Shown: piece by piece, positions 1-64,000 of the stretch
How positions within the stretch are numbered: position 1 is the stretch's first letter
How the letters are laid out: the number at the start of each line of letters is the position of its first letter
Assembly: GCF_010093125.1 (NCBI RefSeq)
Contig: NZ_NMZQ01000011.1
Coordinates: 1-64,000 of the forward strand
Reading direction: 5' to 3'
Length of the DNA: 64,000 nt
Source of the DNA: Veillonella sp. R32
Lineage (GTDB): Bacteria; Bacillota; Negativicutes; Veillonellales; Veillonellaceae
Translations under genes and position numbers: made by a program
The notes under the pieces: generated by a model
What the model was told of the DNA's origin: nothing
What the model saw: only the letters and a program-made list of their open reading frames with translations
Databases searched by the model: none

Positions 1-20
1 CAAAATTTGACAAAGAGCCC

Positions 21-50
21 AAAAAACCGCCCTCCTAAGAGAGCGGTTTC
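21..50 (-). terminator. Terminator of the ribosomal protein operon
   Basis: Seven-bp stem AAACCGC/GCGGTTT (24-30 with 43-49), followed on the minus strand by six T. It lies 42 nt past the rplL stop and would at least partly separate rplL from whatever follows. Confidence 0.8.
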
Positions 51-91
51 TATTAGCTTATTGTCTTAATAATTACGCCACAGGGCTTAAA

Positions 92-463
92 TTATTTAAG
101 TTCAACAGTTGCGCCAGCTTCTTCCAATTTAGCTTTAAGAGCTTCAGCGTCAGCTTTAGGCATACCTTCTTTAACAGGTGCAGGAGCGCCGTCAACAACA
201 GCTTTAGCTTCTTTCAAGCCAAGACCAGTTGCTTCACGAACAACTTTGATTACGTTGATTTTACCAGCGCCAGCGTCTTTCAAGATTACGTCGAAGTCAG
301 ATTTTTCTTCGCCTGCGCCAGCAGCACCGCCAGCAGCAGCAACAGCTACAGGAGCAGCTGCAGTTACGTTAAATTTTTCTTCGATAGCTTTTACAAGATC
401 ATTTAATTCAAGGATAGTTGCTTGTTCTAATTCAGCAACGATGTTTTCAATGTTAAGTGCCAT
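92..463 (-). CDS. rplL: 50S ribosomal protein L7/L12
   Basis: Stalk protein of the large subunit that recruits translation GTPases; it binds L10 as dimers. The 123 residues show the family layout: N-terminal helical dimerisation domain (about 1-32), an Ala/Gly-rich hinge (about 34-51), and the compact C-terminal domain with the conserved [15 protein letters not shown] segment. Length is normal. It follows rplJ by 52 nt, the usual rplJL pair, with a good Shine-Dalgarno (GGAGG) upstream. Expression should follow the L10 leader upstream of rplJ. Nothing unusual. Confidence 0.98.
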
Positions 464-515
464 GATTTAGTTCCTCCACTAATTATATTTTGTAGTAATA
501 TGTAAAAATTACTGA

Positions 516-1019
516 TTATGCTACAGTTTCGTCTTTTGCTTCCGAAACAGCTTTTACAGCGTAAGCCACGTTGCGGATTGGAGCCTGAAGTACGGAAAGA
601 AGCATGGAAAGCATACCTTCGCGGTTAGGCAATTTAGCAAGCGCTTTAACTTCGTCAGCAGTAAGTAATTTACCTTCTGCAAGACCAACTTTAACGTCGA
701 TTGCTTCCGTTTTAGTGTCTTTAATGAAGTCTTCGATGATACGAGCTGGTGCAACTGCATCAGTTTTGGAAATTGCCAACGCAGTTGGACCTTCCAAATG
801 TTCAGCGAAACCTTCAATACCTAATTCATTAACTGCAATGCGAGTCAATGTATTTTTGATTACTTTGTACTCTACATCTTCAGCCAAGAATTTACGGCGT
901 AAATCAGTTACCTGAGCTACTGTCAAGCCATGGTAACCAACGAGTACGGCCCCCTTTGCTTCAGAAAGATTTTCTTTCATCTGTGCAACGATTGCCTGTT
1001 TCTGTGTAGTGACAGCCAT
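516..1019 (-). CDS. rplJ: 50S ribosomal protein L10
   Basis: Base of the L7/L12 stalk; binds 23S rRNA with its N-terminal domain and L7/L12 dimers with its C-terminal helix. The 167-residue protein starts with the usual TQKQAIVAQMKENLSEAKGAVLVGYHGLTV region and has the conserved KNTLTRIA segment near residue 55. Length is typical. It is preceded by a 180-nt spacer containing an L10-leader-like RNA and a terminator hairpin, so free L10-L7/L12 probably represses its own synthesis. It is immediately followed by rplL. Confidence 0.98.
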   Translation of the reverse strand: MAVTTQKQAIVAQMKENLSEAKGAVLVGYHGLTVAQVTDLRRKFLAEDVEYKVIKNTLTRIAVNELGIEGFAEHLEGPTALAISKTDAVAPARIIEDFIKDTKTEAIDVKVGLAEGKLLTADEVKALAKLPNREGMLSMLLSVLQAPIRNVAYAVKAVSEAKDETVA

Positions 1020-1070
1020 TAGAATACCTCCTTATAGATTTTGGTGATGCTCTATGTACTATCTTAGCGT

Positions 1071-1198
1071 AAAAACGACCTCACCACCAACGCGATGAGG
1101 TCGTAACCGTTCCATAATAGAATTCGGTGTCAGCCTCTGCGGGCGGATTTACATCCATTATACGTACCTGCGGTCTACAGCTAAGAGAACATATATAA
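1071..1198 (-). promoter_or_regulatory. Ribosomal L10 leader with attenuator hairpin
   Basis: Between rplA and rplJ. The minus strand reads AGACCGCAGG, then CCCGCAGAGGCTGACAC, which resembles the Firmicute L10 leader that mimics the 23S rRNA site of L10. It is followed by a terminator, stem CGACCTCA/TGAGGTCG (1076-1083 with 1096-1103) plus five T. L10(L7/L12) binding would favour termination and lower rplJL. The family match is from memory; the hairpin is seen directly. Confidence 0.75.
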
Positions 1199-1909
1199 TT
1201 ATTGTTCCTTCGTAACAGTAGTCAATTTGAATACGTTAAGAGGAACACCAGGTCCCATTGTGGAGCTCAAGGTTACAGATTTAATGTACTGACCTTTTGC
1301 TGCAGCTGGTTTTGCCTTAATAATAGTATCAACGATTGTGCGGTAATTGTCAAGCAATTTTGCATCATCGAAAGAAGCTTTACCGATTGCACAAGCAATA
1401 ATACCTGCTTTATCAGTACGATACTCAATTTTACCAGCTTTAATTTCGTTAACAGCACGAGCTACGTCCATTGTTACGGTACCAACTTTAGGGTTTGGCA
1501 TTAAGCCTTTAGGCCCTAAAATTTTACCTAAACGACCAACTTGGCCCATCATGTCAGGAGTTGCTACAGCAACGTCGAAGTCACTCCAGCCGCCCTGAAT
1601 TTTAGCTACTAACTCTTCGGAGCCAACGAAATCTGCGCCAGCATCCTCAGCTTCTTTAATTTTATCGCCTTTCGCAAATACGAGTACGCGTTTAGTTTTA
1701 CCAGTACCATGAGGTAAAACAACGGCACCACGAACTTGTTGATCAGCGTATTTAGGATCGACATTCAAGTTGAAAGAGATTTCAACAGTTTCGTCGAATT
1801 TAGCAGTCGCAGTTTTCTTAACAAGCTCAACAGCTTCTACTGGTTCGTAGAATTTGCCTGCTTCGATAAGTTTAGCTGCTTCAGCGTATTTCTTACCTAC
1901 TTTTGCCAT
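1199..1909 (-). CDS. rplA: 50S ribosomal protein L1
   Basis: L1 stalk protein, involved in release of E-site tRNA and, in many bacteria, translational repressor of its own operon. 236 residues, normal length. Conserved features include [21 protein letters not shown] at the N-terminus, the PHGTGK segment near residue 66, and the [15 protein letters not shown] segment near 130. It follows rplK by 78 nt. That spacer carries an element closely resembling one upstream of rplK, probably an L1-binding site. Confidence 0.98.
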
Positions 1910-1925
1910 CTTAAAATCCTCCTTA

Positions 1926-1953
1926 TGTGGTTTAACGGGAATTCCCTCCCACC
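1926..1953 (-). promoter_or_regulatory. Putative L1-binding element upstream of rplA
   Basis: Minus strand reads TGGGAGG, a short spacer, CCGTTA, two bases, then CCACA, just before the rplA ribosome binding site. The same string order occurs upstream of rplK (2441-2472). The GGTG/CCAC closing stem and purine-rich internal loop resemble rRNA-mimic L1 operators. L1 as ligand is inference. Confidence 0.5.
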
Positions 1954-1987
1954 GATATGTGCTCTATCAGCACATGTCGTACGCTAA

Positions 1988-2413
1988 TTAATCAACGATT
2001 ACAATGCCCATGCTGCGTGCAGTACCTTCTACCATACGCATACCTTGTTCTACAGTATTTGCATTCAAGTCAGGCATTTTAAGTTCTGCGATTTCACGAA
2101 CTTTATCGCGACTAACCTTTGCTACTTTGTCACGGTTAGGTACCCCAGATCCTTTAGGGATGCCAGCTGCTTTTAATAAAAGAACAGCTGCTGGTGGAGT
2201 CTTCGTAACAAACGTGAAGCTTCTATCTTCAAATACAGTAATAACAACTGGAATTGTTAAGCCAGCTTGTTGTGCTGTGCGTTCGTTAAATTCTTTAACG
2301 AATGCCATAATGTTAACACCTGCCTGACCAAGAGCTGGACCGATAGGTGGCGCTGGACTTGCCTTTCCTGCTTCACACTGAAGTTTTACAATTTTTGTAA
2401 CTTTTTTAGCCAT
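1988..2413 (-). CDS. rplK: 50S ribosomal protein L11
   Basis: Large-subunit GTPase-centre protein that binds the 1067 region of 23S rRNA. 141 residues, standard length. It contains the family signature [19 protein letters not shown] near the N-terminus and the C-terminal RNA-binding domain ending in RSMGIVIVD. It lies between nusG and rplA in the usual order. The 104-nt spacer from nusG contains an L1-site-like element and a strong GGAGGTG ribosome binding site. Confidence 0.98.
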
Positions 2414-2440
2414 GGTGATTACACCTCCTTGCGCTCAAAA

Positions 2441-2472
2441 TGTGGTGGTAACGGAATGACTTCCTCCCACTG
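2441..2472 (-). promoter_or_regulatory. Putative L1-binding element upstream of rplK
   Basis: Minus strand reads GTGGGAGG, a spacer, CCGTTA, then CCACCACA in the nusG-rplK gap. The classical site for L1 autoregulation is the leader before rplK. It matches the element before rplA (1926-1953) in motif order and position relative to the start codon. Confidence 0.5.
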
Positions 2473-2517
2473 GCGACCACCAAGCCGCCTAAAAAGTTTA
2501 GAGTTATATTGTATATA

Positions 2518-3054
2518 TTAAAGATCTTTCTCGATTTGAGAAAAATCTACCTCTACCGATGTATCACGATTAAACACTTCCACATCAAGCTTCAATGTTT
2601 GTTTTTCGTGATTGATTTCAGTAATTGTACCTAATCTATCTTCAAAGGCACCAGAAGTAATGCGCACTGTTTCGCCTACTACGACATCGATTGTATGCTT
2701 TGGCGCTTGATCCAGCCCCTGTGATTTGAGGATATATTCAACCTCGGAATCAGATAAGGGTACCGGTTTTGTAGCAGACCCAACAAAGCCTGTTACACCC
2801 GGTGTGTTACGCACTACATACCAGGAACGATCATTAACTTCCATTTCTACTAATACGTAGCCAGGGAAGATTTTGCGCTTAACAACTTTTTTTACGCCAT
2901 CCTTCTCATCCACTTCATCCTCTACGGGTACAAGAATGCGACCAATCGTATCCTCTAACCCCATGGATTGAACCTTCAGTTCCAGATTAGTTTTTACTTT
3001 ATTTTCGTAGCCTGAGTAAGTATGAATAACATACCATTTCTTTTCTGCTTCCAC
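2518..3054 (-). CDS. nusG: Transcription termination/antitermination factor NusG
   Basis: Binds RNA polymerase through its NGN domain and links it to Rho or ribosomal S10 through its KOW domain. 178 residues. The start is EKKWYVIHTYSGYE; FPGYVLVEME near residue 64 is the conserved NGN core, and GETVRITSGAFEDRLG near 126 is the KOW motif. Length fits the family. It follows secE by 11 nt in the conserved secE-nusG-rplK order and is probably cotranscribed. Confidence 0.97.
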   Translation of the reverse strand: MEAEKKWYVIHTYSGYENKVKTNLELKVQSMGLEDTIGRILVPVEDEVDEKDGVKKVVKRKIFPGYVLVEMEVNDRSWYVVRNTPGVTGFVGSATKPVPLSDSEVEYILKSQGLDQAPKHTIDVVVGETVRITSGAFEDRLGTITEINHEKQTLKLDVEVFNRDTSVEVDFSQIEKDL

Positions 3055-3065
3055 GGAAAGGCCTC

Positions 3066-3293
3066 CTATCCGACAACACGCATCAATAACTGGAATAATT
3101 CGCCAAAGATAGCATCAACGATGCCAATTAAGGCAGCGACGAATACTACAGTGAGAAATACTACAATCGTGTAATTGATGAGCTCTTTTTTTGTCGGCCA
3201 GACTACTTTTTTGAGTTCCGCTTTCATTTCACGCGCCATACGGCCTACGCCGCCACGACGCTGCGGTGCTGTAGAATTGGATCCTGCCATCAT
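3066..3293 (-). CDS. secE: Preprotein translocase subunit SecE
   Basis: Small essential subunit of the SecYEG channel. The 75-residue protein is the short, single-span type common in Firmicutes: a basic N-terminus, the amphipathic VAREMKAELKKVVWPTKKE-like helix (about 19-36), and one membrane segment (about 42-68). It follows rpmG by 40 nt and precedes nusG by 11 nt, the standard arrangement. The polar N-terminal tail (GSNSTAPQRRGG) is variable in the family. Confidence 0.95.
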   Translation of the reverse strand: MMAGSNSTAPQRRGGVGRMAREMKAELKKVVWPTKKELINYTIVVFLTVVFVAALIGIVDAIFGELFQLLMRVVG

Positions 3294-3333
3294 TTCACAT
3301 CCTTAAATCATCGGGTAATTTGGATGAAACGAA

Positions 3334-3483
3334 TTATTTCGTTTCGCGATGTAACGTATGTTTACCGCAGAATTTGCAGTATTTCATCATTTCAATACGA
3401 TCAGGATTATTTTTCTTATTCTTGTTCGTCTGATAGTTACGTTGTTTGCAATCAGTACATGCCATAGTCACTGCATTACGCAT
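3334..3483 (-). CDS. rpmG: 50S ribosomal protein L33
   Basis: Small large-subunit protein of 49 residues. It is of the zinc-ribbon type: Cys9-x2-Cys12 (CTDC) and Cys36-x2-Cys39 (CKFC), followed by [10 protein letters not shown]. The ATG at 3483 is chosen because GAGGTG lies seven nt upstream; an internal ATG six codons later has no such site. It is the first gene of the rpmG-secE-nusG unit behind a clear promoter. Confidence 0.93.
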
Positions 3484-3538
3484 CCGGATACACCTCACTT
3501 CAAAATAAACTTGCCGTTAAAACATCATATGCTAATAT

Positions 3539-3567
3539 AGCCTATCACAGTAGGCCAAGCCTGTCAA
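3539..3567 (-). promoter_or_regulatory. Promoter of rpmG-secE-nusG
   Basis: Perfect -35 TTGACA (3562-3567), 17-nt spacer, -10-like TAGGCT (3539-3544), 55 nt upstream of the rpmG start. A weak hairpin followed by a T-run just upstream (about 3584-3605) may insulate it. Confidence 0.65.
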
Positions 3568-3777
3568 GTTTTAGGCAACTTAAAAAAGCCAGGCGACTAC
3601 CTGACGATTTATTATACCAAACTATAGTCACTCTGTCTATACCTAAAACAAATAAAATAATACAAATTAGATAGCAACAAAATATCGCATCAAAAGCAAT
3701 GCAAGGTCACCTTAAAAGCAACTAAATCCCACGTTAGCAGCAACGAACTTTCACGTTAGCAACAGGAAAACATCAGC
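3568..3777. other. Non-coding spacer
   Basis: With the flanking sites it forms a 364-nt gap without a gene. It holds a short stem (CAGG/CCTG) with a T-run on the minus strand near 3584-3605 and two loose copies of CACGTTAGCA (about 3732 and 3753). No credible ORF or further structure seen. Confidence 0.5.
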
Positions 3778-3830
3778 TAAAAAAGCAAAGGAACTGTAGC
3801 ATGCTGTTATTCTTTCCATGCTACAGCTCC
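3778..3830 (-). terminator. Terminator of the cca-to-BrxF-like operon
   Basis: Fourteen-bp stem (3790-3803 with 3817-3830, one G-U pair) followed on the minus strand by a T-rich tract. It is 18 nt past the stop of the BrxF-like gene. Confidence 0.85.
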
Positions 3831-3847
3831 TGCGTTTCACCACGCTA

Positions 3848-4312
3848 TTAGTCAATAGTAACGATTCGTTCTGGTTTTTCTACTTTAAACGAAAAGTATG
3901 TAGGATTATTATTATGTTCTAAAAATAAAGTTTCACCATCAAACTTGCCGCGCCATCCTACAACAATAGGATACATACGACTAATTGTTTTTAATAATTC
4001 AATAGGCTTTAAGTTTAAAATGGGAGCAAATAAAACATTTACCCCATCCAATAAAATTACATCAGACCCACAGGCCTTTAATGCTTTACACATAACATCC
4101 TTCGCTAAATCAGGGCGTAAATCACGGGCCACTTCCAAAAATTCTTCTTCAATAAGATCTTTTGCTTCAATGTACTTCCAGCCGTCTTGTTCAGCCAACT
4201 CACGAATCAACTTACTCTTGCCGGATCCTGGACCACCCACTACAAACAGAATGCGTTCTTCATCATTCTGTAGTGTTTCCCATCGTTCTTTAATGTCCTG
4301 TGTTGTTACCAT
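3848..4312 (-). CDS. BrxF-like small P-loop ATPase (orphan)
   Basis: 154-residue P-loop protein. Walker A is GPGSGKSK (27-34); a Walker-B-like strand is VILLD (85-89). The pattern ATPase core, then DVILLDGVNVLFAPILNLKP, then VVGWRGKFDGETLFLEH-N-PTYF resembles BrxF, the small ATPase of type 3 BREX phage-defence systems, where the equivalent region is an LLD-hydrophobic-LF segment followed by a short glycine-rich strand. That resemblance is recalled, not searched. No BrxC, PglX, PglZ or helicase is nearby: it is the last gene of an operon with cca, a PBP, folD and hypAB, 24 nt after a secreted protein, and precedes a strong terminator. The function outside BREX is unknown; a generic nucleotide-binding role is the safe reading. 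Confidence 0.6.
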   Translation of the reverse strand: MVTTQDIKERWETLQNDEERILFVVGGPGSGKSKLIRELAEQDGWKYIEAKDLIEEEFLEVARDLRPDLAKDVMCKALKACGSDVILLDGVNVLFAPILNLKPIELLKTISRMYPIVVGWRGKFDGETLFLEHNNNPTYFSFKVEKPERIVTID

Positions 4313-4336
4313 GTGTCATCCTCCTTTACCGAAAGC

Positions 4337-5626
4337 CTACTTACTTAAATCTTTGTTAGGTCTGTCTGACAGCATTACACTTTTTATGAAATTGTCTGTT
4401 TCACCTACCGTAAACAATAGATAACTATATGCTGAATCTGGATTCTTGTAGGTGTATACCATCAAAGGTTCACCATTAGCCCCTGTGTCAGTTTCAATCG
4501 TACTTGGCATGCCATAGAGATATAACAATAAGTATTTACTATCTCCAATCGATATGCCCCGTCGCGTAAGGGCTGTGCTCTTAGTAATCATGGCCCGCGC
4601 TACCGTTTGATGCTTGTCAAAGCCAATCAACATGTCATCATAAGCGATAAATTCATCACCATATAAGAAGCCCCGCTGTTGCCACTGTTCATTTTGATCC
4701 GCTACAAAAGGTGTATTCACACGGTACCCCATGAGCGAAAAATCATCATCTGTCAAATGATTGGCTTGATAATACTGTGGCGTAACAGCTGGTAAACGAA
4801 GTTGGCCCCACACTTGCCCATCAATCATGTCGATGGCATTTACCTTATTATCCTTTAAGGTAAACACTAAGTAGTGTGTAATGGGTTGATTCTTATCAGG
4901 ATTCAACACTGCGGTATCTACCTTGTTATCTTTCGCCACCGTAACTGAAAACTCCTGCTTGTTTTTTACAAATATTTTACGTGAATCAAAAGAATATATT
5001 AAGGACACGGTTCCCTTTTTTAAGTCACGCCACATCGCCTGTGGTGCCCCATAAGCAAATAGTACAGTACCACGGCTTTTACCTACGGAAACGCCACGCT
5101 CCGTTTCAATATCAGAAGCTGTGATGTGAATATTTGTAACCGACTTAGGCATATACGAATAGGTCAGCCCTTCTTTGCGAAGAATCTTTGTCCCTTCAGT
5201 AGCTGAATAAGCGGGTCCCGTGTAAATCGTATAACTCCCGGACTCCCCAGTATAGGTCGTAAAATCGCCAGTCACTTGACCCATTTTATTTCCCCCAAGC
5301 GCAGGGCGCAAGGATTCATTTGTCAAAGCTGGTTCTGGCATGCCCAAGGTAAAATCGCGAAGGTGAAAATCTTTCCTATTCAAAGGTTCTAACGTATCGG
5401 CTGTATAACTTTTACCAATGGCAGTTAAATCCACCCCTGCATTGGCACTTTTTTGCTCTTCTAAGCTTTCCGCTAAACGAACAGCCATCTTATTAATAGC
5501 GGCACGCTCAGGAGCCCAAGTATCACTGGCATCCATCACTAAATCCGCATCACCCCCTAGTACTGGTGATGTTAACAATAAGGCACCGAGGACTAAACCT
5601 AGTTGTTTTCGTTGTAATCCCTTCAT
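4337..5626 (-). CDS. Secreted protein with duplicated domain, function unknown
   Basis: 429 residues with a Sec signal peptide (about 1-24: KGLQRKQLGLVLGALLLTSPVLG). No lipobox cysteine, so probably periplasmic. Two segments repeat the same pattern: ERGVSVGKSRGTVLFAYGAPQAMW (about 177-200) and RRGISIGDSKYLLLYLYGMPSTIE (about 356-379), each preceded by a T-A/K-S/T stretch and followed by a Tyr-rich strand. The G-x-S-x-G...L..YG.P pattern recalls small BamE/BLIP-like folds that sense thresholds in periplasmic proteins, but this is weak. It starts two nt after hypB stops, so the two are translationally coupled. I do not recognise the family. Confidence 0.7.
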   Translation of the reverse strand: MKGLQRKQLGLVLGALLLTSPVLGGDADLVMDASDTWAPERAAINKMAVRLAESLEEQKSANAGVDLTAIGKSYTADTLEPLNRKDFHLRDFTLGMPEPALTNESLRPALGGNKMGQVTGDFTTYTGESGSYTIYTGPAYSATEGTKILRKEGLTYSYMPKSVTNIHITASDIETERGVSVGKSRGTVLFAYGAPQAMWRDLKKGTVSLIYSFDSRKIFVKNKQEFSVTVAKDNKVDTAVLNPDKNQPITHYLVFTLKDNKVNAIDMIDGQVWGQLRLPAVTPQYYQANHLTDDDFSLMGYRVNTPFVADQNEQWQQRGFLYGDEFIAYDDMLIGFDKHQTVARAMITKSTALTRRGISIGDSKYLLLYLYGMPSTIETDTGANGEPLMVYTYKNPDSAYSYLLFTVGETDNFIKSVMLSDRPNKDLSK

Positions 5627-5628
5627 GA

Positions 5629-6288
5629 TTAACCCTTTCGCGCTGCATCAATTTGCTGACGCAACCAATTTGTCCAATCGTCTAGGCCCGTTTTAGCCGT
5701 ACAGCTTACTTCAAATACATCGGCCGTAGGATTTAAATTATGAATATCAGTCAGCGCCTTTTCTTTGTCAAAAGAAATATACGGCAATAAATCCACTTTA
5801 TTTAACAATACCGCTTTTGACTCTTTAAAAATAAGAGGGTATTTTAATGGCTTGTCTTCCCCTTCCGTAACGGATAAGACGGTCACTTTCATAGCTTCGC
5901 CAATAGCAAATTCAGCAGGACATACCAAATTACCTACATTTTCGATAATAATCATATCTAAAGCATCTAAATCTAAATCACTAAGAGCATCTTCAATCAT
6001 CTTAGCATCTAAGTGACAACCCCCTACCGTATTAATTTGTAGTACAGGGATACCTAATTTATGAATTCGTTCCGCATCTTTAGCCGTATATAAATCACCT
6101 TCAATAACAGCTAACGAATACTCTTTCGATAACTCTTTTAACGTAGCTTCCAACAAAGATGTCTTACCAGCCCCAGGGGAGCCTAGTAAATTAAACACAA
6201 AAATATTTTTTTCTTTAAATATGCGCTGCAAATCAGCCGCAATGGCATCATTTTTAGCAAGCACATCGGTCATTACTGTTACTTCCAT
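5629..6288 (-). CDS. hypB: Hydrogenase/urease nickel incorporation GTPase HypB
   Basis: GTPase that, with HypA, delivers nickel to [NiFe] hydrogenase precursors. 219 residues. Walker A is GSPGAGKTS (36-44); the metal-site pair Cys91-His92 (GGCHLD) and Cys123 (NLVCPAEF) match the G-domain nickel/zinc site at the HypB dimer interface. It lacks the N-terminal Cys-motif and His-rich storage tail found in E. coli and Bradyrhizobium HypB, as in many anaerobes. It sits directly after hypA. No hypCDEF or hydrogenase subunits lie in the window. Confidence 0.95.
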   Translation of the reverse strand: MEVTVMTDVLAKNDAIAADLQRIFKEKNIFVFNLLGSPGAGKTSLLEATLKELSKEYSLAVIEGDLYTAKDAERIHKLGIPVLQINTVGGCHLDAKMIEDALSDLDLDALDMIIIENVGNLVCPAEFAIGEAMKVTVLSVTEGEDKPLKYPLIFKESKAVLLNKVDLLPYISFDKEKALTDIHNLNPTADVFEVSCTAKTGLDDWTNWLRQQIDAARKG

Positions 6289-6313
6289 AATTTTCCTTCT
6301 TCAATCCATATCG

Positions 6314-6655
6314 TTAATCCATATCAATGGATGCCACTTGCAATTCACGTCCTGTTATTGTTTGAATCGCTATGCTTTTACAACGAGGACATTTAAAAAC
6401 GTAATCGGCTACACTAAATTCATAGTCACAGTCAAGACATCGCCCTCGTAGTGGCACCATTTCAATTTGTAGCGTAGCATTAGCCGCTGCCGTATCTTTA
6501 GTGACGGCTGCAAAGCAAAATTGTAAGGCGTCTGGTTCAACGCCAGACATTACCCCTAACCGCAGTTGAATAGCATGAATAACCCGGCCTTTATTAGCGG
6601 CTAAGGTCTGAAGGGCAATATCTACAATTCCCTCAGCAATCGACATTTCGTGCAT
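6314..6655 (-). CDS. hypA: Hydrogenase nickel incorporation protein HypA
   Basis: Nickel metallochaperone partner of HypB. The start is placed at ATG 6655, giving 113 residues beginning MHEMSIAEGI: His2 is the conserved nickel ligand, and TGAGG lies six nt upstream. An ATG four codons further upstream has no such site and would bury His2. The zinc domain has Cys73, Cys76, Cys89 and Cys92 (CLDC...CPRC). The start overlaps the end of folD by 23 nt, so translation is coupled. Confidence 0.94.
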   Translation of the reverse strand: MHEMSIAEGIVDIALQTLAANKGRVIHAIQLRLGVMSGVEPDALQFCFAAVTKDTAAANATLQIEMVPLRGRCLDCDYEFSVADYVFKCPRCKSIAIQTITGRELQVASIDMD

Positions 6656-7481
6656 GATACGCCTCATAAATATTTTCTAATAACATAGTGGTGGTCACCG
6701 AACCTACGCCACCTGGCACCGGTGTAATCGCGCTAACCACGGGCAAAGCAGATTCATAATCTACATCGCCCACTGTTTTACCATCTAAATCATTAATCCC
6801 CACATCGATAACAACAGCCCCTGGTTTCAACATATCACCAGTAATAACATGAGCTCGTCCTACCGCGGCAATAACAATGTCGGCACGCTGTAAATGGGCC
6901 TTTAAATCAGCCGTTTTAGAATGGCAAAGAGTAACGGTAGCATGCTGTTCTAATAGCAACAACGCCACGGGTTTGCCCACAACCTGACTACGGCCAACCA
7001 CAACCACTTCTTTACCTGCTAAAGGAATATGATAATGTTCTAAAATAGCCATACAAGCTCGTGGTGTGCAAGGCCAAAAGCCACCTTTACCAGAACTAGC
7101 TAAACCAATATTTTTAGAGGTTAAACCATCAATATCTTTTTCAGGGGACAACCGCTCAATTAACGCTTCCCGATCAATTTGTGGTGGCAATGGCATAAGT
7201 GGCAATACGCCATATACTGTGTCCGACTCATTCCAACGGTCAATCACAGCAACAACTTCATCAAAGGTAGCCGTTGCTGGCAAATGCACTAAATCAACGG
7301 CAAAACCAGCATTTTTCGCTGTTTTTTCCATAAAATGAGCATACATCTGCGCTGCTTTATCGTCACCTACTAATAAGATGCCTAAGGTCAATACAATCCC
7401 CTTAGCTTCTAACGCTACGAGTCGCTCATTTAATACCGCCTTATGAGCATCTGCTACCGCCTTACCGCGTAATTCCATCAT
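6633..7481 (-). CDS. folD: FolD-family protein lacking cyclohydrolase catalytic residues
   Basis: FolD is normally bifunctional, oxidising methylene-THF to methenyl-THF and hydrolysing it to 10-formyl-THF. This 282-residue protein has the full fold: the NAD(P) site VVGRSQVVGKPVA (about 155-167), KDIDG (Asp118, equal to E. coli Asp121) and PVPGGVGSVTTTML near the C-terminus. However, the S-x-x-Y-x3-K motif reads AAQMYAHFMEK: Tyr47 is kept but the lysine position (E. coli Lys54) is Met51. The Q-L-P-L-P motif reads LPLMPLP, with Leu95 where Gln98 is expected. In characterised FolD/MTHFD1 these two residues are needed for cyclohydrolase activity. It is likely a dehydrogenase-only or repurposed paralogue. 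It overlaps hypA. Confidence 0.88.
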   Translation of the reverse strand: MMELRGKAVADAHKAVLNERLVALEAKGIVLTLGILLVGDDKAAQMYAHFMEKTAKNAGFAVDLVHLPATATFDEVVAVIDRWNESDTVYGVLPLMPLPPQIDREALIERLSPEKDIDGLTSKNIGLASSGKGGFWPCTPRACMAILEHYHIPLAGKEVVVVGRSQVVGKPVALLLLEQHATVTLCHSKTADLKAHLQRADIVIAAVGRAHVITGDMLKPGAVVIDVGINDLDGKTVGDVDYESALPVVSAITPVPGGVGSVTTTMLLENIYEAYHARNVDC

Positions 7482-7493
7482 GCCATATCCTCC

Positions 7494-9461
7494 TTAACGT
7501 TTAAAATATACTGTCACTGCATCCCCTATAGGAACACCAGTGCCTGCTGGCTCATCTTGACCAATTGCATAGCCCGTGCCATCAGGTACAAATTGTAAAC
7601 CAGCTTCATGAAGCCAATCCTTCACTTCGCCAGTAGTCCAACCAGTAAAATCCGGCATTATAATCATGCCATCATCCGTTTTAGACACAGCTGGTTTAGC
7701 TGGTCTATGTGCTTCATTCTTACCTTGTAAATCTTTCTCCTTCGTAACAGAAGGGGAGAGCTGAAAATAACGAACGAGCTGACTCATAATATCCTTAAAG
7801 ACTGGCGCCGCGATTTGACCGCCATAATATACGCCATTAGGATCATCAATCACAATAAGGGCCACAAAACGTGGGTCTTCCACAGGGCCCACTCCAACAA
7901 AGGATGCAATGTAACGACCATCTAAATAGCCCCCATGTTCTGCATCTAATTTTTGGGCCGTCCCCGTTTTACCAGCAAAATGGTACCCATCTACGGACGC
8001 TTTATTCCCGCCCCCTTCAGACACTTCTTTTTCAAGCATACCTAAAATGGTCTTTGCCACGTCTTCTGGAATTGGTTGCCCCACTTCTTTAACCTGTTCC
8101 GTTTCTACCGGACTGCCATCAGGATTATTAATACTCTTAATAATATGTGGCATCATCATTTTACCGCCATTAGCAATAGCCCCAAAGGCCTGCACCATCT
8201 GCAAAGGCGTCACAGCCACACTTTGACCAAAGGCCATGGTAGCCAAGTCTAATTGTGATATATCCGCCTCAGGAATTAGCTGACCTTCTGCTTCTCCCGG
8301 TAATTCAATACCCGTTTTCTTGCCGAAACCATAAGCCTTCAAATAGTCCATCATCACAGTTTTACCCGTCGTAATACCTAATTGAGCCATCCCTGTATTA
8401 ATGGAGTACTTCAAAATTTCCAACAATTTAACATGGCCATAGCCTTCCCCATTCCAGTTTTGGATGGTATGACCACTCACATTAATACTGCCTGTATCAT
8501 TATATACCGTATCTACAGACCACTTACCAGAGGCTAAGGCCGCCGAAGCAGTCAAAGGTTTAAAAGTAGAACCTGGTTCATATATATCGATAACCGCCCG
8601 ATTTTTAAAGGAGTTCTCACGGCCTTTTTCATAATGATTCGGATCATAGGTAGGCCGATTAGCCATAGCTAAGATTTCCCCTGTTTTAGGATCCATAATA
8701 ATTATGCTAGCCCCATTTGGTTTCGATTCTGCCATCACTTTATCTAAAGCCCGTTCCGCAATGAACTGTACAGTGGTATCAATGGTCAGCGTAATGCTTC
8801 GTTCTTTTTCTGGTAAAAACTTAGACAATACCGAGCCAAAAATAGCATTCCCATGTTGGTCAGTGGCTACTAATTCCTTGGTAATGCCACCACGAATAAT
8901 ATCATCTTTCGCCATTTCAAGGCCATCTAGCCCTTTATCATCAGTGCCTACAAACCCCAACACTTGAGCTAATAAATTACCATTTGGATAGAACCTGCGA
9001 CTTTCTTCAACAAAGTTTAGACCTTCTAGTTCATTTTCCTTCATCACTTGTGCTAAGGCTTTAGATTTATCAGGATCCATCATTCGGTCTAGCCAAATGA
9101 AAGCGGTATCTTCTTTTAAGCGCTTTTCAATCTCTGGTTCCTTAATGCGCGTATAAGGTGCAATCAAGGTAGCAATCTCTTCTGGCGACTTTTTAATCAT
9201 CTTTGGATCCGCATATAATGACCGAGTCACCATACTCATAGCCAACGGATTGCCATTGCGGTCATAAATCGTACCACGCGGCGACTGTAATTTACGGCTC
9301 GTTTCCACTTGATCTAAATTTTTAGTGTCTAACGTAGTTTTATCGATTACCTGCAACCAAATCAAACGCCCCAACAATACGACTACCGCCACGAACACAA
9401 AGAACATGAGCTTAGATATATTATCACGAAAGGCTATTTTTTCTTCACCTTTAATCATCAA
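7494..9461 (-). CDS. Class B penicillin-binding protein (SpoVD/FtsI type) with PASTA domain
   Basis: Peptidoglycan transpeptidase, 655 residues, anchored by one N-terminal membrane segment (about 16-34). The PBP dimerisation domain (about 55-215) precedes the transpeptidase domain with all three motifs: STFK (serine near 297), SIN (near 353) and KTGT (near 496). One C-terminal PASTA domain (about 600-655: MPDFTGWTTGEVKDWLHEAG) is present, as in SpoVD and Pbp2x, rather than the tail of proteobacterial FtsI. It lies four nt after cca and before folD, outside a dcw cluster, so whether it serves division or another role is open. Confidence 0.92.
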   Translation of the reverse strand: MMIKGEEKIAFRDNISKLMFFVFVAVVVLLGRLIWLQVIDKTTLDTKNLDQVETSRKLQSPRGTIYDRNGNPLAMSMVTRSLYADPKMIKKSPEEIATLIAPYTRIKEPEIEKRLKEDTAFIWLDRMMDPDKSKALAQVMKENELEGLNFVEESRRFYPNGNLLAQVLGFVGTDDKGLDGLEMAKDDIIRGGITKELVATDQHGNAIFGSVLSKFLPEKERSITLTIDTTVQFIAERALDKVMAESKPNGASIIIMDPKTGEILAMANRPTYDPNHYEKGRENSFKNRAVIDIYEPGSTFKPLTASAALASGKWSVDTVYNDTGSINVSGHTIQNWNGEGYGHVKLLEILKYSINTGMAQLGITTGKTVMMDYLKAYGFGKKTGIELPGEAEGQLIPEADISQLDLATMAFGQSVAVTPLQMVQAFGAIANGGKMMMPHIIKSINNPDGSPVETEQVKEVGQPIPEDVAKTILGMLEKEVSEGGGNKASVDGYHFAGKTGTAQKLDAEHGGYLDGRYIASFVGVGPVEDPRFVALIVIDDPNGVYYGGQIAAPVFKDIMSQLVRYFQLSPSVTKEKDLQGKNEAHRPAKPAVSKTDDGMIIMPDFTGWTTGEVKDWLHEAGLQFVPDGTGYAIGQDEPAGTGVPIGDAVTVYFKR

Positions 9462-9464
9462 TGG

Positions 9465-10937
9465 TTATAACTCCTTATGCGCTTTTCGAGCCAACTTACG
9501 CTCTGCCGCCGCCAATAAAGCGGCTGGCTCATTCGCCACTTGACCACTGCGCACCTGAACTAATAATTCCTGCAAAATTGTACCTGTTTGAGCCCCTAGT
9601 AGTGCTGGTAGCTCTGGTCCATACGCTAAATCACGAGTATGAATTGGCATAGACTCTGTAATGTGGGCCAAACAATCACCAAACGCTAATGTGCCGTCCG
9701 TACTACTATAAGGGCGACCACAACCAATAACATCAGCGGCACACACTTCCGCCATTTGAAGCACGGCTTCTTTTAATTCACTACTTTTACGGAAGGTGCC
9801 ACTTTGTGCTTCTTTACGCATCCATTTCCAAGGATCCGCTTCTTCATTATTCACAAAGTAGTGAAACCGCATGTGACTACTAACTAACCAAGTCACGCGA
9901 CTCACAAGACTCTTAGGATACTGCAAGCGAGTTAAGATAACCTCCGCCATCTCAGCGCCTGCTTTATCATGACCACGGTCAGTAATCCGGCCTTTATTAA
10001 AACCGCGAATTCCCTCTTCGCCCTTGGCAACATCATGAAGCAAAGCAGCCCAGCGTAGCGTCAAATCGGGCCGCGTCGCCTGCACCACCGCTAACGTATG
10101 AACCCAACCATCGTAAGCATGAAACTCTGGCTGTTGTGGCAAGCCCACTAAATGATGAAGTTCCGGTAAAATAGGCACTTCGTGATACACACCATCCACT
10201 AATACGCGACACGAGCAATCTCCTAGACCTGACTGCACCAAAACATCGAGGCCTTTAGCTACCGCAGGCGTTAATAACAAGCCATCCAGTTCTTGACGTA
10301 CTCGTTCTAAAGATAACCCTTTAACTCGTTCAAAACTAGATGCCATCCCTTCCAAGAGAGTGCGATGTGGTAAAAAATCAAGTTTGCCTACAAATCGACA
10401 AGCTCGAAATAAGCGAAGCGCATCTTCTTGAAAGCGCGCCGTCGCTTCACCGATAGTTCGCAAGGTGCGATTTTTCAAATCATCTAAACCACCCACTAGG
10501 TCTACTACTTCACCACTTCGGCTCATAGCCATACCATTAACAGTAAAATCCCGGCGCTGCACATCCTCTACTAATGAATCTGCATATACCACTTCTTCAG
10601 GGCGATGACTGTCAGCACCATATCGCTCTTTGCGATAAGTAGCCACCTCATAGGACCCTTCGGGGACAGTCACTACCACTACGCCAAAGGATTTACCAAC
10701 TACGCCCGTTGTCGTATAGCCTGCCTTAGCCATAATGGCCATAATCTCATCAGGTCTTGCCTGCGTTACAATATCATAATCATGAGGTTCTTTCTGGAGC
10801 AATAGATCACGAACGGCCCCACCGATTACATAAGCTTCAAACCCAGCTGTTGTCAAAGTCTCTAAAATACGAGCTGCCCCTGCCCAAACAGGGCCACTAG
10901 GCTGTAATATTCGCTTTGACCGTGTAAACCATTTCAT
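9465..10937 (-). CDS. cca: CCA tRNA nucleotidyltransferase with HD domain
   Basis: Class II nucleotidyltransferase adding CCA to tRNA 3' ends. 490 residues. The catalytic head has GGAVRD (39-44) and DYD (53-55), then RRDFTVNGMAM (near 130) and the neck motif EDALRLFRACRF (near 166). An HD phosphohydrolase domain follows (LLHDVAKG near 300), as in bacterial Cca. The window tRNAs already encode CCA, so repair is the likely role. First gene of the seven-gene operon ending near 3790, behind an extended -10 promoter. Confidence 0.93.
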   Translation of the reverse strand: MKWFTRSKRILQPSGPVWAGAARILETLTTAGFEAYVIGGAVRDLLLQKEPHDYDIVTQARPDEIMAIMAKAGYTTTGVVGKSFGVVVVTVPEGSYEVATYRKERYGADSHRPEEVVYADSLVEDVQRRDFTVNGMAMSRSGEVVDLVGGLDDLKNRTLRTIGEATARFQEDALRLFRACRFVGKLDFLPHRTLLEGMASSFERVKGLSLERVRQELDGLLLTPAVAKGLDVLVQSGLGDCSCRVLVDGVYHEVPILPELHHLVGLPQQPEFHAYDGWVHTLAVVQATRPDLTLRWAALLHDVAKGEEGIRGFNKGRITDRGHDKAGAEMAEVILTRLQYPKSLVSRVTWLVSSHMRFHYFVNNEEADPWKWMRKEAQSGTFRKSSELKEAVLQMAEVCAADVIGCGRPYSSTDGTLAFGDCLAHITESMPIHTRDLAYGPELPALLGAQTGTILQELLVQVRSGQVANEPAALLAAAERKLARKAHKEL

Positions 10938-10964
10938 CCTTACTCACCTCTCTCATAATAGTTT

Positions 10965-10973
10965 ATTATAGCA
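10965..10973 (-). promoter_or_regulatory. Extended -10 promoter of the cca operon
   Basis: Minus strand reads TGCTATAAT, a perfect extended -10, about 28 nt upstream of the cca start. No good -35 at 17 nt, as usual for extended -10 promoters. Confidence 0.55.
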
Positions 10974-11052
10974 TACACCTTGACCAAATTCATCCTTTAG
11001 CATCTGGCAATTTCACAGAAATCAAAGCCCCGCTAATATCAAATTAGCATAT

Positions 11053-11090
11053 AAAAAATGCATCTTCACAAGTTTCCTTGTAAAGATGCA
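11053..11090 (-). terminator. Terminator of sdaAB-sdaAA
   Basis: Fourteen-bp stem (11059-11072 with 11077-11090, one mismatch), then six T on the minus strand, just past the sdaAA stop. Confidence 0.88.
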
Positions 11091-11095
11091 TTCAC

Positions 11096-11968
11096 TTACA
11101 TATCTCGTAACTGAGCCGCAATACGACGACCTGTTTCAGTCGTAGCTAACCCGCCCTCACTAGTTTCACGGAGCGTACTTGGTAACGCGCGACCAATACG
11201 ATTCATAGCGTCAATTACTTCATCCACTGGAATCTGACTGATTAAACCAGCCATAGCCATCTCAGCTGCACTGAAAGCATGTACAGCATAAACACCATTA
11301 CGCTTTACGCAAGGTACTTCTACCAGCCCCGCCACAGGGTCACATACAAGCCCTAATACATTTTTCAAACATAAAGCTACAGCATTCATTACCTGCTTTG
11401 TATTGCCTTCTAGCATAGCTACAATAGCACCTGCCGCCATCGCTGCAGCGGAACCAACTTCAGCCTGGCAACCACCTACAGCACCAGCTACACAAGCCTG
11501 GTTAGTAATTACATTACCAATACCAGCGCCTGTAAAGAAACCACGCAAGAACGCTGCATCATCCATTTCAAATTCTTCCCCTACAGCGCACATACAACCT
11601 GGCATAACCCCGCAAGAACCAGCTGTTGGACAAGCTACTACGCGGAACATTTTAGCATTCGCTTCATTAACCGCAATGGCATAAGTCAACGCTTTATAAG
11701 CAACCGGACTCAATAAACGAGGGGTATGCTCTAATAAAATATGAGCCTGACCACCAGACATACCACTGAGAGTACGTTTTCGGTCTTCTATACCATTTAC
11801 CACTGAATCTTTAAAAATTTGTACCCGGCGAAGGGCTTCCCCTTCAATAGCTTCCCGTGATTCGCCCGTCGCTTCCATTTCAGCGCGAATTACAATTTCC
11901 CACACTGGCAACTCATGAGTTTCGCTGAGATGCATCAAGTCCGCTAGTGTTTCATATAAATAACTCAT
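11096..11968 (-). CDS. sdaAA: L-serine dehydratase, iron-sulfur, alpha subunit
   Basis: Catalytic subunit that deaminates L-serine to pyruvate and ammonia using a [4Fe-4S] cluster. 290 residues, normal for the split enzyme. Cluster-binding segment ACPTAGSCGVMPGCM lies near residue 112, and VCDPVAGLVEVPC near 210. Its start overlaps the sdaAB stop by four nt (ATGA), so the subunits are coupled. It would supply pyruvate beside the lactate and malate pathways encoded in this window. Confidence 0.96.
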   Translation of the reverse strand: MSYLYETLADLMHLSETHELPVWEIVIRAEMEATGESREAIEGEALRRVQIFKDSVVNGIEDRKRTLSGMSGGQAHILLEHTPRLLSPVAYKALTYAIAVNEANAKMFRVVACPTAGSCGVMPGCMCAVGEEFEMDDAAFLRGFFTGAGIGNVITNQACVAGAVGGCQAEVGSAAAMAAGAIVAMLEGNTKQVMNAVALCLKNVLGLVCDPVAGLVEVPCVKRNGVYAVHAFSAAEMAMAGLISQIPVDEVIDAMNRIGRALPSTLRETSEGGLATTETGRRIAAQLRDM

Positions 11969-12645
11969 TCTGTTACCGCCTTTTCCAATGGTTCAAAATA
12001 CATCACCGAAGAAATATCTTTATTCTTCTGAATTTCACTCATTACACACGCTTCCACCGGCGAGTCTGTATTAATCAACATAACCGCTTCACAGTGTTTA
12101 CGTTTACGGAATACTTTCATAGTCGAAATATTAACAGCGGCCCGCCCTAATAGGCTGGTTACTGCCGCAATCACCCCTGGGCAATCATGATGGAATGTTA
12201 AAATGGTGTAATCTTCCCCTGAAATTTCCACATCTAACGAATTTACATTAGTCACCAAAATACGGCCGCCCCCTAGAGAACGCCCTACGATGGTCATATG
12301 ATAATCATCTTTACCATATAAATCAAAACGGACTTCATTAGGATGACCACCTTCTTCGGCAGATTCAATAAACTGATACTGTAAATTTCCTTTAGCTGCC
12401 GCTTTAAAAGCATCACGAATACGTTCATCTTCTGCATCAAAGCCCAATAAACCACCAATCAAAGCACGGTCTGTACCATGACCTTTATAGGTTTTAGCAA
12501 AGGATCCAAATAATGTTAAATCTACGCGTTCAATATGTTCCTTAAAAATATAACGCGCCATTTTGCCCAATCGCGCAGCCCCCGCGGTGTGCGAACTGGA
12601 TGGACCAATCATCACTGGCCCGATAATCTCAAAAACACTGCTCAT
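11965..12645 (-). CDS. sdaAB: L-serine dehydratase, iron-sulfur, beta subunit
   Basis: Partner of SdaAA. 226 residues. The N-terminal half has the family segment IGPSSSHTAGAARLG (about 13-27) and the C-terminal part (about 150-220) is an ACT domain (YTILTFHHDCPGVIAAVTSLLG) that binds serine as regulator in related enzymes. Start has AGGAGG seven nt upstream. A 12-bp palindrome sits immediately upstream of that site and an extended -10 promoter 91 nt upstream of the start. Confidence 0.95.
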   Translation of the reverse strand: MSSVFEIIGPVMIGPSSSHTAGAARLGKMARYIFKEHIERVDLTLFGSFAKTYKGHGTDRALIGGLLGFDAEDERIRDAFKAAAKGNLQYQFIESAEEGGHPNEVRFDLYGKDDYHMTIVGRSLGGGRILVTNVNSLDVEISGEDYTILTFHHDCPGVIAAVTSLLGRAAVNISTMKVFRKRKHCEAVMLINTDSPVEACVMSEIQKNKDISSVMYFEPLEKAVTE

Positions 12646-12658
12646 TATGTCCTCCTAC

Positions 12659-12672
12659 AGAAAACGTTTTCA
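12659..12672. promoter_or_regulatory. cre-like palindrome in the sdaAB leader
   Basis: GAAAACGTTTTC is a perfect 12-bp palindrome (12660-12671). Extended to 14 bp, the minus strand reads TGAAAACGTTTTCT, one base off the Firmicute cre consensus for CcpA/LacI-family regulators. It lies downstream of the promoter, directly before the ribosome binding site, a roadblock position. Confidence 0.5.
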
Positions 12673-12735
12673 CGCCGTCACAAGGCTTTTTCTTCTATAG
12701 TATATATCGCAAAGCCGCGGCTCACCTTAATTCGT

Positions 12736-12744
12736 ATTATACCA
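12736..12744 (-). promoter_or_regulatory. Extended -10 promoter of sdaAB
   Basis: Minus strand reads TGGTATAAT, 91 nt upstream of the sdaAB start. It fits a TGnTATAAT extended -10 element and leaves a leader of about 85 nt. Confidence 0.55.
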
Positions 12745-12891
12745 CAGATTGTTTTTACAGAATAGACAACTCTATACTTTTTATGCATGTCATATTTATT
12801 TCGTTCTCAATTTCCCTGTAAACCGCCTATTCATAGCCTATGCAGAGTATCCCGTATAGACAAACAAGTTGAAAATGTCTATGCAAAATAC

Positions 12892-12920
12892 AAAAATAAC
12901 CCCCTCCTAGGAGGGGGTTA
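12892..12920 (-). terminator. Terminator downstream of hcp
   Basis: Perfect 24-nt palindrome (12897-12920, core TAACCCCCTCCT and its complement), followed on the minus strand by five T. It lies 90 nt past the hcp stop. The rest of the 364-nt hcp-sdaAB gap shows only the sdaAB promoter and operator. Confidence 0.82.
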
Positions 12921-13009
12921 CTATGCGTTTATTTGTTTTTGTTATCCTTTAGCCAGCTAATGGACTACAATCTTACAAAATCGATTGACAATTAGCCTAT
13001 TCTAACACA

Positions 13010-14581
13010 TTAATTATTGCCTAAAATAGCTTTCATATCCGCTTCTGGTGTAGTAATTGGATGTAATTGGAATTTTTCAACCAAAATACCCAATACATTG
13101 CTGGATAAGAATTTAGGTAAAGTAGGTCCAATATAGATATTGCGGATACCTAAAGCTAATAAGGTTAACAAGATACATACCGCTTTTTGTTCGTACCAAG
13201 ACAATACTAAAGTTAATGGAAGATCATTTACATCGCATTCAAAAGCACCAGCTAAGGCTACGGCTACTTGAATAGCAGAGTAAGCATCATTACATTGGCC
13301 CATATCAAGCATTCGAGGAATGCCGCCGATTTCACCAATTTCAAGATCGTTGAATCGATATTTACCACAAGCTAAGGTAAGAACAACGGTATCTTTTGGT
13401 GTTTGTTTTACAAATTCAGTATAGTAGTTACGGCCTACTTTAGCACCATCGCAACCACCTACTAAGAAGAAGTGTTTAATAGCGCCTGCTTTAACAGCAT
13501 CAATCACTTTATCAGCAATGCTAAGCACTGTACCATGACCGAAACCAGTGGTTACTTCATGACCGCCATTAATACCAGTAAATTCTTGAGGTTCTGTATA
13601 ACCGCCAAGTTCTAATGCTTTTTCAATAACAGCTGTGAAATCTTTAGTGCCATCTTCATTAGCCTCTACGTGTTTAAGACCTGGGAAACCAACCATGTCT
13701 GTAGTGAAAATATTATCTTCATACGTTTTACGAGGTGGCATTAAGCAGTTAGTCGTGAATAAGAACGCACCTGGTACGCCATCAAATTCATTCTGTTGGT
13801 TCTGCCAAGCAGTACCAAAGTTACCTTTTAAGTGTGCATATTTTTTAAGTTCAGGATATGCATGGCAAGGTAACATTTCACCATGCGTATAAATATTAAC
13901 GCCTTTACCTTCAGATTGTTCTAATAACATTTTAAGATCATGTAAATCATGACCAGTTACTACGATGAAAGGACCTGGTTCTACTGTTAAAGGCACTTTG
14001 GTAGGTACTGGCGTACCATAGCTTTCTGTATTAGCTGAATCAAGAAGGGCCATACATTTCAAGTTCACATGACCAAATTCCATCAATAAAGCTAACCATT
14101 CATCAGCACTGTGATCTTTAGCAAATTCTACAAGACCTTTTACAAACCAAGCATCTACTTCAGCATCATCATAGCCTAATACCGATGCATGCCAAGCATA
14201 CGCTGCCATACCGCGCATGCCAAGGAGTAAGGTAGAACGCAAGGAAATGATATCTTCTTCCCCTACCCAAAGAGCTTCCCAATCAAAATCTTGAGCACTT
14301 GCATCAATAGCAGTGCGAGCCGCTTCTACACGATTAATGAACTCTTGTACACGTTCTTCGTCAAAGTTAACGTTTGTTACACACATGAACAAGCCTTGTT
14401 TTAATAATTGATATTCTTTAGCAGATGCGCCTTTTGCATCACAAGCACGTGCTAACCCAATCAAAGCGGATGTCAATTCATCCTGTTTGTTTGCTACTGG
14501 CGCGGTTTTACCACATACGCCTTGTACGGTACAACCACCTGGATTTGCAGACTGTTCACACTGGAAACAAAACATACTCAT
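13010..14581 (-). CDS. hcp: Hydroxylamine reductase / hybrid cluster protein
   Basis: Iron-sulfur protein with a hybrid Fe-S-O cluster, acting in nitric oxide/hydroxylamine detoxification and S-nitrosylation in anaerobes. 523 residues. N-terminal cluster cysteines Cys5, Cys8, Cys17 and Cys23 (CFQC...GGCTVQGVCG) have the strict-anaerobe spacing. Hybrid-cluster segments include FGHG (near 343), GGCDGAKVGRNYY (near 373) and LACGKYRFN (near 400). It is divergent from a Crp/Fnr regulator, with a long palindrome between, strongly suggesting nitrosative-stress control. Confidence 0.96.
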   Translation of the reverse strand: MSMFCFQCEQSANPGGCTVQGVCGKTAPVANKQDELTSALIGLARACDAKGASAKEYQLLKQGLFMCVTNVNFDEERVQEFINRVEAARTAIDASAQDFDWEALWVGEEDIISLRSTLLLGMRGMAAYAWHASVLGYDDAEVDAWFVKGLVEFAKDHSADEWLALLMEFGHVNLKCMALLDSANTESYGTPVPTKVPLTVEPGPFIVVTGHDLHDLKMLLEQSEGKGVNIYTHGEMLPCHAYPELKKYAHLKGNFGTAWQNQQNEFDGVPGAFLFTTNCLMPPRKTYEDNIFTTDMVGFPGLKHVEANEDGTKDFTAVIEKALELGGYTEPQEFTGINGGHEVTTGFGHGTVLSIADKVIDAVKAGAIKHFFLVGGCDGAKVGRNYYTEFVKQTPKDTVVLTLACGKYRFNDLEIGEIGGIPRMLDMGQCNDAYSAIQVAVALAGAFECDVNDLPLTLVLSWYEQKAVCILLTLLALGIRNIYIGPTLPKFLSSNVLGILVEKFQLHPITTPEADMKAILGNN

Positions 14582-14706
14582 ATTAGCCTCCTTCTTCGGG
14601 ACTCACCCGATACGACACTTTCTTATCCTATTAAGAATAGTCTAACCATATACATCACTTGCTGTACTACCTTGAAAATATAACCATATGCAAGTTGTTT
14701 ATTTGT

Positions 14707-14738
14707 AACTACAAGTAAAGTATATTATACTTGTAGTT
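14707..14738. promoter_or_regulatory. Palindromic operator between hcp and Crp/Fnr gene
   Basis: Perfect 11-bp inverted repeat AACTACAAGTA ... TACTTGTAGTT (14707-14717 and 14728-14738) around a 10-nt AT-rich centre. It overlaps a plus-strand promoter (TTGTAA at 14703-14708, 17 nt, TATACT at 14726-14731), so it is well placed to control the divergent genes. Confidence 0.65.
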
Positions 14739-14792
14739 GAAAAACGGTAGCTATGGCAACATTTACAAAAATTTTATCTTAAGGAGGCTTCT

Positions 14793-15509
14793 ATGAGTAT
14801 CGGATTATCTAATAATACTATTTCCCTACATTTAACAACATTAAGTAGTAGCGCCTTATTTCGTCATATAGGAGAAGAACAATTGCGATTGTTCTTAAGC
14901 TCCCCTGACTTGACCATCAAGTCCTTCAAAAAGAATAGTTTTATCGCCATTGCCGGCGAACCTATGGAGGGCATGGGCTTATTGTTATCAGGTCGTGCTC
15001 ATTTAACCCGTGAAAACGTACTCGGCCAGCGCACCATCATGACCGAGCTTACCCCCTCTGCCATGTTTGGCGAAGCGTTACTGTTTACCGATATGCCGAA
15101 TTGGCCTGCCACTATCCAAACTACTAAAGATAGCGAAGTTTTGTTTTTACCAAAATCGGCTTTCACTAATTCCTTTAATCATTGTGATACTTGTCAAAAG
15201 CAAATTCTTACTAATTTGCTACACGACATGTCTGAAAAGGCATTGGCCCTAACCCGTAAGGTTCACTACCTATCCTTAAAAGGCATGCGCGAACGGATTT
15301 TCGCCTACTTTGATGATTTATATCGCCGACAAAAACAAAATCCCATTAGCTTACCTCACAACCGACAAGAAATGGCCGATGTACTCAATGTATCCCGTAC
15401 ATCACTAAGTCGTGAATTAGGACGTTTGCAAGATGAAGCGATTATCGAATTTGAAGGCAAAAAAGTAAAACTACTGGACTTATCTGCTATTAGCGAATAC
15501 AGTTTCTAA
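14793..15509 (+). CDS. Crp/Fnr-family regulator, probably HcpR-like
   Basis: 238 residues: N-terminal cyclic-nucleotide-binding-like domain (about 20-140, with GEPMEGMGLLLSGRA and FGEALLF) and a C-terminal winged helix (about 165-225, recognition helix near NRQEMADVLNVSRTSLSRELGRL). Cysteines CDTC at about 131-134 could hold a cofactor but are not the Fnr cluster pattern. Adjacent and divergent to hcp, as HcpR regulators of anaerobes are; these respond to nitric oxide/nitrite via haem. Start preceded by AAGGAGG. Functional name is inferred from context. Confidence 0.85.
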   Translation: MSIGLSNNTISLHLTTLSSSALFRHIGEEQLRLFLSSPDLTIKSFKKNSFIAIAGEPMEGMGLLLSGRAHLTRENVLGQRTIMTELTPSAMFGEALLFTDMPNWPATIQTTKDSEVLFLPKSAFTNSFNHCDTCQKQILTNLLHDMSEKALALTRKVHYLSLKGMRERIFAYFDDLYRRQKQNPISLPHNRQEMADVLNVSRTSLSRELGRLQDEAIIEFEGKKVKLLDLSAISEYSF

Positions 15510-15591
15510 CCTTCTCAAGCAAAACCCGCCCTAGCCCCAATTTACAAAATAGGGTTGTAAGACAAAATACAAATTTTCTCACCCCATATTA

Positions 15592-15636
15592 AAATCCCTT
15601 GTCACTAGCCGACTCTCAGCTAATGACAAGGGATTT
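15592..15636. terminator. Bidirectional terminator
   Basis: Eighteen-bp stem with one mismatch (15592-15609 with 15619-15636), A-rich on one side and T-rich on the other, between the convergent Crp/Fnr gene and the 517-residue protein gene. Confidence 0.85.
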
Positions 15637-15684
15637 CTTCTATGGAGGAGGTAGCACCTACCTTCTTACCTATATTCTGTTATC

Positions 15685-17238
15685 TTAAAACCAAGGGGAC
15701 AAATCGAATTCTTCCCCAATCGTCACTTTTACATGAGCCCGCCCTAAGTATAGGCCTAATAAAGTAAGACTGGTGTGACTCAATGGCATCGCATCATAAA
15801 TATCAGCCACTTTTGGCAATACTGGCGAAATATGCTCTAATACCAGCTTCTTATCTGCTTGTGTAAAATTAACTGGTTTACTAGTAGCCAAGGCCAACAC
15901 ATGTTGTTGAATTTCTGGATTATCTATACGAGCTAATTGGAAATAACGAGCTGCTAATCCTTCATCTACCACAGCTAATTTTAACAATGGAGAGTTAATA
16001 CTCTTCACCACATAACGGCCATCTAAGGCATGTCCACGCAAAGCACGCGACAATTCCTCTTTATCAAACCCTGCATAAGCAAATACTAAAGGATAGGAAT
16101 GAACCATAATATCCCAGAATGTATTGCGCTCTGATTCTGCCGTGGAACAACGCAAGTAGTCTAGTTGGCGATACATGGACTCTTCCCGCGGCAAATCTGA
16201 TAAAAAAGGTTCAATATACTTATCTACATAATGCTGTAAATGTTCTAAGCTGTAGTTGTTAGAGTTACGAGAATATTGCAATAATAAGGCTAAGGCCATA
16301 ATCTGGAAATGCCCTAATTGCAAATGTGGTAAAATACGAAGTGCATCAAACGCCACTAAGTATGGGGTACTCGATTTAGGTTCCTGTACCACATCCATAA
16401 AAGCTTCAATGGCAGTTTCTTTCATCCAGGCCGTAGGTGTCGTAGCATACGCTTTTTGCATGCAAAGTAACGCTTCTTGGACAACAATATTTTCTAGTAA
16501 AGCCTGCAATTCGCCACTTTCCGTAATGCCTAAACGTTCAAAAGCCGTCGTGGTAATATCCAATACTTGTTCCTTCGTACTTGCACTAACAGCACCAAAA
16601 GAGTTCATAAAATGGCTCGTCCCTAAAGAAATTAAATCAGATAACTCTGGTTCTTTGTGGCCACTACTCTGATTATACGCTGTATGTAACTCTTTAGCTG
16701 GCGTATCACGCACAACCGGAATGATTCGCGTTGCATCATCAGCGGCTTCAGCCCCTTCAACAGCGGCTGGCACTACACGCTGAATACGGCGGGTTAATTC
16801 CATTTCTGGATCAACGGTACTGCTTGGCTCCGTAGGAATCTTAAGCATGGGTTTAGTCATATCTAAATCGGATACAATGTCATCCCCTAAACGGCTTTCA
16901 CTCGCACTTGATTTAAAATCATTACTAAAAGTCGTAGCCGCCGGTTCTTCCATAGCTTGTTCGAATTCAGATCCTACTTGTTCCTTAGATAAAGGCACAA
17001 AAGTCGTTGCCATTTCCTGTTCCGTGGTTTCACCAGCTACTGCGGCTTCACTTTCTTCCCGATAATACGCTGCGCCATGATCACGTCGCTTGCGTTTGTA
17101 ATAATCAGTATTCGCCACCGAATCCGTAGCCGTTGGTGGTACTTCTCGTTTGCCACTATCACGGAATACTAAATAACATACTAAAAAAAAGACTACAATT
17201 ACGCCTAATACAACTAAGTATGGGATATATGCAGACAT
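15685..17238 (-). CDS. Membrane-anchored protein of unknown function
   Basis: 517 residues with one N-terminal membrane segment (about 4-25, IPYLVVLGVIVVFFLVCYLVF) and a basic KRKRRDH stretch after it, so the bulk is probably cytoplasmic. Residues about 45-190 are polar, Glu/Thr/Ala-rich and likely disordered. Residues about 200-510 look all-helical, possibly a repeat-type scaffold. The start has AGGAGG upstream. No catalytic motif seen and no family recognised. It stands alone between the bidirectional terminator and the tRNA cluster. Confidence 0.75.
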   Translation of the reverse strand: MSAYIPYLVVLGVIVVFFLVCYLVFRDSGKREVPPTATDSVANTDYYKRKRRDHGAAYYREESEAAVAGETTEQEMATTFVPLSKEQVGSEFEQAMEEPAATTFSNDFKSSASESRLGDDIVSDLDMTKPMLKIPTEPSSTVDPEMELTRRIQRVVPAAVEGAEAADDATRIIPVVRDTPAKELHTAYNQSSGHKEPELSDLISLGTSHFMNSFGAVSASTKEQVLDITTTAFERLGITESGELQALLENIVVQEALLCMQKAYATTPTAWMKETAIEAFMDVVQEPKSSTPYLVAFDALRILPHLQLGHFQIMALALLLQYSRNSNNYSLEHLQHYVDKYIEPFLSDLPREESMYRQLDYLRCSTAESERNTFWDIMVHSYPLVFAYAGFDKEELSRALRGHALDGRYVVKSINSPLLKLAVVDEGLAARYFQLARIDNPEIQQHVLALATSKPVNFTQADKKLVLEHISPVLPKVADIYDAMPLSHTSLTLLGLYLGRAHVKVTIGEEFDLSPWF

Positions 17239-17339
17239 CTTATTCCTCCTGCTAAGCTTTTGCTTCTCTATAATAGCTATATATTATTCTTTTATGTTAC
17301 CACATCTTACCGTATTAGCCAATGAAGTTACATAATAAA

Positions 17340-17371
17340 ATAAAAAGCGAGCTCGCCGTTGCGAACTCGCT
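17340..17371 (-). terminator. Terminator of the tRNA cluster
   Basis: Eleven-bp stem with one G-U (17346-17356 with 17361-17371) then T-run on the minus strand, seven nt past tRNA-Val. Confidence 0.88.
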
Positions 17372-17377
17372 AATCAG

Positions 17378-17453
<76 letters not shown>

Positions 17454-17457
17454 ATAT

Positions 17458-17532
17458 TGGTGACCCGTGGGGGAATCGAACCCCCGATACCGCCGTGAAA
17501 GGGCGGTGTCTTAACCGCTTGACCAACGGGCC
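17458..17532 (-). tRNA. tRNA-Glu (anticodon TTC)
   Basis: 75 nt including encoded CCA. Acceptor GGCCCGT/ACGGGTC with one G-U pair, anticodon stem CCGCC/GGCGG with loop CTTTCAC, T-stem GGGGG/CCCCC around TTCGATT. Four nt upstream of tRNA-Val. Confidence 0.97.
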
Positions 17533-17534
17533 AC

Positions 17535-17610
17535 TGGCTCCCCGAGTAGGACTCGAACCTACGACCGATCGGTTAACAGCCGATTGCTCTACCGACTGAG
17601 CTATCGAGGA
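17535..17610 (-). tRNA. tRNA-Asn (anticodon GTT)
   Basis: 76 nt including encoded CCA. Anticodon stem ATCGG/CCGAT with loop CTGTTAA, T-loop GTTCGAGTC. First tRNA of the cluster, two nt before tRNA-Glu. Confidence 0.97.
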
Positions 17611-17624
17611 ATGGTACAAGAGAT

Positions 17625-17653
17625 ATTCTATACTAAAATCAAAGTAAATGCAA
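17625..17653 (-). promoter_or_regulatory. Promoter of the tRNA cluster
   Basis: Minus strand -35 TTGCAT (17648-17653), 17-nt spacer, -10 TAGAAT (17625-17630), about 15 nt before the tRNA-Asn 5' end. Confidence 0.65.
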
Positions 17654-17717
17654 GTACTTTTTTTATATATTTTTCAGATTTTCTCAAAAGGCTCTCAAAC
17701 TACAGCTAAGAGCACAT

Positions 17718-17750
17718 AAAAAGCGGCTAGGCATCACTTTCCTAGCCGCT
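17718..17750 (-). terminator. Terminator downstream of gdhA
   Basis: Ten-bp perfect stem AGCGGCTAGG/CCTAGCCGCT (17722-17731 with 17741-17750), followed on the minus strand by TTTTATG. Confidence 0.75.
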
Positions 17751-17865
17751 GTCGCGCACAGTATACTTCTAGTTTATATCATTTAAAGAGCCCCTATCTG
17801 CTAGGCTTACGTTAGACAGTTATACTAAGCGTTCTATAGTATGTACGTCAGGGTACATAAAAAAC

Positions 17866-19122
17866 TTAACCATTAAAGCCACGAAGTTTGCTAGCATCAA
17901 CTAAACGTTTTAACGCTACCATGTAAGCGGCTAAACGAGGATATACTTTGTATTCCTGTTGCATAGCCCATACTTCTTCAAAGCTCATTTTCATATTTTT
18001 TTCAAGACGAGTATTTACTTCTTCTTCATCCCAATAGAAACCAGCTTTATTTTGAACCCATTCGTAATAAGAAGTAACAACACCACCGCCGTTAGCTAAT
18101 ACGTCAGGAATAATATCGATACCTTTTTCAAAGAAGTATAAGTCAGCTTCATTAGTAGTAGGACCATTAGCACCTTCTAAGATAGCTTTAGCTTTAACTT
18201 CTTTCATATTGCCACCATTAATTTGATTTTCAAGGGCAGCCAAATATAATACATCCACATCGAGTAATAATAATTCTGGATTTGGAATGCGTTTCATGCC
18301 TGGTTCTTCATAGCCTTCCAAGGAACGACCATGAGAGTTAGCATATTCATATGCTTTTTTAACGTCGATACCATTTTCGTTATAAATAGAACCATGAACG
18401 TCGCCAATAGCTACTACTTTAGCCCCTTCGCGATGCATCAATAAAGCACCTACGCTACCTACGTTACCGAAACCTTGAACGGCAATAGTCACGTCAGACA
18501 TTTTTTTGCCCTTCTTTTCAAGATAACTCTTAAGCGTAAACATACAACCGCGACCAGTTGCTTCGTTACGGCCTAAGGAACCGCCAACAGCTAATGGTTT
18601 ACCAGTTACAACTCCTGGAGACCATACGCCTTTTAATGTAGAGAATTCATCAACGATCCAAGCCATAATCTGTGGATTCGTATTAACATCTGGTGCTGGT
18701 ACGTCAGTATCTACACCAATGATAGGAGCGATCTTACGCACAAAGCCACGAGTTAAACGTTCTAATTCACGTTGGCTCAATTTCTTAGGATCTACTTTAA
18801 TACCGCCTTTACCACCACCATAAGGAAGGTGAGCAATAGAGTTTTTAATTGTCATCCAAGCAGCCAAAGCACGCACTTCATTTTCATCGGAATCAGGATG
18901 GAAACGAATGCCACCTTTAGCAGCACCCATAATAGTGCTATGTTGGGTACGATAGCCACTAAATACTTCAACATGACCATCATCCATCTGAACTGGGATC
19001 GCTACTTGCAATTCACGTTCTGGATGGCGAATTACTTCATAATCGTTGCGCTCTAAACCAAGTTTTTGAGCCGCTTCGTCAAGTGTGTTAAGCATGTTTT
19101 CGTAGGGATTATAATTTGCCAT
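17866..19122 (-). CDS. gdhA: Glutamate dehydrogenase
   Basis: Reversible oxidative deamination of glutamate to 2-oxoglutarate. 418 residues, the hexameric bacterial size. Substrate/catalytic region PYGGGKGGIKVDPKKLS lies near residue 102. The Rossmann motif GFGNVGSVGA is near 215. Residues after it (VVAIGDVHGS) have Asp rather than a basic pair, which suggests NAD preference. Monocistronic with its own terminator. Coenzyme specificity is inference. Confidence 0.95.
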   Translation of the reverse strand: MANYNPYENMLNTLDEAAQKLGLERNDYEVIRHPERELQVAIPVQMDDGHVEVFSGYRTQHSTIMGAAKGGIRFHPDSDENEVRALAAWMTIKNSIAHLPYGGGKGGIKVDPKKLSQRELERLTRGFVRKIAPIIGVDTDVPAPDVNTNPQIMAWIVDEFSTLKGVWSPGVVTGKPLAVGGSLGRNEATGRGCMFTLKSYLEKKGKKMSDVTIAVQGFGNVGSVGALLMHREGAKVVAIGDVHGSIYNENGIDVKKAYEYANSHGRSLEGYEEPGMKRIPNPELLLLDVDVLYLAALENQINGGNMKEVKAKAILEGANGPTTNEADLYFFEKGIDIIPDVLANGGGVVTSYYEWVQNKAGFYWDEEEVNTRLEKNMKMSFEEVWAMQQEYKVYPRLAAYMVALKRLVDASKLRGFNG

Positions 19123-19294
19123 AATCGTTTCTCCTTATTGCGTGTACACAATAAACTCACTAGTTCAATACAAACTAATCTATATCCTGTTAACACTATA
19201 ACACAGAGAACACATATTCACCATTCATTTTTCATAATTTTCATTTTTCCTATTACTATTACGCATAACCTCGTTATAGCAGGAAACAAAAAGA
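19123..19294. other. Upstream region of gdhA
   Basis: Part of a 302-nt gap between gdhA and exoA. AT-rich, expected to hold the gdhA promoter; a minus-strand TATAGT near 19196-19201 is a possible -10 but without a clear -35. No ORF seen. Confidence 0.4.
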
Positions 19295-19320
19295 GTCTAG
19301 CTAATAATTATTAGCTAGAC
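19295..19320 (-). terminator. Palindromic terminator downstream of exoA
   Basis: Perfect 26-nt palindrome with arms GTCTAGCTAATAA and complement, followed on the minus strand by TCTTTTTG. It lies about 105 nt past the exoA stop. Confidence 0.75.
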
Positions 19321-19424
19321 CTCTCCATATGGTCACTTCATATGACAATTAAATATAGATATTTTTCTATAAAGAATACCTTTTTTGCCCATTCTATAGA
19401 GTATAAATCAAGACCGCTCACTGG

Positions 19425-20180
19425 TTATAGATTAATGTCCAATTCTACTGGGCAGTGATCGCTGCCAAAAATATCAGGATGAATACGGGCTTCCACGATT
19501 TTATCATCAAGACGTGCCGAGGTAATAAAATAGTCAATTCTCCATCCTACGTTCCTATCACGGGCTTTGCCCATATAAGACCACCAGCTATACGCATCTG
19601 TTACATCAGGATATAATTTGCGGAACGTATCCGTAAAACCTGACCCTAATAGTTCCGTCATTTTAGCTCGTTCTTCATCAGTAAAGCCAGCATTTTTACG
19701 ATTCGTTTTTGGATTTTTCAAGTCGATTTCTTCATGAGCCACATTAAGATCACCACAAAGAATGACAGGCTTCTTCTCATCTAATGCCAATAAATATTGA
19801 CGGAATGCATCTTCCCAAGTCATACGATAGGCTAAACGCGCCAATTCGCGTTGACTATTTGGGGTATAACAAGTCACTAAATAGAAATTTTCAAACTCGG
19901 CCGTAATCACACGACCTTCTTGGTCATGTTCTTCTATACCAATTCCATTAGTTACTTGAATTGGTTTATGACGTGTGAAAATAGCCGTACCACTATAGCC
20001 TTTTTTCACCGCACTATTCCAATACTGCTCATAACCGGGCAATTCTAATTCAATTTGATGAGGCTGTAATTTAGTCTCTTGCAGACAAAACATGTCAGCA
20101 TCTAATTTTTCAAAACTTTCCATGAATCCTTTGGTTACGGCAGCCCGTAAGCCATTAACATTCCAAGAAATTAATTTCAT
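19425..20180 (-). CDS. exoA: Exodeoxyribonuclease III / AP endonuclease
   Basis: Base-excision repair enzyme cutting at abasic sites. 251 residues. Conserved residues: WNVNGLRA (Asn7), LQETK (Glu34), GDLNVAHEEIDL (near 142-153) and the C-terminal GSDHCPVELDI with the catalytic SDH. Length matches ExoA of Firmicutes. Monocistronic as far as can be seen. Confidence 0.95.
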   Translation of the reverse strand: MKLISWNVNGLRAAVTKGFMESFEKLDADMFCLQETKLQPHQIELELPGYEQYWNSAVKKGYSGTAIFTRHKPIQVTNGIGIEEHDQEGRVITAEFENFYLVTCYTPNSQRELARLAYRMTWEDAFRQYLLALDEKKPVILCGDLNVAHEEIDLKNPKTNRKNAGFTDEERAKMTELLGSGFTDTFRKLYPDVTDAYSWWSYMGKARDRNVGWRIDYFITSARLDDKIVEARIHPDIFGSDHCPVELDINL

Positions 20181-20217
20181 GCAAGACTCCTTTCAGTCAC
20201 CTACACATCTATAATAA

Positions 20218-20535
20218 CTACTTTGACACTGCTTTATGTTGGTTGTTCATAGTGCCTTGGGCTGTATGCCCCTCATGAGTAACCTGAACTGTATCCTCTT
20301 GTCCTTTCGTAGCTACACCCGCTTCAGCTGCTTCTTTAGCTGCTAACTCGGCTTCTTTACGAGCAAAATAAGCCTCTAATTTAGCTCGTCGCGATTTACG
20401 CGTCACTTCTAAAAAGAACGACAACACTAATAAAACAATAGCAATCATATTGGTGGTTGTCACACCATAGGAATAGATATGATACAAAATATATAAAAAT
20501 GCAACCACTAACAACGCACGCTGTAAACTAGCCAT
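20218..20535 (-). CDS. Small membrane protein of unknown function
   Basis: 105 residues: two predicted membrane segments (about 5-22 and 29-45), a basic stretch KSRRAKLEAYFARKEAELAAKEAAE that looks like a charged helix, then a polar tail. Follows the DUF421 gene by 32 nt and is probably in its operon. Family not recognised. Confidence 0.65.
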   Translation of the reverse strand: MASLQRALLVVAFLYILYHIYSYGVTTTNMIAIVLLVLSFFLEVTRKSRRAKLEAYFARKEAELAAKEAAEAGVATKGQEDTVQVTHEGHTAQGTMNNQHKAVSK

Positions 20536-20567
20536 AAATAGCTCCTCTCAGCATCGCCCCTTATTCA

Positions 20568-21212
20568 TTAACGTCCTTCTTTAGCATAAGGAGTAATGAC
20601 TAACTCATCTTTAACTAACTCAGCCATATACACATCGGATATAGAATAGCCTTGTTCCGCCACTGTCGAGTCCAACCAGGAGCGGTCCTTTTCTACTAAG
20701 GATAACACGTTTTCATCCACTTGCCCATCCGCAATTAATGGATAATGGACGGTGTCTTCCCCATATTTAACAACTGTTAATTGTCCATTCTGTTCTAAAA
20801 CGGCGCGCTTTACCTCGCCTACACGACTAACACCGGCTGCGCGTAATTTTAAATGTAAATCACCAGCACTCACACCATTGCGCATACATTCTTCCACTTG
20901 TACTTTACCATAATCAACAACATTCACTGGATTGCCGTCGACCATGCGTTTCACATGATGATTATAGGCTGACAAATAACGAAGGCCCATCACCACAATC
21001 GTCCAACCAATCAAAACTAATAAAAACTGTAAAACCCCAATGGCATCATTATAAATAACCCCACCAATGATGCCACCCAGCACATAGTTTTGTACTTGGT
21101 CAATGGCTGAATTAGGCGCTAAGTTACCTTTCCCCATCAAATTAATCTGAAAAACTAAACACAAAATGCCCAAGATTAATTTAATCATAATGAGCGTATA
21201 ACCAGTTATCAT
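20568..21212 (-). CDS. DUF421 (YetF-type) membrane protein
   Basis: 214 residues: three N-terminal membrane segments (about 5-85) followed by a cytoplasmic domain typical of DUF421/YetF proteins (NPVNVVDYGKVQVEECMRNGVSAGDLHLKLRAAGV, then a strand-rich part). The NSAIDQVQNYVLGGIIGG segment between helices is characteristic. Related B. subtilis proteins affect germination and membrane stress; the biochemical role is unknown. Starts seven nt after the DUF3290 gene, the usual pair in Firmicutes. Confidence 0.85.
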   Translation of the reverse strand: MITGYTLIMIKLILGILCLVFQINLMGKGNLAPNSAIDQVQNYVLGGIIGGVIYNDAIGVLQFLLVLIGWTIVVMGLRYLSAYNHHVKRMVDGNPVNVVDYGKVQVEECMRNGVSAGDLHLKLRAAGVSRVGEVKRAVLEQNGQLTVVKYGEDTVHYPLIADGQVDENVLSLVEKDRSWLDSTVAEQGYSISDVYMAELVKDELVITPYAKEGR

Positions 21213-21219
21213 AATCGTC

Positions 21220-21675
21220 TTACTCCTTCGCTATGTCCACTACTTTTATCTGCGAATCAATCATATGGACTTGAGTTAGTGAATAGGCTTCAAAGTTCTT
21301 AGTAAATTGGGCCCGATAAAACCGATTACCTACATTGATGATAACATCTTCATTCAAATGCAACGCATTGACCCGTATAGCCTCTTTAGATACGCCCAAG
21401 CGCTCAGAAACAGTCACTACGAAATTCGCCATGCGGCTACTTTCTTCCGAGTTTTTAAGCGACGAATCATATTCACTCCAACGAATTCCTAAGACAAAGA
21501 CTATGATTAAGGATAACAAAATGGTTAAATCACGATAGCGACTATTCAGCCGATGTCGGATAAATTGAATGCTCACTAATAGGAGCGCTACTAATAACAA
21601 AAAAGACAAGCCATATTGCATAAGCGCATTAAATTGCCCTTGTTGCACAATATAAGCATACGTATAAAAATTCAA
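21220..21675 (-). CDS. DUF3290 membrane protein
   Basis: 151 residues: two membrane segments (about 21-41 and 50-66) and a soluble C-terminal domain. The TYAYIVQQGQFN start and the SVERLGVSKEAIRVN-like region match DUF3290 proteins, which are nearly always encoded next to DUF421. This supports a two-component membrane complex of unknown role. Follows the DUF436 gene by 16 nt. Confidence 0.8.
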   Translation of the reverse strand: MNFYTYAYIVQQGQFNALMQYGLSFLLLVALLLVSIQFIRHRLNSRYRDLTILLSLIIVFVLGIRWSEYDSSLKNSEESSRMANFVVTVSERLGVSKEAIRVNALHLNEDVIINVGNRFYRAQFTKNFEAYSLTQVHMIDSQIKVVDIAKE

Positions 21676-21691
21676 ACTACCTTCACCTCTA

Positions 21692-22264
21692 CTACATTAG
21701 GGACTCATCATAGACCGCTCGTGCGCCGCCGATATATTTAGGGCGAATTCGCGCCGCCGTCACATGAGCCTCGCCAATTTGTTTCACCTGTAATCGCACC
21801 GGTACCACCACAGGCCGTAAGTGCATACCAATAAAAGTATCACCAATATCAAGGCCCGCTTCAGCCTGAATAGACTCTACTACCACAGGTTTTGTAAATT
21901 GGGCAAAGGCCGCCATAGACGTAGCACCACCAGCATGTAACTGAGGTACTGCATTGCAGATAGGCCAACCATGGTCCTTCGCTACTGCTTTTTCAACGAC
22001 TAGCGCTCGATTTAAATGTTCACAACATTGCACGGCTAAGGCAATCTGTTTAGGCTGTAATACATGTAAAAGAGCGGCCACTATAGTCTGCCCTACTTCT
22101 GTAGTCGAGTCAGTTCCAATCCGTGCCCCCCGCACTTCACTGGTAGAACAACCTACAACCAGTACATCACCAGCTGTCAGGCGCCCCACTGTAACCAATT
22201 CAGTCACGGCCGCCGTGACAGCATCTTTAATTACCGCTAACTCTTCCTTAGGTAATGCCATCAT
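21692..22264 (-). CDS. DUF436/UPF0340 (YwlG-type) protein
   Basis: 190 residues of the conserved Firmicute family TIGR01440. Recognisable segments are LVVGCSTSEVRGARIGTDSTTEVG (about 43-67), AVQCCEHLNRALVVEK (about 98-113) and GDTFIGMHLRPVVVPVR near the C-terminus. The function is not established for the family. First gene of the small operon with DUF3290 and DUF421. The start is the second of two adjacent methionines or the first; both have the same Shine-Dalgarno context. Confidence 0.88.
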   Translation of the reverse strand: MMALPKEELAVIKDAVTAAVTELVTVGRLTAGDVLVVGCSTSEVRGARIGTDSTTEVGQTIVAALLHVLQPKQIALAVQCCEHLNRALVVEKAVAKDHGWPICNAVPQLHAGGATSMAAFAQFTKPVVVESIQAEAGLDIGDTFIGMHLRPVVVPVRLQVKQIGEAHVTAARIRPKYIGGARAVYDESLM

Positions 22265-22307
22265 ATCCCTTCTTCCTCATAATTTAATTATTCATAGACA
22301 GCCTGCA

Positions 22308-24512
22308 TTATAGCTGTCTATCTTCACGTAGTACATAGGCATACGCCCGTCGATACCCCGTGTCGTCTCTTTCAATATACACCCCTTGCAGCTCTGGTGC
22401 AAATCCAGGTAATTCATTTATCCCCGCTTCAAGAGCCATAAAATAATCCCGTGCTGTAACAGACCAAATTTCTCCTGGCTGCACGCAAATTACACCTGGC
22501 GGATACGGTAGTGCCCCTTCTAAAGCCATGCGTCCCACGCAATCAGCAATAGGTACTAATTCACCATAACCACGGACAAAATCAATATTAGCCGCTTGCG
22601 GTGTTTTTACATATGTAGGAAAGTATTCTTTTTGAAACAAGCGCTGTTGTAATTGACTCACATTACGCGCTTTGTAAAAATCATGCATTTCTTGGCAAAG
22701 TTGGCGAATCGTATAGCCGCGGTACTTATCAATATTCATAGCATATACCGTGGGCAAGACCTCTTGCATCGGTGCATCAGCTTCAATCAATTGTTCAAAT
22801 CGCAACAATTTAGCAATTAAAGCATCCATTTTCGTATATGATTCAGCTGGTGTCAGCAAGAACAAAATAGTATTCAAATCACATTTTTCAGGCACCACTT
22901 GATGTTCTCGCAAATAATTAGCCAAGATAGTGGCCGGAATGCCAAAGTCTTCATAAGCCCCCGTTTCCATATTAATGCCTGGCGTAATTAATTGGAATTT
23001 GCAAGGATCGATAAAATATTGTCCCTTTCCATAGCCACTAAAAGAATGCCAACTCGCTTCTGGTTCAAAGGCAAAATACGCCATATCTTGAGTCATATCG
23101 ACTGTTTTGCCTTCTTCCCACGGTTTGCCATGGACCATAGGTGGTACTAAAGGTCGTAAATATTTACAGTTCCGCAACACCGTCTTGCGTGCTTCAATAC
23201 CCACCGCGACACAATCCTGCCACAAGGCACGACCGCCGTCGCCACTATGAATCTTAGCATTCACATCAAGAGCCGCAAATAGAGGATAAAACGGCGAAGT
23301 AGAGGCATGCATCATAAAAGCATTATTAAAGCGTTTTTGATTCACATAGCGCTCTTGCCCGCGAATATGACCATCTTTTTTATGAATCTGTGAGGTTTGT
23401 GAAAAGCCTGCTAGTTGCTTATGCACCGACTGTGTCACAATAATACCAGGATCCTCAGGCCCTAATTCAAGCAATAAAGGGGAACAATCTTTCATCATAG
23501 GAATAAACTGCTCATACCCAACCCACGCCGAGTCGAATAAAATATAATCACATAAGTGACCTATCGCATCCACTACTTGCCGTGCATTATAAATCGTTCC
23601 ATCATAAGTGCCTAACTGAATGACCGCTAAGCGAATAGGCCGTGGGGCCTTTGCTTTTTCAGGATCCCGCTCGGCAATGCGCTCACGTAAGGTTGTTTCA
23701 TTAAAGCAAGCTTCTGGAATCCCTCCAATAGAACCAAAGGGATTGCGCGCGGTTTCTAAATACACCGGAATCGCTCCAGCCTGTACTAAAGCACCATGAG
23801 AAATAGATTTATGATTATTCCGGTCATATAGCACAATATCGCCTGGTGCCAGCAAGGCATTTAATACCACTTTGTTCGACGTAGATGTGCCATTCAACAC
23901 AAAATACGTCTTATCCGCATTAAATACTTGTGCCGCATGTTCTTGCGCATCTAGGGCATACCCTTCATGAATTAACAAATCACCTAACTGCACATCCGCA
24001 TTACATAGATCGCTACGGAAAATATTCTCACCATAGAAATCATAAAAGGCACGACCTGCTGGATGTTTGCGGAAAAATTGCCCCCCTTGATGACCCGGAC
24101 AATTAAATTGTGAATTGCCTGTTTCTACATACCGACGCAAGGTTCTAAAAAAGGGCGGCAAGGACCGATGTTCATAATTTAAAATAGCCGTTTCAACACG
24201 ACGAGCATAAAACTCCCGCTCTGACGGCTCACTATCTAAAATACCATAGGCATCTCGTAACACTGTATCTTCTGCTTTGGCCACTTGCTCCGGTGTCAAC
24301 CCTTCCATGCCGGTGCCCGTACGCACTACAAATACAGGAATATCAAAGGCCTTAACTGGCGTATTAGCTAAGGTATCAATTTCACAATCGCCAATCAGCA
24401 CAGCCCCTACATCGGTAAAGTCCGTTGCTGTTGGACGAATTACTGGGCGCTTCGTAAGCACCCCTACTACTGCTTCCGCTTGTTCAGAAATAGCCACTTT
24501 TAAAAGGGACAT
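22308..24512 (-). CDS. speC: Ornithine decarboxylase (SpeC/SpeF type)
   Basis: PLP enzyme making putrescine from ornithine. 734 residues, in the long prokaryotic group: N-terminal wing domain (about 1-110), PLP core with Schiff-base lysine in SVHKQLAGFSQTSQIHKK (near 363), and C-terminal domain. Segments such as CPGHQGG, FRSDLCNADVQLGDLLIHEG, MMHASTSPFYPLFAALDVNAKIH and EGALPYPPGV are nearly those of E. coli SpeC as I remember it, which points to ornithine rather than lysine or arginine. Negativicutes also use such enzymes for polyamines attached to peptidoglycan. Monocistronic. Confidence 0.9.
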   Translation of the reverse strand: MSLLKVAISEQAEAVVGVLTKRPVIRPTATDFTDVGAVLIGDCEIDTLANTPVKAFDIPVFVVRTGTGMEGLTPEQVAKAEDTVLRDAYGILDSEPSEREFYARRVETAILNYEHRSLPPFFRTLRRYVETGNSQFNCPGHQGGQFFRKHPAGRAFYDFYGENIFRSDLCNADVQLGDLLIHEGYALDAQEHAAQVFNADKTYFVLNGTSTSNKVVLNALLAPGDIVLYDRNNHKSISHGALVQAGAIPVYLETARNPFGSIGGIPEACFNETTLRERIAERDPEKAKAPRPIRLAVIQLGTYDGTIYNARQVVDAIGHLCDYILFDSAWVGYEQFIPMMKDCSPLLLELGPEDPGIIVTQSVHKQLAGFSQTSQIHKKDGHIRGQERYVNQKRFNNAFMMHASTSPFYPLFAALDVNAKIHSGDGGRALWQDCVAVGIEARKTVLRNCKYLRPLVPPMVHGKPWEEGKTVDMTQDMAYFAFEPEASWHSFSGYGKGQYFIDPCKFQLITPGINMETGAYEDFGIPATILANYLREHQVVPEKCDLNTILFLLTPAESYTKMDALIAKLLRFEQLIEADAPMQEVLPTVYAMNIDKYRGYTIRQLCQEMHDFYKARNVSQLQQRLFQKEYFPTYVKTPQAANIDFVRGYGELVPIADCVGRMALEGALPYPPGVICVQPGEIWSVTARDYFMALEAGINELPGFAPELQGVYIERDDTGYRRAYAYVLREDRQL

Positions 24513-24765
24513 ATAAAACCTCCTTTGATAAAACTACTCCCAAATTCTTACTATTTATTATACCTTATTTCCCTATAGATACGCTATTATTTAAGGATAA
24601 TTCTCTATTTCTAAAGGTATGCAAAATTGAAATACTCGCCCCTAGGATTTCCTTGTCAAAAAGAGTATGATAATAGTATATTAGATTTCAATACCAATAT
24701 ATTAGCCAATCAAAATAATCATATATGCTTTAGAATTTTCTTTTATACGAAAGGGGCCTGTTGGC

Positions 24766-26160
24766 ATGAACTATATCATCGAAAATGGTTTAATTTGTAC
24801 TGCTTCCCAACATTTTAAAGGAGATATTGTCATAACTGGCTCTACTATTACAGCCCTAACGGCACCACAAAAAGCACGGCAAACAGTTGACGCCTCCTAT
24901 AAAATTATAGATGCTACCGACCATTATGTAGTGCCTGGCGGCATCGACCCACACACGCATTTTGATTTACAGCAATCCCCTAATCACCGTGCCTGCGATG
25001 ATTTCTATCAGGGAGGCGTTGCTGCTGCTTGTGGTGGCACCACGACGATTATTGATCACATGGCCTTTGGCCCTACTGATTGCGACTTACATCATCAATT
25101 TGAAGTCTATAAAAAATTAGCTAAAAACTGCCCCATTGATTATAGTTTTCATGGCGTCTTTCAGCATATAAATAAAGAAATTCTAGGTGAAGCTAATGAT
25201 CTCATTACGAAGGAAGGGTTTCCTTCGTTCAAGGCTTATACAACGTATAGCGCACCCATGCATGATGCCGAACTATTCGCTATTTTAGAACAGCTAAAAA
25301 ATAGTGGTGGTCTCCTTACTGTACACGCAGAAAATGATGTAATAACCAATACGCTCCGCAATCGTTTAAAGGCGAACGAATTAATCCCTTTAGGACAAGC
25401 TACTACGCGCCCCAATGTAGCCGAAAGCATAAGTGTAGCTAATGTGCTAGGCCTTGCTAAAGCAGTCGGTGATGCCCCCATCTACCTAGTGCATCTATCG
25501 GCTAAAGAGAGTCTACGCGAAGTGCAACTAGCTCGTGACACAAAACAGCAGCATATTTTCGTAGAAACCTGTCCCCAATACCTATTCCTTACGGATGCTA
25601 AATTCAGTGATGGCGGCCCTTTAGAAGGTATCAAATATATGTTAGCTCCACCGCTCCGTAAAAAAGCTGATCAAGTGGCCCTTTGGGAGGGCTTGCAAAA
25701 CGGTGATATCCAAGTAGTAGCTACTGACCATTGCCCTTTCACTATCGCCGAAAAACAAGCCTATGTAAACGATTTTCGCCGTTGCCCTGGTGGCATTTCA
25801 GGGGTGGAAGAACGAATGCCCTTGCTCTTTAGCGAAGGCGTCTTAACAGGACGACTCACACCAGAACAATTTGTTCGTGTAACGGCTACCAATGCAGCTA
25901 CTATCTTTGGCCTGCCTCATAAAGGTGACATTCAGCTTGGTTATGATGCGGACCTAGTCCTCTTCAATCCTAATGAAACCCGTACGTTGACGGCCCCTAA
26001 TTTACATAGCACTTGTGGCTATTCGGCCTACGAAGGAATGACTGTCAAAGCAACAATAGCCAGCGTATTCCTACGAGGTCACCTCATTGCCAATGGCAAT
26101 ACCTTTACTGGTAAAGCTGGCTATGGACAGCTAATCAAACGCCAGCCTATGGCCCTATAG
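24766..26160 (+). CDS. Dihydropyrimidinase / hydantoinase family amidohydrolase
   Basis: Cyclic amide hydrolase, 464 residues. Metal-site motif GGIDPHTHFDL (near 57-67), carbamylated lysine in FPSFKAYTTY (near 155), histidines in VHAEND (near 184) and YLVHLSA (near 243), and DHCPF (near 325). This matches the D-hydantoinase/phenylhydantoinase group more than dihydroorotase or allantoinase. Start chosen at ATG 24766 behind GAAAGGGG. No carbamoylase or uracil-catabolism partner is adjacent; convergent with metQ. Substrate unknown. Confidence 0.85.
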   Translation: MNYIIENGLICTASQHFKGDIVITGSTITALTAPQKARQTVDASYKIIDATDHYVVPGGIDPHTHFDLQQSPNHRACDDFYQGGVAAACGGTTTIIDHMAFGPTDCDLHHQFEVYKKLAKNCPIDYSFHGVFQHINKEILGEANDLITKEGFPSFKAYTTYSAPMHDAELFAILEQLKNSGGLLTVHAENDVITNTLRNRLKANELIPLGQATTRPNVAESISVANVLGLAKAVGDAPIYLVHLSAKESLREVQLARDTKQQHIFVETCPQYLFLTDAKFSDGGPLEGIKYMLAPPLRKKADQVALWEGLQNGDIQVVATDHCPFTIAEKQAYVNDFRRCPGGISGVEERMPLLFSEGVLTGRLTPEQFVRVTATNAATIFGLPHKGDIQLGYDADLVLFNPNETRTLTAPNLHSTCGYSAYEGMTVKATIASVFLRGHLIANGNTFTGKAGYGQLIKRQPMAL

Positions 26161-26178
26161 CGCCCCCATAAATATGAC

Positions 26179-26230
26179 AAAAAGGAGTTATAAGAACCAA
26201 CGCCCACGGCGATCTTACAACTCCTTTTTT
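26179..26230. terminator. Bidirectional terminator
   Basis: Seventeen-bp stem with one mismatch (26179-26195 with 26213-26229), A-run on the left and T-run on the right, between the convergent dihydropyrimidinase-like and metQ-like genes. Confidence 0.85.
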
Positions 26231-26244
26231 TATTTGTTACTATT

Positions 26245-26352
26245 CTATTTAACTAGAATAATCATTCCTTTCTATTTGGCTAGAATAATTATTCCTTTCT
26301 ATTTGGCTAGAATAATCCTTCCATTCTATTCAGCGGGAATAATCGTTCCTTT
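26245..26352 (-). repeat. Four tandem 27-bp repeats covering the metQ stop codon
   Basis: Four head-to-tail 27-bp units: 26326-26352, 26299-26325, 26272-26298 and 26245-26271. The first encodes the C-terminus KGTIIPAE plus TAG. The others, read in the same frame, give NGRIILAK, KGIIILAK and KGMIILVK, each ending in TAG. A coding tail with its stop has been tandemly copied downstream. Confidence 0.92.
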
Positions 26353-27129
26353 AAATTTTTCTTCAATGAATTTTTTAACGGCTTCGGAATGGTAAAGTTC
26401 CGCAATTTTCTTATACGTTGGATTATCTTTATCCGCTTCACGAGCTACTAAGTTCATAACTGCCAAAGGCTCATCTTTTGGTTCTAAGAACACCCCTTGT
26501 TTAGCTACATCAATACCTGCACTCATAACATAGTTCATAGGAATGGCTGCCAACGTTACATCATCTAAACTGCGAGGCAATTGAGCCGCTTCTAATTCTT
26601 TGATGACAAGATTTTTAGGATTCGAAGTCACATCAGCTAATGTTGCCTTAAACCCTACACCCTCTTTTAATGTAATAAGACCTGCTTTAGCCAATAAAGC
26701 TAGACCACGGCCACCATTCGTGGGATCATTAGGAATGGCTACAACAGCCCCTTCTGGTACTTCATTAATATTTTTAACCGTATTACTATATAAACCCATG
26801 CGCATTAAAATTGTTTTACCAATGGATACTAAATGGGCATTATTCTGTTTGTTAAAGTTTTCCATAAAAGGCACATGCTGATAACTGTTCAATTCTAAGT
26901 CACCATCTGCCAAGGCTTTGTTTGGTGTTACATAGTCGGAAAATTCAACTAACTTAACATTAATGCCTTCTTTAGCTGCTTCCTTAGCCACTGCTTCTAC
27001 CACTTCTGCATGAGGGCCAGCGGTAGCACCAATGCGAATTTCTTTAGACCCGCTATCACTACCACAGCCAGCAATCCCCAGCGCCAATACGCCCACTAAT
27101 AAAGGGGCTAATAATTTTTTCAATTTCAT
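26326..27129 (-). CDS. MetQ/NlpA-family lipoprotein (methionine-type ABC substrate-binding protein)
   Basis: 267 residues starting MKLKKLLAPLLVGVLALGIAGCGSDSG: a lipoprotein signal with lipobox GIAGC. Start chosen at ATG 27129 because AGAGG lies eight nt upstream and the signal peptide begins there; the frame is open 19 codons further up but without these. The body has the NlpA-family segments RIGATAGPHAEVVEAVAKEA and FSDYVTPNKALADGDLELNSYQHVPFME. Usual ligands are methionine or a derivative. No metN or metI lies in the window, so it is an orphan binding protein. The 3' end is part of a tandem repeat. Confidence 0.9.
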   Translation of the reverse strand: MKLKKLLAPLLVGVLALGIAGCGSDSGSKEIRIGATAGPHAEVVEAVAKEAAKEGINVKLVEFSDYVTPNKALADGDLELNSYQHVPFMENFNKQNNAHLVSIGKTILMRMGLYSNTVKNINEVPEGAVVAIPNDPTNGGRGLALLAKAGLITLKEGVGFKATLADVTSNPKNLVIKELEAAQLPRSLDDVTLAAIPMNYVMSAGIDVAKQGVFLEPKDEPLAVMNLVAREADKDNPTYKKIAELYHSEAVKKFIEEKFKGTIIPAE

Positions 27130-27285
27130 GTGTATGACCTCTCTCTCCTTATGACTACACAATAAAACAAAGATATTCGTTTCCAATTATGGTGAAACGA
27201 TATATCTAACACATAAGCCATTGATTCTAAAAATCCCCAAATCGAATCAACTTATGTATTATCCTACCATACAAAGAGGACATAA

Positions 27286-27333
27286 AACAACCTCATAAGC
27301 AGAAAATATACACATCTATCTCATGAGGTTGTT
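27286..27333 (-). terminator. Terminator of the permease operon
   Basis: Eleven-bp stem AACAACCTCAT/ATGAGGTTGTT (27286-27296 with 27323-27333), then TTTTATG on the minus strand, just past the permease stop. Confidence 0.8.
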
Positions 27334-27345
27334 ATATTAGGTCTA

Positions 27346-28773
27346 TTACTTTCTATCTGCCAAGGCCCCTTCAGCACCTAAGCCATCTTCATGGATATAC
27401 TCTTCATGTACAATTGGTCGTTTATTCATACCTAAGCCATAATAGAAGGCCGTAATAATGGCAATAAATAACCACCCCACTAAAAGCGATACACGAGTAT
27501 CTTCATTCCAAATCATGCCAATAGTTACCAATACTAAAAAAGCTAAACAGAAATAATTAGAATACGGATATAAAGGCGACTTAAATGGATGCTGTGCCAT
27601 AATCTCAGCACCCCAGCGCTCTCTAAATTTAAGTTGCGCCCCCGCCAATACAAACCAAGAAACCATGGCCGGGAATACGCTAGCACTATAAATATATAAG
27701 AATAATTTTGAGTCTGGAATTAAATAGTTGAGTACTACCCCAAATAACAAGGATACCATAGATACATAAATACCATTGCGAGGCACGCCCGTATCAGATA
27801 ATTTAGCAAATATCTTAGGTGCTTGGCCATTTTTAGCCAACGTATATAACATACGGCCACAACTGTAAATACCACTGTTGCAACCGGATAAAGCAGCCGT
27901 TAATACTACAAAGTTAATAATACCTGCTGCACTAGCAATCCCTACCCGTTGGAACGTCTGCACAAAAGGACTACCTACAAAACCTAATTCATTCCAAGGA
28001 TAAATACAAAGAATAACAAAAATAGCACCTACGTAGAAAATTAAAATACGCCATACAATGCTTTTTACCGCTTTTACCAGCGTATGTCGTGGATTTTGTG
28101 CTTCCCCAGCAGTAATACCAACCAATTCAACCCCTTGGAAGGCCGCCGCTACCACACACATGGCTGCTAACATACCTCCCCAACCATGAGGCATAAAGCC
28201 CCCGTGGGCCCACAGATTAGAAAAGCCAATTGCAACGCCATCATTGCCAAAGCCGAAGAGAATCATCATCATACCCACGACAAGCATAAATACAATCGTC
28301 GCTACTTTAATGAGGGCAAACCAAAATTCAAATTCCCCATAATACTTAACGGATGCAACATTAGCCGATACAATAATAGCCATCCCTACAAATGCTGAAA
28401 TCCAATGTGGCAATTCTGGGAACCAATAACTCATATAAATGCCAACGGCCGTTACTTCCGCAAGCCCTACGGAAATCCACATAAACCAATAACACCACGC
28501 GGTAATAAAGCCTACATACGGGGAAATATAACGATACCCATAGGCAGCAAACGAGCCTGGCACCGGTTCCAAATATAACATTTCACCCATAATGCGCATA
28601 ATCAAGAACATAACCACTCCGGTTAAAGCATAACATAATAAAACCGAAGGTCCCGCCGTTTGAATCGTACTAGCCGATCCCATAAATAAGCCTACCCCGA
28701 TAGTGCCGCCGAGGGCAATCATTTCAACATGACGGGGTTTTAAATTACGTTCTAAACTTTTTCCCGATTCCAT
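27346..28773 (-). CDS. APC-family amino acid permease
   Basis: 475 residues with about 12 membrane segments. The N-terminal [33 protein letters not shown] is the signature of the AAT subgroup (LysP, ProY, CycA and relatives); TM3/4 carry [15 protein letters not shown]. These are proton-coupled amino acid importers. It follows the threonine dehydratase gene in the same direction with a 107-nt gap and may supply its substrate. Substrate not determinable from sequence alone. Confidence 0.9.
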
Positions 28774-28880
28774 ATTTTTTTACTCCTACTCTATCTAGTT
28801 AATACTCTCAAAGTCATCTCCCTAAACACTACCCAACTTACTATGACTCATACCACAAAGTTTGAGCCATGCTTATTTTA

Positions 28881-30101
28881 TTAGCGCAACACGGCTGGGA
28901 AGCCATGGTCTGCCAAGGTTGCTAATAAATCACGCACATGTTTTTCATTCATCGTTTCAATTTCAAGCGCCACATGTACATAGCCCACTTCAATATCACG
29001 TTGACTACGATCATGATAAATACTTAATATGTTGGCATTACTATCTGATACAAGGCCTGTAATTGTAGACAATACATGCGGTTTATCTTGTACCACAATG
29101 TCAAAATAAGCTCGACGCCACGATTTTACCAGACCATTATTAATAATGCGGTCAATCATATTCACGTCAATGTTACCACCGCTCACCAAAGCGACGACTT
29201 TCTTACCGTCTAACTGATCAATCTTATTGTTCATCAACGCCGCTACGGGACAAGCGCCGGCCCCTTCCACAGCCGTTTTAACACGTTCCAACAAGAATAA
29301 AATAGACTCTGCAATTTCCGCTTCACTAACAGTAACTACTTCATCCACATAGTTTGAAACAATGTCAAACGTCAAATTACCTGGCGTACCGACTGCAATG
29401 CCGTCTGCTAGACTTTTCAAAGCTGGCACCGTAGTCACTTTACCAGCTTCAACGGATTGTTGCATAGAAGGCATATTCTGGGTCTGCACACCAATAATAC
29501 GAATCTCTGGCTTAATTGCTTTGGCTGCTACGGCAATTCCAGAAATAAGACCGCCACCACCGATAGGCACTACAATCACATCTGTATCAGGCAATTCATC
29601 TAGTATTTCAAGACCAATCGTCCCTTGACCTGCAATTACCACAGGATCATCAAAAGGATGACAGAACGTAAAACCTTTTTCTTTTTCTAAAGCACAAGCT
29701 TTTTCATACGCATCTGCATAAAAATCGCCAGCTAATACAATATCGGCTCCATAACTATGAGTAGCTTCAATTTTGGCAATTGGTGCATTAGAAGGCATGC
29801 AAATCGTAGCTTTACAGCCATATTCTTTAGCCGCTAAAGCCACCCCTTGCGCATGATTTCCCGCCGAAGATGCCACAATACCACGTGCTCGTTCAGCTTC
29901 CGTTAAAGATGCCACTTTATTATATGCACCACGCAACTTAAAGGACCCAGTCCGTTGGAAATTTTCCATTTTCAAATGAACTTCACAGCCACAACGCTCA
30001 CTTAATGACGTAGACTGCATAATAGCAGTCCGCTGTGCTACGCCCTTTAAACGTTCCTGTGCTTCTTTAACCATGTCCAGAGTAACTAATGTTGTTGACA
30101 T
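28881..30101 (-). CDS. ilvA: Threonine ammonia-lyase with ACT domain
   Basis: PLP enzyme converting threonine to 2-oxobutyrate. 406 residues from ATG 30101, chosen because AGGAGG lies six nt upstream; an ATG six codons earlier lacks this and lies in the preceding gene. PLP lysine is Lys55 (GSFKLRGA), the glycine loop is SAGNHAQGVALAA, and PIGGGGLISG is near 180. A C-terminal ACT domain (about 325-406) gives the intermediate length of the TdcB-plus-ACT type. Whether it is catabolic or biosynthetic is open. The start overlaps nothing but lies one nt from the nitroreductase stop. Confidence 0.93.
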   Translation of the reverse strand: MSTTLVTLDMVKEAQERLKGVAQRTAIMQSTSLSERCGCEVHLKMENFQRTGSFKLRGAYNKVASLTEAERARGIVASSAGNHAQGVALAAKEYGCKATICMPSNAPIAKIEATHSYGADIVLAGDFYADAYEKACALEKEKGFTFCHPFDDPVVIAGQGTIGLEILDELPDTDVIVVPIGGGGLISGIAVAAKAIKPEIRIIGVQTQNMPSMQQSVEAGKVTTVPALKSLADGIAVGTPGNLTFDIVSNYVDEVVTVSEAEIAESILFLLERVKTAVEGAGACPVAALMNNKIDQLDGKKVVALVSGGNIDVNMIDRIINNGLVKSWRRAYFDIVVQDKPHVLSTITGLVSDSNANILSIYHDRSQRDIEVGYVHVALEIETMNEKHVRDLLATLADHGFPAVLR

Positions 30102-30102
30102 G

Positions 30103-30918
30103 CTAATCCTCCTCATCAAAATAAACTGTCAACGGTTCTCTCTCTGGCATATAGCGATATTTATATTTAGGATATCCCACCATAATAGCCCCTGCTACCC
30201 TATACCCATCTGTTAAACCTAATATATCTAACAATGGTTTATATCCCGTTTGCGCACAATATTCTACAAAACCAGACCAGCAACTTCCTAAGCCCAATGA
30301 AGGTGCCATCAATTCCGCATAGGTAAGAGCAAAATGACCATTGTCGCGACCACGGTCCTCCATTTTGTCCTTAGATATGGCTAATACTAACGTAGGTGCT
30401 TTATGCAAAATAAAGTCACGTCCTGTTCGATTATACCGTTTTGCATTGTACGCATAAATCCGCATACGACTATTTTCTTTCCCCAGTGCGCTCATCCAGT
30501 CCATAACGGCTTCGCTAATAGCATGTAATGTGTCTTCGTTTTGAATGACTCGATATGAAATGCCTTGGCTATTGGAGCCGGTCGGTGCCATACGAGCTAC
30601 ATTGAGTAATCTCGTAAGCAATTCTTTTGAAACTGGCTTATCGCTAAATGTACGAATGGATCGGCGATACCGTAAAAATTCTTCCGCTTCCTCTGCACTA
30701 GGTACGGTATACGTACCTACTGGTAACTGCTCCGAACGAGGTGTAATTGAATAATCAATCGCCTCTGTAGGACAAACTGCTACACAATGTCCACAAGAGA
30801 TACAACTCCCACGACCTGCTGCAGGCCCATCTTCCTTCATCACTAACAATCCTGTTGGGCACTCTGCCACACACATGTTACACTGTACACATACATCTGT
30901 ACGCACAGAAAAACTCAT
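30103..30918 (-). CDS. Nitroreductase with N-terminal 2x[4Fe-4S] ferredoxin domain
   Basis: 271 residues from ATG 30918, chosen for GGAGG eight nt upstream. Two ferredoxin clusters: Cys10, 13, 16 and 20, and Cys39, 42, 45 and 49 (CVQCNMCVAECP and CISCGHCVAVCP). They are followed by an FMN nitroreductase domain (RYRRSIRTFSDKPVSKELL near 84, GSCWSGFVEYC near 215). Such fusions pass ferredoxin-level electrons to flavin for reduction of unsaturated or nitro compounds; the physiological substrate is unknown. One nt upstream of the threonine dehydratase gene, so the pair is cotranscribed. Confidence 0.92.
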   Translation of the reverse strand: MSFSVRTDVCVQCNMCVAECPTGLLVMKEDGPAAGRGSCISCGHCVAVCPTEAIDYSITPRSEQLPVGTYTVPSAEEAEEFLRYRRSIRTFSDKPVSKELLTRLLNVARMAPTGSNSQGISYRVIQNEDTLHAISEAVMDWMSALGKENSRMRIYAYNAKRYNRTGRDFILHKAPTLVLAISKDKMEDRGRDNGHFALTYAELMAPSLGLGSCWSGFVEYCAQTGYKPLLDILGLTDGYRVAGAIMVGYPKYKYRYMPEREPLTVYFDEED

Positions 30919-31115
30919 TATACTTGCCTCCATTCGTATTACTACGCCTAAATTATACTCCTAAATTTCAAATTTGTATACCCTATATGAACACTCTTCC
31001 TGTCTTATAGAATATATTATCTCAAGTCATTTCATGCATTACTTTTGAAAATAGGCTGTGCCTAATCATCACCAAAACGACCAACTAGGTCTAAATGGAT
31101 TAGTATTAACTCTAT

Positions 31116-31134
31116 ATGATTTTTGAAAAATCAT
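31116..31134. promoter_or_regulatory. 19-bp palindrome upstream of fetA
   Basis: ATGATTTTTGAAAAATCAT is a perfect 9-1-9 inverted repeat, 28 nt before the fetA start. The 9-1-9 architecture and AT content recall Fur/PerR-family boxes. The regulator is inference. No other structure seen in the 244-nt gap. Confidence 0.5.
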
Positions 31135-31162
31135 TTACAATAACTATGAAAGGAGAATCACC

Positions 31163-31819
31163 ATGAACATTTTAACAACAAAAGATTTAGTATTTCAAAA
31201 TATGATTTACTATCCTGATATAGCCCTCCCAAAAGGCAGTATGACCTTTTTACAAGGCCCTAGCGGCTGCGGTAAGAGCACTTTATTTCGCCTTTTCAAT
31301 GGTACCTTAGATCCTTCACAAGGTTCCATCTATTTTGAAGGTACTGATATTGCCACTATGGATACACTGTCCTTACGGCGCAAAGTGCTCCTAGTCAATC
31401 AACAAGTCTTTTTATTTGATGGCTCCATCGAAGATAATTTCAAACAATTCCATGCCTATCGCAATACATTGGCCCCTGACGAAAAAGCTATGAATATGTA
31501 TTTACATATTGCAGCCACCCCATTTACCGCCAAGCAAGATGTAAGGAGACTATCGGGCGGTGAACGGCAACGTGTCTTTAATGCGATTATGCTATCTTTT
31601 GATGCAGACCTTTACATGTGGGATGAACCAAGCGCCGCTTTAGATACACCGACCGCCATTACCTTCTTCTCACGTATGAAAGCCTACATGAATGAATTAG
31701 GTAAAACTACGCTAGTCATCTCCCATGATGATAATTTATATCCTCAATTCAATGACCAACTCATAGTGTTAAAAGGACGCTATGATGTAACTGAAACAAC
31801 GGAGGCCTATCATGACTGA
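31163..31819 (+). CDS. fetA: ABC transporter ATP-binding protein, FetA-like
   Basis: 218-residue ATPase. Walker A GPSGCGKS (32-39), Q-loop LVNQQVFLFDGSI (near 77), signature LSGGERQR (near 130-137), Walker B and following MWDEPSAALD (near 152-161), switch His in LVISHDD. Its partner, overlapping by eight nt, is a UPF0014 permease, so this is the FetAB/YbbLM pair linked in E. coli to iron homeostasis and peroxide resistance. AAAGGAGA precedes the start. Confidence 0.88.
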   Translation: MNILTTKDLVFQNMIYYPDIALPKGSMTFLQGPSGCGKSTLFRLFNGTLDPSQGSIYFEGTDIATMDTLSLRRKVLLVNQQVFLFDGSIEDNFKQFHAYRNTLAPDEKAMNMYLHIAATPFTAKQDVRRLSGGERQRVFNAIMLSFDADLYMWDEPSAALDTPTAITFFSRMKAYMNELGKTTLVISHDDNLYPQFNDQLIVLKGRYDVTETTEAYHD

Positions 31820-32579
31820 ATCTATCTCCATGCAACTAGGTGGTTTTCTATCGATTTATATTCTGCTATTACTCATTACAGGCATTTTCACGTATTGTAA
31901 GATTCCCCAAACTAAATTTTTAATTCTTGGTACCTTACAAATGACAGTACAGCTAATTATAGCAGGCTATGTATTATTATATATTTTTGAAAATCCTTCA
32001 CCTCTGTTTATTTTGGCCTCTCTATCTCTCATGATTGGTTTTGCCGTATATCGCACGCTTCGTAAAAATCCTTGGCTCAACCCTAAGTTTCGTTGGATAA
32101 CAGCCCTTTCTGTCATCGGTACCTGTGTGGCCATTACTTTATTTATGCTTCTTTGCGTTATTCGTAAAGATATTTTAACCCCACAATATGTAATTCCAAT
32201 TAGTGGTATGCTCGTCAGTGCTACCATGAATGGCGCTACCTTAGCCTTAAAAGCCTTTAAAGAAAATTTAGATAGCCACCGCCAACAAATAGAGGTGCTC
32301 CTCAATATCGGTGCTCCACCAGCTAAAATTTTACACCCTTTCATTACTAAATCACTAGAAACCGCCTTTTTACCAACCATGAATTCTATGGTTGGCATGG
32401 GTATCATCGCCTTACCAGGCATGATGACAGGCCAAATCTTAGCCGGTGCATTACCGAACGAAGCAGTATTATACCAAATTACAATAATGGTGGCAAATTG
32501 TACGACGGTATGTCTCTCTTCATTCTGCCTATTATACTTTGGCGCCAGAACCTTATGGAACGAACGAAACCAGCTTTAA
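31812..32579 (+). CDS. fetB: UPF0014/FetB-like ABC permease
   Basis: 255 residues with about seven membrane segments. The family core PISGMLVSATMNGATLALKAF (about 129-149) and LPGMMTGQILAGALPNEAVLYQ (about 201-222) match FetB/YbbM. The PGMMTGQ loop is the coupling region of this family. It overlaps fetA by eight nt, so expression is coupled. Direction of transport is export in the E. coli model; the metal here is inferred. Confidence 0.88.
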   Translation: MTESISMQLGGFLSIYILLLLITGIFTYCKIPQTKFLILGTLQMTVQLIIAGYVLLYIFENPSPLFILASLSLMIGFAVYRTLRKNPWLNPKFRWITALSVIGTCVAITLFMLLCVIRKDILTPQYVIPISGMLVSATMNGATLALKAFKENLDSHRQQIEVLLNIGAPPAKILHPFITKSLETAFLPTMNSMVGMGIIALPGMMTGQILAGALPNEAVLYQITIMVANCTTVCLSSFCLLYFGARTLWNERNQL

Positions 32580-32608
32580 GTACAACTAATCTATAGTATG
32601 AAATCAAT

Positions 32609-32677
32609 AAAAGGATAGTGTATCAGTTATACCTATATTCTTACGAACTCAGGTACATACTGACGCACTATCCTTTT
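32609..32677. terminator. Bidirectional terminator with long structured loop
   Basis: Twelve-bp stem AAAAGGATAGTG/CACTATCCTTTT (32609-32620 with 32666-32677) with a 45-nt loop that contains TTCTTACGAACTC (32638-32650), between the convergent fetB and lipoprotein genes. Confidence 0.78.
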
Positions 32678-32759
32678 TATTTTGTTACTGCATTTATACT
32701 GTATTTATATTGTATTCGCTATACTAAAAACACAATGAGAAAAAGAAAATTTATATTTC

Positions 32760-33410
32760 TTATTTACTATCATCTCTATCCGTAAAGATAATATTAGGAA
32801 TCTCACGTTTCTTAGTATCTACATAGGCTTTTTGATAATAGTCTTTAATATGTTGTTGTACTTCTTCTTTTAACGTAGAAATGTCGCCATCTTTAATGCG
32901 ATGTAATACTGTTTTCCCGCTTACTAAAGTATCATTATCTTTATCATAGTTATACTCTAGTCCATTTTCATCAACATATAACACGCCATCACGTTCTGTA
33001 AAAGTAGTATCTCTCATATCATGAGCGACTTGTCTAAACTCATATGCTGGCTCAACTTTAGGCAATAAACCTTGTCTATTCGGCCCATCAGGCGTAAAAA
33101 AGGTTATCCACCGATCACCTCGCTCATACTCATCTCTATTTAAAAATTTACTCCCTTTATAGTCATATTTATATTCTCTAAAATTAGATGTATACGTATG
33201 ATCACTAGTCTTTTCAAAAGTTACTACATAAATTCTATCCTGCTTGTACTCATAATTAAGCTCATCATTATTTGTTGTAACTGGTGTCTGAACATATCCC
33301 CATGTACCTGAAAAATCTTGTGAGTTTCCCAAATTTCCACCACAGCCCGTAAGGATAAACATAATTACTAAGCCTAAGGCCATCATCATATAGGTAATAT
33401 ATCGTTTCAT
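32760..33410 (-). CDS. Putative lipoprotein of unknown function
   Basis: 216 residues with a lipoprotein signal (KRYITYMMMALGLVIMFILTGCGG; lipobox LTGC). The mature part is hydrophilic, Asp/Tyr/Lys-rich, and begins QDFSGTWGYVQTP, a pattern seen in lipocalin-like or META-type extracellular domains with an initial SGTW strand. The neighbouring lipoprotein has DFSGEWEA at the same place, so the two may be distant relatives. Thirteen nt after that gene, same operon. Function not recognised. Confidence 0.75.
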   Translation of the reverse strand: MKRYITYMMMALGLVIMFILTGCGGNLGNSQDFSGTWGYVQTPVTTNNDELNYEYKQDRIYVVTFEKTSDHTYTSNFREYKYDYKGSKFLNRDEYERGDRWITFFTPDGPNRQGLLPKVEPAYEFRQVAHDMRDTTFTERDGVLYVDENGLEYNYDKDNDTLVSGKTVLHRIKDGDISTLKEEVQQHIKDYYQKAYVDTKKREIPNIIFTDRDDSK

Positions 33411-33423
33411 ATTAAGTCCCCCC

Positions 33424-34071
33424 TTACGCTGCTTGACGACGACGGTAAATCACATAGCCCACACCGGCTAATACTACTACAAGAAGGATACCGCCAATAA
33501 TAGTGCCAAAACTACCTTCCTTTTTAAATTGGAATTTAATAGGATCGCCGGCAGCATATATGACTGTATCATCATCTTTTAAGAGCCCTTTGCCAACACT
33601 TTCCTTGATAATTTTACCGTCTACTTCAACTGTCGTAGCCCCAGAAGCAGTACCTAAATTAAAGGTATATACATCAGGGTCATCGCCGTAAGGATAAATA
33701 ACATTAATCTTTGAATCTGTACCGCGCCCAAATACAGCCGCGCTCATTTGGGCTAATTCATCTTTATTAGCAAATTTAGCCTCTAATTTCCAAGTCTGCG
33801 CTTGAACGCCTGGTTTATCTGCATCCAGCTCTTTACCATCAGGACCAATCGCTTCTAGCTTAATCTTATTTATATCAATTTGTGGTGTATTTTTTGATTT
33901 CTGCGTAACAGCACTTAACAAATCGCCCTTACTAATCGGTACTGGTGCTTGGATGGTAGCTTCCCATTCCCCACTAAAATCTGAATCCACCTTAATTTCA
34001 GATGTTACCTGCGCGCAGCCAGCCGCTAACAGTGCCAATAAAGCTAGACATAGCAACACTAATCTCTTCAT
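33424..34071 (-). CDS. Putative lipoprotein with C-terminal membrane anchor
   Basis: 215 residues from ATG 34071 (AGGAG eight nt upstream; a GTG three codons earlier is too close to that site). Lipoprotein signal KRLVLLCLALLALLAAGC, mature start AQVTSEIKVDSDFSGEWEATIQ, and a C-terminal membrane span (about 193-210, GGILLVVVLAGVGYVIY) followed by RRRQAA. Lipid anchor plus C-terminal span with basic stop-transfer is the layout of the LppM/DUF3153-type proteins of Gram-positives, but I am not sure of the family. Cotranscribed with the downstream lipoprotein. Confidence 0.75.
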   Translation of the reverse strand: MKRLVLLCLALLALLAAGCAQVTSEIKVDSDFSGEWEATIQAPVPISKGDLLSAVTQKSKNTPQIDINKIKLEAIGPDGKELDADKPGVQAQTWKLEAKFANKDELAQMSAAVFGRGTDSKINVIYPYGDDPDVYTFNLGTASGATTVEVDGKIIKESVGKGLLKDDDTVIYAAGDPIKFQFKKEGSFGTIIGGILLVVVLAGVGYVIYRRRQAA

Positions 34072-34080
34072 ACAATTCAC

Positions 34081-34250
34081 TCCTTACAATAAAATAATAC
34101 GCCCCTACAAGATGAACTATAAATTAAATTCATATTATTTTCATCTAAAGTCATTGTATCATCAATGAGATTAAGAAATCAAGAAAGAAAACAAACACAC
34201 AAGTAAATAAACAAGCCAGAAAGCAATAGCTCACATGCCTTATAAAAATA
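34081..34250. other. Non-coding AT-rich spacer
   Basis: Part of a 320-nt gap between a lipoprotein gene and a Crp/Fnr gene. Expected to hold the lipoprotein promoter; nothing convincing seen beyond AT-rich sequence. Confidence 0.4.
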
Positions 34251-34299
34251 ACAAACCCTGTTAGCTGAGTTCGCCAAAGAATTAGCTAACAGGGTTTGT
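34251..34299 (-). terminator. Terminator of the Crp/Fnr gene
   Basis: Sixteen-bp perfect stem (34251-34266 with 34284-34299, ACAAACCCTGTTAGCT and complement), then TATTTTTAT on the minus strand. Confidence 0.8.
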
Positions 34300-34392
34300 A
34301 TCATATGTAGCAGAACTTTTATTAAATTCTATCTATACTTATTGTTGTAAGGAAGCAATTTATACGTAGTATTGCTATAAAACAATCAATAC

Positions 34393-35130
34393 TTATTGTG
34401 AGAACAAATTACCCTTTACGCCTTTACCCTTTTCCCTTTTCCCTTTTCCAATATCTTCATTCCTAGTTTCACCAGAACAATACTTAAGTAATGCATCCAA
34501 TCGGATAATCGAAATACACTTACGCGATGTATCAATAATCCCTTCCGAACGGAGCCGGCCAAGATGACGTGTCACATTAACTCGACTCATGCCTAGCAGT
34601 TCAGCCAATTCTTCTTGTGCTAATTCCAACGTAGCTACACTCGCTTGTTGCTTCGCACTATGTAACAACCAAAGCACATTACACACTTTGACAAAGCCTG
34701 AATTATATTCTTGATGAGCCGTTTCAAATAACAGTAAATTGACATACCGCGCATACCAAGCCACCATATTACGATATAGCTTAGGTTGCTGTTCTACTAA
34801 GCGCTTAATATCCGCCCACCTGAAACGCCAAGTTTTCATAGGCGTCATTGCTTCCGTTACTAAAGACTGTTCTAACTTAAAATCTAATTCGTGAAACACG
34901 GGAAATATCGTACCTACTCCATGATATGATATAATTTTACGCCGTCCCGTTTCATGTACGAGATAAGACCGTGCTATTCCCGACATAATGTAGTGAATAT
35001 ATTCTAAAGGCTCTGCAGGAGACCACAAAAAATCCCCTACCGCTAACATCATTTCAGTATAAGGTTCTGTCTCTATTAACGATTTCATATCACTAAAATC
35101 ATCAGTAAAAATATAACGTGGAATCAACAT
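34393..35130 (-). CDS. Crp/Fnr-family transcriptional regulator
   Basis: 245 residues: cNMP-binding-like domain (about 25-130, with a degenerate VGDFLWSPAEPLEYIHYIMSGIARSY core) and helix-turn-helix ELAQEELAELLGMSRVNVTRHLGRLRSEG (about 172-200). No cluster cysteines in the N-terminal part. The C-terminal 15 residues (IGKGKREKGKGVKGN) are encoded by a purine-only run of AAAAGGG units and look like a slippage-grown tail. Divergent from the arginase-family gene, 74 nt apart, so probably its regulator. Confidence 0.85.
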   Translation of the reverse strand: MLIPRYIFTDDFSDMKSLIETEPYTEMMLAVGDFLWSPAEPLEYIHYIMSGIARSYLVHETGRRKIISYHGVGTIFPVFHELDFKLEQSLVTEAMTPMKTWRFRWADIKRLVEQQPKLYRNMVAWYARYVNLLLFETAHQEYNSGFVKVCNVLWLLHSAKQQASVATLELAQEELAELLGMSRVNVTRHLGRLRSEGIIDTSRKCISIIRLDALLKYCSGETRNEDIGKGKREKGKGVKGNLFSQ

Positions 35131-35204
35131 AGGCCCTCACAACTAACTTTTAACAGCTTATCTTATTTTCATTATAACATAGCATACTAAAGGAGATACT
35201 AACC

Positions 35205-36107
35205 ATGACACAAGCAATTCTAAAACAAAGCAAAACATTACAACTTATTTATCCACAGTGGCAAGGTGGCGCTAATCCCAATTATCAAATAGGTGCCCAA
35301 GTATTAGCTTCACTTTTACCCTTACCTCATAATGGGGAATCCGTTACCGTTCCCATTATGAATGAAGCCCAAACAGCCAACAGCTATAAAAAACAACTCT
35401 CTAAAGACCTTTACGGTCAAGACGTTTTGCTCTCTCAACAACAAGCAGCACGAGCTATCCTAGAAGTAAAACAGCCCCATAAAATCATCACGATTGGGGG
35501 CGATTGTTCTATCTCACAAATTCCTTTTGACTACCTACACGGACAATATCCTGAAAATACAGCCATCTTATGGTTAGATGCTCATCCAGATATTATGACT
35601 CCTAAAGAATTTGATCATGAGCATGCTATGGTACTAGGCAACCTACTAGGCTACGGAGCTTCTAGCTTTGCTAATACCGTTGCCCATCCATTTAAACCGC
35701 AACAAATTTTGTATGTTGGTTTAATCGAAAAAGGCCTCTGGGACTTCGAGAAAGAATTTCTCCAAACCCATAATATTTCCTACCTTACACCACAACAATT
35801 AACCACCAGTAAGCCCCTATTACAATGGCTAAGTGCTAATAACATTGAACAGTTAATAGTCCATCTAGACTTAGACGTGTTAAATCCTAGAGATTTCCGG
35901 AGCTTACTTTGTAATAAACCTCATCAAGGACCCGTAGACTACGCAGTTGGTGAAATGAACCTAGCCCAAGTTGTCCAACTCCTCTTGGATGCTAGTACTA
36001 TCGCAAACTTAGTAGGTCTATCCATTGCCGAATACTTGCCGTGGGACATTATAAACCTACGCAATGAATTAAGTAAATTATCTATTTTTAGAGGCGAAAA
36101 AAAATAA
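35205..36107 (+). CDS. Arginase/agmatinase-family protein with GGDC motif
   Basis: 300 residues of the ureohydrolase fold. Metal motifs: GGDCS (near 98), DAHPD (near 125) and DLDVLNP (near 223). The first motif is normally GGDHS, with His as a manganese ligand; here it is Cys, a variant I recall in other arginase-like subfamilies. The substrate may therefore not be arginine. Start has AAAGGAGA. Divergent from the Crp/Fnr gene, convergent with the autotransporter. The exact reaction is uncertain. Confidence 0.8.
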   Translation: MTQAILKQSKTLQLIYPQWQGGANPNYQIGAQVLASLLPLPHNGESVTVPIMNEAQTANSYKKQLSKDLYGQDVLLSQQQAARAILEVKQPHKIITIGGDCSISQIPFDYLHGQYPENTAILWLDAHPDIMTPKEFDHEHAMVLGNLLGYGASSFANTVAHPFKPQQILYVGLIEKGLWDFEKEFLQTHNISYLTPQQLTTSKPLLQWLSANNIEQLIVHLDLDVLNPRDFRSLLCNKPHQGPVDYAVGEMNLAQVVQLLLDASTIANLVGLSIAEYLPWDIINLRNELSKLSIFRGEKK

Positions 36108-36108
36108 A

Positions 36109-36182
36109 AAATAAAAGGTTGGCCCGCTCGTGTTCCGAGTTCTTACGAACAAAGTCACACTCCACGGGCCAACCTTTTATTT
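36109..36182. terminator. Bidirectional terminator with GTTCTTACGAAC loop
   Basis: Eighteen-bp perfect stem (36109-36126 with 36165-36182) containing GGTTGGCCCG and its complement. The 38-nt loop holds GAGTTCTTACGAAC (36137-36150). Sits between convergent genes. Confidence 0.88.
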
Positions 36183-36222
36183 CTTATAAGCAAAACTGAA
36201 ATTTAGTACGATAACTTTTTAT

Positions 36223-39200
36223 TTAAAACTTAACATTAACTCCACCACGGAAGCGATTAGACTTAACGCTACTACCTTTTTGATATTCATAGCCTACGCT
36301 ATATGTTACATCACCTTTAGTTGCTTCTACGCCTAATTTACCAATAAAGCTACCACGATCAGTTAAATCATATGTAAAACCATTAGTTACATCACCAAAG
36401 CTTACCATTTGATCTACACTTCGTCCAGAGTTCCAAATATAGCCTAATTCTGCAACTGGCAAAATATTCCAATTACCATGCTTATAATTAGCACTGTATT
36501 TAATACCTAATGGAACTAAGAGCATATTTTTATTGGATTGATCATAGCTAAAACCATAATTAGTTATGTAATCATCTGTTTGTAAGTGTAAATAACGTGC
36601 TCCTACATATGGCACCAATGTTGCATTTTCACCTTGCGCAATGCGCTTTTCGGCACGTACACCAATACTAAATGCCTTTGTATCCGGCGAGCCTTCAACA
36701 CGTTTACCACTATTATACTGGGTTACATCATTATTACCACTTAAATAAGAAATGTCTCCAATTAAAGCATATGTTTCTTTCTCAATGCCACCATAAACAC
36801 TTAAGCCATAGAACTTAGAATCAGTGCTTGTAGATGTTGCCAACGTACGTCCATCTATATCACCCTTAGCATATGTAAAAGCCGCCCCTAATGTTTTACC
36901 GGCTTTATGATAAAAATCAGCACCAACTACTACGCCATTTAATTTATTATCGTAATCAGCATCCATACCACCACTGGTTAAATCAGAAACAGAGTCTTTA
37001 GTGTGAATTAACTGTGCCCAAACATCTTTATCATGTGTTAAATTATTAGCTAAAGACATATGATTAGTGATTGCATCATGAGTAATTCCAGATACAGAAT
37101 ATGTAGCATGAGTAGCCCCACTAAGAGCTGTTAAATTTCCTAAACTATTAAATGCATCTATCTGTTTTGCTTCGGTTATATTGACTTTATCGTCAGCAAT
37201 AGCACTAACAAGTTCATAAGCCCGTGTATCTTTATCAGCTAAGAAAGCTCCATCGATTACATCACCAATTACAAGCTTATTTCCATATACATCCTTAACT
37301 GAATTAGATTCTGCTACAACATCTAAAGTTGTAGCATCATCAGCCAACACACCTGTAAGTTTAATTAAACGTTTATTAGTCAAAATATTAGCTGAATCTA
37401 ACCAGCCTGCTTCATCAACATCAGAAATAGCCGTTTTTCCATCATTTATCAAAATATGATATGTTTTCCCAGCCACAGCATCATCTACATATAACTTAGC
37501 CGAATCGCCAATGGCTACTTTCTGAACACCACTTAACGCAGCTTTTGCCTCAGTGGCGCTGCCATCCACCATTGTTATAGAATGATCCGCCACATTGAAG
37601 GTTCCTGCCACTAATGAAGATGCCGCTTTTACCAAATCAGCATCTTGCATAGCACCATCAACCAATATAGCACCATCACTACCTAATGACTGATTTCCTT
37701 TAATATAAAGTGCGGCTGTTATATCATCTTCACCAAATGTTAACCCTGTTTTTTGGAACATTGACTTAGCATCATTACTATCACCAATTGTAGCATATGT
37801 ATTCTGACCAACAAGTAATTTACCATCAATTACGTTTTCATTAGCATCAGCTTTAGCAAAATCTACCGAAACTTCATTAGCAGCTGCCGACCAAGTAGGA
37901 TCTAAAATTAAACTACCACCATTTAAAGAAACATTAGTAAATTTTGCAATAGCATTCTGTTCTTTAGAACCTACTGTAAATTGAGAATCCTCATCAGTCA
38001 ATGTCAAATTACCAATTGCCTTCCCAATCAAAGTAGACTGATTGCCTTTTACGCTAATATCACTATTAAGTTGTCCGCCCAATACTTCTATACTACCATT
38101 ATTTAAAACAACCCCTTCAGAAACTGTTACGTCACTACCAATTTCCAAAACACTGTCATTATTAACTTGAACTTGACCAGTTAAAGTAATTTTAGTATCT
38201 TCATCTGCACTGTTATTACCTAGAAGTAATTCAGCCGGACTATTATTAATATCCTCTAACCCAACAATTACTTTTATATTTTTATCGGCTTTCCCATCAA
38301 CTAAAACAACTTCGCCACCATCTTTACCACCAAGCATCAAGCTTTCTGCACCAGCAATAACAATGCCTTTAGAGTTTGCTGCTAAATTAACTGCAGCAGC
38401 CGAAAAACCTGCTTTATTATTGCTAGATTCAGTGGCACTAATACCATCAGCATTAATTAATCCTAAATCTATATTCCCTGAAATAACTAAATTAGGATTA
38501 CCATCAATTTCTATGGTAGCATTATCATAATTTACAATTAAATTATTATTTTGCTGCTCTTTAACTTTAGATAGCGTTAATCCCTTGTCTATTAAATTTC
38601 CACTAAAAGCAAGTTTTGTATAAGAATAGTCACTATTATGAATAGCCTCTAGTGCTTTGTCTGCATAAGCTAATGAATATTTATCTGTTAGCAACTCAAT
38701 TGTTCCTGATAAGATATCCACTTTTTCTCTTACATTACTCTTAACATCAATAGGAAAAACCTTATCTCCATTAACAGTAATTGTAGTATCATCAGCATTA
38801 TTACCAAATAATTGAGTTGCTGTAGTAATTAAAGTCCCCTTATCACCTAATTGTAGCTTACCTTTACCAATAATATTTTTATCAAAATCAGCTACATGAA
38901 CCTTAGCTCCACCTTCAATCCAAACTGTAGTATCCTCATTCTTTAGATTATAAGTACCAGTATAATTTCCGCCAGTAAAGGCAATATCTGTACCTTCAAA
39001 TACTAATTTATCACTAAGAGTTAAATCACTTTCTAAATTAATATCTCCAGCCCCTAATAATCGGCCCTCTAAAGATTCGACATTAGCTAATTCAATAAGG
39101 CCACCATCCTTAGCTTCAAGGTCCCCCTTAATAGATTTTACACCATCAATAATAACTATACCTTTATCATAAGTTACTATTTTCCCATTGAAATTATTTA

Positions 39201-40539
39201 AACTATTAAGATTTAATCTTGCGGATCCATAATATTCAGGCTTATCTGTACTATCGTCACCATCACTGTCTAAATCATAGTTAACAGCAACTGTTGCATT
39301 TAAAGAATATTTATTTTGACCATCTACCGTTAACGAACTTTCACCTATCCCTTGATTTTCATAATACTTATTATTAAAAATCTCTAATGTATGTAACTCA
39401 TCAGCTTTAAGCGATAAATCTTTATATAAATTTATAGTAGATTTTTTTGCACCAAATGGCATAGTAATAGATTTAATAGTTCCATCATAATAATTTACAA
39501 CTACATTATCTATTAAATTTTTATTTACACTACTATACGCTCCACCACTAGTTTCTGTATCTCCACCAAGTCGTAAATAATTAATAACTCCACCATAAAT
39601 ATTAATTGTACTATTCTCTATATGTGACTGAGTCTCTACGCCAATCACATCTTTAATATTCCTAAACGAATCCTCAATATCTACAGAGTTTGCCAAGTTA
39701 TTTTTATCTGGAACTGTTAAAGGTCCAGCAATTGCATAGCCACCTGCTATAATATTAAAATTTTCACCTGACTTAACTGTAATTGTAGACTCTAATACCT
39801 CAGAATGCCCACCTGCTTGTGCAAAACCACCTCCGTATACTTCGGTAAATTCTTTAAATCCTTCAGGATTATCAATGACAATATTGACTTTGTCAACAGT
39901 AGCAAATGTGTTGCCCCCAATTGCCGCGCCACCGCCAAAAATAAGATTAGTATTATAACTATAGTTATCATTAGCCTCCTCAGCTTCTGGTGTTACAAAA
40001 ATATCTTTAAATTCTCCACCAGTAAGAGTTAAATTAGTAGTAGTGTCAGCAACATCTAATTTACCGGTAGCAACATATTCACCAGTTCGCTGTGCTACAG
40101 AGCCAGCGAATATAGGCGCTGTAAATTCACCACCGCTAATGCTTAGTATTACATCTTCCGTATCAGATTGACCAAAACCAGTAAATTTATCATTAGCTAT
40201 TAAATAATGGCCCCCAATAATCGAGCGACTTAATTCAACATTTGAATTTGATTCTTTATTTGTCAATGCGCCACCTGAAATGGCAACCGTAGGATTTTCT
40301 GGAGTTTTAACCCACTGCTTTTCATTGCCTGTTAAATTAAGCTTTTCGCCTCCTACTACCCCATAATAGGTTCCACTAGAAATAGTTGTAACTTTATCTA
40401 CTGCATCAGCTGCTAGTACTGGTTGCCCAATACTAAAGTAAACGCCCCCCGTTAAACTTACAGCCATTAAAGCCAACATTACCTTCTTTTTTAATTGTAA
40501 ATGCTTCTTACTAGCTTTTGATTTAAACACAGTACACAT
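36223..40539 (-). CDS. Type Va autotransporter, large outer-membrane/surface protein
   Basis: 1438 residues. N-terminal signal with an extended basic region (KSKASKKHLQLKKKVMLALMAVSLTGGVYF...VLA, cleavage near 44). The passenger (about 45-1165) is rich in Asn, Asp, Thr and short GG/LTGG-NL repeats, as expected of a right-handed beta-helix. The C-terminal autotransporter barrel is about 1170-1438 (WAQL, GVVVGADFYHKAGKTLGAAFTYAKGD, ending GGVNVKF with terminal Phe). The ATG at 40539 directly abuts GAGAGG; a GTG three codons downstream has better spacing and may be the real start. Probably an adhesin; ligand unknown. Confidence 0.93.
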   Translation of the reverse strand: MCTVFKSKASKKHLQLKKKVMLALMAVSLTGGVYFSIGQPVLAADAVDKVTTISSGTYYGVVGGEKLNLTGNEKQWVKTPENPTVAISGGALTNKESNSNVELSRSIIGGHYLIANDKFTGFGQSDTEDVILSISGGEFTAPIFAGSVAQRTGEYVATGKLDVADTTTNLTLTGGEFKDIFVTPEAEEANDNYSYNTNLIFGGGAAIGGNTFATVDKVNIVIDNPEGFKEFTEVYGGGFAQAGGHSEVLESTITVKSGENFNIIAGGYAIAGPLTVPDKNNLANSVDIEDSFRNIKDVIGVETQSHIENSTINIYGGVINYLRLGGDTETSGGAYSSVNKNLIDNVVVNYYDGTIKSITMPFGAKKSTINLYKDLSLKADELHTLEIFNNKYYENQGIGESSLTVDGQNKYSLNATVAVNYDLDSDGDDSTDKPEYYGSARLNLNSLNNFNGKIVTYDKGIVIIDGVKSIKGDLEAKDGGLIELANVESLEGRLLGAGDINLESDLTLSDKLVFEGTDIAFTGGNYTGTYNLKNEDTTVWIEGGAKVHVADFDKNIIGKGKLQLGDKGTLITTATQLFGNNADDTTITVNGDKVFPIDVKSNVREKVDILSGTIELLTDKYSLAYADKALEAIHNSDYSYTKLAFSGNLIDKGLTLSKVKEQQNNNLIVNYDNATIEIDGNPNLVISGNIDLGLINADGISATESSNNKAGFSAAAVNLAANSKGIVIAGAESLMLGGKDGGEVVLVDGKADKNIKVIVGLEDINNSPAELLLGNNSADEDTKITLTGQVQVNNDSVLEIGSDVTVSEGVVLNNGSIEVLGGQLNSDISVKGNQSTLIGKAIGNLTLTDEDSQFTVGSKEQNAIAKFTNVSLNGGSLILDPTWSAAANEVSVDFAKADANENVIDGKLLVGQNTYATIGDSNDAKSMFQKTGLTFGEDDITAALYIKGNQSLGSDGAILVDGAMQDADLVKAASSLVAGTFNVADHSITMVDGSATEAKAALSGVQKVAIGDSAKLYVDDAVAGKTYHILINDGKTAISDVDEAGWLDSANILTNKRLIKLTGVLADDATTLDVVAESNSVKDVYGNKLVIGDVIDGAFLADKDTRAYELVSAIADDKVNITEAKQIDAFNSLGNLTALSGATHATYSVSGITHDAITNHMSLANNLTHDKDVWAQLIHTKDSVSDLTSGGMDADYDNKLNGVVVGADFYHKAGKTLGAAFTYAKGDIDGRTLATSTSTDSKFYGLSVYGGIEKETYALIGDISYLSGNNDVTQYNSGKRVEGSPDTKAFSIGVRAEKRIAQGENATLVPYVGARYLHLQTDDYITNYGFSYDQSNKNMLLVPLGIKYSANYKHGNWNILPVAELGYIWNSGRSVDQMVSFGDVTNGFTYDLTDRGSFIGKLGVEATKGDVTYSVGYEYQKGSSVKSNRFRGGVNVKF

Positions 40540-40550
40540 CCTCTCTTACT

Positions 40551-40582
40551 CATATAATGCCCTATACCAATTACATTATATG
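40551..40582. promoter_or_regulatory. Inverted repeat upstream of the autotransporter
   Basis: Perfect 9-bp arms CATATAATG (40551-40559) and CATTATATG (40574-40582), 14-nt spacer, directly upstream of the start. The right arm supplies a minus-strand TATAAT -10. Possible operator or 5' UTR hairpin. Confidence 0.45.
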
Positions 40583-40930
40583 AAGAAAAATAACCTTGAG
40601 TTCATTTTTAACTCATATAGTAATAGCATATCATATCATATCATTCATTATATATTCAATCTTCAGATATACTCATCACATATTCAAATAAGTATTTATA
40701 ATAGCGAATAGAATGCCACTTTTTCTATCATTAGCGAAATCGCTTTTACCAATAACCAACTTCTTCATTCAATTTTAGTATTTTTATTATAACTTTACTT
40801 AATTTTTACTATCTGTTAATTCTGCTGAATTAATAATACTAAGTAGATTACACTATCATTTACCCTTTTCCTCTTCCCCACAGTTAAGCGCCCCGTATCC
40901 AATGATAGACTCTGAGAGAAATAAGAAACA
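40583..40930. other. AT-rich non-coding spacer
   Basis: Most of a 461-nt gap upstream of the autotransporter. Strongly AT-rich, with runs of TATCATATCAT near 40630 and a GAGTT/AACTC inverted repeat near 40601-40617. No ORF of note. Confidence 0.4.
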
Positions 40931-40976
40931 CCCCCTTCAAGGGAATTGTTCGTAAGAACTCTGACCTTGAAGGGGG
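40931..40976 (-). terminator. Terminator downstream of the TcyP-like gene, GTTCGTAAGAAC loop
   Basis: Twelve-bp perfect stem CCCCCTTCAAGG/CCTTGAAGGGGG (40931-40942 with 40965-40976). The loop holds GTTCGTAAGAACTC (40948-40961), the complement of the motif in two other terminators. Confidence 0.82.
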
Positions 40977-41000
40977 TATTTGTTGTTTCACTATAAAAGT

Positions 41001-42362
41001 TTATTTATTGGATACTGGGCGATCAACTGTACTTTCATCATTGAACGCCTCTTTATCAAATGTACCCATAAGTTTATCTACTACAATCGCATTTGTCATA
41101 GAACCTCTTACATTAAGCATAGTACGGCCCATATCAACGATTGGGTCAATCGCTAATACTGGGGAAATCAAGCCATAGAAAGCCCCTAAACCGGTACCAG
41201 ATAAAGATACAGACGCTGCCATCGTAGCTGTACCAGGAATACCTGCAATCCCTAAGGATCCAAGCGCGATAACAATAACACTCATTACATACATCGTAAT
41301 ATCAAGCTGTACACCTGCCACATTAGCAATGTATACGATACATAAAGCAGGGAAGATACCTGCACAACCTTGCATACCAGCAGTAGTACCAAAGCTACCT
41401 ACTGTATTAGCGGTCGCCGCATTAACGCCTAAGCGTTTAGTCAATGTATCTACTGTCAATGGTAATACGCCCATACTAGAGCGAGATGTAAAGGCTAAGA
41501 ACAATGGAGCTCTTGCTTTACGGAAATACATAACTGGACTTACACCAAAGATAGTAAGCAAAATAGCTTGAACAATCAACATAATGATTACGCCCACGTA
41601 AATTAAGATGATAAATAAGCCCATATCGGCAATAGCTTGGAATCCTTTAGTAGCTAAAGTGCTAGCTAATAAGGCCATTACGCCATAAGGCATTAAGCCA
41701 ATAACGAAATCAGCTACCCAAGAAATGATTAAATGTAATTCGTTAAAGAATTTGGTAAACATTTCTAAATCGCTAGTTCCCGTTTGTTTAATTAAGCGAG
41801 CAATACCACCAATGATAACGCCAAATACTACAACGGCGATTACGCTTGTATTGGCCATAGCCGCTACTGGATTCTTAGGAATCAACGCACGAATCGTATC
41901 AACTACAGGCGTAACATCTTTCATTTTAGCTGGTGTGCCATTAGTTAAGGCACCCATGCCTTCACCAAGATGAGCTAAGGAGCCTAAAGTCAAACCAACG
42001 ATGGCGGCAATTGCTACCATAATAAGTGCTACCGCTGCTGTAGAAGTTACTAATTTCTTTAAATCAGCACCATGACTCATGTTTAAAATAACATGAATGA
42101 TGGAAATAAATACCAATGGAATAACGAGCATCAAAATTAAATCAATGAAACCGCCACCAATTAAGGAGAACCACTTTGTACTTTCCTTAATATATACGAC
42201 TTTCATAGGATCATCTGGGAATTGCGCAATAAATTGAACGGCAAAGCCCAATACGGCACCTAATAACGTACCAATGATAACAAGTGTACCAAAGGCTGTT
42301 TGACGACGTTGTAAGAAATAAATATAGCCTAACAAAATCGCAAACAAGATGAGAATGCCCAC
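41001..42362 (-). CDS. TcyP-like L-cystine/dicarboxylate symporter with interrupted 5' end
   Basis: 453-residue DAACS-family sodium or proton symporter. The C-terminal half has AFTSRSSMGVLPLTVDTLTKRLGV (near 308), QGCAGIFPALC (near 340) and DMGRTMLNVRGSMTNA (near 410), which match the TcyP/YdjN cystine subgroup better than GltP. This frame opens at GTG 42362, which has no ribosome binding site and would truncate the first membrane helix. In the same frame a GTG at 42413 with a perfect AGGAGG starts 13 codons that stop at TAA 42372-42374. The gene thus appears split by a nonsense codon or preceded by a leader peptide. Expression is uncertain. Confidence 0.85.
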   Translation of the reverse strand: MGILILFAILLGYIYFLQRRQTAFGTLVIIGTLLGAVLGFAVQFIAQFPDDPMKVVYIKESTKWFSLIGGGFIDLILMLVIPLVFISIIHVILNMSHGADLKKLVTSTAAVALIMVAIAAIVGLTLGSLAHLGEGMGALTNGTPAKMKDVTPVVDTIRALIPKNPVAAMANTSVIAVVVFGVIIGGIARLIKQTGTSDLEMFTKFFNELHLIISWVADFVIGLMPYGVMALLASTLATKGFQAIADMGLFIILIYVGVIIMLIVQAILLTIFGVSPVMYFRKARAPLFLAFTSRSSMGVLPLTVDTLTKRLGVNAATANTVGSFGTTAGMQGCAGIFPALCIVYIANVAGVQLDITMYVMSVIVIALGSLGIAGIPGTATMAASVSLSGTGLGAFYGLISPVLAIDPIVDMGRTMLNVRGSMTNAIVVDKLMGTFDKEAFNDESTVDRPVSNK

Positions 42363-42371
42363 CGTAACGGG

Positions 42372-42413
42372 TTAACTAATCATCAGAAACTGTTGGAAAA
42401 ATGGAATATCCAC
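42372..42413 (-). other. Thirteen-codon ORF in frame upstream of the TcyP-like gene
   Basis: GTG at 42413, AGGAGG seven nt upstream, encoding MDIPFFQQFLMIS and ending in TAA nine nt before the GTG of the main frame, all in one frame. It looks like the true N-terminus cut off by a stop (for example TTA to TAA), or a leader peptide with reinitiation. Confidence 0.7.
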
Positions 42414-42505
42414 TTTATTTCCTCCTAACTTATTCAATTGTGAATGTGACGTTGCTATTATATCATAAGAATTTTCAAATTCCTACTGTTTTAATAGAAA
42501 ATTTC

Positions 42506-42552
42506 AAAAAAAGCCGGCGACAAATGACACAATCTGTGCGTTTGCCGCCGGT
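42506..42552 (-). terminator. Terminator of lutABC
   Basis: GC-rich hairpin CCGGCG-ACAAA with TTTGC-CGCCGG (about 42514-42552), followed on the minus strand by seven T. Lies 26 nt past lutC. Confidence 0.88.
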
Positions 42553-42578
42553 AGTATTAGCTTACTAGAACAGCCCTC

Positions 42579-43289
42579 TTAGTCAACCAAAATAAAGGTT
42601 ACATTAATTGGACCATGAACCCCTACTACACGAACCAATTCAATGTCCGCTGTATTAGAAGGTCCTGAAATGTGTACCACATTGGAAGGGAAACCTTCTG
42701 GGTTATCTTGATATACTTTTTTCAAAGCTGCCATAGATTGTGTCATACGAGGTACAATCGTATTAGTGTGAATAACGGCAATATGGCAAAGTGGCAATAA
42801 ACCTACAGAACGACCACTTGTTTGATCACTTGGTTGAATAACGGTTGCTGTTTCAGCAATACCAAGGATTGGGAACGTAATACCGATTTCAGCCACTTTA
42901 GCTTCATCAATATTAGCTTGACGCCCTTTAGCACCATCCCATTCGAAGAAAGTTGCTTTACTGCTATCTACCTTAGCAAAGGCTTCTTCTAATTGGTAAT
43001 GTTTCGATTCTTCGCAAGAAGGGTAAATAACTTTACCGCCCCCACGTTCTTCGATTTCTTTTAAAATTGTTTCTACCACATGTGCTTCATCAGTAGTTAC
43101 ATATTTAGTACCTACTTTTTCACATTCGGCTTTAAACATATCCACCACTTGCTCATGGGAAAGGTCGGAATACATAGTTTCCTGAGGTCCTTTTTCATAA
43201 GGGTAAGGAGCTACAAATGTAGGAATCTCTTTACGACCCAACGCATGAGAAACACGGCTTAAAAATGTTTTACGATTTACATCATCCAT
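42579..43289 (-). CDS. lutC: Lactate utilisation protein C (LUD domain)
   Basis: 236 residues, LUD-domain subunit of the LutABC iron-sulfur lactate oxidase complex. N-terminal FLSRVSHALGR is typical of LutC; the LUD core has GITFPILGIAETATVIQPSD (near 146-165) and HIAVIHTNTIVPRM (near 178). Last gene of lutA-lutB-lutC, 12 nt after lutB. L-lactate oxidation to pyruvate is the central energy pathway in lactate-using Veillonella-type organisms. Confidence 0.92.
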   Translation of the reverse strand: MDDVNRKTFLSRVSHALGRKEIPTFVAPYPYEKGPQETMYSDLSHEQVVDMFKAECEKVGTKYVTTDEAHVVETILKEIEERGGGKVIYPSCEESKHYQLEEAFAKVDSSKATFFEWDGAKGRQANIDEAKVAEIGITFPILGIAETATVIQPSDQTSGRSVGLLPLCHIAVIHTNTIVPRMTQSMAALKKVYQDNPEGFPSNVVHISGPSNTADIELVRVVGVHGPINVTFILVD

Positions 43290-43301
43290 TGTCCTATCTC
43301 C

Positions 43302-44741
43302 TTACTTACGTTTTTTGCTAGCTTCATATTCAGCATATACATCGCGGAACTTTTTGAGTTTCAATGTATTCATGTCTTTGGCTTTCACCCAACCACCAAC
43401 AACTGGTAAGAGTTTCGTCCAATCTGCCATTTGACCATTTTTACTCATCAATTTCATGCCGATAGCACCCAATTTGGTACCATAGTCAAATAAGAAGGAA
43501 TTACTGAATACAGTCGCCACTGTTTTGAAAATTGCTTCTTCAGCAGCTGGACGAAGATGCGCTTTATCAGCAATATTAACACGATGTTTCAACAATAATT
43601 CATGGAGTGGAATCTTAACTGGACAATGTTCCCAACATTCGCCACAAAGGGTAGACGCATATGGTAAATCGCCCGCTTTTTCATAACCAACCAATAATGG
43701 TGTCAATACGGCACCCATTGGACCTGGATAAATAGAGCCATACGCATGGCCTGTAATATGACGATATACTGGGCAAATATTCATGCACGCACCACAACGG
43801 ATACAACGAAGCATGGAGTTAAATTCGCCACCTAAAATATTGGAACGACCATTGTCAATAATTACAATATGCAATTCTTCTGGACCATCTGCTTCCCCCG
43901 CTTTAGCAGGACCTGTAATCATAGAGAAGTAGTTGGAAATTTTAGCCCCAACGGAAGAACGAATTAATAATTCCATCATTACATCAAGACCAGCAAAGTC
44001 AGGCACAATACGTTCCATCCCCATAAGACAAATCATTGTCTTAGGCATGGAGCTACTCATACGACCATTACCTTCATTAGATACGATAGTAATTGTCCCT
44101 GTTTCAGCTACAGCGAAGTTACAGCCAGTGAAGCCAATATCTGCTTTAAGGAAACGATCACGAATACGTTTACGTACGAAACGTGTCATTTCTTCTGGAT
44201 CTTCTGTTCCTTCATAGCCTAATTTATCATGGAACGTTTCACGAATACGTTCACGAGCAAAATGCAAGGCTGGTACTACGATATGAGATGGTGGATTCCA
44301 GTCAGCGGTTTGTAGAATAAACTCAGCTAAGTCTGTTTCATTTACTTCTACGCCTGCATTCATCAAGGCTTCGTTCAAGCTAATTTCTTCAGACACCATG
44401 GTCTTACCTTTTACGACCATCTTAGCATTTTTTTCACGAACTACTTGAAGCACATAATCGTTTGCTTCTTTCGCGTCGCGAGCAAAATGTACTTTTGCGC
44501 CAGCTTTTGTTGCATTTTCAGCAAATTGATTTAAATAGTAGTCTAAGTTGCTTAGTACATGGTCACGAAGTTCAGCCGCTTCATCGCGGAATTCTTCCCA
44601 TTCAGGCACTTGGTCAACCAAGGCTTTACGTTTCGCATAAAAAACATCCTGCGCTTTTTGAATGGCCTTTACCTTAAAGTCATTGGCAAGAACATCTGCA
44701 ACGCGAGTTTTAAATGGACGTTGATCATATAAAATAGCCAT
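43302..44741 (-). CDS. lutB: Lactate utilisation iron-sulfur protein B
   Basis: 479 residues: LUD-type N-terminal domain (GFTGCNFAVAETGTITIVSNEGNGRM near 200-225) and two [4Fe-4S] ferredoxin motifs, CIRCGACMNICP (near 312-323) and CGECWEHCP (near 368-376). Length and order match LutB (YvfW). It lies 19 nt after lutA and 12 nt before lutC. Electron acceptor not visible from sequence. Confidence 0.95.
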   Translation of the reverse strand: MAILYDQRPFKTRVADVLANDFKVKAIQKAQDVFYAKRKALVDQVPEWEEFRDEAAELRDHVLSNLDYYLNQFAENATKAGAKVHFARDAKEANDYVLQVVREKNAKMVVKGKTMVSEEISLNEALMNAGVEVNETDLAEFILQTADWNPPSHIVVPALHFARERIRETFHDKLGYEGTEDPEEMTRFVRKRIRDRFLKADIGFTGCNFAVAETGTITIVSNEGNGRMSSSMPKTMICLMGMERIVPDFAGLDVMMELLIRSSVGAKISNYFSMITGPAKAGEADGPEELHIVIIDNGRSNILGGEFNSMLRCIRCGACMNICPVYRHITGHAYGSIYPGPMGAVLTPLLVGYEKAGDLPYASTLCGECWEHCPVKIPLHELLLKHRVNIADKAHLRPAAEEAIFKTVATVFSNSFLFDYGTKLGAIGMKLMSKNGQMADWTKLLPVVGGWVKAKDMNTLKLKKFRDVYAEYEASKKRK

Positions 44742-44760
44742 TTTCAGTTCCTCCTAACGA

Positions 44761-45498
44761 CTAGCGAGAATTTAATAATTCTGCAATGTGCATTACTTTA
44801 ATACGGCGATCAATTTCGCCATCTTTATAGAGACGATCAAGCATACCTTCAATATTCATGAGGCAAGCTTGGTCACTACCAGCTACAACATTAGCACCAG
44901 AATTATAAATATTCATTGCTTTCTCGCGTGTCATAACAGCAGAAATTTCTGGCTGTTTTACCGTAAAGGTACCACCGAAACCACAGCAACCTTCCGCACG
45001 ATTCATAGGTAAGTATTCAAGCCCTTTAATGTTTTCCAACAACTTCATAGGAGGCTCTTTAATCCCCATTAAACGGGTAACGTGGCAGGATTTATGATAC
45101 GTTACTTTATCATTAAACGTAGCCCCTACATCAGTAACCCCTAATACGTTGACAATAAATTCTGTGAACTCATAAATGCGTTCACTTACTTTAGCCGCCC
45201 GTGCTAACCATTCTGGTTCATCCGCCAAAATATGGCGGTATTCATCACGAATCGCAAAGGCACAAGAACCGGACATGCTCACGATATACTCTGCATCTTC
45301 AAAGACTTCAATTGTATTCTTGATAGCCCCTTTAGCCGCATCATTATACCCGGAGTTAACAAACATCTGCCCACAGCATACTTGCTTCTTAGGCACTGTT
45401 AAATCACAGCCCAATCGTTCTAATACCTGTACGCCGGCCATCCCCACATGGGGATAAAACATGTCAATCAAACATTGTGAAAATAAATGAATTTTCAT
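44761..45498 (-). CDS. lutA: Lactate utilisation protein A (CCG-domain subunit)
   Basis: 245 residues, two Cys-rich CCG domains (DUF224). First domain: PKKQVCCGQMFVNSGY; second: YHKSCHVTRLMG and EGCCGFGGTFTVK (near 170-182). These bind the noncanonical iron-sulfur cluster seen in heterodisulfide reductase-type subunits. First gene of lutABC behind a good promoter (45634-45662). Confidence 0.94.
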   Translation of the reverse strand: MKIHLFSQCLIDMFYPHVGMAGVQVLERLGCDLTVPKKQVCCGQMFVNSGYNDAAKGAIKNTIEVFEDAEYIVSMSGSCAFAIRDEYRHILADEPEWLARAAKVSERIYEFTEFIVNVLGVTDVGATFNDKVTYHKSCHVTRLMGIKEPPMKLLENIKGLEYLPMNRAEGCCGFGGTFTVKQPEISAVMTREKAMNIYNSGANVVAGSDQACLMNIEGMLDRLYKDGEIDRRIKVMHIAELLNSR

Positions 45499-45633
45499 TT
45501 CCTCACATCCTCAACTTTCCTACGTACTTACACTTACTTTGATTACCCACACTTGCGCATACTTACTTTAAAAAAACTTCTTCATTACAAAAGACATTTA
45601 AAACTGTATAATCGCACGGAAATCATCACTAAT

Positions 45634-45662
45634 ATTATATAGAATAAAAAAAATTATGTCCA
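45634..45662 (-). promoter_or_regulatory. Promoter of lutABC
   Basis: Minus strand -35 TGGACA (45657-45662), 17-nt T-rich spacer, -10 TATAAT (45634-45639). It leaves a leader of about 130 nt before lutA; no obvious operator palindrome seen in the 410-nt gap. Confidence 0.7.
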
Positions 45663-45803
45663 AAGAATTGCGATATTAGCAACTGTCTTATTCCATATGC
45701 ATTACGCGCATACTTAACATTTATATAAGTAAAATGAATTTATTCTATTCAACTAAAAAGTACTATTTGATAAACCTAGCCATTCATTCCCCTTATATAT
45801 ACC

Positions 45804-45832
45804 TTTAACGGCCTGCTAGTTCGTGATATAAT
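45804..45832 (+). promoter_or_regulatory. Promoter of the SLH-ArnT-SLH locus
   Basis: -35 TTTAAC (45804-45809), 17-nt spacer, -10 TATAAT (45827-45832), about 75 nt upstream of the first SLH gene. Confidence 0.6.
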
Positions 45833-45908
45833 CAAAGTATTCAAACAGAATTTTTTCGATTATCCATGAATCGTTTTACACACTACCAAATTAGAAAGGG
45901 GTTTCACC

Positions 45909-47390
45909 ATGAAAACAAAATCCTTACCATTAGCCCTATTAGTGGCTACCCTATTAACATCTACATCGTTTACTAGTTTAGCCGCTGATGACACAACTGC
46001 GGATACAGCAACGGCTATTGCTGCCACCGCTACAACAGCATCAACGAACGCAACTACCACCACTACAACCACCACGAGCACTACTGTAAAAACAAAAGAA
46101 TTAACCAGCGCGGATAAAGAAAAAGCTGAGCTCGTAACCGAACTAAATAAAAAAGCAGCCGCTTATGAAGCAGAACAAGCAGCTAAGGGCTTCAAAGATG
46201 TAAAAAATCATTGGGCCGCTGTACAAATTAACACATTCTTAGAGGAAGGCATTCTCTCCGGTAATGGGCAAGGTCTATTCCATCCTGATGAAGCTTTAAA
46301 AACAGCGGATGCCGCTTCACTCTACAATAAACTCATTACTGCCGATCAAGCAAAAGCAGCCGCTAAAGCTAAGACAGAAGTAAAAAAATCTAAAAAAACA
46401 GCTACCACAACTGTAAAAGAAATTACTGGCGATGAACTATTAGCCCCCTTTGCTAAAGCAGATACGTTAACACGTGAAGAATTTGCGCAAACCGCAGCTC
46501 AGTATTTAGCCTACAAAGATGACTTAGCTAAAGCCGCTATTAAGAGCAAAACAAAAGCTAACGAATATGCACCGCAAGTAATTGTAGCGCCAGCTGACGT
46601 ATCGTTCCCTGATGAAAATAAAATTGATAGCGACTACAAAGAAGCCATTGTGACCTTAGCTAGCCGTGGCATGATTGCTTCTGGTGGGGACAGTAACTTC
46701 TTCCGCCCAACTGATGACATTACACGCGCCGAAGCGGTTGCCATTTTATTCCGCATTGATAAAAACTTGCCAATCAGCGCCACAACTACTAAAACAACCA
46801 AAGAAGACGCTAATAAAGAATCGACTACAGCCAAAACAAGCACGGCCACCAAGACTAGTGAAAGCAGTACTCCTACCCGTACGGTAACAGCGAAACCAAC
46901 AGCGGCCCTAGAAGACCAATCTGAACTAGAAAATAAAGTATTTAAAAAACTAAACAGCTTATACAAAACACCTGGCAATTTCCAAAACTACGGTGTAATG
47001 TACTGGCAAAATAATGTACTCCATGTAGCTTTCAAGAGCGATGAAGACCTTGCCAAATTTGAAGATATATTGGCTAAAGATGAAAAAAGTACAAACGACG
47101 ATAAATTAATATTAGCTAAACGCATTCATTTAGAATCAACAGAATATAGCCAAGCCGAATATGATCGTATTGAAGCTAATTTCCGTACCTTCTATGCACA
47201 AAAACAACCAGCCGGTACCATTTTAGCCGTCTATCCAAGCGTAGCCCATAATCAATTAGTCGTACGTATCGATAAAGGTTTCGATTACATGAATGATTCC
47301 ATTCGCAGTGCCTTTGGCAACAAAGTACACGTGTTCTTAGTTACTAATAACACTAATACTGATACAACGACCAATACAACTACACGATAA
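45909..47390 (+). CDS. SLH-domain surface protein
   Basis: 493 residues. Signal peptide about 1-25 (ending SLAA), then a Thr/Ala low-complexity linker (about 26-62), a charged helix, SLH-like repeat 1 (GFKDVKNHWAAVQINTFLEEG, about 94-145) and repeat 2 (VSFPDENKIDSDYKEAIVTLASRGMI, about 230-285). A C-terminal domain (about 340-485: MYWQNNVLHVAF, then TILAVYPS and FGNKVHVFL) is shared with the protein at 49188-50489. SLH domains of Negativicutes bind polyamine-carrying peptidoglycan; no OmpM-type barrel is evident. Probably a periplasmic/envelope linker. Confidence 0.88.
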   Translation: MKTKSLPLALLVATLLTSTSFTSLAADDTTADTATAIAATATTASTNATTTTTTTTSTTVKTKELTSADKEKAELVTELNKKAAAYEAEQAAKGFKDVKNHWAAVQINTFLEEGILSGNGQGLFHPDEALKTADAASLYNKLITADQAKAAAKAKTEVKKSKKTATTTVKEITGDELLAPFAKADTLTREEFAQTAAQYLAYKDDLAKAAIKSKTKANEYAPQVIVAPADVSFPDENKIDSDYKEAIVTLASRGMIASGGDSNFFRPTDDITRAEAVAILFRIDKNLPISATTTKTTKEDANKESTTAKTSTATKTSESSTPTRTVTAKPTAALEDQSELENKVFKKLNSLYKTPGNFQNYGVMYWQNNVLHVAFKSDEDLAKFEDILAKDEKSTNDDKLILAKRIHLESTEYSQAEYDRIEANFRTFYAQKQPAGTILAVYPSVAHNQLVVRIDKGFDYMNDSIRSAFGNKVHVFLVTNNTNTDTTTNTTTR

Positions 47391-47409
47391 TTGAAGGAGT
47401 CTTCACTAC

Positions 47410-49107
47410 ATGCTTGCAACACGATTACAACGGCAAGATATCCTCTATTTGAGCGCCATCGGCCTTTGGTTACTCCTCGCCTATGGCCTCTTTACGTGGA
47501 ACTTTCCCATAACGGATACAGTGGAATCTAATTACACCTTAAGTGCCGTCAATATGCTGCAACATCACAGCTATTTATCCCCTATGATCTATGACCAATA
47601 TTGGTATGATAAACCAATTTGGACCTATTGGATGCTAATGGCCTCTTTTAGTGCCTTCGGCGTGTCAGATTTCACGGCACGCCTCCCCTTTATTATTTGT
47701 GCTGTCTTAAACGGCATGATGATGTACTATGGTGTGCGCATTATCACTAACCAGCGTAAGTTAGCCCTTTGGAGCGCTATTCTCTTAGGCACGTCCTTAG
47801 AGTTCTGGTATATTAGCCATGCCATTTTAACCGATGGCTTCCTATTTTTATTCACACAAGGCATCCTATATTTTGCCTATATAGCCCTAGCTACAATTGC
47901 TGAAACGCCTGCTACGTCGGAGCGTTTACAAAAAGCGCAGCGTCCCATAATGTGGGCTTATGCCTTCGCAGGCTTAGCCGTCCTTACCAAGGGACCTGTT
48001 GGGATTGTCTTGCCAGGACTTATCCTATTGGCCTATGTAATCCTATACCAACGCAATAAAGCAGCCTTTACCTTACTCTTTTCACCAAAGGGTTGGCTCC
48101 TATTCGCTTTAGTCGCATTACCTTGGTACCTACTTATGTACGCTTACCACGGTATGGATTTTATTACAGGATTTTTAGGCCTGCACAATGTAATTCGTGC
48201 CACCATTCCAGAACATCCAGAACAAAATTGGTGGTTTCTTTACTTCGTGCTATGGCCAGTGTCCTTACTACCTTGGACGGGCCTTACACTTTACGAATTA
48301 CGCTATGGCCAGCGCAACCCTTGGCGAACCTATTTACTCACTTGGGGCCTAGGCATATTTCTGTTCTATAATCTCATGGCGACAAAATATTTGACCTATA
48401 CCTTCTTATGCCTTATTCCTTTTATTATCTTAACTGCTCAAGGCTATGAAACCTGTAAAAGTCGTCAAGTAAAGAAACCTACTCATAGAGTCCTTTGGTT
48501 ACTCTTAATCCCTGCTACTTTATTCTATCTCATTGTTCTAATCGCCCTCTGGCTATTAGGAGCCCCACAAGCAGCGGACCCTACCAATCCAATAGCTATG
48601 GGCCTATCACAGTTTATAACTATCTTACTCGTAGGGGCTATACTGGCCGCATTACCACTACTTTATGGATGGCTGAAACGACAGCTAACCCTGTCTATGA
48701 AAAGTACGGTCCTTAGTGCCAGTGTGCTCTATCTATTACTGCTTTGTTTATTGCCACCTATCGTAGATGATGCATCAACTGCCCAATTAGCGAACACATT
48801 ACCTTTAACCGCTAATACAAAGGTGTATTACTATCGGGATTATCGTACATCCCTAGTGTATTATAGTAAGCATCCGGTCACACAAATTCTAAATCCCCAC
48901 GAAACAGAATCTATCTGGAGTGAAGGGAAAAATGTAATGCCCGTAGCTACTGTTACGGAAACACTACAAGCTATTCAAGGCAACGATGATTTTATTATTT
49001 GTGTCCCTCGCAAATACAAAGCAGACTTTTTACAAACCTCATTAGGTCAACACGTTAGCCAGTGGGGCCAAGTAGAAAATGTAATTATTTTTAGACCTAA
49101 CCACTAA
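47410..49107 (+). CDS. ArnT/PMT-2-family membrane glycosyltransferase
   Basis: 565 residues with about 11-12 membrane segments. N-terminal pattern ITDTVESNYTLSAVNML and YDQYWYDKPIWTYWMLMASFSAFGVSDFTARLP is the conserved periplasmic loop region of the PMT/ArnT superfamily (GT83-like), in which acidic D/E residues bind polyprenyl-phosphate sugar and metal. The C-terminal 100 residues look extracytoplasmic. It is sandwiched between two related SLH genes, 19 nt after the first, which suggests it glycosylates an envelope component, possibly those proteins or lipid A. The sugar is unknown. Confidence 0.88.
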   Translation: MLATRLQRQDILYLSAIGLWLLLAYGLFTWNFPITDTVESNYTLSAVNMLQHHSYLSPMIYDQYWYDKPIWTYWMLMASFSAFGVSDFTARLPFIICAVLNGMMMYYGVRIITNQRKLALWSAILLGTSLEFWYISHAILTDGFLFLFTQGILYFAYIALATIAETPATSERLQKAQRPIMWAYAFAGLAVLTKGPVGIVLPGLILLAYVILYQRNKAAFTLLFSPKGWLLFALVALPWYLLMYAYHGMDFITGFLGLHNVIRATIPEHPEQNWWFLYFVLWPVSLLPWTGLTLYELRYGQRNPWRTYLLTWGLGIFLFYNLMATKYLTYTFLCLIPFIILTAQGYETCKSRQVKKPTHRVLWLLLIPATLFYLIVLIALWLLGAPQAADPTNPIAMGLSQFITILLVGAILAALPLLYGWLKRQLTLSMKSTVLSASVLYLLLLCLLPPIVDDASTAQLANTLPLTANTKVYYYRDYRTSLVYYSKHPVTQILNPHETESIWSEGKNVMPVATVTETLQAIQGNDDFIICVPRKYKADFLQTSLGQHVSQWGQVENVIIFRPNH

Positions 49108-49187
49108 TCGCTTCGATTAGACTACTTCAGCAAGGCCTAGACTTTTATCTTAATCAACATTATGTTTCATCATTTGGGAGGCTTTTT

Positions 49188-50489
49188 ATGTCCAAGTTTT
49201 TTCACGCAAAACCAGCAACACTACTTTGCGCCTTCATGCTTACAAGCACTACTGTTTGGGCCGATACTGTAATTACTACCACCAATAATGACATAGCGGA
49301 AGATAGCTATGGCCCTGTACGCGTCGTAAAAGAAACCAACAACGAAACTACCTTTAGTCCCTTAACGCTTGACTACTATACGAAAAACAATACGGTACAA
49401 GCTTTAAGTAAGGCTTCTAAGACACAGGACACTAAGCAGGGCATGACGACTAATACCCAACCGTCCGTCTTTCAGGAAGCTCGCAAGTACACCTTCGTAG
49501 ATGTACCAGCTGATTATTGGGCTGCCACCTCTATTGCCGTCATGACTAACCAACAGCTCATTTCAGGCTATAGTGATAATACCTTCCGCCCTGACAAGCC
49601 AATTACGCGCGAAGAAGCAGCCTCCCTCTTCAGTAACCTAATCTCTGATGAATCACCAGTTATGCTAGCAAGCTCTTTCAAAGATATTACCTCTGACCGC
49701 TGGTCCGCTAATGCAATTGAACGAGTAGCCCAATTAAATATCATCAGTGGCTATGGCGATAAAACCTATCGTCCTGAACGTTTCATGTCGCGCCAAGAGT
49801 TTGCTGTAGTAGCGGATAATTACATTCATTATCTCGGCTATACCACGGAAGATCCAACAACCTTAGATGCTATTCATTATAATGACCAAAAATTTATTGC
49901 CCCTTGGGCGCAAGATGCGGTACGCGAATTAGCTAGCCTTGGCTTCTTACACTATCAATCTCGTCTACTTTTTAGCCCAGAGAAATATATTACTCGTGCT
50001 GAAGCTACTGAAATTATGTATCGCGTCACGAATAGTAATTCTGCAGTAGCCTTGCGTGAAAAGATCTTACATCAACAAATTGAAAATAAAATGCTCACTT
50101 TAGTAGCACGCACTTTTGGTAATGATTATGTATTCCGCACCCATGGCGCTATGTTCTGGCAAAATAATAAATTAGTCGCCGCTTTGAAAACGGAAAGTGA
50201 CGCTAAAAAATTAGGGGCTGCTCTCGCCTTTACAAAAGATAAGGATTTAGTCAATAATGTCCAAGTTACGGTAGGCAGCCTAACTGAAATAGAGCTCGGT
50301 AAATTACAAACCGAAGTCGCTTATTTTTATAATCAACAAGAACCAACCGGCTCAATTATTGCCGTAGCGCCTAATAAAAACGCCTCTGGCTTAGTATTAA
50401 CAGTAGATGAGTTAAAAAATGATACTGTAAAAGCCTTTGCCAAGAAGTTTGGGAATAAAGTGGACATTAGCTTGCCTGCTAACAACTAA
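49188..50489 (+). CDS. SLH-domain surface protein, paralogue of 45909-47390
   Basis: 433 residues: signal peptide about 1-25, linker, then three clear SLH repeats (about 100-152 YTFVDVPADYWAATSI, 162-213 SSFKDITSDRWSANAI, 228-280 APWAQDAVRELASLGF). The C-terminal domain (about 295-433) has MFWQNNKLVAALK, SIIAVAPN and FGNKVDISL, paralleling the first SLH protein in the locus. GGGAGG precedes the start. The repeats here are more canonical than in the paralogue. Confidence 0.9.
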   Translation: MSKFFHAKPATLLCAFMLTSTTVWADTVITTTNNDIAEDSYGPVRVVKETNNETTFSPLTLDYYTKNNTVQALSKASKTQDTKQGMTTNTQPSVFQEARKYTFVDVPADYWAATSIAVMTNQQLISGYSDNTFRPDKPITREEAASLFSNLISDESPVMLASSFKDITSDRWSANAIERVAQLNIISGYGDKTYRPERFMSRQEFAVVADNYIHYLGYTTEDPTTLDAIHYNDQKFIAPWAQDAVRELASLGFLHYQSRLLFSPEKYITRAEATEIMYRVTNSNSAVALREKILHQQIENKMLTLVARTFGNDYVFRTHGAMFWQNNKLVAALKTESDAKKLGAALAFTKDKDLVNNVQVTVGSLTEIELGKLQTEVAYFYNQQEPTGSIIAVAPNKNASGLVLTVDELKNDTVKAFAKKFGNKVDISLPANN

Positions 50490-50550
50490 ACACTTCCCCC
50501 GCTTAAAAACTGGCGTAGTCCCGCTAAGCCACACCTATAGTTTTATAAAA

Positions 50551-50625
50551 AAGAGGTCTAAGAGTTTATGTAGAGACCGTTGCTATCTTTCCTAGCCCGG
50601 TCGCGAGTAAACTCTTAGACCTCTT
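50551..50625. terminator. Long bidirectional terminator
   Basis: Eighteen-bp perfect stem (50551-50568 with 50608-50625); nested GACCG/CGGTC pairing in the 39-nt loop. Lies between the convergent SLH gene and malic enzyme gene. Confidence 0.9.
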
Positions 50626-50635
50626 TTATTCAACA

Positions 50636-51817
50636 CTATTTAATTGGTTTGCGGGCTACGCCAGTTTTTACAGCTTCTTCAGCTACTGCTTTTGCCACTG
50701 CCAATGGTACGCGTTCATCAAACGCATTAGCCACTACATAATCTTCACGAAGATCTTCATCAGCTACCAATTCAGCTAATGCATCAGCGGCTGCCAATTT
50801 CATTTCATCGTTAATTTTAGATGCCTGAACATCAATAGCACCACGGAATAAACCAGGGAATACATTTACGTTATTAATCTGGTTTGGTGCATCACTACGG
50901 CCAGTCCCCATGACGCGAACGCCACAAGCTTTAGCATCTTCATACATAGCTTCTGGATTTGGATTTGCCATAGCAAATACGATGGAGTCTTTCGCTAAGT
51001 TTTTCAAAATTTCTTCAGTAAAAGCACCTGCTGCGGATACACCAAGTAATACGTCAGCGCCTTTTGCTACTTCAGCCAAAGTACCCGTCTTTTCTTCTTG
51101 ACCGAGCAATTTAATTAACTCAGCTTGCAAGGAATCAAGACGTTTATAATTCTTATTAAGTACACCAGAACTTACCATTAAGGTAATATCACGAGCACCT
51201 GCTAAATAAAGCAAACGAGCAATATTAGCACCAGCCGCACCAGCACCATTTACAACGATTTTAACCTTGCTTAAATCTTTTTTAACAAAACGAAGCGCTG
51301 CCTTAACACCAGCTAAACAAGCAATTGCTGTACCATGTTGATCATCATGGAATACAGGAATTTCTAATTCTTCTTTTAAGCGATTTTCAATTTCATAGCA
51401 TTTAGGCGATGAAATATCTTCTAAGTTAATACCAGCAAAATTCTTTTGCAATAATTTAACAGTATGAATTAATTCATCCGCATCTTTAGTATCTACTACG
51501 ATAGGCACGCAATCAACATTACCAAAACGTTTGAAAAGTAAGGATTTACCTTCCATAACTGGCATAGCTGCAGCGGCTCCAATATCGCCAAGGCCAAGTA
51601 CACGAGTGCCATCAGATACAACAGCCACCATGTTGCCACGGCAAGTTAAATCAAAGGATAACTCTTCTTTTTCTTTAATGCGTAAGCATGGTTCAGCAAC
51701 ACCAGGCGTATATGCAACAGATAAATCATGCGCATCCTTTAAAGGGTACTTAGTACCTGTTGTTAAAAAGCCTCCTAATTCCAATTTCTTTTGCACTGCT
51801 TCTTCGCGTACGTCCAT
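50636..51817 (-). CDS. Malic enzyme
   Basis: Oxidative decarboxylation of malate to pyruvate, 393 residues, the short bacterial form without a phosphotransacetylase domain. Catalytic Tyr in [11 protein letters not shown] (near 35), [17 protein letters not shown] (near 75-91) with the lysine, metal ligands in [15 protein letters not shown] (near 134) and FHDDQHGTA (near 158), and Rossmann motif [11 protein letters not shown]. It follows speD by 11 nt. NAD versus NADP not determined. Confidence 0.95.
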
Positions 51818-51828
51818 GTTTCTGCCTC

Positions 51829-52611
51829 CTATTGTTTTAAGGTTGGTAAATTTCTACCATAAAAAATTTCAGCCATTTCCTGTTTTAATAACTGATTAAT
51901 GTGCTTCCGTTCTTTAGGTGTTAAATCTTCCTCCGTAATGCCAAAGAGATAGTTATTAATATCATATTCTTTGAGCATCATTTTAGTGTGGAAAATATTT
52001 TCCTGATATACGTTAACATCAATCATGTTATACAGATTCTTAGTTTTAGCATCAATATAATTTTGAATGGAGTTAATGCGATGATCAATATAGAGTTTTT
52101 TACCTTGCACATCACGGGTAAAACCACGCACACGATAATCAAGGCTAATAATGTCGGAATCAAAACTACTAATCAAATAATTTAAAGCTTTGAGTGGTGA
52201 AATTTGACCACAAGTCGATACATCAATATCAGCGCGGAATGTACTAATACCGCGATATGGATGACTTTCAGGATAAGTATGCACAGTTAAATGACTTTTA
52301 TCTAAATGGCATACTACGTCTTCTTTCTGAATTTCTTCCTCAGAAATCAAAATAGTCACACTAGCTCCCTGTGGATCATAGTCTTGCTTCGCAATGTTTA
52401 GGACATTGGCCCCAATAATATGAGACACTTCTATCAAAATATCCGTTAGCCGTTGTGCATTATACACTTCATCAATGTATTCGATATACTGCCGTTTTTC
52501 AGCGTCTGTGCGAGTATAACAAATATCATAAATGTTAAAACTCAATGTTTTCGTCAAGTTATTAAAACCGTATAATTTCATTTTCTTAATCGGTTTTACG
52601 GATGTCTCCAT
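51829..52611 (-). CDS. speD: S-adenosylmethionine decarboxylase proenzyme
   Basis: Makes decarboxylated SAM for spermidine synthesis; self-cleaves to form a pyruvoyl cofactor at the serine of [18 protein letters not shown] (near 107). The 260-residue length and segments [35 protein letters not shown] and [14 protein letters not shown] match the E. coli-type (class 1a) enzyme rather than the short Bacillus type. Start placed at ATG 52611: an upstream ATG at 52647 coincides with the expected transcription start, and GAGGAAGG lies before 52611. No speE in the window. Confidence 0.94.
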
Positions 52612-52653
52612 AATGTTCTGTACACCTTCCTCATTCAAAATTCGCATAAATAC

Positions 52654-52682
52654 ATTATATCGAAAGCATTCTTTATATTCAA
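52654..52682 (-). promoter_or_regulatory. Promoter of speD-malic enzyme
   Basis: Minus strand -35 TTGAAT (52677-52682), 17-nt spacer, -10 TATAAT (52654-52659). Transcription should start near 52647, which rules against the ATG there as start unless the mRNA is leaderless. Confidence 0.75.
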
Positions 52683-52719
52683 CACTTTCGATATTTTATT
52701 TTCGCATACATGACCCTAT

Positions 52720-53241
52720 TTAGATTGGTTTTTGCCAAGGTTTTTCCTTTAAGTAATAGAATTGCCCTTTGAAATGTCCATTCTCATAGGTTGCTACGGC
52801 AAAAGTCCCACCTGATTTATCCCTCGGTAAGGCAGGACTCCCTGGATTAATGAATAAACAGCCTTGATGTTCATACATAGCATGATGATGACTATGACCA
52901 GCAATACATAACGTAGCCCCTATGCTAGCACCGGTCGTTAACACTTCTTGAATCCGATTATACGGTAAAAACTGATCCCCATGTGTCATATACACATAAC
53001 TATCTTGAAACGGAATCAATTGTTCCCGCGGTTCCAATGGCCGTTGTCGGTCATTATTGCCACGTACAGCTAGCACAGGCACCATAGTCTGCGTAGCCAT
53101 ATAGCTGGCATCATCGCCATAATCGCCAGCATGAAGCCACAAGTCTAAATTCCAAGTAGCCGTATCCGCTAATATACTGTCAATCACCTCTAAGTACCCA
53201 TGGGTATCGCTTATAATTCCTATACGATGCACTGTACTCAT
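52720..53241 (-). CDS. YfcE/MJ0936-type metallophosphoesterase
   Basis: 173-residue calcineurin-like phosphodiesterase of the YfcE family. All five metal motifs are present: GIISDTHG (8-15), HAGDYGDD, VRGNNDRQ, MTHGDQF and AGHSHHHAMYE. Natural substrate unknown for the family. The gene is preceded on its upstream side by a 10-bp-period repeat tract and followed by the speD promoter. Confidence 0.9.
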   Translation of the reverse strand: MSTVHRIGIISDTHGYLEVIDSILADTATWNLDLWLHAGDYGDDASYMATQTMVPVLAVRGNNDRQRPLEPREQLIPFQDSYVYMTHGDQFLPYNRIQEVLTTGASIGATLCIAGHSHHHAMYEHQGCLFINPGSPALPRDKSGGTFAVATYENGHFKGQFYYLKEKPWQKPI

Positions 53242-53250
53242 ATACGCTCA

Positions 53251-53370
53251 CTTACTTTTATTAACCACTACTTATTTTTACTAACTATTACTTTATATTA
53301 CTTTACACTACTTTATATTAGTAGTTGTTACTTGCTATTACTAACTATTACTAACTATTACTTACTTTTG
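53251..53370. repeat. Ten-bp-period degenerate tandem repeat
   Basis: Twelve consecutive 10-bp units of the type CTAACTATTA / CTTTATATTA / CTTACTTTTA fill 53251-53370 without frame slip; CTAACTATTA occurs exactly at 53281, 53341 and 53351. Lies in the rdgB-phosphoesterase gap and includes the upstream region of the phosphoesterase gene. Confidence 0.85.
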
Positions 53371-53424
53371 CTGGCTTACACTGATTGTATTGTATGTTAG
53401 ATATATTATTTTAAATCTTACCCT

Positions 53425-54006
53425 TTATTTCAATTTACTTAACAAACTCTGCAAAGCCAAGCCACGATGACTAATCGCATTTTTCTGTGTCAAGCTAATT
53501 TGGGCCATTGTCTGTTGGAATTGAGGCACATAGAAATACGGATCATAGCCAAAACCGCCCTCACCTTCAGGCGTATCTTGGATAAGTCCTTCACAATAAC
53601 CCGTAGCCGTTATTTCACGCCCATCAGGGTATGCCAACACTAACTCACATACATAACGAGCTGTGCGTTTTTCAAAAGGAACCGCTTGTAAAGCCTGAAT
53701 TAATTTAGCATTATTGGCTTCATCATCACAAGCTTCGCCAGCATAACGTGCTGAATAAACGCCAGGAGCGCCGTCTAATGCATCTACGGCTAACCCACTA
53801 TCATCAGCTAAACAAGGTAATTGAGAGGCTTTCATATAATATTGTGCTTTAATTCGTGCATTTTCTAAAAATGTCGCCCCCGTTTCCTCTGGTTCTGGTA
53901 CCGTTACTACATCAGCAATACTCACCGCTTCAATCCCCAAAGGTTCAAGAGCTGCTTTAAATTCTCGCAACTTCCCCTTATTATGCGTTGCTACTACTAT
54001 CTTCAT
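53425..54006 (-). CDS. rdgB: XTP/dITP diphosphohydrolase (RdgB/HAM1)
   Basis: House-cleaning pyrophosphatase that removes dITP and XTP from nucleotide pools. 193 residues. Nucleotide-binding start [13 protein letters not shown] (4-16), catalytic [25 protein letters not shown] (about 66-90), [11 protein letters not shown] (about 152-162) and [10 protein letters not shown] at the C-terminus. Its start overlaps the end of rph by 26 nt, the widely conserved rph-rdgB pair. Confidence 0.96.
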
Positions 54007-54739
54007 AGATGGCTCCTATATGCTGTGCCGCCTCGCCCAAGGCTTCTTTTTGCGCCTTCATTAAGTCATCGGTAGCTGCTTCTGCTAAATCTAATAAAGT
54101 ATTCAACTCTTCACGACTAAATGTACCATGCTCACCCGTTCCTTGTACTTCAATCAAAGCACCAGCCCCTGTGCGCACTACGTTCATATCTACCACAGCC
54201 TGACTATCTTCTTCATAACACAAATCTGTAATAGGCCCTTCCGCGCCAATACCAACAGAAATAGCGGCACAATAATCACGTACTGGATATACACCTTCAC
54301 CATTAAAGAGCGTATTAACCGCATCAACTAACGCTACAAAAGAACCGGTAATCGCTGCTGTACGAGTGCCACCATCAGCTTGCAATACATCACAATCTAA
54401 CGTAATCGTGTTTTCACCTAATGCTTCTAAATCAACAACAGCGCGGAGAGCGCGACCAATAAGGCGCTGAATTTCAACAGTTCGGCCCGTTTGTTTTCCT
54501 TTCGCCGCTTCACGGCTATTTCGGGTTTGCGTAGCTCGTGGCAATAAAGAATATTCAGCCGTAACCCAACCGCGGCCTTCCCCTTTCATAAAACGGGGTA
54601 CTTTAGGCTCTACAGATGCATTACAAAGCACCTTTGTATTACCACATTCAATTAACACAGACCCTTCTGCATAGGCTGTAAAATGACGTGTAATTTTAAT
54701 AGGCCGTACAGCCTTTGCATTTCTACCATCAATTCTCAT
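53981..54739 (-). CDS. rph: Ribonuclease PH
   Basis: Phosphorolytic 3' exoribonuclease that trims tRNA precursors. 252 residues. N-terminal [37 protein letters not shown] (near 57-75), [19 protein letters not shown] (near 115-133) and the C-terminal [13 protein letters not shown] are all in place. Overlaps rdgB. No frameshift like that of E. coli K-12. Confidence 0.97.
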
Positions 54740-54834
54740 AATTTGTCACTCCTAATTTCGTTCTTCCCTCCTATTATATCATATGGTTACCGAGTTTTCT
54801 CAATTTACAGATATTTATACTCCACTAAGTTTTT

Positions 54835-56175
54835 TTATAATTCTTCTTGTATATCCTTCATCGGATCGACCACTACATAACGCTGAGCCTTGCCTTCTTT
54901 TTTAGCTTGCCAAGTTGCTTCATAAGCATCACGGCGCACCGTTTCATCGGCCTGCCAAGGAATAAAAGTAGCAAATACATGTTGCGAGCCAAAGGGACCT
55001 CTGTCACTACGTGAATCAATGCTATGCCAACCTACTTTATCAGGATATAGACGGATAGTTTCTTGCCGATACTCAGAAATACCCGTTTCATCATAATAAA
55101 TTTGTCGTTGGTCATGCCAATAATCTCCGAGCCCTAATAAAGCATCTACTTGCATTTCATGGCGTCGTTGCCACTGCTGTTGCCACTGTTTAATAATCCC
55201 CTCGATACGCTGAGATACATCCCCCCGTTGACGATTACTATATTCATCAAAAGCGGGCTCTACCACTTGACTGTAATCAAGCCCTGCCATGGAAAGTACA
55301 ATGCCCGTATTTACATAAGGCAATGCTTCCTGTACAGAATAGCCCCCTTCTAAAACAGCAATATCAGCCTGCAATAAATCAGTTAATTTAGCATACCCTT
55401 TAGCCGTTACCATCATATTCGCTAAGGGGTCACTAAAATGATTATCCTGACCTGCTGAATTAATAATGATATCCGGTTTAAAATCAGCTAACATGGGCAA
55501 TACTAGTTCTTGCAATACTGTGAGCATCCCTTCGTCACCGGTTCCTGGAGGTAACGGAATATTAACCGTACTCCCCACCGCTTGCGGACCGCCATATTCA
55601 TACATAAACCCAGTGCCTGGATATAAGGTCCGCCCATCTTGGTGAAACGAAATAAATAATGTATCTGGATCATGATAGAACACATCTTGCGACCCATCAC
55701 CATGATGTACATCCGTATCAACAATGGCCACTCGTTGTACCCCATAATGGCGGCGTAAATAAGCAATCATAATAGCTTCCACATTGACCGTACAGAAACC
55801 ACGAATGCCATGAACCATCGTCATAGCATGATGACCTGGTGGTCGAACAAGTGAAAATGCCCGTTTCACCTCACCACGCATCACCGCTTCCGCCGCTGCG
55901 ATAGCACCGCCCACTGATACGCGATGAGCTTCCGTTACCCATTTCTCTAAAGATGGTGCCCCTACGTGCACCCGTTTAATATCTTGCCAGGAAGCCAACA
56001 GCGGATTATATTCGCGAATAGCAGGATGTTCTAAGAGGCCTTCTTCTAACAACTGGTCCCGTGTATATAATAAACGTTCTTGCCGTTCTGGATGGGTCGC
56101 TGAAATTTTCCAATCAAAAGCGGGAAAAAAGACCAATCCTAAATTAGCTTCCGTAGGCTTATTTTTATTTAACAT
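54835..56175 (-). CDS. Histone deacetylase-family amidohydrolase
   Basis: 446 residues, of the class II/acetylpolyamine amidohydrolase-type bacterial HDAC family. Zinc-site and charge-relay motifs: RPPGHHAMT (near 112), DTDVHHGDGSQDVF (near 150-163), FHQDGRTLYPGTG (near 173-185), AGQDNHFSDPL (near 243-253). C-terminal 100 residues lie outside the core. Its start overlaps the HyuA-like gene by 11 nt. Possible substrates are acetylated polyamines or N-acetyl-amino compounds; polyamine genes are elsewhere in the window, but this is inference. Confidence 0.85.
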   Translation of the reverse strand: MLNKNKPTEANLGLVFFPAFDWKISATHPERQERLLYTRDQLLEEGLLEHPAIREYNPLLASWQDIKRVHVGAPSLEKWVTEAHRVSVGGAIAAAEAVMRGEVKRAFSLVRPPGHHAMTMVHGIRGFCTVNVEAIMIAYLRRHYGVQRVAIVDTDVHHGDGSQDVFYHDPDTLFISFHQDGRTLYPGTGFMYEYGGPQAVGSTVNIPLPPGTGDEGMLTVLQELVLPMLADFKPDIIINSAGQDNHFSDPLANMMVTAKGYAKLTDLLQADIAVLEGGYSVQEALPYVNTGIVLSMAGLDYSQVVEPAFDEYSNRQRGDVSQRIEGIIKQWQQQWQRRHEMQVDALLGLGDYWHDQRQIYYDETGISEYRQETIRLYPDKVGWHSIDSRSDRGPFGSQHVFATFIPWQADETVRRDAYEATWQAKKEGKAQRYVVVDPMKDIQEEL

Positions 56176-57883
56176 ACAGGCTCACCCCCGGTTCTAATTG
56201 CGCTTTCACCGTAATCAAACGATGCATAGACTGCCAGCCCTCAATAATAGGCACATCTTCAACTGCTACAATATGGCCTTCAGCGGCATTACTAAGGCCT
56301 AAACGCTCTGCTTCTTGCTTTACATACTGTAGAGCCAGTGCTTCTACTTCGGATGCGGCATGTAGGCCTTTATGTTTCTCATGAATGCCTAGTTCCGGCA
56401 CTACTAACACCCCTTTAGCCGTATCTAAATGAACCGTAATCATCAACGTTTCTTTCGCTACCGCCGCTCCTACCGCATTAGCCACTGGTGCATTGGCCGG
56501 AATCTCCAAAGGTAAATCCAAAGCCTCTGCTACAAACGGAGCTAACGATGCCGCCGTACCACCAACCGCCACAAGTTGTTGTGGCTTAAAAATATGAGGC
56601 TCTACAATATCGCGCACCACATATACAGGGAGTTTATTTTCTCGCCCTATAGCAGTGGCTAACCCATCTGTAATAACCGTTACAGCGCGAGTCACTACTT
56701 GCTTAGCCAGGGCTAAGGTTAAGCTATCAACCTTAGTCTCTGAAAGACCACCCTCGAAGCGACTTACTTCAGAAGGCCTTAACTCACTGCCTTGCCAAGC
56801 TTTAGCTAACTCGCTCAAGCCAGCCCAAGCTTTGGCCACATCACCATATTGGGCTTTACCTAATACAATTAAAGCATCACCTAATGTAGGAACTGTACCG
56901 CCAAGAGCCATAGATGGACCTACTCGCTCTGGCCCTACTTGTAACTGCCCCTTGTCATTAAGTGTTACGGCTGATTCACCACCAATACCGACTGAACTAA
57001 CCGCAAACGAACGAACTGCACTCGGATATTGCTGTATCATAGCGCCACCACGGGCCATAAGCGGTTTGCCCCCTTGCCATAAGGAAATATCCGTCGTAGT
57101 GCCACCCATATCCAAGGCGACTGTCATCTCTTTAGGCATAGATTGCAAGGCCACCATTCCTAGCACACTCGCTGCAGGGCCCGTAAAGGCCGTTTCAACA
57201 GGACAAGCCTGCATATGTGCTAAAGGTAATGAGCCACCATCCGCTTTAAGAATATACACGGGTGCCGTTAAACCATAGCGGTGCAAAGCTTGCTGAACTG
57301 CCGTTGCAAACCCCTGAAACGTACTTTGTACAACACTATTAAAATAGGCACTAATCGTACGACGCGGAAAATTCAAGGCTCCACTAAGCTGTGCGCCCGC
57401 CGATACACTCTTATAGCCAGCCTTCTGCAAGGAATCTACTAAGTTCTGTTCTAAGCTGGGATTCCGAACGGCAAATTTAGCTGATACAGCGGCCCGTTTA
57501 TGCCTCTTTGCACCACTTAATGCTTCTAACTCTTTCGGCTTCAAAGGCGCTGCTAAGGAGCCACGATGATCCGTATAACCACTAAGTACAATAGGCTCTA
57601 CAGGCAATAAAGGCCTAATATCCATGCCAGGGCCAGGAATAATATATAAATCTACAGGCTCCACCTGATTCATAACTAGCGCATTTGTCACAATCGTAGT
57701 TGACAAGGTAATTCTCGTTACTTTACTTGGTTCAATCGCCTGTGCCACACCGGCCAACGCCGCTTCAATCCCGTCCATCAAATTAGGCTTCGTCGTACGG
57801 CACTTATGACTTTGTACAATATGACCGTTGTCTATGACAATGGCATCTGTAAAAGTACCACCTACATCCAGACCTAGTAACAT
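56165..57883 (-). CDS. Hydantoinase A / oxoprolinase-family (HyuA-like) protein
   Basis: 572 residues of the ATP-dependent hydantoinase A fold. N-terminal ASKHA nucleotide motif LLGLDVGGTFTDAIVI (2-17) and second phosphate motif ALDMGGTTTDISLW (near 253-266), with GPAASVLG preceding it. Shorter than classical HyuA (about 700). No HyuB subunit in the window. It overlaps the HDAC-like gene and is presumably coexpressed. True substrate unknown; related proteins work on hydantoins, 5-oxoproline or acetone. Confidence 0.85.
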   Translation of the reverse strand: MLLGLDVGGTFTDAIVIDNGHIVQSHKCRTTKPNLMDGIEAALAGVAQAIEPSKVTRITLSTTIVTNALVMNQVEPVDLYIIPGPGMDIRPLLPVEPIVLSGYTDHRGSLAAPLKPKELEALSGAKRHKRAAVSAKFAVRNPSLEQNLVDSLQKAGYKSVSAGAQLSGALNFPRRTISAYFNSVVQSTFQGFATAVQQALHRYGLTAPVYILKADGGSLPLAHMQACPVETAFTGPAASVLGMVALQSMPKEMTVALDMGGTTTDISLWQGGKPLMARGGAMIQQYPSAVRSFAVSSVGIGGESAVTLNDKGQLQVGPERVGPSMALGGTVPTLGDALIVLGKAQYGDVAKAWAGLSELAKAWQGSELRPSEVSRFEGGLSETKVDSLTLALAKQVVTRAVTVITDGLATAIGRENKLPVYVVRDIVEPHIFKPQQLVAVGGTAASLAPFVAEALDLPLEIPANAPVANAVGAAVAKETLMITVHLDTAKGVLVVPELGIHEKHKGLHAASEVEALALQYVKQEAERLGLSNAAEGHIVAVEDVPIIEGWQSMHRLITVKAQLEPGVSLYVK

Positions 57884-57956
57884 AGTATTCTCCTTTCATA
57901 TCTTAATCGTAGTTTAGTCATAGATTATTAATACTCTTGCCTAAACATTTACAAAA

Positions 57957-57980
57957 ACAAAAAGAGGCCCTTAGGCCTCC
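57957..57980 (-). terminator. Terminator of the thioesterase-murI-CofE-like operon
   Basis: Stem AGAGGCC/GGCCTC (57963-57969 with about 57974-57980), loop CTTA, followed on the minus strand by CTTTTTG. Confidence 0.8.
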
Positions 57981-57984
57981 TCTA

Positions 57985-58638
57985 TTATTGCCGTTCCGAA
58001 ATGGAGGCAAAATTCTTAATAATAACGATTGGCGTCATTTGATCATCATTACCAAACGGATTGTCAATCAAAATACGAGCAATACGCTTAGGGTCCATAC
58101 CACGACTGTGGCCCAATACAGCAGCTCGTTTTAAGTCATTTACATCCGCCACTACAGCGCCATAACTACCAGTGCGCTGTACAATGCGTTCAGCTACCTT
58201 ATCAGCATCTTTTGGACCATATACAATATGTTTATCAAACGGTGGCATCGTGCCAGTAACGTCATCAGTTAAGGCTGCAGCCCGTGAAATCTGATAAAAC
58301 ACCCCATCTTTGCGGAATACTTTAGCAATAGCACCCAAAATAAAGGCACCAAACACTTTCCACTTGCCATCGAGTTCCATAGCGGACTGCATACCATATA
58401 CAGAACTCATAGAGCCTTCAGGCGGTACAAAACGGCATAATAAACGGGCTTGCCAAGTAGGACGCAAATCTTCTGGTCGGGTTAAACGACCTTGCGTAAT
58501 AGCCACTACAGACTCTGCCACACATACAATATCTTCTGGCCCTATATTATCACCAGCATAGTGCATAATTGCTTCTACAATATCATCTCGATGGGTCAGT
58601 ATACGAGTATGAACCGGTACTAATTCTAAATTTGCCAT
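57985..58638 (-). CDS. CofE-like (coenzyme F420-0:glutamate ligase family) protein
   Basis: 217 residues of the FbiB/CofE ligase fold. Conserved segments include VPVHTRILTHRDDI (8-21), EDIVCVAESVVAITQGR (about 35-51), TDDVTGTMPPFDK (near 123) and LGHSRGMDPKRIARILIDNPFGNDDQMTP (about 175-203). In F420 producers the fold adds glutamate to F420-0. No F420 biosynthesis gene is visible, and the gene lies in an operon with glutamate racemase, so a different gamma-glutamyl ligation is likely. Last gene of its operon. Confidence 0.82.
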   Translation of the reverse strand: MANLELVPVHTRILTHRDDIVEAIMHYAGDNIGPEDIVCVAESVVAITQGRLTRPEDLRPTWQARLLCRFVPPEGSMSSVYGMQSAMELDGKWKVFGAFILGAIAKVFRKDGVFYQISRAAALTDDVTGTMPPFDKHIVYGPKDADKVAERIVQRTGSYGAVVADVNDLKRAAVLGHSRGMDPKRIARILIDNPFGNDDQMTPIVIIKNFASISERQ

Positions 58639-58650
58639 GGTTATCTCCTC

Positions 58651-59196
58651 CTACTGCCGCATAGCTTGCTGTAATTCTTCAGCGGTTAAAATTAAACGAT
58701 TTTTAGAAATATGCCAATCACTACGGCCTACAACCTGATAAACAATATCGATATTCATGTCAGGGAACCCTGCTAGGTCTTTGCGAATATTGCCTGTTTT
58801 GGCGGTTAAAATTAATCGTAAACGAACTGTACCACCTTTACGAGGCTCAATGATAACTGACTTCCAATACCCATCATGGCGTTCATCCGCTACATCGGTA
58901 GTCCAAGAATTAATTTGTACCGCATCAAATTGTTCTTGTGGTAATAAATGACGAGGATACAAATCCATGATAGTCCCATTTTGACGGCCTTTATTGACAA
59001 AAGGAATATCCGATACCAGCGTCACTTGATTAAAGCTAATATCTTCTACTTCAAATGGGGTCCGCTTTTTAGGTAACATAACGATGTGCTCGTCCCCTTG
59101 CTTCCAAGCAAAAATGCGGAATGCTACAAAAAGCACAGCCACAATAAATATAATCGTTACGATTATGTTGATTAAGGTGTAAAAATACATATCCAT
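58651..59196 (-). CDS. Membrane-anchored protein of unknown function
   Basis: 181 residues: one N-terminal membrane segment (about 7-29, LINIIVTIIFIVAVLFVAFRIF) and a strand-rich soluble domain with no cysteine or catalytic motif seen. It lies 11 nt after murI and 12 nt before the CofE-like gene, so it is part of that operon and may anchor or assist its partners at the membrane. Family not recognised. Confidence 0.72.
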   Translation of the reverse strand: MDMYFYTLINIIVTIIFIVAVLFVAFRIFAWKQGDEHIVMLPKKRTPFEVEDISFNQVTLVSDIPFVNKGRQNGTIMDLYPRHLLPQEQFDAVQINSWTTDVADERHDGYWKSVIIEPRKGGTVRLRLILTAKTGNIRKDLAGFPDMNIDIVYQVVGRSDWHISKNRLILTAEELQQAMRQ

Positions 59197-59207
59197 GTGC
59201 CACTCCC

Positions 59208-60026
59208 TTATAAACTAATATGCCGAAGGGTAAATTCTTCTGGCGGAATCAATAACGAAATCATCCGTTTTGCTAACGGCAAATCCTTCGTAAAACAAAT
59301 ATCTAACGTGCCCGCTTGCGTTTGCGGGTTCACCAATTGCTGTGCCGTCAACACATCTTTTACTTCTTGTGCCGTTTCATAAGATGGGTCAATAAATTGC
59401 ATAGTCGGCCCTGCCAACCCTTGCATCAACTCAGTCAAAAACGGAAAGTGAGTACAGCCGAGTACTACTGTATCCGCACCACTGGCTATGATAGGTGTTA
59501 AATAGGCATTGGTGGACGCGTGAATCACTTCATCACGCAAATGACCTTGCTCGATTAAATGGGCTAAATCAGGACAAGCCTGCTCCCATACAGCCACTGA
59601 CCCATCCAACTCATGGGCTTCTTCTTTATGTTTATGACTTTCTATCGTCGCCTTAGTAGCCATAATAGCAATCGAACGAGCCTGACTCATATCAATAGCG
59701 GTCCGCACGCCTTTGCTAACTCCAATTACGGGGAAATCAAAGGTCTCTTGTAGTTCTTCTAAGGCCACCACAGAGAATGTGTTACAAGCAACGACTGCCA
59801 TTTTAACTGGCACAGTTGCTAAAAAATGACCGATATTCATAGCAATCTGACTTATTTCAGCTTTAGGCCGGTTACCTACCGGATTATTGGCGCTATCACC
59901 AACATAAATAAAATCCTCATGAGGAAACATTGTCCGCAAAACAGACAATACTGTCAAGCCACCTACACCAGAATCAAATACGCCGATTGGCAATGTGTTA
60001 GCCTCAGCTGGTCCTAGTCTATTCAT
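59208..60026 (-). CDS. murI: Glutamate racemase
   Basis: Supplies D-glutamate for peptidoglycan. 272 residues. Catalytic pair Cys near 80 (VVACNTFSVV) and Cys near 189 (VLGCTHFPFL); substrate motif GVFDSGVGGLTVL (15-27) and GDSANNPVGNR (42-52), where many family members have NxPYG, a small deviation. The start overlaps the thioesterase gene by four nt. Confidence 0.95.
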   Translation of the reverse strand: MNRLGPAEANTLPIGVFDSGVGGLTVLSVLRTMFPHEDFIYVGDSANNPVGNRPKAEISQIAMNIGHFLATVPVKMAVVACNTFSVVALEELQETFDFPVIGVSKGVRTAIDMSQARSIAIMATKATIESHKHKEEAHELDGSVAVWEQACPDLAHLIEQGHLRDEVIHASTNAYLTPIIASGADTVVLGCTHFPFLTELMQGLAGPTMQFIDPSYETAQEVKDVLTAQQLVNPQTQAGTLDICFTKDLPLAKRMISLLIPPEEFTLRHISL

Positions 60027-60442
60027 ACGCTTTGTCTCTCCTTCATGGTACGCATCATAGGCTCATAATAAGTGTCACTCAAACGGACTACCTTACCTGT
60101 AGCTTTATCAGTAAATACATTTTGCGTTTCACCAGTAGCAATTAACGCCCCATCAGCTTCACGAACAATACGATACGTGAACACACACTGAGCACGCGTA
60201 ATCTTAGCTACCGTCACTTCTACTGTCAATATATCATCAAAGCGAGCCGGTTCTTTGTATTCACAGGCCACTTTCGTAATTGGGAACACAATTCCGTCAT
60301 TCATCATATCCCATAAGGTAATGCCACAGGCTCTGAAAAATTCTACACGGCCTAGCTCAAACCATCGTAAGTGATTGGTATGATGTGCTACCGACATCAT
60401 GTCTGTTTCGTAAAATCGCACCTGCAATGATGTGCTAAACAT
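60023..60442 (-). CDS. YbgC-type acyl-CoA thioesterase
   Basis: 139 residues of the hotdog 4HBT family. Segment RFYETDMMSVAHHTNHLRWFELGRVEFFRACG (about 9-40) has the family's active-site Asp/Tyr region; here the usual D-x-x-G-x-V-Y reads ETDMMSVAHH, with His where some homologues have Tyr or Asn. Short-chain acyl-CoA or acyl-ACP is the usual substrate. First gene of the operon with murI. Confidence 0.88.
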   Translation of the reverse strand: MFSTSLQVRFYETDMMSVAHHTNHLRWFELGRVEFFRACGITLWDMMNDGIVFPITKVACEYKEPARFDDILTVEVTVAKITRAQCVFTYRIVREADGALIATGETQNVFTDKATGKVVRLSDTYYEPMMRTMKERQSV

Positions 60443-60518
60443 CTTCTATCTCACCTCGCATTACTATAAAATAACTCACCCTTCATTGTACGCTACCTAA
60501 GAAACACTGTCAAACCGT

Positions 60519-61508
60519 TCATTGTAAGCCACCATGGCCTAAAGCCACGCAATCAGCCTTGGTAATCGGATCGTCCGCCGCTAACCGAGGCAACAGAACA
60601 TCAAAAGCTGTAGGTTTGCTAAATAACACACCACCAGGTAAGCCTACTAAAGGCGTACCATCAGCCATATAGGCAATGCACACCATGGAACCAGGTAACA
60701 CAGGTAGCCCATAAGTAACCACTTGCGCCGCACTGCGGGCAATAGCCCCTGGTGTCAAATCATCAGGATCCACACTCATGCCACCGGTACAAAATATAAT
60801 ATCCGCGCCAGCTGATTTAACCGTCTCGATGGCCTTTACAATTTGTTCCGTATCATCCGTCACTATTTCTTGTGCTATAACAGACATACCAAACGGTGCT
60901 ATTCGTTCTTCAATAATTGGGCGAAACGCATCTTTAATGCGCCCTGTAGCCACCTCCGAACCGGTTGTAACAATCCCTACCTTTTGGCGCACAAAAGGCT
61001 TAATTCGCATCAAAGGTACGCCTTGCCAAATCGATCTAGCTTGCTCCAATTGTACCGTATCAAGCCATAAAGGAATACAACGCATACCGGCTACTTTATC
61101 GCCTTTTTTCACCGCTTGGTGCGTAAATTTTGTCACAATAGTAAGCTCACCAATACTATTAATCGCCTGCAAACGACTTACATCAATGCTAAGCATACCA
61201 TCCCAAGCAGCAAAAGCTTCAATTTTGCCCTCCCTAATATCAGAGGCATATAAACTATCATTAGCACATAATTCATACAAACCTAGGGCCACGTCTTCTT
61301 CATGTAGTTTATGCTTAAACGCAAGTGCATCACCAGGTTCCTCTATAAAAACATGTTCTTTGCCTAACTTTAACAAAGCCTCTATATCTTCCGTAGCAAT
61401 GACATGACCACGACGAAAAGGAGTATCCTTTACTTCACCAATGACAATCCGCGCAATATCATGAGCCAATACTTGGCCTACAGCCTCCGCTACAGCAACT
61501 CGTTTCAT
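60519..61508 (-). CDS. MoeA-like molybdopterin-binding protein
   Basis: 329 residues. N-terminal part (about 1-150) resembles MoeA domains I-II (VAEAVGQVLAHDIARIV, FRRGHVIATEDIEAL). The MoCF-biosynthesis domain (about 170-320) carries VGIVTTGSEVATG, DIIFCTGGMSVDPDDLTPGAI and VGLPGGVLFSKPTAFDVLLPRL. It is shorter than MoeA (about 400) and lacks domain IV. Such proteins are common in anaerobes near molybdenum or selenium enzymes. It lies downstream of a structured leader. Specific substrate uncertain. Confidence 0.85.
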   Translation of the reverse strand: MKRVAVAEAVGQVLAHDIARIVIGEVKDTPFRRGHVIATEDIEALLKLGKEHVFIEEPGDALAFKHKLHEEDVALGLYELCANDSLYASDIREGKIEAFAAWDGMLSIDVSRLQAINSIGELTIVTKFTHQAVKKGDKVAGMRCIPLWLDTVQLEQARSIWQGVPLMRIKPFVRQKVGIVTTGSEVATGRIKDAFRPIIEERIAPFGMSVIAQEIVTDDTEQIVKAIETVKSAGADIIFCTGGMSVDPDDLTPGAIARSAAQVVTYGLPVLPGSMVCIAYMADGTPLVGLPGGVLFSKPTAFDVLLPRLAADDPITKADCVALGHGGLQ

Positions 61509-61604
61509 TCCATCCTCCTACCAATCTTGCACAAGAGATAGTTGTTCTTCCGTCATGTACATTCAAAGTATGACTATAAATATGTCTAACATAATATTTA
61601 AAAC

Positions 61605-61640
61605 GCACAAAAGCCTCGGCTGCTGCCGAGGCTTTTGTGC
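61605..61640 (-). terminator. Strong hairpin upstream of the MoeA-like gene
   Basis: Sixteen-bp perfect stem (61605-61620 with 61625-61640), tetraloop TGCT on the plus strand, followed on the minus strand by GTTTTAAAT. Position between a strong promoter and the gene suggests attenuation, or the end of a small RNA. Confidence 0.8.
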
Positions 61641-61733
61641 TTGAGAAAAAAGAGAGAGAGAACATTTGAATCACATTCAAATGTTTAGGGGCTTTGGGGG
61701 GTGCCCCGAGATATGACTCTGTGGTCACATCCT
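61641..61733 (-). ncRNA. Structured leader or small RNA upstream of the MoeA-like gene
   Basis: From the predicted transcription start (about 61733) the minus strand folds into three consecutive hairpins: ATGTGAC/GTCATAT, GGGGC/GCCCC with loop ACCCCCCAAA, and AACATTTGAA/TTCAAATGTT. A CTCTCTCTCTTTTTTC tract follows, then the terminator-like hairpin at 61605-61640. Not recognised as any riboswitch class I can recall; could be cis-acting or a separate RNA. Confidence 0.5.
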
Positions 61734-61739
61734 GAAATG

Positions 61740-61768
61740 ATTATAGCAAACTGTAAGAAAAATGTAAA
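61740..61768 (-). promoter_or_regulatory. Promoter of the MoeA-like gene leader
   Basis: Minus strand -35 TTTACA (61763-61768), 17-nt spacer, TGC-TATAAT extended -10 (61740-61745). Both elements are near consensus; start expected near 61733. Confidence 0.75.
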
Positions 61769-61896
61769 CAGGTCTTATGCAAAATTTGCAATTTTTCATG
61801 CAAATTGCCACCATTATGTCTATTCAGCACACACTTTTCTTAGAAAGTACTCATTTCTAACTCCATTCTTGCTCCCTCATTTACACAATGAGCCTC

Positions 61897-62592
61897 TTAC
61901 AAGCCAAATTTTTTAGCTCGTAAATCTGCATGAGCTTTTTTAAATACAAACGCATTACGAATGTGATTACGCATAGCCTGTTCGGCCGCCTCTGGATCAT
62001 GCTTGCGAATTGCAGCCATAATGTCCGCATGCTCTTGATTACAAGAATCCGTACGTGCTTGGTCCATAGTACTAATATACATATCACGATTTACCATTTC
62101 ACGGAACTCGCCTAAATAATCCATAACCCGTTCATTCTGGGAGAAGAAGGAAATCAGTGTATGAAAGCGACTATTAATTTGAACTCGTTCTTCCGCATCT
62201 GTAGTAGCCGCGCCCGCATCACAAAGACTTTGCAATTCTTCTATCTGGTCATCTGTGCAAACTTCAGCACAAAGTCGAGCCCCTAAACCTTCCATGACTT
62301 CACGACATTGATACATACCAATAATTTCTTCAGGCGTATACCCTTTTACGGTTACCCCTTTCCAAGGCTTAATAACAACTAAATTATCCTTTGCCAACTT
62401 ACGGAACGCTTCACGCACAGGCGTAGCACTTACATTTAATTGTTCAGCAATTTTTACTTCATTCAATTTCACTTGGGGCTTCAATGCACCTGTTAAAATA
62501 GCTTGCTTCAATGTTACATACACTTGCTCACTCAATGGTAAGCGGCCAATCGAGTCAATCGCATTAAGATGATATTCTTCTTGCTTCGCCAT
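61897..62592 (-). CDS. GntR-family regulator, FCD domain
   Basis: 231 residues from ATG 62592 (GAGG six nt upstream; a TTG four codons earlier is less likely). Winged helix at the N-terminus (PLSEQVYVTLKQAILTGALKPQVKLNEVKIAEQLNVSATPVREAFRKLAKDNLV, about 18-70) and a helical FCD effector domain (about 90-220) with the metal/ligand residues expected of FadR-type members (for example HTLI and HADIM histidines). Effector unknown. Separated from the MoeA-like gene by 388 nt that hold its leader. Confidence 0.9.
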   Translation of the reverse strand: MAKQEEYHLNAIDSIGRLPLSEQVYVTLKQAILTGALKPQVKLNEVKIAEQLNVSATPVREAFRKLAKDNLVVIKPWKGVTVKGYTPEEIIGMYQCREVMEGLGARLCAEVCTDDQIEELQSLCDAGAATTDAEERVQINSRFHTLISFFSQNERVMDYLGEFREMVNRDMYISTMDQARTDSCNQEHADIMAAIRKHDPEAAEQAMRNHIRNAFVFKKAHADLRAKKFGL

Positions 62593-62889
62593 AGGGGACC
62601 TCAACTTTCAATGATAGTAGGATAACTAACCTTAAGATAAAAGCACTACTAACCTTAGGTATAAAATAAAAGTATATATATCTTACATGTCACTCTTTCT
62701 AATGACAGCCAATCTTTAGTATACTATAATATATAGATAATATATAGATAATATATATTATAATTTTATACATTCGTATTAGAAAGCAAACGCTTCATAA
62801 ACTTATAAAATTCTACAGACTATTTTACTCTAATTATATAAATATTAGATGGAATGCGTCAACTAAAATACACACGGGAGAATATATAC

Positions 62890-63792
62890 ATGAGTCGCTG
62901 TTTAATTATTATCAATCCCGTTTCGGGTGGAGGTCGTGCAACACAATATGCCATGGAATTACAATGGCAATTAAGCACCCTCTTTGAACATATGGAAGTA
63001 AAATTCACTACCAAAGCAGGCGATGCTACTCGCTTTGCTAAAGAAGCTACAGAAAATGGATACCACTCCGTATTTTGCATGGGTGGCGATGGTACCATTA
63101 ATGAAACAGTTAATGGCATTGCCCAAGGTGGCGGCACCGCTAAATTCGGTTTTGTCCCCGTAGGCACCGTTAACGATATGTCAAGGGCTCTTGATATTCC
63201 CTTAGAGCCTCTCGCCGCTATACGTGCTTTAAAATACAGTAAAATACGGCATGTAGATATTGGACGCTGTAATAATCAATACTTTTGTAACAATATTGCA
63301 GCCGGTGTCATTCCTAAAGTAGTGGAGGAAGTAACACCTAAAGAAAAACAATTATTAGGCCCACTGGCTTACTTTGTTAAAGGTGGTCAAGCTCTTTTCA
63401 CAACCAAAGACTATAGTTTTCACATCAAAACAGAAGATCACGATTTCAAAACACGCTCCCCATTAGTAATTGCCTTATTAACTAATGTGGTGTCTAGTTT
63501 TGAAAAGTTTATGCCCTTAGCCTCTGTGGATGATGGTTATATGCGCATTATCATCTTCAAAGAATACTTTATCATGGATGTACTTCGCATTTTACCACTT
63601 ATCTTACGAGGCTCCATTTACACCTCCAAATATGTAACTATTCTAAAAGTTCGCAAAGCTAAGATTTCACTCTTAGATGATATTGAATTACCAACTAACA
63701 TGGATGGTAACAAAGGACCCCTCATGCCGGTGGATTTAGAAGTATTACCGGGCTTCTTACAGGTCTATGTACCTGATAAAAAGAAAAAATAA
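62890..63792 (+). CDS. YegS/DagK-type lipid kinase
   Basis: 300 residues from ATG 62890 (GGGAG nine nt upstream). Diacylglycerol-kinase catalytic domain: IINPVSGGG (6-14), FCMGGDGTINETVNGIA (about 62-78) with the GGDGT nucleotide motif, and VPVGTVNDMSRAL (about 90-102). The C-terminal domain is a beta-sandwich typical of DgkB/YegS. Usual substrates are diacylglycerol or another lipid alcohol. Upstream 300 nt is AT-rich with tandem ATATAGATAAT near 62735-62760. Confidence 0.9.
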   Translation: MSRCLIIINPVSGGGRATQYAMELQWQLSTLFEHMEVKFTTKAGDATRFAKEATENGYHSVFCMGGDGTINETVNGIAQGGGTAKFGFVPVGTVNDMSRALDIPLEPLAAIRALKYSKIRHVDIGRCNNQYFCNNIAAGVIPKVVEEVTPKEKQLLGPLAYFVKGGQALFTTKDYSFHIKTEDHDFKTRSPLVIALLTNVVSSFEKFMPLASVDDGYMRIIIFKEYFIMDVLRILPLILRGSIYTSKYVTILKVRKAKISLLDDIELPTNMDGNKGPLMPVDLEVLPGFLQVYVPDKKKK

Positions 63793-63829
63793 ACAATCAT
63801 TAAAATCGAATCTTATTTACCCCTATAAC

Positions 63830-63876
63830 AAAAGGACTATAACTTACAACCTTACGGTGTAAGTTATAGTCCTTTT
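63830..63876. terminator. Bidirectional terminator
   Basis: Nineteen-bp perfect stem (63830-63848 with 63858-63876), loop ACCTTACGG, A-run left and T-run right, between the lipid kinase gene and the convergent partial gene. Confidence 0.88.
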
Positions 63877-63934
63877 TAGGTTAGAGACGATTATAGAGGG
63901 TTATAGGAATTGTTTACTCTATCTGTTTAGTATC

Positions 63935-64000
63935 TTAACCACGACCAGGAATCACGCGTACACGTTCAATCGTTGGGTTGCCATCTTTATCTTTAGCTAC
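63935..64000 (-). CDS. 3' end of a gene entering from the right edge
   Basis: The minus strand frame from the window edge encodes 21 residues, ending VRVIPGRG and TAA at 63935-63937. Preceded (downstream in the gene's sense) by a convergent terminator. Too short to identify; it is reported because the frame is open to the edge and the stop is placed right. Confidence 0.5.
   Translation of the reverse strand, partial: VAKDKDGNPTIERVRVIPGRG

Follow-up and report, generated by a model that had tools for sequence, protein, structure and literature searches.

A FolD homologue lacking the catalytic lysine and glutamine in Veillonella sp. R32: a predicted monofunctional dehydrogenase paired with FchA

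The folD locus and the fhs-fchA pair

The window analysed here is a 64-kb stretch of DNA from Veillonella sp. R32, and folD lies on its minus strand with an ATG start (Table 1). Membership of the FolD family is indicated both by the Pfam domains and by the predicted fold. THF_DHG_CYH (PF00763; 95.9 bits, 2.5e-27) and THF_DHG_CYH_C (PF02882; 217.6 bits, 7.5e-65) are near full-length matches above the family cut-offs, and the AlphaFold2 model (mean pLDDT 95.9) matched solved FolD structures such as 3p2o in Foldseek with a TM of ~0.95.

E. coli residue numbers refer to a FolD reference sequence, which we take to be correct. In alignments with E. coli FolD and solved FolDs, Met51 and Leu95 occupy the sites of Lys54 and Gln98, the catalytic pair required in a bifunctional FolD, and Tyr47 and Asp118 align with Tyr50 and Asp121. 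Both substitutions had been proposed in a sequence-only reading of this DNA and were borne out. Its further claim that Tyr47, Asp118 and the NAD(P) region are intact also held, as the alignment places the first two and as Arg164, Ser165, His187 and Ser188 match the set of residues described for the NADP 2'-phosphate in human DHCH (PMC3368264). Since this set is retained, NADP is predicted to be the cofactor. The residues of the dehydrogenase and its NADP site are kept.

The FolD lysine is the general acid-base of the cyclohydrolase step, and the glutamine positions it (PMC3338484). In E. coli, the K54N enzyme has undetectable cyclohydrolase activity and ~19% of the dehydrogenase activity, and the Q98H enzyme has ~1% and ~8%, respectively (PMC5688156). 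Because Q98H lowers the dehydrogenase as well, natural enzymes without Lys and Gln must compensate somehow.

Table 1. Features of the window; codon positions follow the numbering of the 282-aa FolD
Feature	Position	Strand	Basis
folD, predicted monofunctional 5,10-methylene-THF dehydrogenase, 282 aa	6633..7481	-	Pfam, alignment, predicted fold
Tyr47 codon (= E. coli Tyr50), kept	7341..7343	-	alignment; place computed from ORF start
Met51 codon, site of catalytic Lys54	7329..7331	-	alignment
Leu95 codon, site of Gln98	7197..7199	-	alignment
Asp118 codon (= E. coli Asp121), kept	7128..7130	-	alignment
Arg164-Ser165 codons, predicted NADP 2'-phosphate binding	6987..6992	-	human residues, PMC3368264
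His187-Ser188 codons, predicted NADP 2'-phosphate binding	6918..6923	-	human residues, PMC3368264
hypA, if the start is MHEMS (listed ORF start 6667); overlaps folD end by 23 nt	6314..6655	-	
hypB, part of conserved neighbourhood	5629..6288	-	
gene for a penicillin-binding protein, a conserved neighbour 12 nt upstream of folD	7494..9461	-	
429-aa protein (orf429)	4337..5626	-	no Pfam or NCBIfam match
BrxF-like P-loop protein	3848..4312	-	NF033453, 94.8 bits, cut-off 50
1438-aa protein with autotransporter beta-domain	36223..40539	-	
histone-deacetylase-domain protein gene overlapping hydantoinase_A gene	54835..57883	-	

Family-profile matches confirmed the neighbours that had been suggested for folD, hypA and hypB. 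In all Veillonellaceae loci examined the order is folD-hypA-hypB, and the hypA match starts within the end of folD. The penicillin-binding protein gene is found upstream of folD in all of these loci but the short stretch L039. The BrxF-like gene stays beside hypB and orf429 in loci L007-L011, and no other BREX genes were identified among its neighbours examined. The place of the 429-aa protein is conserved, and its middle is variable, in V. seminalis, V. ratti and V. sp. KGMB01456. Elsewhere the window encodes an autotransporter-type protein and a pair of overlapping genes (Table 1).

The host genome is 99.9% complete, and a genome-wide search found a single FolD. When a second folD or fchA was sought, as had been proposed, the genome yielded no second canonical folD, just a weak PF02882 match (8.4e-4) without the catalytic domain, and an FchA-family gene. 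This PF04961 gene (46476-47018, E = 1.8e-68) is directly next to fhs (44693-46354), ~0.1 kb beyond it, on contig C53 and away from folD; a separate gene of this kind is what an FchA-paired monofunctional dehydrogenase would call for. FchA is its only NCBIfam match, at 208.6 bits and below the cut-off of 275, so that the name FchA rests on family and position, and PF04961 takes in cyclodeaminases too. The genome also encodes PurN and Fmt, two users of 10-formyl-THF.

Conservation of the residues and co-occurrence with FchA

Each of the 28 Veillonellaceae genomes searched has exactly one FolD, with Met/Leu at both sites. Among named relatives, the nearest found was Veillonella intestinalis, whose FolD is 95% identical. 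The dN/dS was 0.03 in this comparison; a second one, with a more remote congener, gave 0.06, with dS near saturation. The gene is intact and under strong purifying selection. Because the Met/Leu pair is invariant in these genomes and dN/dS is as low as 0.03, it is not a product of chance.

Negativicutes FolDs were aligned at both motifs, as had been put forward as a check: 69 sequences carry K/Q at the Lys/Gln sites, 3 carry K/E, and the others lack both residues except for one Q/Q. FolD residues were read and FchA was searched for in 142 genomes, a match with an E of 1e-40 or better being counted as strong. Strong FchA was found in 71 of the 72 genomes that have only Lys-less FolD. Among the 67 genomes with only Lys-bearing FolD, the match was strong in 17, weak in 10 and absent in 40; all 3 genomes with both types have FchA. 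In the one Lys-less exception, G141 (92% complete), FchA was not found even at E = 1; G111 and G144, of the same genus code, do have it. Fisher's test gave p = 7e-22 for the Negativicutes, a value that assumes independence among genomes that are in fact not independent.

A separate sample of Clostridia gave a similar picture. PF04961 was above the cut-off in 38/38 genomes with only Lys-less FolD (35 strong, 3 weaker) and in 1/52 with Lys-bearing FolD (G209, against 51 without); the counts cover genomes whose FolD residues were read individually, and ~20 more Clostridia have a canonical-scoring FolD. The one clostridial genome with both types has FchA. In both classes the co-occurrence counts overstate the independent evidence because there are just two independent losses of the lysine, and the independent-pairs test, with two pairs only, is without power. 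No statement of a link between the Lys/Gln pair and FchA was found in the open-access literature searched.

These two losses were read from a FolD tree that was built by a quick method, has many weakly supported forks and had both trait columns left in; on it the loss of Lys takes two changes, each accompanied by FchA. The first is a large clade across Negativicutes and Clostridia with mostly hydrophobic residues at both sites. The second is a small clade (L075, L207, L211 and L214) in which Gln replaces Lys54 and Gln98 is retained; FchA is present in all four, and the clade apparently represents a separate loss. The L075 FolD also has Glu at the pterin-binding Asp. Three further FolDs (L057, L064 and L071, from genomes G139, G092 and G096) keep Lys and have Glu for Gln98, with FchA in all, and possibly represent an intermediate state. 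FchA looks to be needed for the loss of Lys; it is not by itself the cause, because some Lys-bearing genomes have it. In a column comparison, the two main FolD classes split most cleanly at positions 54 and 98, and columns 51, 145, 170, 265, 266 and 268 are also shifted between them.

A probable division of labour and alternative explanations

The explanation that we favor, to which we assign a probability of about 0.88, is a division of labour in which FolD is a monofunctional NADP-dependent methylene-THF dehydrogenase and FchA is the cyclohydrolase. We infer the enzyme activities, the cofactor preference and the flux. With NADP(H), the predicted dehydrogenase would convert methylene-THF to methenyl-THF and back, which is expected since the folate cleft residues (Tyr47 and Asp118) and the NADP site are kept. 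The Lys/Gln pair for methenyl-THF hydrolysis has been lost from FolD, and the fchA product, encoded right after fhs, very probably performs this second reaction in its place. Fhs, FchA and FolD together would join formate, 10-formyl-THF (for PurN and Fmt) and methylene-THF. The sequence-only reading had offered either a monofunctional dehydrogenase or a repurposed folate/pterin enzyme. The former gains strong support from the sole copy, the presence of fchA, the class-wide co-occurrence and the published mutants, and the latter is not supported, as this is the only FolD beside PurN, Fmt and Fhs and has an intact predicted fold, NADP site and set of other active-site residues.

There is a small chance that FolD is still bifunctional, with Lys53, for example, or an ordered water replacing the lysine. 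In the alignment of Lys-less FolDs, conservation of Lys53 is 90% or higher, and a water relay was put forward for MTHFD2 in a modelling study that left the role of the lysine unsettled (PMC9173628). However, E. coli K54N keeps Lys56 and its cyclohydrolase activity is nevertheless undetectable (PMC5688156), and where Lys is absent FchA is nearly always present in Negativicutes and Clostridia. An alignment with another Lys, such as Lys53, in the active site had been named as evidence against loss of the catalytic residue, and it was not obtained. Lys53 falls in the column of E. coli Lys56, where canonical FolDs too mostly have Lys, some Lys-less FolDs have Arg or Asn, and both classes vary; Lys53 was therefore rejected as a substitute for Lys54.

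It is less probable still that FolD has been repurposed outside C1 folate metabolism, acting on another pterin or in hydrogenase maturation with HypA and HypB. The family-wide gene order with overlapping ends and the presence of a [NiFe] hydrogenase in 28/28 Veillonellaceae genomes are consistent with such a role. However, this is the sole FolD of a genome that has PurN, Fmt, Fhs and FchA, its Tyr, Asp and NADP residues are retained, and HypX was absent among the formyltransferase-domain proteins. Moreover, Lys-less FolDs occur in other families with no hypAB nearby (L012-L014), and the hyp context therefore does not explain the residue loss. A functional link between Lys-less FolD and hypAB is unlikely, and hypA probably lies outside the dehydrogenase/FchA mechanism. 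To our knowledge, the anaerobic CO ligand of [NiFe] hydrogenase is still unexplained; that the overlapping folD-hypA-hypB genes couple C1 metabolism to [NiFe] hydrogenase maturation, for example through a formyl precursor of this ligand, seems very doubtful.

Decay or sequencing error in an inactive gene, which would account for two catalytic residues unlike those of the textbook enzyme, is already refuted by conservation, given the identical residues in 28/28 related genomes, the dN/dS of 0.03 to 0.06 in the pairs computable, the full-length ORF and the confident predicted fold.

The Lys54/Gln98 pair seems to offer a simple way of reading from sequence whether a FolD can catalyse one step or both. 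This compact two-residue marker may be new, as may its extent over both Negativicutes and Clostridia. The curated models that match the Veillonella FolD bear "bifunctional" names, and whole clades are therefore probably misannotated. Models of C1 metabolism in Lys-less clades overlook that FchA may be indispensable. Since carolacton, an inhibitor of FolD, leaves E. coli K54N unaffected (PMC5688156), Lys-less FolDs are predicted to be naturally insensitive. It is also possible that these enzymes reveal how dehydrogenase activity persists without the lysine.

Comparison with known systems

The bifunctional FolDs of E. coli, Campylobacter (3p2o) and human MTHFD1 share the fold (TM ~0.95) and ~38-42% identity with the Veillonella protein. 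Tyr and Asp are common to both, and the NADP site is as in MTHFD1. In contrast, the Veillonella FolD is without the catalytic Lys and Gln, and several other columns differ by class.

In Clostridium perfringens, as Aluri et al. are said to have described in 2016, FolD is a dehydrogenase only, FchA is the cyclohydrolase and Fhs is present. Veillonella sp. R32 likewise has folD, fchA and fhs; it differs in that its folD sits beside hypAB and away from fhs-fchA. The separate genes for FchA and FolD also recall the fhs-fchA-folD arrangement of the acetogen Wood-Ljungdahl pathway (PMC9040625, PMC3584212). By their coordinates, Lys-less folD genes adjoin fchA in several Negativicutes genomes. In these fchA-adjacent, acetogen-type FolDs the two sites are mostly occupied by Ala/Phe, whereas those of Veillonellaceae have Met/Leu and are not beside fchA. 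The proposed FolD/FchA split is a well-supported and ordinary division of labour of a kind familiar from clostridia, and all Veillonellaceae examined share it.
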